In this document: one piece after another, positions 1-22,608 of the stretch | How positions within the stretch are numbered: position 1 is the stretch's first letter | Layout: each line of letters opens with the position of its first letter | Origin: a virus | DNA: 22,608 bases | Direction: 5' to 3' (one strand) | Virus record (IMG/VR): IMGVR_UViG_3300032241_001174 | Location: 1-22,608 of that record | Translations under genes and position numbers: made by a program | Notes under the pieces: model-generated | The model's database searches: none | Told to the model about the DNA's origin: nothing | Seen by the model: the letters and a program-made list of their open reading frames with translations, nothing else

Positions 1-1
1 C

Positions 2-154
2 GTGATTATTTGGCCTCCTATGATTACTGACAAAGATGTTAATGACATGATTTTGACAGGATTTGACATTGACGAATTACATGATATAATGGAGAAAAAC
101 ACGTTTGTGAACCTACGTGCAAAGATGGAATTTGTAAACTGGAAGAAAGTATAA
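2..154 (+). CDS. C-terminal end of a probable T4-type DNA primase (partial)
   Basis: The reading frame is open from the window edge to a TAA one base before thyX, giving 50 residues of a C-terminus. The visible segment has a KDVNDM stretch followed by a short helix and ends in an aromatic/basic WKKV. This resembles what I remember of the end of T4 gp61-type primases, where a KD-N-M motif follows the TOPRIM-like core. If correct, the full protein makes RNA primers for lagging-strand synthesis together with the gp41-type helicase. The catalytic part lies outside the window, so the name rests on one short motif and on the replication-gene neighbourhood. Another TOPRIM-like protein is possible. 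Confidence 0.5.
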   Translation: MIIWPPMITDKDVNDMILTGFDIDELHDIMEKNTFVNLRAKMEFVNWKKV

Positions 155-155
155 T

Positions 156-833
156 ATGAATGTAAAATTGATTAATTATTCTCAAGGACCTTTTGAGAAC
201 ATCATGGGTGTGGATGTACCGTCCAAGACCAGTCTATTAGACCAAATTGCTTATGCGGCAAGAGTGTCTAATCCATCGAACCAAAACAACAAGGAGACAT
301 CCGAAAAGTTGGTGCGATACTTGATTAAGAATCAACATTGGTCACCATTGGAGATGGTTTCCTTGACTTTGGAAATTGAAACGACAAGAGACATTGCACG
401 ACAAATTCTACGTCACCGTTCGTTCTCCTTCCAAGAGTTTAGCCAGCGTTATGCAGATGCTTCACAACTTGGATTTGAAACACGGGAAGCACGATTGCAA
501 GATACCAAGAATCGTCAGAATAGTATTGAAACCGATAACGCAACATTGATTGAGACATGGCGTCAACGTCAAAACCAAATTATGGATGAAGTTGAAGATG
601 CTTATAAATGGGCTTTGGACAATGGAATTGCCAAAGAACAGGCTCGTGCGGTTTTGCCAGAAGGCATGACAAAATCACGCATGTATATGGCTGGAACCTT
701 GCGGTCTTGGGTTCACTATATACAACTCCGAAGCGCAAACGGTACACAAAAAGAACATCAAGAAGTAGCTTTGGCATGTGCCTTGGTGATTGAACCGGTT
801 TTCCCAATGATTAAGGAATTTATTAATGTATAA
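156..833 (+). CDS. thyX: Flavin-dependent thymidylate synthase ThyX
   Basis: A 225-residue protein of normal length for ThyX, which methylates dUMP to dTMP using FAD, NADPH and methylene-tetrahydrofolate. The ThyX signature RHR-x7-S is present at residues 86-96 (RHRSFSFQEFS), followed by QRYA, the expected substrate- and flavin-binding loop. The ATG follows the upstream stop by one base (TAATATG), a junction that recurs in this genome. It overlaps the MazG-like gene at its 3' end by 8 bp, and the RNR genes follow, so this is a phage operon for making DNA precursors. ThyX and ThyA are unrelated folds; the motif makes ThyX secure. Confidence 0.97.
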   Translation: MNVKLINYSQGPFENIMGVDVPSKTSLLDQIAYAARVSNPSNQNNKETSEKLVRYLIKNQHWSPLEMVSLTLEIETTRDIARQILRHRSFSFQEFSQRYADASQLGFETREARLQDTKNRQNSIETDNATLIETWRQRQNQIMDEVEDAYKWALDNGIAKEQARAVLPEGMTKSRMYMAGTLRSWVHYIQLRSANGTQKEHQEVALACALVIEPVFPMIKEFINV

Positions 834-1164
834 TGATGTAGTGAAGTTTATTGAAGCATGTGACCAAGAGAAGACAAGTAAAAATGCAGGTCTCTACGTC
901 AAGTTGATTGCGGAAGAGTATGGTGAATTTTTAGAAGCCGATTATGATGTAGATGAACTTGATGCTTGTATGGATATGATTTGGGTCATTCTAGGTTATT
1001 GTTATATGAGGGGTTGGGATGTAGAAGGTGCATGGAATGAAGTTGCACGTTCCAACTTGGCTAAGATTAATCCAGAGACAGTCAAAGTGATTAAGAGAGA
1101 AGATGGTAAAGTGTTGAAACCAGAAGGTTGGACACCACCAGAGTTGAAGCAGTTTTTAAAATAA
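826..1164 (+). CDS. MazG-like all-alpha NTP pyrophosphohydrolase
   Basis: A 112-residue protein with the acidic helix pairs of the all-alpha NTP pyrophosphatase superfamily: EEYGE at residues 30-34 and DELDACMD at 43-50, which would coordinate Mg2+. The C-terminal stretch DGKVLKPEGWTPPEL is what I expect of MazG-like proteins in T4-type phages. The likely reaction is hydrolysis of a (d)NTP to the monophosphate plus pyrophosphate. In this location that could mean dUTP or dCTP sanitation feeding ThyX, or removal of host alarmone; the substrate cannot be read from sequence. It overlaps thyX by 8 bp, suggesting translational coupling. Confidence 0.8.
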   Translation: MYNDVVKFIEACDQEKTSKNAGLYVKLIAEEYGEFLEADYDVDELDACMDMIWVILGYCYMRGWDVEGAWNEVARSNLAKINPETVKVIKREDGKVLKPEGWTPPELKQFLK

Positions 1165-1178
1165 TAACAAGGAATAAT

Positions 1179-2963
1179 ATGGAATACATGGGCATTAAGA
1201 TAGACTTAGAACGTGATAAGCTATTTGATGAATTAGGAATTAAACGATTAAAAGAATCGTACATGCGTGAGGAAGAAACATCACCTCAAGAACGATTTGC
1301 GTTTGTATCAGCATCTTTTGGATCCAATCCAGAACATGCACAGAGGTTGTATGAATATTCATCGAAACATTGGTTGTCATATTCAACACCAATCTTATCA
1401 TTCGGTCGTTCGAAAAAAGGCCTACCTATTTCCTGTTTTCTTAATTACATTAATGACACAGCGGAGGGTTTAGTTGATAACCTATCTGAAACAAATTGGC
1501 TCTCAATGTTTGGCGGCGGTGTGGGTATTGGGTTTGGTATTCGCTCTAGTGACGATAAATCTACTGGAGTATTGCCTCACCTTAAAATCTATGATGCGTC
1601 ATCGTTGGCTTATAGACAAGGCCGAACTCGCCGTGGTAGTTATGCAGCTTATTTGGACATTAGCCATCCTGATATTATTGGTTTTCTAGAAATGCGTAAA
1701 CCAACAGGTGATCCTAATGTGCGTTGCCTGAATTTGCACCACGGAATTAACATCACCGATGACTTCATGCAAATTATTGAGAAGTGCATGTTAGATCCAA
1801 ATGCTGATGATTCATGGAATCTAGTTGACCCATACTCAAAAGAAGTTCGTGAAACTGTATCCGCAAAACACATGTGGCAACAGATTCTAGAATTGCGTAT
1901 GCACACTGGAGAACCATATATTCACTTCATCGATACCAGTAATCGTGAATTGCCACAATGGTTGAAAGACAAAGGTTTGAAAGTTCACCAATCAAACTTG
2001 TGTTCTGAAATCATTTTGCCAACAAGTAAAGAACGTACTGCTGTTTGTTGTCTATCTTCTTTGAACTTGGAGAATTATGATGATTGGAAGAATGAGCCAC
2101 TTTTTCTTAGGGACGTTGCTGAGATGCTTGATAACGTTCTACAGTATTTCATTGATAATGCTCCTGGTGTCGTACAAAGAGCAAAATGGTCTGCTATGCG
2201 TGAACGCTCTATTGGTGTTGGTGCCCTCGGTTTTCATGCATATCTACAAAAGAACGGAATTGCATTCGAGGGTGTAATGGCCAAGGTTGCAAACAATAGA
2301 ATCTTTAAAACTATCAGAGAGGGATTAGATGAAGCTAATAAATCTTTGGGAACAGAACGTGGAGAAGCTCCGGATGCTGAGGGTACTGGTTTGCGTTTTA
2401 GTCATCTTATGGCTATTGCTCCAAATGCTTCTTCGTCTATCATTATGGGAAACACTAGCCCTAGTATTGAGCCTTATAGAGCTAATGCGTACCGTCAGGA
2501 TACTTTATCGGGCTCATTTTTGAATAAGAATCGTTGGTTGGATAAAATTCTTAAAGAGTTGATTACCGACACCGACAAATACAATGAAGCATGGTCTTCT
2601 ATTATTGCTAACGATGGTTCAGTTCAGCACCTAGATATTTTGTCTGATGACCAAAAGGCGGTATTCAAAACATCAATGGAAATTGACCAACGTTGGGTGA
2701 TTGATTTGGCCGCAGATAGACAATCACACATTGACCAAGCACAATCATTGAATCTGTTCTTCCGTCCAGATGCCAATATTAAATACGTTCATGCTATTCA
2801 TTTTATGGCATGGAAAAAAGGATTGAAGACTTTGTACTACTGCCGTTCTGAAAAGATTGGTAAAGCTGACAAGGTTTCTAAGAAGATTGAACGTCAAGTC
2901 ATTAAAGAAATTGACATGACACAAATTGCACAAGGTAATGACTGTATCGCATGTGAAGGATAA
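1179..2963 (+). CDS. nrdA: Class I ribonucleotide reductase, large (alpha) subunit, lacking the ATP-cone
   Basis: Reduces ribonucleoside diphosphates to deoxyribonucleotides with the NrdB partner. The start at 1179 is chosen because AAGGA lies just upstream; an in-frame ATG at 1128 would add 17 residues inside the previous gene. The protein has 594 residues. Active-site cysteines are recognisable: C86 in PISCFLNY, C275 in SNLCSEI (thiyl radical position, with N273 and E277), C290 in AVCCLSSLNL, and the C-terminal redox pair in CIACEG. The segment GNTSPSIEPYRANAY is also typical. E. coli NrdA is 761 residues with the first of these cysteines at 225, so about 140 N-terminal residues, including the whole ATP-cone, are missing. 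Overall allosteric shut-off by dATP is therefore unlikely. Confidence 0.96.
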   Translation: MEYMGIKIDLERDKLFDELGIKRLKESYMREEETSPQERFAFVSASFGSNPEHAQRLYEYSSKHWLSYSTPILSFGRSKKGLPISCFLNYINDTAEGLVDNLSETNWLSMFGGGVGIGFGIRSSDDKSTGVLPHLKIYDASSLAYRQGRTRRGSYAAYLDISHPDIIGFLEMRKPTGDPNVRCLNLHHGINITDDFMQIIEKCMLDPNADDSWNLVDPYSKEVRETVSAKHMWQQILELRMHTGEPYIHFIDTSNRELPQWLKDKGLKVHQSNLCSEIILPTSKERTAVCCLSSLNLENYDDWKNEPLFLRDVAEMLDNVLQYFIDNAPGVVQRAKWSAMRERSIGVGALGFHAYLQKNGIAFEGVMAKVANNRIFKTIREGLDEANKSLGTERGEAPDAEGTGLRFSHLMAIAPNASSSIIMGNTSPSIEPYRANAYRQDTLSGSFLNKNRWLDKILKELITDTDKYNEAWSSIIANDGSVQHLDILSDDQKAVFKTSMEIDQRWVIDLAADRQSHIDQAQSLNLFFRPDANIKYVHAIHFMAWKKGLKTLYYCRSEKIGKADKVSKKIERQVIKEIDMTQIAQGNDCIACEG

Positions 2964-2966
2964 TAT

Positions 2967-3212
2967 ATGAAAAGAATTTTAAGATTTACTGCATCATGGT
3001 GCCAACCATGCAAAACATTGGCCGAAAATTTGGAACGAGCCGACCTAAAACTTCCAATTGAAGTTATTGATATTGATGTGAATGAAGACATTGCAAATCA
3101 ATACGGTATTCGTTCCGTTCCAACTTTAGTAATGTTAGATGAAAACATTGAAGTGAAACGAAATGTCGGAGTCAAAACACCAAAACTACTAAAAGAATGG
3201 GCAGGAGTATGA
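2967..3212 (+). CDS. Small thioredoxin-like protein
   Basis: An 81-residue thioredoxin-fold protein with the catalytic WCQPC at residues 11-15 and the cis-proline loop SVPT at 50-53. It is shorter than the roughly 105-residue cellular thioredoxin because the N-terminal strand/helix is missing. Its position between nrdA and nrdB makes it the obvious electron donor for re-reducing the C-terminal cysteine pair of NrdA. It starts 3 bp after the nrdA stop, and its TGA overlaps the nrdB ATG (ATGA). In T4 this role belongs to NrdC; the active-site sequence here differs, so I leave the symbol empty. Confidence 0.9.
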   Translation: MKRILRFTASWCQPCKTLAENLERADLKLPIEVIDIDVNEDIANQYGIRSVPTLVMLDENIEVKRNVGVKTPKLLKEWAGV

Positions 3213-4195
3213 TTAAGAAAGCGCAGAATGATGTAACATCAGAACGTAGTTACTTTAAACCTTTCAACTATGCTTGGGCATATGATGCATGGTTGAAACA
3301 TGAACAATCACATTGGCTTCACACAGAAGTGCCAATGATGGAAGATGTGAAAGATTGGAAGAAGAAATTAACAGACAGTGAAAAGAATTTTCTGACACAT
3401 ATTTTCCGTTTCTTCACACAAGGTGACATTGACGTTGCTGGTGGTTATGTTAAGAATTATCTACCATACTTTCCACAACCAGAAATGAGAATGATGTTGT
3501 TGGGCTTTGCTGCACGTGAAGCATTACACGTTGCCGCTTACTCACACTTGATTGAAACCTTGGGATTACCAGAAACAACATACAATGAATTCTTAGAGTA
3601 TGCTGAAATGAGAGAGAAACACGACTATGTGTTGGACATTTCAAAACAGAATACAACTAAAGAGAATACTGCAACCCATATCGCCGTGTTCAGTGCTTTT
3701 ACTGAAGGTATGCAGTTGTTCTCCTCTTTCATCATGTTGTTGAACTTTCCCCGTCATGGTAAGATGAAAGGTATGGGACAAATTGTTACATGGTCTATTG
3801 TTGATGAAACACAACATGCTGAAAACATGATTAAATTGTTCCGTACTTACATTCAAGAAAATCCAGAAATCTGGAATGATGAATTGAAGTCACGCATTTA
3901 CACCATTGCTGAAAAGATGGTTGAGTTGGAAGATAAATTCATTGACTTGGCTTTTGCAATGGGTGAGATGGAAGGTTTGAATGCTGAAGATGTTAAGAAA
4001 TACATCCGTTACATTGCCGACCGTAGATTGATTTCACTATCGCTTAAAGGCATCTTTAAAGTAAAGAAGAACCCACTACCATGGGTTGAAGAAATGATTA
4101 ATGCACCTACGCACACAAACTTCTTTGAAAATCGTGCAACCGATTATGCAAAGGGAGCTTTAACTGGAGATTGGTCTGATGTTTGGGCCAAGTAA
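3209..4195 (+). CDS. nrdB: Class I ribonucleotide reductase, small (beta) subunit
   Basis: A 328-residue ferritin-like protein that carries the metal cofactor and radical used by NrdA. The predicted metal ligands are all visible: D73 in TQGDIDV, E104 and H107 in EALHVAAY, E166 in EGMQLF, and E200 and H203 in DETQH. Y111 lies four residues after H107, as the radical tyrosine Y122 does in E. coli NrdB, so this is a tyrosyl-radical type rather than a Phe-type class Ic. The start at 3209 is preferred over an in-frame ATG at 3197 because AGGAG sits at 3203-3207 and the junction with the thioredoxin gene is ATGA. Confidence 0.96.
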   Translation: MIKKAQNDVTSERSYFKPFNYAWAYDAWLKHEQSHWLHTEVPMMEDVKDWKKKLTDSEKNFLTHIFRFFTQGDIDVAGGYVKNYLPYFPQPEMRMMLLGFAAREALHVAAYSHLIETLGLPETTYNEFLEYAEMREKHDYVLDISKQNTTKENTATHIAVFSAFTEGMQLFSSFIMLLNFPRHGKMKGMGQIVTWSIVDETQHAENMIKLFRTYIQENPEIWNDELKSRIYTIAEKMVELEDKFIDLAFAMGEMEGLNAEDVKKYIRYIADRRLISLSLKGIFKVKKNPLPWVEEMINAPTHTNFFENRATDYAKGALTGDWSDVWAK

Positions 4196-4198
4196 TTT

Positions 4199-4720
4199 AT
4201 GATTTCCTTTTTTAATGATGTTTTTGATACTGATTATGCAATGTATCTTTATGATAGTTCAATGGAACTTTTAACGAATGGTAGTCATGTATGGAAAACA
4301 AATTATTCTTGGCCAAAAAACATCATTAATGCCAGTCATCCAGTTTTAATCAGACAAGTTAGTCAATCCGATAAATTTAAAATTTTATCAACGTTGTACG
4401 ACAAAGGTATAATAGAAGACCGTAATTATGTTGTACTAAATTACCTTTGGACAAAACTTAGTTATATACCTTGGCACGATGACTCACATGTAACGGATGC
4501 TGCAACCGTTTACTTGAATCCAACTTGGCATTATGATTGGGGTGGAACATTTAATTATAGTTTTGATGAACACAACGATATCAAAACATTTAAAGGTATC
4601 GTGCCAAGTTTTAACATGGCCGTTAAGAATACAGAACACACACCACATCATGTGAGTCCTATATCTTTGGATGCTCCCTTTCCGAGATGTACCATTCAAC
4701 TTTTTAAAGATGACTTTTAA
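4199..4720 (+). CDS. 2-oxoglutarate/Fe(II)-dependent oxygenase-like protein
   Basis: A 173-residue protein with a double-stranded beta-helix pattern. The H-x-D iron ligands are H93 and D95 (WHDDSH). A YLNPTWHYDWGGTF strand follows, with the distal histidine near residues 150-151 (PHHVSP) and the 2-oxoglutarate-binding arginine shortly after (PFPRCTIQLF). These fit the prolyl-4-hydroxylase-like group of 2OG-Fe(II) oxygenases common in T4-type phages. The substrate is unknown; protein hydroxylation or nucleobase modification are both possible. It starts 3 bp after the nrdB stop without a clear ribosome binding site, so it is probably translated by coupling. Confidence 0.8.
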   Translation: MISFFNDVFDTDYAMYLYDSSMELLTNGSHVWKTNYSWPKNIINASHPVLIRQVSQSDKFKILSTLYDKGIIEDRNYVVLNYLWTKLSYIPWHDDSHVTDAATVYLNPTWHYDWGGTFNYSFDEHNDIKTFKGIVPSFNMAVKNTEHTPHHVSPISLDAPFPRCTIQLFKDDF

Positions 4721-4734
4721 GAAAGATAATAAAA

Positions 4735-4923
4735 ATGACAAACAAAGTAATTTCAGGAGAATGTTTAGAGTGTGAATCGACCTACGCTGTTGAGTATGTG
4801 GAACAATTAGTATCACAACCTTTGCCGGAATATTGCCCTTTTTGTGGTGATCCAATCGAAGAATTATCCGAAGAATATATAGAGGATGATGACTTAGATG
4901 AAGATGACCTCAAATGGGAATAA
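4735..4923 (+). CDS. Small zinc-ribbon protein
   Basis: A 62-residue protein with two CxxC knuckles, C10-x2-C13 and C34-x2-C37 (CPFCG), separated by 20 residues. This is the spacing of a zinc ribbon. The C-terminal third is strongly acidic (EEYIEDDDLDEDDLKWE), so the protein may mimic nucleic acid or bind a basic partner. Its end overlaps the start of the GIY-YIG gene by 10 bp. Similar mini zinc ribbons are common in T4-type phages and have no assigned function. Confidence 0.75.
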   Translation: MTNKVISGECLECESTYAVEYVEQLVSQPLPEYCPFCGDPIEELSEEYIEDDDLDEDDLKWE

Positions 4924-5360
4924 CTTGGCAATATAATGATACTGATTTCATAGAAGACCAAATTGGTGATAGTTACGGATTCGTATATCTGATAACAAAC
5001 CTAGAGAACAACAAAAAGTATATCGGTAAGAAACTTTTCTGGTTCTCTAGGGCCAAAATGGTAAAGGGTAAACGTAAAAGAGTAAAAGTCCCATCGGACT
5101 GGCAAACTTACTATGGAAGTAGTGACAAACTGCAAAAAGATGTTATACTATACGGACAGGATAAATTCCGCCGAGAGATATTACATCTTTGCAAGACAAA
5201 AGGTGAGTGTAGTTACCTTGAGGCGAAAGAACAATTCGCAAACAACGTAATGGAAAGCGATGAGTATTACAATGACTGGATTATGGTCAGGGTAAGAAAG
5301 TCTCATATTAAGGACTACAATGAACGTAAATCTCACCGAAGTGTTGGACTCGAACCATGA
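4914..5360 (+). CDS. GIY-YIG-like endonuclease
   Basis: A 148-residue protein whose N-terminal motif GFVYLITNLENNKKYIGKK (residues 22-40) is a variant GIY...YIG pair. It is followed by a basic loop (KGKRKRVK), a WQTYYGSS segment and a glutamate-bearing helix (SYLEAKEQF), as expected for the metal-binding Glu of the fold. It could be a structure-specific or mobile (Seg-like) nuclease. It lacks the long DNA-binding C-terminal region of typical homing enzymes, which favours a resident phage nuclease. It overlaps both neighbours, so it belongs to the operon. Confidence 0.7.
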   Translation: MGITWQYNDTDFIEDQIGDSYGFVYLITNLENNKKYIGKKLFWFSRAKMVKGKRKRVKVPSDWQTYYGSSDKLQKDVILYGQDKFRREILHLCKTKGECSYLEAKEQFANNVMESDEYYNDWIMVRVRKSHIKDYNERKSHRSVGLEP

Positions 5361-5664
5361 CACATACATGTTTTTGCCAATGGACGAGGGTGACAACTTA
5401 CAGGTATCAGGAAGTGCATACAAGGATCCTGGATCAAAATTAGATGGATCCGTGATGGGTGATTGTTATCACATTATTCTATTTCGTGATGAAGATGAAA
5501 ATGGTGATAGTAACTTGGACAAATTTGAAGCAATTCTTTCTGCACCTGTGGTTTATATGAATAGAATGATTAAAGAAGGTTGGTATGGAATCATTTGTAG
5601 GAAAACAACAACATCTTCGGAGTTTGTTGAAGACACATTTGCCAAATTCAAAGAAGTGTGTTAA
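5320..5664 (+). CDS. Hypothetical phage protein
   Basis: A 114-residue protein that I do not recognise. It is moderately acidic, has no signal peptide or membrane segment, and ends in a predicted helix (FVEDTFAKFKEVC). The start at 5320 has AAGGA at 5310-5314 and overlaps the GIY-YIG gene by 41 bp. A later in-frame ATG at 5370 would remove the overlap but has no ribosome binding site. It lies between two nuclease genes in the replication block, and no function can be assigned. Confidence 0.65.
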   Translation: MNVNLTEVLDSNHDTYMFLPMDEGDNLQVSGSAYKDPGSKLDGSVMGDCYHIILFRDEDENGDSNLDKFEAILSAPVVYMNRMIKEGWYGIICRKTTTSSEFVEDTFAKFKEVC

Positions 5665-5692
5665 GATAGAATTTTAAATTATTGGATTCATA

Positions 5693-6544
5693 ATGATTCT
5701 CGTTGACCTGAACCAAGTTCTCTTAGCAGGACTCATGGCTCAAATCTCAAACCAAAAAAATGTAAAACTAGAAGAAGGTTTAGTCCGCCATCTGGTTCTT
5801 AATATCCTCCGAATGCACCTCAAGACATTCCGCAAAGAATACGGTGAAGTCGTACTCTGTTGTGATAACCGAAAATATTGGCGCAAGGAGTTCTTTCCAT
5901 TCTACAAGGCTGGTCGTAAAAAGTCCCGTGAAAAATCTCCTTTGGATTGGCACGCTATTTTTGACATGTTGGCCAAGTTCAAACAAGAATTGAAAGAAAA
6001 CTTTCCTTACAAAGTGATTGATGTTGAGTTGGCTGAAGCTGATGACATCATTGGTACTTTGGTTCCTCGCCATGCAGCACACGAAAAGATTCTTATCCTT
6101 TCCAGTGATGGAGATTTCTTACAATTGCAAAGATGGGGCAGCAATGTCAAACAATATAATCCTGCACTGAAGAAATATCTCAAGTCGGAGAATCCAATGA
6201 TGGAACTCCAAGAGAAAATTATCCGTGGTGATAAAGGTGACGGTATTCCCAACATCTTTTCGCCTAGTGATTGTTTTGTTCGTGATTTGAGACAAAAACC
6301 TATTACCAAAGGTTTACTTGAGAAATTGCTCAAAGAAGAATCCGAAGATTGGTCTGATGAAAACGCAAAAATTGGTTATTCTCGTAATAAAACACTAATC
6401 GATTTGACATGTATTCCTACTGCAATTAAAGAGCAAATTATAAATACTTACGAAGAATCTAAACCTGCAAATAAGCAGAAGATGTTGAATTATTTCATTC
6501 AATATAAACTAACCAATCTTATGGATGTGATTGAGGATTTTTAA
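5693..6544 (+). CDS. rnh: T4 RNase H-type 5'-3' exonuclease (FEN-1 family)
   Basis: A 283-residue flap-nuclease family protein, close to the 305 residues of T4 RNase H. It removes RNA primers and adjacent DNA from Okazaki fragments. Acidic metal-site segments are in family order: N-terminal ILVDLN, VLCCDNRKYWRKEFFPFYKAGRK (arch region with basic residues), AEADDIIGTL, SSDGDFLQL, and the helix-3-turn-helix end RGDKGDGIPN. Only the C-terminal part is less conserved. The stop overlaps the next ATG by one base. With the primase-like end at the window start and the nuclease genes nearby, it is part of the replication module. Confidence 0.93.
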   Translation: MILVDLNQVLLAGLMAQISNQKNVKLEEGLVRHLVLNILRMHLKTFRKEYGEVVLCCDNRKYWRKEFFPFYKAGRKKSREKSPLDWHAIFDMLAKFKQELKENFPYKVIDVELAEADDIIGTLVPRHAAHEKILILSSDGDFLQLQRWGSNVKQYNPALKKYLKSENPMMELQEKIIRGDKGDGIPNIFSPSDCFVRDLRQKPITKGLLEKLLKEESEDWSDENAKIGYSRNKTLIDLTCIPTAIKEQIINTYEESKPANKQKMLNYFIQYKLTNLMDVIEDF

Positions 6545-6966
6545 TGAAAAATATGTATGAAGTTTTTGACGAATTTGAATTGGCCAAAAACAAAAAAGAA
6601 CGAATGTCTGTAATTGAAAGAAATTTGAGTAAAACCTTAGTTCAAGTTTTGGAATTGGCATTTCATCCTCAATACCAATGGTTGAATCATGAAATTCCAC
6701 AAGGATATCAGATAAAATCTATTCCTGCTGGAATGGGTTATGCTCAACTTTCAACCGAGATCCGTAAACTGTATATGTTCCGCCGTGGTGATCCAACTGC
6801 TGAGAAATTGACACCAAAAAAGCGTGAACAACTATTGGTTGAATATTTACAAAATTTAGAACCAAGAGAAGCTGAAGTTGTTATTGGCATTTTCAATAAA
6901 GACTTGGGTGTTACTGGTTTAGATTACAAATTTGTTAAAGAAGCATTCCCGGCGATGTTGCCATAA
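6544..6966 (+). CDS. DUF6433-like conserved T4-type phage protein
   Basis: A 140-residue, largely helical, charged protein. The N-terminus (MYEVFDEFE-AK-KKER), an aromatic PAGMGYAQL segment and the ending LDYKFVKEAFPAMLP match my memory of a conserved family found next to rnh in T4-type cyanophages (DUF6433). Its role is unknown; location suggests a link to replication or recombination. TAATG coupling with rnh is evident. The family name is from memory and unverified. Confidence 0.65.
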   Translation: MKNMYEVFDEFELAKNKKERMSVIERNLSKTLVQVLELAFHPQYQWLNHEIPQGYQIKSIPAGMGYAQLSTEIRKLYMFRRGDPTAEKLTPKKREQLLVEYLQNLEPREAEVVIGIFNKDLGVTGLDYKFVKEAFPAMLP

Positions 6967-6980
6967 TAAGGAGTTAGTAA

Positions 6981-7160
6981 GTGCCAAAATATGTAGAAAA
7001 GTTTCGCAAGGAAAAAGACTACAACGATGATTATGCATTTAAAGCAAATACATATGACCGTAAACAGCGAGACAAACAAAGAGAATCAAAAAAACAGGCA
7101 AAACATTTTGATTCATATGATTACGACTGGTATCAAGAAAGTCGTAAGCACAGAAAATAA
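6981..7160 (+). CDS. Small basic hypothetical protein, GTG start
   Basis: A 59-residue protein starting at a GTG, with a strong AAGGAG at 6968-6973 seven bases upstream. It is very rich in Lys, Arg, Asp and Tyr (MPKYVEKFRKEKDYNDDY...), with a C-terminal YDYDWYQESRKHRK and no hydrophobic segment. Its TAA is immediately followed by an operator-like inverted repeat and promoter, so it is the last gene of the replication transcription unit. Small proteins of this composition are common in T4-type phages; the function is unknown. Confidence 0.7.
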   Translation: MPKYVEKFRKEKDYNDDYAFKANTYDRKQRDKQRESKKQAKHFDSYDYDWYQESRKHRK

Positions 7161-7212
7161 TGTTGTAAAAAAACAACACTGTGCTTGACAAAAACTGGAA
7201 TCTCCGTATAAT
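7161..7212 (+). promoter_or_regulatory. Inverted-repeat operator plus consensus sigma70 promoter (copy A)
   Basis: The element TGTTGT-AAAAAA-ACAACA lies at 7161-7178, directly after a stop codon. Six bases later comes a perfect -35 TTGACA (7185-7190), then a 16-bp spacer and a perfect -10 TATAAT (7207-7212). It would drive the genes from 7235 onward. The inverted repeat is one of nine such copies in the window. It lacks a U-run, so it does not look like a terminator. Confidence 0.85.
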
Positions 7213-7234
7213 ACAAGACTTGTATGGAGATTTT

Positions 7235-7579
7235 ATGTTTATTCACGGTAGTATTCCCAAATCTAAAAAACGCAAAGTGCCTAAGGCTCAACAGGCTCAG
7301 TATGATGCATGGTTAAAATCCATTGAGGATATGAAACCCAAGTCACTGAGTAAATTTACTCACAAACCGGAAATCAAAAGTCCAGTTGTTACTGGTGTTT
7401 TTGTTCGGGAAACCCGTAAAATTGAATCTCTGAACACAGGACTCGGTGTGGCCACAAAATCAGCACCAATGGTTTACACCGGAACAAAAGTAAAAGGCAT
7501 TGCAACTATGCATAAGTCTAATGCCGTGCCGGTTTTCACTGATGAAGAAGCAAAAGATATTTCAAGCATGAGGCGATAA
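7235..7579 (+). CDS. Conserved hypothetical T4-type phage protein
   Basis: A 114-residue basic protein. The start at 7235 is used because GGAGA lies at 7226-7230 and the promoter -10 ends at 7212; a longer frame from 7181 would begin inside the promoter. The C-terminal segment (MHKSNAVPVFTDEEAKDISSMRR) is the recognisable conserved part, seen in many T4-type phages without assigned function. The middle is low in secondary structure and rich in Lys, Thr and Val. The gene is followed by an ATG overlapping its TAA (TAATG). Confidence 0.75.
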   Translation: MFIHGSIPKSKKRKVPKAQQAQYDAWLKSIEDMKPKSLSKFTHKPEIKSPVVTGVFVRETRKIESLNTGLGVATKSAPMVYTGTKVKGIATMHKSNAVPVFTDEEAKDISSMRR

Positions 7580-7713
7580 TGAAAAATACTAAATTTATTG
7601 TAAAATTACAACGTCCGGTGTGTCGAACACCAATCAAACCAGTGCAAGCACATAAAAATGCTGCAAAATATTCACGTAAACTGAAACATCCAACAAAAAG
7701 TCTGGAAAATTGA
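7579..7713 (+). CDS. Very small basic phage protein
   Basis: A 44-residue protein, start coupled to the previous stop (TAATG). The N-terminus KFIVKLQRPVCRTP and a Lys/Arg/His-rich tail suggest a nucleic-acid-binding or disordered peptide. I recall small proteins with a VKLQRP segment in T4-type phages, which supports it being real. Its interior at 7598-7611 contains a palindrome like the regulatory repeats, but no promoter follows. Confidence 0.6.
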   Translation: MKNTKFIVKLQRPVCRTPIKPVQAHKNAAKYSRKLKHPTKSLEN

Positions 7714-7717
7714 TTAT

Positions 7718-7873
7718 ATGCAAACACAAAATGACGACCGTAAGCAGGAAACACTCAAAGTTGACCAAGAAGCAGTAAAATCACTAATTGAAGTTACTAA
7801 AATGTGGGCCAATCTCACTCAATTTGAGCAGGACCAAGAAAATTATGCAAAACTTAAACATCAATATGAATAA
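7718..7873 (+). CDS. Small hypothetical coiled-coil-like protein
   Basis: A 51-residue, entirely helical-looking, Gln/Glu/Lys-rich protein (MQTQNDDRKQETLKV...). The pattern of Leu, Ile, Val and Trp at heptad-like spacing suggests an amphipathic helix or coiled coil. It starts 4 bp after the preceding stop and overlaps the AbrB-like gene by 29 bp. The function is unknown; the tight packing in the operon is the main evidence that it is a gene. Confidence 0.6.
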   Translation: MQTQNDDRKQETLKVDQEAVKSLIEVTKMWANLTQFEQDQENYAKLKHQYE

Positions 7874-8030
7874 CCGTTCTTGGCCAGCAATTATTGAAGA
7901 AGCCGAAGACGGATCCGGCGATGGAATTCTGACTTTTCCTCCAGAACTGATTGAAATTACTGGATGGGTAGAAGGAACCAAATTAAACCTTGAAGTAAAA
8001 GACGGTTGTCTCTACATTACTGAAATTTAG
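7845..8030 (+). CDS. AbrB/SpoVT-like small DNA-binding protein
   Basis: A 61-residue protein with a swapped-hairpin AbrB pattern: GDGILTFPPELIEITGWVEG followed by T-LNLEVKDGCLYI. This matches the rule G-x-hydrophobic-x-(L/F)P-x-E-(L/I)...G-(W/L)-x-x-G-(D/T)-x-L of MazE/AbrB domains. Such dimers bind short palindromes as transition regulators or antitoxins. No toxin gene is adjacent, so a transcription regulator is more likely. The start at 7845 has AGGACC about 10 bases upstream; 7866 is an alternative. An operator-like palindrome lies across its stop codon, which would suit autoregulation (inference). Confidence 0.65.
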   Translation: MQNLNINMNNRSWPAIIEEAEDGSGDGILTFPPELIEITGWVEGTKLNLEVKDGCLYITEI

Positions 8031-8078
8031 TTGTAAAATTACAACACCACTTGACAAAACCTAGAATTATTGTATAAT
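8029..8078 (+). promoter_or_regulatory. Inverted-repeat operator plus sigma70 promoter (copy B)
   Basis: AGTTGT-AAAATT-ACAACA at 8029-8046 has one mismatch to the family consensus but 7-bp perfect arms (GTTGTAA/TTACAAC). It overlaps the TAG stop of the AbrB-like gene. A perfect -35 TTGACA at 8051-8056 follows after 4 bp, then a 16-bp spacer and TATAAT at 8073-8078. It drives the large metallopeptidase/VWA gene at 8104. Confidence 0.85.
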
Positions 8079-8103
8079 AGATACATATTCATTAGGACTT
8101 ATT

Positions 8104-10260
8104 ATGTTACTTACTCAATCCAAGTCACTTTTGGCCAAACTCATGGCCACCGAAAATCTTCACATTGAACAACGCAACGTTTCTACTGCATCCTTTGATG
8201 TTCAGAATCGTGTTTTGACTATTCCTGTTCTAAACAAAGACATTACCAACGACCAATACGACCTTTTCATTGGTCATGAAGTTGGCCACGCACTTTTTAC
8301 TCCTTTGGATGGTCTTAAAAAGGCATTTGAAGAAAAAATGTCTATGTCCGTGCTTAATGTTGTTGAAGATTCTCGCATTGAACGCAAAATCAAGTCAAAA
8401 TATCCTGGTTTGCGCCAGTCCTTTATTCGTGCGTACAAGGATTTGCTTGAAAAAGACTTCTTTGGTACTAAAGATGAAGACCTGAACAAGCTCAATTTCA
8501 TTGACCGTATCAATTTGTATTGCAAAGGTGGTGTGGATCTCAATATTCATTTCACCGATGAAGAAAAAATCATTTTGGATGAAGTGGAAAACACTGTAAC
8601 CTATGATGATGTTATGCGTGTCGCTAAAAAAATCTGCGATAACATAACGGAAGAAGAAAAAAATCGTCCTAGTCATACAAATCCTAATGATTATGAGTAT
8701 GATGAAGACGGAAATGAAACAGAACCCGGCGATCCAAATGGTGAATCTGCTGAAAATGGTGATTCTGGCCAAAAAAATGAATCGGATAATTCTGAAGGAC
8801 AATCAGAATCTTCTAATGGTGATGCAAAATCTCAAAAAGAAGAATCTAATGATAACGGCCAGATGAAAAGTGAGACTAAAGGTGCTGCCGGTCGATCCGG
8901 TGCTAACACCAAGACTCCTATTTCACACACCGATGAAGCGTTCCGCAGGAATGAACACAAATTGTTCTCAAATGATGGTCGTAAATATGCATACGGCAAT
9001 GTTCCCAAGTTGAAACTTGACGAAATTATTGTTGACCACAAACTGCTGTGGAATCGTTATCGTTTGGATGTGAAAACCAAAGTTGACTACGCCAAACATG
9101 TCAACGGGGGTTATGAATTGCCTGATGGTCGTAATGGTGCCGATAAAAATGCCTATCAAAAGTTGCGTGAAGAATCTAAGAAAGTTGTTGGCTACTTGGT
9201 GAAAGAATTTGAACTGCGTAAAAATGCGGATCAAATGAAACGTGCATCCGTAGCAAAAACTGGTGAATTGAATATGTCTAAAATCTATTCTTATGGTTTC
9301 AGTGAAGATATTTTCAAGAAGATTTCAGTTGTACCTAACGGCAAGTCTCACGGTTTGGTTATGTTCATTGATTGGTCTGGTTCAATGCACAACCACATTG
9401 ATAACACTATCCGTCAATTGTTGAATCTGGTTATGTTCTGTAAGAAAGTTAACATTCCTTATGATGTTTATGCTTTCACACAAGCATATGATAAAAATGC
9501 ACGTGTTCATCCTAAGAAAGATGACATGGTATTGAGTGAATTCTCTTTGATGAATCTGTTGTCTAGCCGTATGTCTGCAAGTGAATATTCATATGCTGCT
9601 TCTGCTTTGTTGGCTTTCCATAACCGTTACTGTGTCAAACCTGATTGGTTCGGTCTTTCTGGTACTCCATTGAACGAAGCTGTTGTTGCCGCTATGGAAA
9701 TTGTTCCTAAGTTCCGTAAAGACAACCGTTTGCAAATTGTGAATACTGTATTCTTGACCGATGGTGATGGCCAAAAATCATTGTATGCATATGATTCTAC
9801 TGGTCGTTATACGAGCCGACAAAGTAATACAACTTTTGTTATTCGTGACCCCGTAACTAAACATGAAGAATATGTTGAGGATGGTTACAGCCGTGAATTG
9901 ACTGCTGCTTATATCAAACTGTTGAAGGCACGTACCAATGCACATGTGGTTGGTTTCTATGTTCTTTCTGGTCGTGATTTTGGTTATCAATTGCACCACT
10001 TCACCGAACTTGAAACTACCGCTGAGCAAGATGAATTCAAGAAGAAATTCCGCAGTAATAAGTACCAAGTCGTAACATCAGAAGGTTATGACGAATACTA
10101 CCTACTATATGCAGAAGGTCTGGAAACAGATGATGATGCAGAATTTGAAGTAAAAGAAAATGCAACCACCCGTGGTTTTGTGTCTGCTTTCTCCAAGTTC
10201 AATAATAACCGTAAAGCCAACCGAGTGGTATTGAACCGCTTTATTGGTCTAATTGCTTGA
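8104..10260 (+). CDS. HExxH metallopeptidase-like / von Willebrand A domain protein (CobT-like)
   Basis: A 718-residue protein, the largest in the window. The N-terminal domain has the zinc motif HEVGHAL with H58, E59 and H62, and a downstream NVVEDSRIER helix that can supply the third, glutamate ligand. Residues roughly 190-260 are a low-complexity Asp/Glu/Asn/Ser/Gly linker. The C-terminal half is a VWA domain with a MIDAS motif D423-W-S-G-S427 and a later LTDGDG loop. T4-type phages carry related peptidase/vWFA or CobT-like proteins of unknown role; the CobT resemblance is to a metal-chelatase subunit. It has its own strong promoter. The RBS is AGGACTT. Confidence 0.85.
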   Translation: MLLTQSKSLLAKLMATENLHIEQRNVSTASFDVQNRVLTIPVLNKDITNDQYDLFIGHEVGHALFTPLDGLKKAFEEKMSMSVLNVVEDSRIERKIKSKYPGLRQSFIRAYKDLLEKDFFGTKDEDLNKLNFIDRINLYCKGGVDLNIHFTDEEKIILDEVENTVTYDDVMRVAKKICDNITEEEKNRPSHTNPNDYEYDEDGNETEPGDPNGESAENGDSGQKNESDNSEGQSESSNGDAKSQKEESNDNGQMKSETKGAAGRSGANTKTPISHTDEAFRRNEHKLFSNDGRKYAYGNVPKLKLDEIIVDHKLLWNRYRLDVKTKVDYAKHVNGGYELPDGRNGADKNAYQKLREESKKVVGYLVKEFELRKNADQMKRASVAKTGELNMSKIYSYGFSEDIFKKISVVPNGKSHGLVMFIDWSGSMHNHIDNTIRQLLNLVMFCKKVNIPYDVYAFTQAYDKNARVHPKKDDMVLSEFSLMNLLSSRMSASEYSYAASALLAFHNRYCVKPDWFGLSGTPLNEAVVAAMEIVPKFRKDNRLQIVNTVFLTDGDGQKSLYAYDSTGRYTSRQSNTTFVIRDPVTKHEEYVEDGYSRELTAAYIKLLKARTNAHVVGFYVLSGRDFGYQLHHFTELETTAEQDEFKKKFRSNKYQVVTSEGYDEYYLLYAEGLETDDDAEFEVKENATTRGFVSAFSKFNNNRKANRVVLNRFIGLIA

Positions 10261-10267
10261 GGATTTT

Positions 10268-10465
10268 ATGAGTGAAATAGTTGCAATCTATAGTCACATG
10301 GGTAAAACTGCCGAAGTTATTAGAGAAGATAGTGGTCAGTTAACCGTGACTTTTATAAAAGGTGGTGTATGGACGCATGAAACAACCTGCACCAATATAA
10401 ACGAGGCTACCCGCCTCGCCGAGGGTTATGTCAATTCTGGTAATTCTACATTATTAAATGAATGA
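10268..10465 (+). CDS. Small hypothetical protein
   Basis: A 65-residue protein with a beta-strand-rich first half (VAIYSHMGKTAEVIRED...LTVTFIKGG) and a C-terminal helix (NEATRLAEGYVNSG). The start at 10268 has GAGGA upstream and lies 7 bp after the VWA gene stop, so the two genes are probably co-transcribed. It ends only 1 bp from the end of a gene on the opposite strand. I do not recognise the family. Confidence 0.7.
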   Translation: MSEIVAIYSHMGKTAEVIREDSGQLTVTFIKGGVWTHETTCTNINEATRLAEGYVNSGNSTLLNE

Positions 10466-10466
10466 T

Positions 10467-10628
10467 TTAGAACCAAGGCGTAACACCTTTTTTCTCATAC
10501 TGACGAACCCAATAATCTACATCAGCAGCAGATTGAACACCTTTAGAAGAAATGAAAGCTTCTAGTCTTTGACTATAAGTATTTTCATTCAAAATCTTTT
10601 TGAACAAATTAGAAATTTTATTAAACAT
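10467..10628 (-). CDS. Short DUF3563-like protein
   Basis: A 53-residue protein on the minus strand: a basic N-terminal helix (MFNKISNLFKKIL), then RLEAFISSKGVQSAADVDYWVRQYEKKG. The SxADVDYWxRxYE part resembles the DUF3563 family of about 50 residues in Proteobacteria and their phages. The ATG at 10628 has AGGGTGGA upstream; the longer frame to 10685 would run through the promoter. It is the only minus-strand gene within 10 kb of + genes and converges with the gene ending at 10465. The function is unknown. Confidence 0.7.
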   Translation of the reverse strand: MFNKISNLFKKILNENTYSQRLEAFISSKGVQSAADVDYWVRQYEKKGVTPWF

Positions 10629-10647
10629 TTTATCCACCCTAGTAGTA

Positions 10648-10675
10648 ACGATATTAGTATTTATACTAATGTCAA
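10648..10675 (-). promoter_or_regulatory. Minus-strand promoter with a palindrome in its spacer, containing TATAAATA
   Basis: Read on the minus strand, TTGACA (10675-10670) is followed by a perfect 8-bp-arm inverted repeat (10653-10670, ATTAGTAT-TT-ATACTAAT on the + strand), then a weak TATCGT -10. The palindrome contains TATAAATA (10665-10658), the core of T4-type late promoters. Either an early promoter with an operator in the spacer or a late promoter is possible. It lies between the divergent DUF3563-like and groES-like genes. Confidence 0.55.
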
Positions 10676-10697
10676 CTACAACCAAAGAAAGAAAATT

Positions 10698-10955
10698 ATG
10701 ACCCCACTTAAAGACCGAGTCCTTGTTGAACTTATTGAAAAAGAAACCACAACATCAAGTGGTATTATCCTGTCCAGTGCAGATCCAATGGAAGCCAATC
10801 GTGGTAAAGTTTTATCAATTGGACCAGAAGTGCTTGACGTGGCAGTAGGAGATGTTATACTTGCTAACTGGAATAAAGCTGCAAAAACAAAGGTAGATGG
10901 AAATGATTTTTACATTCTCAAAGAAGAAGATATTATTGGTGTCTTTGAAGACTGA
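10698..10955 (+). CDS. GroES-like co-chaperonin (first copy, gp31-like)
   Basis: An 85-residue GroES-fold protein starting TPLKDRVLVELIEKE. The mobile loop with the GroEL-binding hydrophobic tripeptide is present (SSGIIL), followed by NRGKVLSIGP, VGDVILANW and the C-terminal strand DIIGVFED. Compared with the 97-residue E. coli GroES, the beta-hairpin forming the roof of the dome is missing, as in T4 gp31. It would cap the host GroEL to fold a large phage protein such as the capsid. The start at 10698 is in-frame within a longer frame; AAAGAAAG is the nearest RBS. Confidence 0.88.
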   Translation: MTPLKDRVLVELIEKETTTSSGIILSSADPMEANRGKVLSIGPEVLDVAVGDVILANWNKAAKTKVDGNDFYILKEEDIIGVFED

Positions 10956-10968
10956 TAATGGTTAAATT

Positions 10969-11229
10969 ATGATTACACCGATTAAAAATTTAGTCATGGT
11001 CGAATTTCTAGAAACCACAGATGTGTCGCCAGGTGGAATTATGTTAACCTTTAAAGACCCAATACGTTCCAGTCGTGCCAAAGTTTTGGCCATTGGACCG
11101 GATGTTGAATCTGTCCAAGTTGGTGATGTTGTTTTGGGTAATTGGATGCGAGCAAAAGAATCTAAGATAGAGGATAAAGATGTTTATTTTATTGAAGAAG
11201 AATATATTAATGCTGTTTTCGAAGATTAG
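10969..11229 (+). CDS. GroES-like co-chaperonin (second, diverged copy)
   Basis: An 86-residue paralogue directly after the first GroES-like gene. It keeps the same plan: TPIKNLVMVEFLE, a mobile loop with GGIML, SRAKVLAIGPDV, VGDVVLGNW and the ending INAVFED. It has diverged strongly elsewhere and also lacks the roof hairpin. Two copies could form hetero-heptamers or serve different clients (inference). Its 3' end overlaps a small Cys-rich frame by 20 bp. Confidence 0.85.
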   Translation: MITPIKNLVMVEFLETTDVSPGGIMLTFKDPIRSSRAKVLAIGPDVESVQVGDVVLGNWMRAKESKIEDKDVYFIEEEYINAVFED

Positions 11230-11305
11230 TTCTTGGTTTTCCAGCGCCTCCGGATCTTCCTGCACCGGCAACTGTAACCAAGGACGTAACTGCACATGCA
11301 AGTAA
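11210..11305 (+). CDS. Cysteine-rich miniprotein
   Basis: A 31-residue frame overlapping the end of the second GroES-like gene. It has a hydrophobic/Ser start (MLFSKISSWFSSASG) and a tight cysteine cluster SCTGNCNQGRNCTCK. The spacing C-x3-C-x5-C-x-C is compact enough for metal binding or disulfides. I recall short phage and proteobacterial proteins with a CNQGRxCxC ending, which supports it being real. AAGAAG precedes the ATG. Its stop overlaps the next gene's start by 10 bp. Confidence 0.55.
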   Translation: MLFSKISSWFSSASGSSCTGNCNQGRNCTCK

Positions 11306-11955
11306 TTCCGCATACACCGCATAAACCCTTGGTGACCAGAACACCCTTTGACCAAATGAGCAACCTAGACCGTTTCAAAGAATCCCTAGAAAAAGACAAA
11401 CTAGAGTCTCAATTATTCCAAGAGGAGTGCAAAGAACTCAAGTTGAAGGTCAAACGAGCGGTTTCTACGTTGTTTACTGATTTCCGTTTTGGTGTCCGAG
11501 AACAAATGTCAATACAACTGATTCTCTCTGGAGGTTCCATATCGTCCTTATACCATGGAGAAAACGTAAAGGACTATGACTTCTGGTGCAGAGATTCCAA
11601 AGACATCCATCCGTTGGCCGGTATTCTCAGAGAAGAAGCCAAAGATATTATAATGGATGATACTGGTCCAGAATATGGTGATATCTTTGAAGCAACTGGT
11701 TTCCATGAATCACCTAATGCAATTACTCTCAAGAACCGAATGCAATTGATAACACTTTCGGATTATGAGAAAGCACGTAGGGCATTTGATTTCATCCATT
11801 GTATGCCCTATTATGACCTACACAGTGACCGGTTGTATATCTCGATGGAACAATGGAGACTTATCAAGAGTAAGAGATTGGTTCGCCAGCACTTGACCAT
11901 AGAACCTTCTAGTCACCGTGTAGTGAAATATAAAGAGAGAGGATGGAAAATATGA
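11296..11955 (+). CDS. Nucleotidyltransferase-fold phage protein
   Basis: A 219-residue protein. After an N-terminal helical segment, LILSGGSISSLYHGENVKDYDFW shows the nucleotidyltransferase-type pattern G-G-S...D-Y-D, in which the paired aspartates would bind Mg2+. The later ITLKNRMQLITL and the FDFIHCMPYYDL segment, plus a C-terminal arginine-rich GW-I ending, match a phage family of minimal nucleotidyltransferases. The target (RNA 3' end, protein or other) is unknown. The start at 11296 has AAGGA 11 bases upstream; an internal ATG at 11356 has none. Confidence 0.6.
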   Translation: MQVIPHTPHKPLVTRTPFDQMSNLDRFKESLEKDKLESQLFQEECKELKLKVKRAVSTLFTDFRFGVREQMSIQLILSGGSISSLYHGENVKDYDFWCRDSKDIHPLAGILREEAKDIIMDDTGPEYGDIFEATGFHESPNAITLKNRMQLITLSDYEKARRAFDFIHCMPYYDLHSDRLYISMEQWRLIKSKRLVRQHLTIEPSSHRVVKYKERGWKI

Positions 11956-12389
11956 GCCAAGGTATATCAGGTCTAACATTGACTGACACACAAATTGAAA
12001 AACTACAACAGACATACCCGGGTAGTGTCACAATTAATGGTGCTATCGGAGCTTCTTATAGTCCATATCCCTTTAATGGACTTTCACAGATTGGTCCACT
12101 TACATCCAATAATAATTACGATTCAACAACAAACCTACAGACCGTTCGTGGTGAATTGCTGACGGTTCAAATGTCCATTGGTAGTAGTCTACTTGAAGAT
12201 AATATTATTGACAAAGATAAGATTAAACATGAATTGGCCTTGGAACTAGCACATAAGTTATTAGAGGGTAAATATATTGAATTCACGCAACGACATGATT
12301 ATTCAACGGATAACAAGATTATTGCTGCCAGAGTATTTGTTACTCCCGATAACCAAACACAATTGATTAGGAAAAGTCAGGAGAAATAA
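11952..12389 (+). CDS. Hypothetical phage protein
   Basis: A 145-residue protein with a Gly/Ser/Thr/Asn-rich N-terminal half (SVTINGAIGASYSPYPFNG) followed by a helical LALELAHKLLEGK and a beta segment (IEFTQRHDY...IIAARVFVTP). The start at 11952 forms an ATGA junction with the upstream gene and has GAGAGGA at a good distance; the ATG at 11943 is too close to that RBS. The helix-plus-strand end resembles proteins carried near structural genes in cyanophages, but I cannot name a family. Confidence 0.65.
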   Translation: MSQGISGLTLTDTQIEKLQQTYPGSVTINGAIGASYSPYPFNGLSQIGPLTSNNNYDSTTNLQTVRGELLTVQMSIGSSLLEDNIIDKDKIKHELALELAHKLLEGKYIEFTQRHDYSTDNKIIAARVFVTPDNQTQLIRKSQEK

Positions 12390-12541
12390 TGGGACTCTTT
12401 GATAGATTCGTAAAGATATCAGGTAACTTTAGAACCACCAAGACAACCAATAGAAAAACTGGTAAGACCTCCACATCCGTTAAACGAGTTAAACCGAGTG
12501 GTGTTGCCAGAACCACCGCCACCAGAAAAAGAAAAAAATGA
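12389..12541 (+). CDS. Small highly basic protein
   Basis: A 50-residue protein with AGGAG well placed upstream. After MGLFDRFVKISGNF it is almost only Thr, Lys, Arg and Ser (TTKTTNRKTGKTSTSVKRVK), ending RKRKK. This is a disordered, strongly positive peptide likely to bind nucleic acid or an acidic protein. It is linked to the previous gene by a TAATG overlap and to the next by an ATGA junction. The function is unknown. Confidence 0.65.
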   Translation: MGLFDRFVKISGNFRTTKTTNRKTGKTSTSVKRVKPSGVARTTATRKRKK

Positions 12542-12720
12542 TTACCGTCCATGATATTGAGTATTATTCTAAGACCTATGTGAAGATGCATGGTCCTATA
12601 GATTCACAGGATAAACTTGTGAATATGCTCAATTGGGTGGAGAAGATGAGAAGTATTCCTGAGGACCGTAGGAAGAAGATTTTGAGAATTAAAAATGCCA
12701 AACGAAACCACAAAATTTAA
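12538..12720 (+). CDS. Small hypothetical protein
   Basis: A 60-residue, helical, basic-ended protein (MITVHDIEYYSKTYVK...EDRRKKILRIKNAKRNHKI). It begins within the previous gene's stop (ATGA) and overlaps the next gene by 26 bp. No domain is recognised. The gene is supported by its coupling and by sensible composition. Confidence 0.6.
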   Translation: MITVHDIEYYSKTYVKMHGPIDSQDKLVNMLNWVEKMRSIPEDRRKKILRIKNAKRNHKI

Positions 12721-13036
12721 TCGAGACTCCTACTATGTCTTAACGGTTACTATGACCAAGGTCAGCTTTAAGATATTCTGTAGAGGTTACGACATTAAAT
12801 CATGGATGGCATTCCAAGACTCTGTGAATGCTAAGTATGAGTGGGAGGAGACAACCAGAGAGGCTTACGAGAAACATTGCTTGCAACCTCTGGAAGATGA
12901 GGGTCCTAAAGAGAAACCGGTCCGAGAAAAAATTTCTAGGATTAAAAGAGTGGAAATGCCGTTTTCGTCACTGGAAGACTTTTTTGTTCCGGAGAAAAAA
13001 TCCGGAAAAAATAAAATAGAGAAAAAAAGAGTTTGA
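12695..13036 (+). CDS. Hypothetical phage protein
   Basis: A 113-residue protein with a hydrophobic beta-like N-terminal half (YYVLTVTMTKVSFKIFCRGYD), a helical middle and a Lys-rich disordered tail (PEKKSGKNKIEKKRV). No family is recognised. It is the last + strand gene before the convergent gap. Its TGA overlaps a weak promoter-like TTGACC-16-TTACAT (13033-13060). Confidence 0.6.
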   Translation: MPNETTKFNRDSYYVLTVTMTKVSFKIFCRGYDIKSWMAFQDSVNAKYEWEETTREAYEKHCLQPLEDEGPKEKPVREKISRIKRVEMPFSSLEDFFVPEKKSGKNKIEKKRV

Positions 13037-13197
13037 CCTGGTGGCGAAATTTGCTTACATGACGCCCGCCTAACGGCAACCGGCCCCCACCAACTGCTGT
13101 CCGGCATACTGCTATTCCAGAGCACTGCTGGGAACCTCAGTGGACCACCGTCCACCAGGGCTTGCCACCAGCCCTCCATTATGTTATAATCAGCGGT
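13037..13197 (+). other. Structured GC-richer gap between convergent genes
   Basis: No convincing gene. The segment is visibly richer in G and C than its surroundings and has strong inverted repeats: GTGGAC-CACC-GTCCAC (13140-13155), AGGGCT-N7-AGCCCT (13157-13175), and CCTGGTGG at 13037-13044 complementary to CCACCAGG at 13152-13159. It could be a two-way terminator region or a folded RNA. No U-tract follows the hairpins. An open frame after the 13036 stop reads to 13191 but does not look protein-like. Confidence 0.4.
13162..13190 (+). promoter_or_regulatory. Possible + strand promoter antisense to the minus-strand operon
   Basis: TTGCCA (13162-13167), a 17-bp spacer and a perfect TATAAT (13185-13190). 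The same TTGCCA -35 occurs in the promoter at 16268. Transcripts would run against the 13198-13673 genes, giving antisense RNA. The pattern match is the only evidence. Confidence 0.35.
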
Positions 13198-13335
13198 TCA
13201 TTTTCTTTCCTTATATACTCTCCGATTAACTACTGCCTTGGCCATCTTATATTCCAGGAGAACCACTGCCTCCTCCTTATTATCCATGAGAGCCATTACC
13301 ATAAACTTGAATCGATTATCCATACCATTAGCCAT
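13198..13335 (-). CDS. Small hypothetical protein (third gene of minus-strand operon)
   Basis: A 45-residue protein, MANGMDNRFKFMVMALMDNKEEAVVLLEYKMAKAVVNRRVYKERK. It is amphipathic-helical, with a methionine-rich first half and a basic tail. The ATG follows the upstream stop as TAATATG, and GGAG lies just ahead, which is the typical junction here. It is the last gene of the 13673-13198 unit and faces the convergent gap. The family is unknown. Confidence 0.6.
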   Translation of the reverse strand: MANGMDNRFKFMVMALMDNKEEAVVLLEYKMAKAVVNRRVYKERK

Positions 13336-13336
13336 A

Positions 13337-13579
13337 TTATACTCCAGCCACTTTCAATTTTGATTCCGTATGCTTGGCCAAATCACTGATAATCTGGTGT
13401 TGTTTAGTAACCGGCATATCGGCTATTATGTTATTCAATAATGACTGGATATAACCGAGTGTATAATGGGCATTATCTGTACGGTCATAACCACGATTAT
13501 CATTCATTATCCGAATGGATTCTATGAGGTCATTGGTAACCGTGTTGACGTCATTATAGGTAAAGCGTGTTTTAGCCAT
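13337..13579 (-). CDS. Small hypothetical protein (second gene of minus-strand operon)
   Basis: An 80-residue, helical, polar protein (MAKTRFTYNDVNTVTNDLIESIRIMNDN...). It starts at 13579, one base after the upstream stop (TAATATG), with AAGGG about 9 bases ahead inside that gene. Frames extending further upstream merely read through the small membrane-protein gene. Paired helices (YTLGYIQSLLNNIIADMP and TKQHQIISDLAKHTESKL) may make a helical hairpin. No function can be assigned. Confidence 0.7.
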   Translation of the reverse strand: MAKTRFTYNDVNTVTNDLIESIRIMNDNRGYDRTDNAHYTLGYIQSLLNNIIADMPVTKQHQIISDLAKHTESKLKVAGV

Positions 13580-13580
13580 A

Positions 13581-13673
13581 TTAATAACCCTTATAAAATG
13601 CCATAACGATAGCAGGACCAAAAGCGAGAGCCACAAAGGCTACTGCGGAGAGAGTGTCTAGGATGAATTTCAT
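13581..13673 (-). CDS. 30-residue single-pass membrane peptide
   Basis: MKFILDTLSAVAFVALAFGP continues as AIVMAFYKGY: a hydrophobic stretch of about 20 residues with a short charged end on each side, as for a one-span inner-membrane peptide. It has AAGGA seven bases upstream of the ATG. It is the first gene behind the promoter at 13699-13727. The size and sequence would suit a small membrane modulator, but this is inference. Confidence 0.6.
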   Translation of the reverse strand: MKFILDTLSAVAFVALAFGPAIVMAFYKGY

Positions 13674-13698
13674 TGGTGTTCCTTATTAATATGGATGG

Positions 13699-13727
13699 AT
13701 TATACAATGGATTGGATGATACGTCAA
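13699..13727 (-). promoter_or_regulatory. Minus-strand sigma70 promoter for the 13673-13198 operon
   Basis: On the minus strand TTGACG (13727-13722), a 17-bp spacer and TATAAT (13704-13699), about 25 bp ahead of the first ATG. The -35 is preceded by GTATTGG, shared with the two neighbouring minus-strand promoters, and the -10 is followed by CCATCCATA. Confidence 0.8.
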
Positions 13728-13751
13728 CCAATACTTGACCGGATTGTGTGG

Positions 13752-13913
13752 TTATTCGCCTATGATAACCAGTTCCTCGGACCATACGTGGATGTCCTCA
13801 GCCACCACCCGGCACTGGTACTCTTGGTTCATTGCCATGTCCACCAAGGCATTCTGGTTAGGCAGCGCTTGCAGGATGGCTATTAATTGTGCTACAGTCA
13901 GTTGGTTTTGCAT
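13752..13913 (-). CDS. Small hypothetical phage protein
   Basis: A 53-residue protein, MQNQLTVAQLIAILQALPNQ..., starting at 13913 behind AAAGGAAAG. The N-terminal TVAQLIAILQALPNQ helix followed by VDMAMN and a beta pair (CRVVAEDIHVW...ELVIIG) is a widespread small phage architecture, where TV-ELI-xLQ-xP precedes a short beta sheet. No function is known. It has its own promoter and a leader nearly identical to that of the 14186 gene. The longer frame to 13988 crosses that promoter. Confidence 0.7.
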   Translation of the reverse strand: MQNQLTVAQLIAILQALPNQNALVDMAMNQEYQCRVVAEDIHVWSEELVIIGE

Positions 13914-13943
13914 TTTCTTTCCTTTGTTTGTTTGTATGGGTCT

Positions 13944-13972
13944 ATTATAACCGATTCGGTGGATGGTGTCAA
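13944..13972 (-). promoter_or_regulatory. Minus-strand consensus sigma70 promoter
   Basis: On the minus strand a perfect TTGACA (13972-13967), a 17-bp spacer and a perfect TATAAT (13949-13944). The upstream CTATTGG context matches the 13699 and 14218 promoters. It drives the 53-residue gene at 13913. Confidence 0.85.
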
Positions 13973-14005
13973 CCAATAGTCCATCCATCCGGTCAACTAT
14001 TAGGC

Positions 14006-14023
14006 GGCACTACCTGTAGTGTC
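14006..14023 (-). other. Hairpin after the 14186-14025 gene
   Basis: CACTAC-CT-GTAGTG (14008-14021), extended by a GT and a GC pair, begins 1 bp after the stop codon of the minus-strand gene. No U-run follows, so it may be a weak or factor-assisted terminator or an mRNA 3' stabiliser. Confidence 0.35.
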
Positions 14024-14024
14024 C

Positions 14025-14186
14025 TTATACGGACAGGTTACAGGCCGCATAGAACACGGTGGAATTGAACCTAGGATTGGAAACCTTCGCAACCTTCACA
14101 AAAGCCACGGCCATTTCCAGAGCGGCTTCACGGTTGGACATAGCGGCAATGGTTTCTGCCATGGCTTTAAAGTGCTTACGGGTCAT
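14025..14186 (-). CDS. Small hypothetical phage protein (MTRKHF type)
   Basis: A 53-residue protein starting MTRKHFKAMAETIAAM and ending NPRFNSTVFYAACNLSV. This layout (M-x-K/R-K-H-F at the start, NPxF...F-x-x-AC near the end) is a recurrent short phage family of unknown function. The start at 14186 has AAAGGAACAG upstream. The longer frame to 14261 runs into its promoter. It is expressed from a cassette that duplicates that of the neighbouring 13913 gene. Confidence 0.75.
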   Translation of the reverse strand: MTRKHFKAMAETIAAMSNREAALEMAVAFVKVAKVSNPRFNSTVFYAACNLSV

Positions 14187-14217
14187 TTTCTGTTCCTTTG
14201 TTTGTTTGTATGGATGG

Positions 14218-14246
14218 ATTATAACCGTACCAGTGCACCACGGCAA
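14218..14246 (-). promoter_or_regulatory. Minus-strand sigma70-like promoter
   Basis: On the minus strand TTGCCG (14246-14241), a 17-bp spacer and TATAAT (14223-14218). The -35 is weaker than its sister's TTGACA, but the upstream GTATAGG and the downstream CCATCCATAC match the other copies. It drives the 14186 gene. Confidence 0.7.
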
Positions 14247-14284
14247 CCTATACTTGACCATTCCGGTGGTGTATTCTCGGGGGC

Positions 14285-14312
14285 TTGTAGAATCCTCCGG
14301 ATCTGGTATAAT
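14285..14312 (+). promoter_or_regulatory. + strand sigma70-like promoter
   Basis: TTGTAG (14285-14290), a 16-bp spacer and TATAAT (14307-14312). The -10 context TCTGGTATAATTG is shared with the promoters at 19353 and 19927. It would transcribe the 14338 frame. It converges on a minus-strand promoter at 14389-14418. Confidence 0.55.
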
Positions 14313-14337
14313 TGACCTATTCGAAAGCAGGACTGGG

Positions 14338-14436
14338 ATGGACGTGGTACCTGTCCGAATGAAACCCGGAAAAAAGTTCGTTTGGACTATTATAACACAC
14401 TATAAACCACAATGTCAAGCGATATATTTTCGGTAA
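14338..14436 (+). CDS. Possible 32-residue basic peptide
   Basis: MDVVPVRMKPGKKFVWTIIT continues to ...YKPQCQAIYFR and a TAA at 14434-14436. AGGA lies 5 bases before the ATG, and a promoter ends at 14312. A degenerate copy of the window's regulatory inverted repeat starts directly after the stop, the same relation seen at real gene ends. Against it: the frame overlaps the -10 of a minus-strand promoter, and no homologue is remembered. Confidence 0.35.
   Translation: MDVVPVRMKPGKKFVWTIITHYKPQCQAIYFR
14389..14418 (-). promoter_or_regulatory. Second minus-strand promoter upstream of the 14186 gene
   Basis: On the minus strand TTGACA (14418-14413), an 18-bp spacer and TATAAT (14394-14389). Transcripts would cross about 200 bp with no minus-strand gene before reaching 14186, giving a long leader or a small RNA. 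Confidence 0.6.
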
Positions 14437-14751
14437 TGTTGCGAAAAAACAACGGAATCCGCTTGACAACCTTCGGAAAATTTTGCCGGAATCTCGGTAA
14501 GACACTTAGTCCTACTGGAATTCCATGGATGCGAATGGTTCTCATTTACACACTTTTCATAATGCGATATATCCTGCGGGCTGTTGTTTTTTTACAACAC
14601 CTATGGAATACTTGACCATTCCATGTGGTTATTGCTTGACCATCCTATGGTTCTTCCGTTATAATCCAACCATTGTTTCGGATGATGTTGGTTTATTATC
14701 TCATTATCCCGATTATCTCTGATAATCTATATTCTATTATAGGACCATTAT
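14437..14751 (+). promoter_or_regulatory. Non-coding, promoter-dense region with operator copies H and G
   Basis: No gene is supported here. It holds a degenerate operator TGTTGC-GAAAAA-ACAACG (14437-14454) followed by TTGACA (14463-14468) with no clear -10. It also holds a perfect copy TGTTGT-TTTTTT-ACAACA (14582-14599), a lone TTGACC (14612-14617), and a likely active promoter TTGACC (14636-14641)-18-TATAAT (14660-14665) for the gene at 14752. ATACTTGACCATTCC at 14608-14622 repeats 14250-14264 exactly. The first promoter looks decayed. Confidence 0.6.
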
Positions 14752-15018
14752 ATGACTACATTATCTTCTCTTGAATCACAATTAGCGGAACTTAATCGGT
14801 TAATCTTTGAAACCAAGTGCAATAATACTATCCAACCTGATTATGCACCTATTAACCTCTCATTATCTACTGTTACTGTAACCAATAATAAGCATAATGA
14901 GAATGCCTTGATTATCTCGGAACAGGCTCATATTGATTTTCTATTATCTGGTAAACGGATTACTGTTATTAAGCCTAAACGTAATCGTGCATTATCCAAA
15001 AAGTATTTTGGTATTTGA
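14752..15018 (+). CDS. Hypothetical protein
   Basis: An 88-residue protein with an N-terminal heptad-like helix (LSSLESQLAELNRLIFETK), a Ser/Thr/Asn-rich middle and a basic end (VIKPKRNRALSKKYFGI). AGGA lies upstream of the ATG. It is the first gene of the rightward accessory block and is served by the 14636-14665 promoter. No family is recognised; the helix suggests an oligomerising N-terminus. Confidence 0.65.
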   Translation: MTTLSSLESQLAELNRLIFETKCNNTIQPDYAPINLSLSTVTVTNNKHNENALIISEQAHIDFLLSGKRITVIKPKRNRALSKKYFGI

Positions 15019-15029
15019 TTGGACATTAT

Positions 15030-15293
15030 ATGAATAAGATTCTAATGAATGAAAAGAAACCATTTCCAATTGATAAACGGATATATCCTACCATGACGGA
15101 ATCATATTTGGTTCCATTCTCTTATGATGATAATGGTTATAAGAATCTCCATGAGCCACCATATAATCTCTCCGATAATGAATTGAATTACAAGTATGAT
15201 ATAATCCAGAAAATCAGAAAAGCATTATCTGATAATGGTTGGACTGTGGGAAATATCAATTTTACCAGTATGGAATTAACAATTTATAAGTGA
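15030..15293 (+). CDS. Hypothetical protein
   Basis: An 87-residue protein. The ATG at 15030 is preferred over the TTG at 15015, with GGA upstream. The second half has a helix IIQKIRKALSDNGWTVG and a final strand MELTIYK, preceded by a Tyr/Pro-rich loop. It is spaced 11 bp after the previous stop and 9 bp before the next start, so it is co-transcribed. The function is unknown. Confidence 0.65.
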   Translation: MNKILMNEKKPFPIDKRIYPTMTESYLVPFSYDDNGYKNLHEPPYNLSDNELNYKYDIIQKIRKALSDNGWTVGNINFTSMELTIYK

Positions 15294-15302
15294 GGAGTTA
15301 TT

Positions 15303-15497
15303 ATGCGGTTAATGAGTATGAATGAAGCCATGAGAATAGTATCCGATTTTGGTCGTGATTATGGTTCGGTTAGTTTATTTGACGCCGTTGGTGATATGGA
15401 AGATAATCGTGATAGATTATTACCACACCAGATAATGGCCATGGAAATTGTAATTGGTGAATATGAATTGGTACCACGCTGTGAATTTGATATTTGA
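15303..15497 (+). CDS. Small hypothetical protein
   Basis: A 64-residue protein with a good GAGGAG upstream of the ATG. It has helical MNEAMRIVSDFGRDYG, an acidic middle (DAVGDMEDNRDR), and HQIMAMEIVIGEYE. It resembles short phage proteins with no assigned role and has no cysteine cluster or membrane segment. Confidence 0.65.
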   Translation: MRLMSMNEAMRIVSDFGRDYGSVSLFDAVGDMEDNRDRLLPHQIMAMEIVIGEYELVPRCEFDI

Positions 15498-15587
15498 CAT
15501 AATCATATTGGTGATATTCGGTATTGAGGTACTGAATGTTCTTATAATGTGCTTACTTAATGGTCGGACGTATTACAGGAAATGAAT

Positions 15588-15845
15588 ATGGTAAACATTG
15601 ATACAAATGGTTTGGATGATTTTGAAATTCAAATATACTATAAAGAATTGGCTGATTATATTGTTGATAAGATAATATCACGTCCTGACGGTGAAAAGTT
15701 AATGTATATTATTATGTCACGCATTGAATATGGTTATACATTTAAAGAAATAGGAAATGATTATGAGCGTTCACCTAATAGAATGAATCAATTATTCTGT
15801 AAATCAATGCGGATAATGAAATATCACGGAACTCAGATTATGTGA
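15588..15845 (+). CDS. Sigma-70 region 4-like / HTH protein
   Basis: An 85-residue protein. The C-terminal half, IIMSRIEYGYTFKEIGNDYERSPNRMNQLFCKSMRIMKYH, follows the pattern of sigma factor region 4 (R-x-x-x-G-x-T-x-x-E-I-G...S-x-x-R-x-x-Q...A/M-x-R-x-(L/M)), the -35-recognition helix-turn-helix. No region 2 is present, so it cannot be a full sigma factor. A promoter-targeting co-factor or repressor is more likely. The start at 15588 is preferred over 15582 because AGGA sits 8 bases before it. A terminator follows directly. Confidence 0.6.
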   Translation: MVNIDTNGLDDFEIQIYYKELADYIVDKIISRPDGEKLMYIIMSRIEYGYTFKEIGNDYERSPNRMNQLFCKSMRIMKYHGTQIM

Positions 15846-15849
15846 TAAT

Positions 15850-15879
15850 AACCCCACGGATTATGTCCCTGGGGTTTTT
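15850..15879 (+). terminator. Rho-independent terminator
   Basis: AACCCCA (15850-15856), a loop region containing CGG and CCC that may pair further, TGGGGTT (15870-15876), then a T-run to 15879. It begins 5 bp after the stop of the sigma-region-4-like gene. The T-run makes this a typical intrinsic terminator. Confidence 0.85.
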
Positions 15880-15937
15880 GAGGTGAAAGGGTTGGATAAA
15901 ATGGTATTTGAAATTGAACCTATATGGGGGGAATAAT

Positions 15938-16156
15938 ATGGCATATAATATGTTAATTATACGGCGTGATTTGGAAAATATATTAAAAGTAATGAATAAA
16001 TTTGAAATTGACCATGTTGATTTAAAGGTCGAAAATGATGAAAATGATAATGGTGCCGGGCAATATGATTTGTCGATTGAATTTACCCATTATGTTAATA
16101 ATACTCATTGTAGGATTAAAGTTGAAATAGACCAATATCTTTATAATGAAAATTGA
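15938..16156 (+). CDS. Small hypothetical protein
   Basis: A 72-residue protein with a GGGGGA ribosome binding site. It has a helical first half (MLIIRRDLENILKVMNKFEIDHVDLKVEND), an Asn/Asp-rich turn and a beta second half (YDLSIEFTHYVNN...CRIKVEID). The alpha-beta-beta pattern is compact, but no family is recognised. It lies alone between two similar terminators, so it is its own small unit. An 11-codon frame (15901-15936) with AAAGGG upstream ends 1 bp before this gene and could be a leader. Confidence 0.65.
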   Translation: MAYNMLIIRRDLENILKVMNKFEIDHVDLKVENDENDNGAGQYDLSIEFTHYVNNTHCRIKVEIDQYLYNEN

Positions 16157-16160
16157 TTAT

Positions 16161-16190
16161 AACCCGCATGGATTATCCCAGCGGGTTTTT
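16161..16190 (+). terminator. Rho-independent terminator
   Basis: AACCCGC (16161-16167), TGG/CCA pairing inside the loop, GCGGGTT (16181-16187) and a T-run to 16190. It is 4 bp after the stop of the 15938 gene and shares design and downstream sequence with the terminator at 15850. Confidence 0.88.
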
Positions 16191-16212
16191 CAGGTGAAAG
16201 GGTTGGTCGAGG

Positions 16213-16295
16213 TGTTGTTTCCATACAACAAATAGTCCAGTGTTCCGGTCAAGATTGCCAAAAGTCCTTGCCAGAACCTCGGATTCCTGTATAAT
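16213..16295 (+). promoter_or_regulatory. Operator copy I and promoter of the GP88-family gene
   Basis: TGTTGT-TTCCAT-ACAACA (16213-16230), then 37 bp to TTGCCA (16268-16273), a 16-bp spacer and TATAAT (16290-16295). The sequence TATAATCCAAC after it matches the promoter at 14660. The leader of about 45 bp ends at AAAGGAA before the ATG at 16346. Confidence 0.75.
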
Positions 16296-16345
16296 CCAAC
16301 TATTGATTCGGTAAACTTTGATTGTAAATTTTAAAGGAATATATT

Positions 16346-17095
16346 ATGCACTTATTATCTACTGGTAATCCAAAAACGCTTAAAGGTATGTCACAAGGTT
16401 ATAATACCTATATTCTTCATTTGGCTCCTTATACATTATCTGGCCATAATACTTGCCCAAAAGCAACCGCTGGTTGTATTATCTCCTGCCTTAATACTGC
16501 CGGTCGTGGTGGTATGTTCAAAAAAGGCGAAAATACCAATACTATTCAAAAGGCCCGTATTCGCAAAACACAATTATTCTATAATAACCGTGATGAATTC
16601 TTTTCATTATTGATTAAAGATATTCTCTTGGCTATTAAACAATCAGAGAAAATCGGTTTAATTCCCGTTTTTCGTTTGAATGGTACCAGTGATATTGCTT
16701 TTGAGAAATATGGTTTCACATATAATGGTGTGTTTTATTCTAATATCTTTGAATTGTTTCCTAATGTCCAATTCTATGATTATACCAAGATTCTCGGTCG
16801 TAAAGTTAATGATATCAAGAATTATTCGTTGACATTTTCTGCCGCTGACGGTAATGATATTGACGTATTAAATGCTATTAAGCAAGGTTATAATATCGCT
16901 ACTGTATTTGGTATTAAGAAAACAAGCCCAATGCCTGATTATTATAATGGTTTGCCAGTATTTAACGGTGATGAGTCCGATTTGCGTTTTCTTGATCCAA
17001 AAGGTGTTATCGTTGGTTTATATGCAAAAGGTAAAGCAAAAAAAGATAATACTGGTTTTGTAAAATATCCAACGATTATGTTACAGGCAGCATAA
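16346..17095 (+). CDS. GP88-family phage protein
   Basis: A 249-residue protein of the family typified by mycobacteriophage gene 88 products. Its signatures are LLSTGNPKTLKG at the start, LHLAPYTLSGHNTCP, CLNTAGRGG, ARIRKTQLFYNNR, PVFRLNGTSDI and a conserved Gly-Lys C-terminal part. Three clustered cysteines, C37-x6-C44-x3-C48, could bind a metal or iron-sulfur cluster. The family is widespread in phages and its activity is not established as far as I know. It has its own promoter. The hammerhead ribozyme begins at the base after its TAA. Confidence 0.85.
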   Translation: MHLLSTGNPKTLKGMSQGYNTYILHLAPYTLSGHNTCPKATAGCIISCLNTAGRGGMFKKGENTNTIQKARIRKTQLFYNNRDEFFSLLIKDILLAIKQSEKIGLIPVFRLNGTSDIAFEKYGFTYNGVFYSNIFELFPNVQFYDYTKILGRKVNDIKNYSLTFSAADGNDIDVLNAIKQGYNIATVFGIKKTSPMPDYYNGLPVFNGDESDLRFLDPKGVIVGLYAKGKAKKDNTGFVKYPTIMLQAA

Positions 17096-17148
17096 GCATT
17101 ACTGATGAGGCTTTAATAGCCGAAACCGATTTTGAATCGGTCTAATGC
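17096..17148 (+). ncRNA. Type I hammerhead ribozyme
   Basis: All parts of the self-cleaving hammerhead are present in order. Stem I 5' strand GCATTA (17096-17101); core CTGATGA (17102-17108); stem II GGCT-TTAAT-AGCC (17109-17121); core GAA plus the pairing A (17122-17125); stem III ACCGAT-TTTGA-ATCGGT (17125-17141); cleavage-site C at 17142 in a GTC triplet; stem I 3' strand TAATGC (17143-17148). Stem I closes the ends, so the topology is type I. Every stem is perfectly paired. Cleavage is predicted between 17142 and 17143. It begins at the base after the upstream stop codon. An extension of stem I for loop-loop contacts is not evident. Confidence 0.92.
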
Positions 17149-17168
17149 AACACATAAAAATAGATATT

Positions 17169-17354
17169 ATGTCAGTTTCTCGCAGCAAGATGGTTTTGGA
17201 TTTGGTTAATAGTGAAATGGAAATGGTCCGTGGTATGAGTATGGATGAAATGGATGAATATGTTGAAACATTATTGGTTCGCATTATCAATGGTTTGCCT
17301 GATAATGAATTGACCGAAAATTATAATGAATATCTTTTTATGATTGAGGAATAA
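17169..17354 (+). CDS. Small hypothetical protein downstream of the ribozyme
   Basis: A 61-residue, methionine-rich, helical, acidic protein (MSVSRSKMVLDLVNSEMEMVRGMSMDEMDEYVE...). An earlier ATG at 17145 lies within the 3' strand of the ribozyme's stem I, only two bases after the cleavage site, so 17169 is preferred; neither start has a clear Shine-Dalgarno. After cleavage the mRNA would have a 26-base leader with a 5'-OH end. It runs in a train of four small genes to 18036. The function is unknown. Confidence 0.6.
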   Translation: MSVSRSKMVLDLVNSEMEMVRGMSMDEMDEYVETLLVRIINGLPDNELTENYNEYLFMIEE

Positions 17355-17355
17355 T

Positions 17356-17568
17356 ATGAAATTGCGTGCCATTGTAAATGGTGTTTCATTTTACACCACC
17401 CCCACAGCCATTAAAAAACGTAAAGTTGGTGATTTTGATTTGGTCAATGCTGCATTATATTACGCATTAGAGTTAAAAGGTACTCATGCAGGTATAGGTA
17501 CCACGGTGCATTATTATGACCACCAAATGAAAAAACACACATTTGATGTTCAATTAAGTGAGGTATAA
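17356..17568 (+). CDS. Small hypothetical protein
   Basis: A 70-residue basic protein (MKLRAIVNGVSFYTTPTAIKKRKVGDFD...) with GAGGA upstream and a TAATATG junction. The pattern suggests a mainly beta fold with one helix (LVNAALYYALELK). It resembles no family I can name. Confidence 0.65.
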   Translation: MKLRAIVNGVSFYTTPTAIKKRKVGDFDLVNAALYYALELKGTHAGIGTTVHYYDHQMKKHTFDVQLSEV

Positions 17569-17569
17569 T

Positions 17570-17791
17570 ATGAAACGCAAATTGCCATTTGAATGTTTGA
17601 TTATGGATTCTGAACCCGTAGAAGTGAGAAACCCATTTTCTGGTCAATCATGTATATTGGAACCAGATGCTGTTGCCGTTTATGATTGTATTATGAGTGG
17701 TAATTTGACTGGTAACTATAAAAGAGTGGAAAAAGGTTGTGATTGGTTTCGCAAGTATTTTCCTGCTGAATATATGATTTTATTGGATTGA
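17570..17791 (+). CDS. Small conserved phage protein
   Basis: A 73-residue protein with the recognisable RNPFSGQSCILEPDAVAVYD segment and the ending DWFRKYFPAEYMILLD. Both are found together in many short phage proteins without known function. GAGG lies ahead of the ATG, and the junction with the previous gene is TAATATG. No catalytic motif is visible. Confidence 0.7.
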   Translation: MKRKLPFECLIMDSEPVEVRNPFSGQSCILEPDAVAVYDCIMSGNLTGNYKRVEKGCDWFRKYFPAEYMILLD

Positions 17792-17793
17792 TT

Positions 17794-18036
17794 ATGACAA
17801 AAGATGATATTATCACCAAATTAGAACGTGCACAAGATTTACTCGCTGAGGTATATTATTATGCCATTACCAATGAAATTACTGATTTAGAATCGTTAAT
17901 ATCAACGGCTGATGGTTGTATATGTGACGGTTTAGATGCTTTGGATTTTGATGAACCAGATTTTGATGAACCAGATTTTGATGATAATCAACCAGATGAA
18001 TCACAGGAATGGGAATCATTTGATCCAGACTGTTAA
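17794..18036 (+). CDS. Small acidic protein with tandem repeats
   Basis: An 80-residue protein. The first half is helical with three cysteines overall. The C-terminal part is a tandem acidic repeat, FDEPDFDEPDFDDNQPDE, encoded by near-identical 15-bp units at about 17944-17988. Such tails mimic DNA or bind basic proteins; this is inference. The ATG at 17794 lies 2 bp after the preceding TGA. An operator/promoter follows the stop, so this ends the unit. Confidence 0.6.
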   Translation: MTKDDIITKLERAQDLLAEVYYYAITNEITDLESLISTADGCICDGLDALDFDEPDFDEPDFDDNQPDESQEWESFDPDC

Positions 18037-18090
18037 TGTGTTGTAAAAAAACAACACATGGTTGACAATCCTAGGTTCCTGTGTTACAAT
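18036..18090 (+). promoter_or_regulatory. Operator copy C plus sigma70 promoter
   Basis: A 9-bp-arm inverted repeat (18036-18059) contains TGTTGT-AAAAAA-ACAACA. Five bases after the core comes a perfect TTGACA (18062-18067), a 17-bp spacer and an extended -10, TGTTACAAT (18082-18090). It drives the gene at 18127. Confidence 0.87.
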
Positions 18091-18126
18091 GGTATTTTCT
18101 TTGATTGATTGTAAAGGTATTATATT

Positions 18127-18633
18127 ATGACTAAAGTGATTGCTTTTAATTCTGCCGATGTTAATCCTACACATACTGGCATTTATGTTGTTAATCGTGG
18201 CGATAAACTCGGTACTCCATACCGTTGGTTCAATGCTGATACCGGCCAATGGGGTCGATGCGAGTATATTCTGGAAGACTGTATTGCTGCCAAAGATGCC
18301 AAAGGTGTATTGCCTGCACTACCATGGCGTGGTCCTGTGAAAGTGCAAAAGCAAGAAGTGCAACCATTAGAATTGGTCAATACTCCTGCACCGGCACCAA
18401 TGGTTGTCAAAGCTGCTAAAACGGTTAAACCCAAAGCTGTCAAGGTTGCTAAAACAACCAAGGCAACTATTACCAAACACCCTGATGGTACTATTTTCTT
18501 CCGTGAGGACCGCCAAAAGTGGGTTGCTATGCTTAATGGCAAGCAAGAAGCTGCTCGACCAACTGCCGATGCTTGCAAAGCATTCTTGGTCAAAAAAGGT
18601 TTTGATTCTAAATTGATTAACGTGATTGCTTAA
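18127..18633 (+). CDS. Two-domain hypothetical protein with Lys/Ala linker
   Basis: A 168-residue protein. The N-terminal part, roughly residues 1-75, contains GIYVVNRGD...YRWFNADTGQWGRCE...PWRGP, an aromatic-rich beta domain seen in other small phage proteins. A repetitive linker of Ala, Lys, Val and Pro (AAKTVKPKAVKVAKTTKA) follows. The C-terminal domain, TIFFREDRQKWVAMLNGKQEAARPTADACKAFLVKKG, has the three-strand-plus-helix look of small AP2-like DNA-binding domains. A nucleic-acid-binding role is plausible but not shown. Confidence 0.65.
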   Translation: MTKVIAFNSADVNPTHTGIYVVNRGDKLGTPYRWFNADTGQWGRCEYILEDCIAAKDAKGVLPALPWRGPVKVQKQEVQPLELVNTPAPAPMVVKAAKTVKPKAVKVAKTTKATITKHPDGTIFFREDRQKWVAMLNGKQEAARPTADACKAFLVKKGFDSKLINVIA

Positions 18634-18643
18634 GGAATATACT

Positions 18644-19297
18644 ATGCCAAACTGGAATTATAATGTTGTCGAGGTCAGCCATTCACAAAAGAAAATGATG
18701 ACCAAATTCAAAAAAGGTTGTAAAGATGGCCTTTTTACCGAATTCTTGCCTATTCCTGAAGATAACAACGAAGAATGGTATGGTTGGAATATCGCCAATT
18801 GGGGCACCAAATGGGATGTAGATGCTATTGATTGTGTTATTGAAGGTAATACCACAAAGGTAGCATTTGATACCGCATGGTCACCTCCAATTGCTTTCTA
18901 TGAGCATTTGGTAGAATTAGGCTTTACAGTCACCGCTTATTACTATGAACCTGGTATGGGTTTCTGTGGCATCTATGATGAATTAGGTGATGCCTATTAT
19001 GAAATTGGTGATTTGAGTGGTGATGAGGTACAAGAATCAATTCCAGAAGAATTGAATGAAATGTTCGGCATTAGCCAAGAGAAATGGGATTATGATGCAG
19101 AAAATCAAGAAATTGAGTTTGAAGATGCCGATGATGAAATGACCGAAGAAGAAATTGAAGAAAACCTTGCCCAATTAAACGAAGCATTTGCTGAATTGGA
19201 AGCGGAACAAAATTCCGCCAAAGGTATTGCACGCCAAGAAATTCTATTGGCCATTGATAGTCTTAAAGCCGCATTAGCCGCATTGGATAGTGAATGA
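18644..19297 (+). CDS. Api92-like protein with ferredoxin-like domain (YubB type)
   Basis: A 217-residue protein starting at 18644 with AAGGAA upstream. MPNWNYNVVEV, FLPIPED, WGTKWD and FDTAWSPP are the hallmarks of the ferredoxin-like domain of Api92/YubB-like proteins carried by phages and plasmids. The region after residue 130 is acidic, and a coiled-coil-like Ala/Glu/Leu helix ends the protein. Its function is unknown. It forms a two-gene unit with the 18127 gene behind operator copy C. Confidence 0.78.
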   Translation: MPNWNYNVVEVSHSQKKMMTKFKKGCKDGLFTEFLPIPEDNNEEWYGWNIANWGTKWDVDAIDCVIEGNTTKVAFDTAWSPPIAFYEHLVELGFTVTAYYYEPGMGFCGIYDELGDAYYEIGDLSGDEVQESIPEELNEMFGISQEKWDYDAENQEIEFEDADDEMTEEEIEENLAQLNEAFAELEAEQNSAKGIARQEILLAIDSLKAALAALDSE

Positions 19298-19358
19298 TGT
19301 TGTAAAAATACAACACACCAAGGATTCTTGTTGACAGGATCCTTGGTTCTGGTATAAT
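19298..19358 (+). promoter_or_regulatory. Operator copy D plus sigma70 promoter
   Basis: TGTTGT-AAAAAT-ACAACA (19298-19315), 15 bp, TTGACA (19331-19336), a 16-bp spacer and TATAAT (19353-19358). A second perfect inverted repeat CCAAGGAT/ATCCTTGG (19318-19325 and 19339-19346) brackets the -35 box. It drives the gene at 19385. Confidence 0.87.
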
Positions 19359-19384
19359 TGATGTTTTAATGATGAGGTATTGAT

Positions 19385-19879
19385 ATGGCTACTCGTTCTA
19401 TGATTGGTGTTATGCACGGTGATATTTGCAAGGCAGTTTATTGCCACTGGGATGGATATTTGGAAAATAATGGTCGTATTTTGTTTGAAAATTATGATTC
19501 TGCAAAAGCAAACCATTTGGTTTCTCTAGGTGATATTAGTTCATTGCGTGAAACTATTGGTGAAAAACACCCATTTAGTTCTATTGGTACGCCTAATCTG
19601 TCATATGAAGATTACCAGAAATTATATGGTAAAATGACCACTTTCTATGGTCGTGACCGTGATGAAACTGGTGTTGATTATAAAACATACAATTCATTTA
19701 AAGAATTGGTTATTGCTGCATCTGGTCGTGGTGCTGAATATATTTACATCATGAAAGATGGCCAATGGTATTATTCACCAGTGCCTAGTTTTTATTCTGA
19801 TATTGAACCGAAATTGACCTTGATTACTGCTGAATTGTTTGAAACCGAATTGTTTGAAACCGCAGAGGATTTGTTGTAA
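19385..19879 (+). CDS. Conserved phage protein (MATRSMIG type)
   Basis: A 164-residue protein with the start MATRSMIGVMHGDICKAVYC, then HWDGYLENNG and LGDISSLRE. These are features of a common phage family of unknown function whose members begin M-(A/S)-T-R-x-x-I and carry YCHxDGY. A later stretch is SGRGAEYIYIMKDGQWYYSP. The C-terminus contains a direct repeat LFETELFETAEDL from a 15-bp duplication. The stop codon lies inside operator copy E. Confidence 0.75.
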   Translation: MATRSMIGVMHGDICKAVYCHWDGYLENNGRILFENYDSAKANHLVSLGDISSLRETIGEKHPFSSIGTPNLSYEDYQKLYGKMTTFYGRDRDETGVDYKTYNSFKELVIAASGRGAEYIYIMKDGQWYYSPVPSFYSDIEPKLTLITAELFETELFETAEDLL

Positions 19880-19932
19880 AAATACAACACTTTCCCCTTT
19901 CCGCTTGACTAACCGCTTGGTTCTGGTATAAT
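19872..19932 (+). promoter_or_regulatory. Operator copy E plus sigma70 promoter
   Basis: TGTTGT-AAAAAT-ACAACA (19872-19889) overlaps a stop codon; 15 bp later comes TTGACT (19905-19910), a 16-bp spacer and TATAAT (19927-19932). The -10 region CTTGGTTCTGGTATAATTG is identical to that of copy D. It drives the AAA+ gene at 19962. Confidence 0.87.
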
Positions 19933-19961
19933 TGTCTCTATTGATTGATAAGGAAATCGTT

Positions 19962-20810
19962 ATGTCGCAAATTTTTATGAAAAACGGCAAATTCGCCGCA
20001 GAAGTCAATGGTAAAGTTGTTACCCGTTCCAAACGTGAGCACCTCGAATATGTTATGCGTAAGGCTGGTGTATTGTCCACTCCTACCGCAACCGTAACCA
20101 TGCGTGAAAAGTGTCCCTTTTCTCCCACCAAACGCTTTGAGTTTATCAACAAGTTTATCAAATTGCTTGGCCGTGGTGCTATCAATTCATTCATTGTTAC
20201 TGGTTCTGGTGGTATTGGTAAAACCACGGCCGTGGTCAATGCTTTGAATGAAATGGGTTTGGTTGAGGATACTCCCACTGAACCCAATGGTGACTTTATG
20301 GTTATCCGTGGTTTCTCCACTCCACGTGCTCTGTATGAAACCCTTTGGCAGTTCAAAGACAAAATTTTGGTTCTCGATGATGCTGACCAAGCATGGAAAG
20401 ATCCATTGTCCGCTAATTTGTTAAAAGCTTGTCTTGATGACAAAAAAGTCCGTATTGTAAACTGGTCCACATCCCGTGAAGATTCGGAAGTTCCAACCCG
20501 TTTTGTTTATACTGGCAAAATTGTGTTTGTGTCCAATTTGTCTATTGATAACTTTCCTCAAGCCATTGTGTCACGTTCACAAAAAGTTGATTTGACCCTT
20601 GATATTGACGAAAAGGTCGAATTGATTACTGACATTATCAAGACTGTTGATTATCCCAAACAATATCGTGACGATATTACAAAGTTTGTTGTTGCATATG
20701 CAAAAACTGCTAAAGACTTGAATATCCGTTCCGCATTGTCATTGTTCACATTGCGTGAGAATTTCGGTGACGATTGGGAAGATATTGCTCGTTATTCATT
20801 CTGTAACTGA
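19962..20810 (+). CDS. AAA+ ATPase
   Basis: A 282-residue ATPase. The Walker A motif GSGGIGKTT has K87; Walker B is ILVLDDAD with D139-D140. A VFVSNLS segment followed by SRSQKVDL is consistent with sensor 1 and an arginine finger. The N-terminal 50 residues are a small basic beta segment (IFMKNGKFAAEVNGKVVTRSKREHLEYV). Phage proteins of this type are annotated only as ATP-binding; roles in DNA packaging, replication loading or chaperone work are possible. The start at 19962 has AAGGAA; a frame to 19932 would start inside the promoter. Confidence 0.85.
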   Translation: MSQIFMKNGKFAAEVNGKVVTRSKREHLEYVMRKAGVLSTPTATVTMREKCPFSPTKRFEFINKFIKLLGRGAINSFIVTGSGGIGKTTAVVNALNEMGLVEDTPTEPNGDFMVIRGFSTPRALYETLWQFKDKILVLDDADQAWKDPLSANLLKACLDDKKVRIVNWSTSREDSEVPTRFVYTGKIVFVSNLSIDNFPQAIVSRSQKVDLTLDIDEKVELITDIIKTVDYPKQYRDDITKFVVAYAKTAKDLNIRSALSLFTLRENFGDDWEDIARYSFCN

Positions 20811-20956
20811 TGCAATATACATTAGATTATAGGCGCATTAACAATAGTGTTTTGCGCTATTACTGTATTTTAAAAGAGGATAAACTCATATACTATTATA
20901 TGAGTGAATCTGATACACTTAAAAAGTTAAAGGAATTACAAAGTGAAACAACCTAA
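20810..20956 (+). CDS. Small hypothetical protein overlapping both neighbours
   Basis: A 48-residue frame beginning within the AAA+ stop (TGATG): MQYTLDYRRINNSVLRYYCI, then ILKEDKLIYYYMSESDTLKKLKELQSETT. It is Tyr-rich and helical-ended and fills the 132-bp gap. There is no Shine-Dalgarno; coupling would be needed. The DNA also contains GCGCA/TGCGC and AATAG/CTATT inverted repeats, so an RNA structure is an alternative explanation. Confidence 0.5.
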   Translation: MQYTLDYRRINNSVLRYYCILKEDKLIYYYMSESDTLKKLKELQSETT

Positions 20957-21176
20957 AATTGCCAAACCAGTTCAAAAATTGATTAACCAAACACAAAGTT
21001 CTTTTATTTACCATTGCATTGGAAAAGACAAAGAATATAATGGCAATCACTATATGAACATATTTGCAATTGAATTAGTTGCCGCTTGTTGTGATATGAT
21101 GGATGAATTAAAATATACACATTCATCCGAAGATGCAATGCAAGAAATTAAGAAACATTTTGGAGTTATACAATGA
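20943..21176 (+). CDS. Hypothetical protein, GTG start
   Basis: A 77-residue protein starting at GTG with AAAGGA about 8 bases upstream. It has an N-terminal basic stretch (MKQPKIAKPVQKLINQTQSS), then a Cys-containing helix (AIELVAACCDMMDELKY) and a C-terminal helix. The following gene starts at ATGA. No family is recognised. Confidence 0.65.
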   Translation: MKQPKIAKPVQKLINQTQSSFIYHCIGKDKEYNGNHYMNIFAIELVAACCDMMDELKYTHSSEDAMQEIKKHFGVIQ

Positions 21177-21535
21177 ATGATAATACTATTGGTTATGCTT
21201 TTAAAATTGGCCAGCAATACTTGGCTGAATCTGGTACTGATTACCGTACCAATATCCGAACCAAACGCAAAGCTTTAATGGTTTGCCATGCCATCACCAA
21301 TGCCCATTTGGCTGGTTATATTACACGGAAACAAAAAGAAGAAACGTCCAAGATTATCAAGCACCGATTGAATGGAAAACCATCCTTCATTGGTTGGTTG
21401 AAAGACCAGGTGCCACAATCGGAAGTGGAACGGATCACATTGGACGCCTCGGATAACGATTACCAAAACATCCAGCGACACCGTTTGGAATGGATGAAAC
21501 GATTGGAACACGAATTCAAAAATACTGTTGTATAA
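21173..21535 (+). CDS. Hypothetical protein
   Basis: A 120-residue, strongly basic, helical protein: RTNIRTKRKALMVCHAITNAHLAGYITRKQKEETSKIIKHRLNGK, then FIGWLKDQVPQSEVERI and RLEWMKRLEHEFKNTVV. The start overlaps the previous stop (ATGA). Its stop codon lies within operator copy F. A nucleic-acid-binding role would suit the charge, but nothing specific is recognised. Confidence 0.68.
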   Translation: MNDNTIGYAFKIGQQYLAESGTDYRTNIRTKRKALMVCHAITNAHLAGYITRKQKEETSKIIKHRLNGKPSFIGWLKDQVPQSEVERITLDASDNDYQNIQRHRLEWMKRLEHEFKNTVV

Positions 21536-21585
21536 AAACAACACTACCAAATACCTCTTGACAATCCTACCAATTCTGGTATACT
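21526..21585 (+). promoter_or_regulatory. Operator copy F plus sigma70 promoter
   Basis: TGTTGT-ATAAAA-ACAACA (21526-21543), 14 bp, TTGACA (21558-21563), a 16-bp spacer and TATACT (21580-21585). It drives the gene cluster from 21616. Confidence 0.85.
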
Positions 21586-21615
21586 TAAGCCTTCATTCGA
21601 TGAGGGCATTTTTTT

Positions 21616-21822
21616 ATGTTTGAAGAAACCGTTTTAAAGTTGATTGCTCCACATTTAAAAGATGGAGATATTGCTGAATTCCATAATGGTACTTTGTTTG
21701 TTACTGGCAGTAAAGAAGGTATTAAAAATGTTTATATTGCATTATGTAATAAGTATCGTAAACGCCATGTAAAATTCACGGCGATTACTGATAAACAATA
21801 TGCGTTTGACTTCACCAAATAA
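21616..21822 (+). CDS. Small hypothetical protein
   Basis: A 68-residue alpha/beta protein (MFEETVLKLIAPHLKDGDIAEFHNGTLFVTGSKEGIKNVYIALCNKY...). The DGDIAEFHNGTLFVTG region looks like a beta hairpin between helices. GAGGG precedes a T-run before the ATG. It is the first gene behind operator copy F. The function is unknown. Confidence 0.68.
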   Translation: MFEETVLKLIAPHLKDGDIAEFHNGTLFVTGSKEGIKNVYIALCNKYRKRHVKFTAITDKQYAFDFTK

Positions 21823-21831
21823 GGATTAAAC

Positions 21832-22155
21832 ATGATTACACCATATACCGAACGCCAAAAGGCATTGATTGTTAAGAATATCCTTGCGGCTTGTGAAGAT
21901 ATTGAAATGTTGAATAACACTGGTTATAAGTTCATTTACTTGTGTTCTGGTTTCATTGCACATTATGATTTGAATGGTTTTAAAGCCGCATATAGTAATC
22001 AACGTGACTTGGCTCATGATATCATTATGAATGGTCGTTATAACCAATACAATAACTTCCAACCAAATGATAAAGATTATGCTTACTATATGAGTAAGAA
22101 AGATATTTACAATGCTATTTTGAAGGAGTTAACCAATGTATACTCTAATGCGTGA
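21832..22155 (+). CDS. Hypothetical protein
   Basis: A 107-residue, Tyr/Asn-rich protein with AAGGATT upstream. It is helical at the start (TERQKALIVKNILAACEDIEMLNNTG), then YKFIYLCSGFIAHYDLNGFKAAY, and a helical end. It overlaps the next gene by 20 bp. No known family. Confidence 0.65.
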   Translation: MITPYTERQKALIVKNILAACEDIEMLNNTGYKFIYLCSGFIAHYDLNGFKAAYSNQRDLAHDIIMNGRYNQYNNFQPNDKDYAYYMSKKDIYNAILKELTNVYSNA

Positions 22156-22339
22156 AACAACCAAATGGACTGACACCGATGCCAATACCAATGGCACTTA
22201 TGTGTTTGAATCTAAACCAAAAGGTAAGATTGGTAAATTGGTTGGTTATATCAGCCGTTTGTCTGATGAGGTAAAGTGGTTCAAAGAACCATTGACCATT
22301 GATATACGTGGTCGGACATTTGTAGAGGTAGGAAAATGA
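22136..22339 (+). CDS. Small hypothetical protein
   Basis: A 67-residue protein with a strong AAGGAG upstream. It is beta-rich and aromatic (TNGTYVFESKPKGKIGKLVGYI...KWFKEPLTIDIRGRTFVEV), like small oligonucleotide-binding or SH3-like folds, although no family is identified. It joins the next gene by an ATGA overlap. Confidence 0.65.
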   Translation: MYTLMRETTKWTDTDANTNGTYVFESKPKGKIGKLVGYISRLSDEVKWFKEPLTIDIRGRTFVEVGK

Positions 22340-22572
22340 ATGAACGAATTAAAGAACTTGCTGAACAGGCTGGATCAACCCATAAACAAAATCTTGGGGT
22401 ATATCAATTTTATACAGATGAATTGGAAAAGTTCGCCGAGTTGATTGTGAAAGAGTGTTTGGATGCTTGTAGCAGAGCAAATGAGATTAGACATTTTGTA
22501 CCACCGACTCAACAGCAAGTCGTGTTGAGTTGTATGGATGAGATTGAAAGAACCTTTGGGATTAAAAAATGA
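22336..22572 (+). CDS. Conserved small phage protein (MNERIKELAEQA type)
   Basis: A 78-residue helical protein. MNERIKELAEQAG at the start and FAELIVKECLDAC in the middle are typical of a very common, unassigned tailed-phage protein family; the end IERTFGIKK also fits. The start overlaps the upstream stop (ATGA), as does its own stop with the next ATG. Confidence 0.75.
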   Translation: MNERIKELAEQAGSTHKQNLGVYQFYTDELEKFAELIVKECLDACSRANEIRHFVPPTQQQVVLSCMDEIERTFGIKK

Positions 22573-22608
22573 GGTACTATAGTTTTTGGGATGGTGTTGA
22601 CAATTTAA
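22569..22608 (+). CDS. Start of an unidentified gene (3' truncated by window)
   Basis: ATG overlaps the previous TGA (ATGA) and opens a frame MRYYSFWDGVDNL that runs off the window. Only 13 residues are visible. It is included because the junction matches the coupled starts used throughout this block. Confidence 0.4.
   Translation, partial: MRYYSFWDGVDNL

Follow-up and report, generated by a model that had tools for sequence, protein, structure and literature searches.

What does a self-cleaving ribozyme do at the junction of two phage genes? Type I hammerheads of bacteria and (pro)phages flank phage genes and are presumed to process long transcripts (Perreault et al., 2011, PMC3088659), and the function of hammerheads in phages has stayed open since then. 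In the viral DNA analyzed here (the window, 22,608 nucleotides in all), an element of this kind lies between a GP88-family gene and four small genes. We therefore asked whether the element is genuine, how it is placed relative to the two neighboring genes, what occupies the same junction in related phages, and which of several possible roles fits these observations.

The ribozyme and the surrounding genes

Direct reading and an explicit descriptor both revealed a complete type I hammerhead of 53 nt at 17096-17148 on the plus strand, with zero mismatches and with stems I, II and III of 6, 4 and 6 bp. The parts listed below were assigned by sequence reading and descriptor, and the element as a whole additionally by its fold and by a held-out covariance model.

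17096..17148, + strand: type I hammerhead ribozyme
17096..17101, + strand: 5′ strand of stem I, GCATTA
17102..17108, + strand: catalytic core CUGAUGA (CTGATGA in DNA)
17109..17121, + strand: stem II, GGCT/AGCC, 4 bp, loop UUAAU (TTAAT in DNA)
17122..17125, + strand: core GAAA
17126..17140, + strand: stem III, CCGATT/AATCGG, 6 bp, loop UUG (TTG in DNA)
17141..17142, + strand: U16.1 and C17 of the cleavage triplet (GUC together with G17140)
17143..17148, + strand: 3′ strand of stem I, UAAUGC, which would form the 5′ end of the downstream mRNA

The element has the core CUGANGA ... GAAA ... NUH, three helices around this core with A15.1-U16.1 closing stem III, and an open stem I with loops closing stems II and III, which is the type I arrangement. 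The cut is predicted from the hammerhead consensus to fall between C17142 and U17143. When both strands of the window were searched with the descriptor, this was the sole site of such strictness, and 300 first-order Markov copies of it yielded no site of equal strictness. The minimum-energy fold of positions 17070-17165 (96 nt) consists of exactly these three hammerhead stems (z = -2.55). Furthermore, a covariance model trained on 18 phage hammerheads, none of them from the window or its GP88 group, scored the ribozyme at 63.1 bits (E-value = 1.1e-14), while the runner-up place in the window reached 12.5 bits. Given the perfect stems, the absence of any deviating core base, the Markov copies and the held-out score, the chance expectation is near zero; the element is genuine and very probably catalytic. 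The original prediction of a complete type I hammerhead at this place was thus borne out by descriptor, fold and held-out model, and the cleavage position it gave (17142/17143) agrees with the cut expected from the consensus.

The genes and signals around the ribozyme are as follows.

16268..16295, + strand: likely sigma-70 promoter of the GP88 unit, TTGCCA-16-TATAAT (11 of 12 matches, consensus match only)
16346..17095, + strand: GP88-family gene (PF17338), 249 aa, stop TAA at 17093-17095 (E-value = 9.3e-36)
17095..17095, + strand: A(-1), which ends the GP88 stop codon and at the same time flanks stem I (conserved in the class)
17143..17168, + strand: 26-nt leader of the downstream gene once cut (class median 26 nt, interquartile range 23-30.5)
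17169..17354, + strand: first small gene 3′ of the ribozyme, 61 aa, ATG at 17169 (open reading frame)
17356..17568, + strand: second small gene, 70 aa
17570..17791, + strand: third small gene, 73 aa
17794..18036, + strand: fourth small gene, 80 aa, last of the unit
18036..18059, + strand: hairpin after the fourth small gene, without a U run
18062..18090, + strand: putative promoter of the next unit, TTGACA-17-TACAAT (consensus match)

A terminator-like hairpin (about 16161-16190, by hairpin fold) lies immediately upstream of the putative GP88 promoter, and no promoter-like site was found between 16900 and 17169 on the plus strand of the window. The GP88 stop codon directly adjoins stem I, which begins at 17096 (distance 0), and 26 nt separate the cut from the ATG at 17169; the abutting stop and the likely start 26 bases downstream of the cleavage site had both been predicted, and both hold. 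There is a further in-frame ATG of the first small gene inside stem I, at 17145, and the longer frame (17145-17354) had no match in Pfam or PHROG. The Shine-Dalgarno-like AAAGGTAG of the related loci L209 and L212 reads AAAAATAG in the window (17155-17162), so the downstream ribosome site of the window may be weak. Elsewhere in the window, the fourth small gene contains a short in-frame repeat, gatgaaccagatttt, at 17950-17985, which encodes repeated DEPDF, and two GroES-like (Cpn10) genes with differing sequences are adjacent at 10692-10955 and 10969-11229.

The GP88 junction in related phages

Relatives were sought with a pattern that left everything free except the core and the 5′ strand of stem I; it gave 12 matches in 11 contigs. 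In nine of the 12, stems II and III were paired and the 3′ strand was exactly TAATGC, features that the pattern did not demand. The GP88 locus itself carries the ribozyme in L209, L210, L135 and L206. In L209 (GP88 99% identical) the same ribozyme follows GP88 immediately, and in L210 (GP88 86% identical) it lies 4 nt past the stop, with a C-G pair of stem II changed to A-U and an altered loop III. L206 (GP88 74%) has two ribozymes, one directly before GP88 and the second farther upstream; their stem I is identical, while stems II and III are different, with pairs changed on both sides. Compensatory stem changes, which the original prediction had proposed to look for in related phages, were therefore seen in L210 and in the two L206 copies. 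The covariation count on alignment A2 is partly circular, its members having been selected by pairing, and more weight is placed here on the pattern matches not selected for pairing and on the held-out model. The ribozyme was absent from 80 GP88 loci and from 28 further whole GP88 phage records among the matches listed, and a GP88-associated ribozyme as a general rule across phages was rejected on these absences.

The most informative relative is L212, which is about 95% identical to the window DNA on both sides of the junction and has no ribozyme there. From the GP88 stop to the equivalent of position 17154, it contains a terminator-type hairpin with a U run, a GIY-YIG gene (L212:4180-4990 region, 204 aa, Pfam E-value = 1.8e-06) and, directly before the downstream gene, a sigma-70 promoter matching at 12 of 12 positions (TTGACA-17-TATAAT). 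Elsewhere among GP88 phages, the gene that follows is often contiguous with the GP88 stop or overlaps it, and some have a strong promoter at the junction, sometimes together with a terminator. The ribozyme looks like a third arrangement of this junction, in which transcription reads through and the RNA is then cut. Because a terminator and a promoter replace it in L212, it probably separates the GP88 message from the four small genes, doing at the RNA level the job of these two signals; the swap backs the split of the message that was originally proposed. L212 is a single case, and the terminator and promoter may have arrived with its homing-endonuclease insertion for unrelated reasons. The window and L209, with the ribozyme, and the near-identical L212, with terminator and promoter, nevertheless form a natural experiment at the same junction, which makes the idea directly testable.

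Taking together the sequence, the fold, the held-out class membership, the retention in relatives with compensatory changes and the replacement in L212, we consider it likely that the element is a functional type I hammerhead acting as an RNA-level operon divider between GP88 and the four small genes. Transcription from the GP88 promoter would continue through GP88 into the four small genes, which appear to lack a nearby promoter of their own. Behind the GP88 stop, the 53-nt element would fold and cut between C17142 and U17143, so that the GP88 mRNA would end soon after its stop with a structured tail and a 2′,3′-cyclic phosphate, and the downstream mRNA would start with a 5′-OH and the 26-nt leader. 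The two parts would then be translated and decay independently. We thus infer cleavage in the cell, co-transcription of the genes, and an effect on expression and stability. In bacteria, 5′-OH ends are poor substrates for 5′-end-dependent decay by RNase E, so such an end could stabilize the downstream part of the mRNA. Against an operon divider stand the presence of a single ribozyme in the window, the possibly weak ribosome site downstream of it and the fact that GP88 phages mostly do without one.

Placement relative to stop and start codons

Placement was analyzed in 222 unique type I hammerheads from 138 of the fetched loci, each with at least 300 bases on either side. When ORFs of at least 50 aa were counted, the stop of an upstream one fell at -4 to +1 nt of stem I in 44.6% of the 222 (shift control: mean 1.0%, maximum 3.6%), and the ATG of such an ORF fell 18-32 nt past the cut in 63.5% (shift control: 5.1%, maximum 9.0%). 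With one case kept per locus and flank-similar cases removed (n = 65), the stop placement was 43% and the ATG placement 51%. The median leader of the class equals the leader in the window (26 nt, interquartile range 23-30.5). Upstream stops cluster sharply at -1 to +1 of stem I. Where the stop exactly abuts a 6-bp stem I (23 cases), it is always TAA, whose final A is the conserved A(-1), and in 29 further cases the first base of stem I serves as the third base of the stop.

The features conserved in the class are A(-1), A(+1) and a UNNNU loop II. A(-1) was present in 100/100 members of the aligned set, in 186/197 six-bp stems, and in 91% after removal of relatives, and 184/197 had an A on both sides of stem I. 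As these flanking A residues are nearly invariant in the class, the final A of the GP88 stop is probably a ribozyme residue in the window as well. UUAAU is the commonest loop II (61/100, a share raised because one scan used UUAAU). A distally extended stem I was also considered for the class and rejected, as the flanks showed no excess pairing (4.32 pairs, compared with 4.34 in the control). Since a position between genes is usual for phage hammerheads (PMC3088659) and the abutting stop is a class-wide habit, the setting of the window ribozyme is less exceptional than the original prediction implied.

The abutting stop and the 26-nt leader might reflect compactness only, the ribozyme dividing the operon by a cut that is uncoupled from termination, and for this refinement of the operon divider we see about an even chance. 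Gaps between phage genes are short, any 53-nt element with a ribosome site ends near both genes, and genes abut or overlap in many GP88 relatives. Moreover, stops arise easily at the ribozyme edge because the core contains UGAUGA and the flanks favor A. The sharp peak of the stops and the uniform TAA sharing its last A with A(-1) speak against compactness as the whole explanation; they fit a stop built into the ribozyme and are no proof of coupling.

The coupling at issue, raised in the original prediction, is a possible gating of the split by translation. A ribosome at the GP88 stop would, with its usual footprint size, cover stem I and part of the core. A terminating ribosome might then block the cut, and the RNA would cleave only after its release, the stop codon being built into the ribozyme with its last A as the conserved A flanking stem I. 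We regard such gating as unlikely, although not negligibly so; the abutment of the stop fits ribosome coupling and also fits compact phage genomes. If gating were true, termination would be a timer releasing the mRNA of the next gene with a fixed leader of about 26 nt in phages of this class. The placement rule, with the stop built into the 5′ edge and the following start about 26 nt away, allows precise predictions to be made about cleavage linked to translation.

Spread, precedents and naming of the class

The copy in L135 (GP88 72%) is an identical 53-nt ribozyme placed after one additional small gene. Its match to the window (63 nt, 98.4%) stops at the ribozyme's own boundaries, and the surroundings differ, the GP88 DNA being 70% identical. 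Because L210 has the closer GP88 and yet the less similar ribozyme, and because the L135 match is bounded by the ribozyme, the element has likely moved horizontally. It might then be mainly a small mobile or selfish cassette that spreads by recombination, tolerates only intergenic gaps and brings the phage little benefit by its cleavage, which would also agree with its patchy presence, including presence and absence among close relatives (L212 versus L209 and the window). However, the precise class-wide position relative to both genes, the terminator and promoter replacement in L212 and the compensatory changes that keep the stems are at odds with a mere cassette, and no mobilizing enzyme or target was identified; we think this reading quite improbable.

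In 48 multi-ribozyme viral loci (for example L278, L206, L198 and L200), hammerheads on the same contig share stem I at 4.41 of 6 positions, compared with 2.87 expected (z = 12.3), which exceeds the sharing of stem II (z = 3.3) and stem III (z = 6.5). Stem I either changes more slowly after duplication or is kept interchangeable. Pairs of hammerheads with a common stem I could allow religation or circularization in a retrozyme-like manner, not mere separation, and the two ribozymes of L206 with their identical stem I do lie around a short block. For the window this is very improbable, since there is only one such ribozyme here and likewise in the 52-kb L209 record, the sharing would also follow if stem I simply changed more slowly once duplicated, and a search for spliced or circular hammerhead products found none (PMC3088659). 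An inactive relic or chance fold providing hairpin structure only is scarcely credible: the activity of the window ribozyme is a prediction, but there are no core deviations, the stems are perfect, the homologs covary and the chance expectation is near zero.

Phage hammerheads between genes have been known since 2011, and the window ribozyme adds one more. It shares with those described in PMC3088659 the core, the three stems, the open stem I and the position between phage genes. The published ones occur several per genome and are presumed to cut long transcripts into messages of single-gene or operon length, and those of an A. tumefaciens prophage self-cleave when transcribed in E. coli (PMC3088659). 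The window subgroup differs from them in its 6-bp stem I with an unpaired A on both sides, its UNNNU loop II (mostly UUAAU) and its tight, quantified stop and start placement, and the window copy in lying at a GP88 locus. The hammerhead of haloviruses HF1/HF2 (HHphage), 13 nt upstream of a start codon (PMC3088659), also lies shortly upstream of a start in a polycistronic unit. It is a variant hammerhead of archaeal haloviruses and precedes the first gene of its transcript, whereas the window ribozyme would divide its unit between GP88 and the four small genes. A literature search that covered few subscription journals found nothing on phage hammerheads later than PMC3088659 and reviews. The interest of this locus is in the natural terminator and promoter swap, the strict placement rule and the Rfam gap described below, not in the existence of a phage hammerhead as such.

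The covariance check against Rfam that had been suggested for this element fails at gathering thresholds. At these thresholds Rfam 15 gave no match in the window, and in 12 ribozyme-rich loci none of the many hammerheads was reported. The best sub-threshold match of the window ribozyme was RAGATH-1-hammerhead (26.3 bits, gathering 56.3). In RAGATH-1 (RF03152), a pseudoknot and an extra stem-loop take the place of helix II (PMC11300833); the core is common to both, whereas stem II of the window ribozyme is a plain 4-bp helix. Identity with the RAGATH-1 pseudoknot was rejected on this score, on the ordinary helix II and on the upstream hairpin, which in the window is part of the GP88 coding region and has no counterpart next to the ribozyme of L135. 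Hammerhead_HH9 (RF02275) has a similar layout, with a 6-bp stem I and a 4-bp stem II, and the window ribozyme scored 16.8 bits against it, not reaching the gathering score of 52. This group of phage hammerheads appears to be a blind spot of Rfam. As the class is common in viral contigs and was missed by the curated thresholds of Rfam 15 in the tested loci, it is probably under-annotated; the covariance model built here detects its members easily.

A pattern with the loop TTTAATA occurred in at least 119 stretches of viral contigs, with up to seven hammerheads in one viral record. A slightly wider pattern was found in 9 stretches in the genomes of 84,980 bacterial and archaeal species, 7 of the 9 having stems I and III. 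Closely similar ribozymes with the inner stem I ATACT occur in three Flavobacteriales contigs (L336, L337 and L340), shortly before an ATGAAAAAAA start, and possibly represent prophages or bacterial use. Among cultured phages, the Pelagibacter phages HTVC019P, HTVC131P and Jormungand EXVC012P have ribozymes that match the class model at 49-53 bits. These sit upstream of a MarR-family gene and an integrase gene, unlike the window ribozyme at GP88, and no ribozyme is annotated in the regions shown for these loci (L328:2497-2567, L329:1998-2068 and L330:1992-2064). The first search pattern additionally picked up hammerhead-like sites in L082, L101, L106, L110, L111, L118 and L123, where a GTC precedes a closed stem I hairpin, and by eye these look like type III hammerheads.
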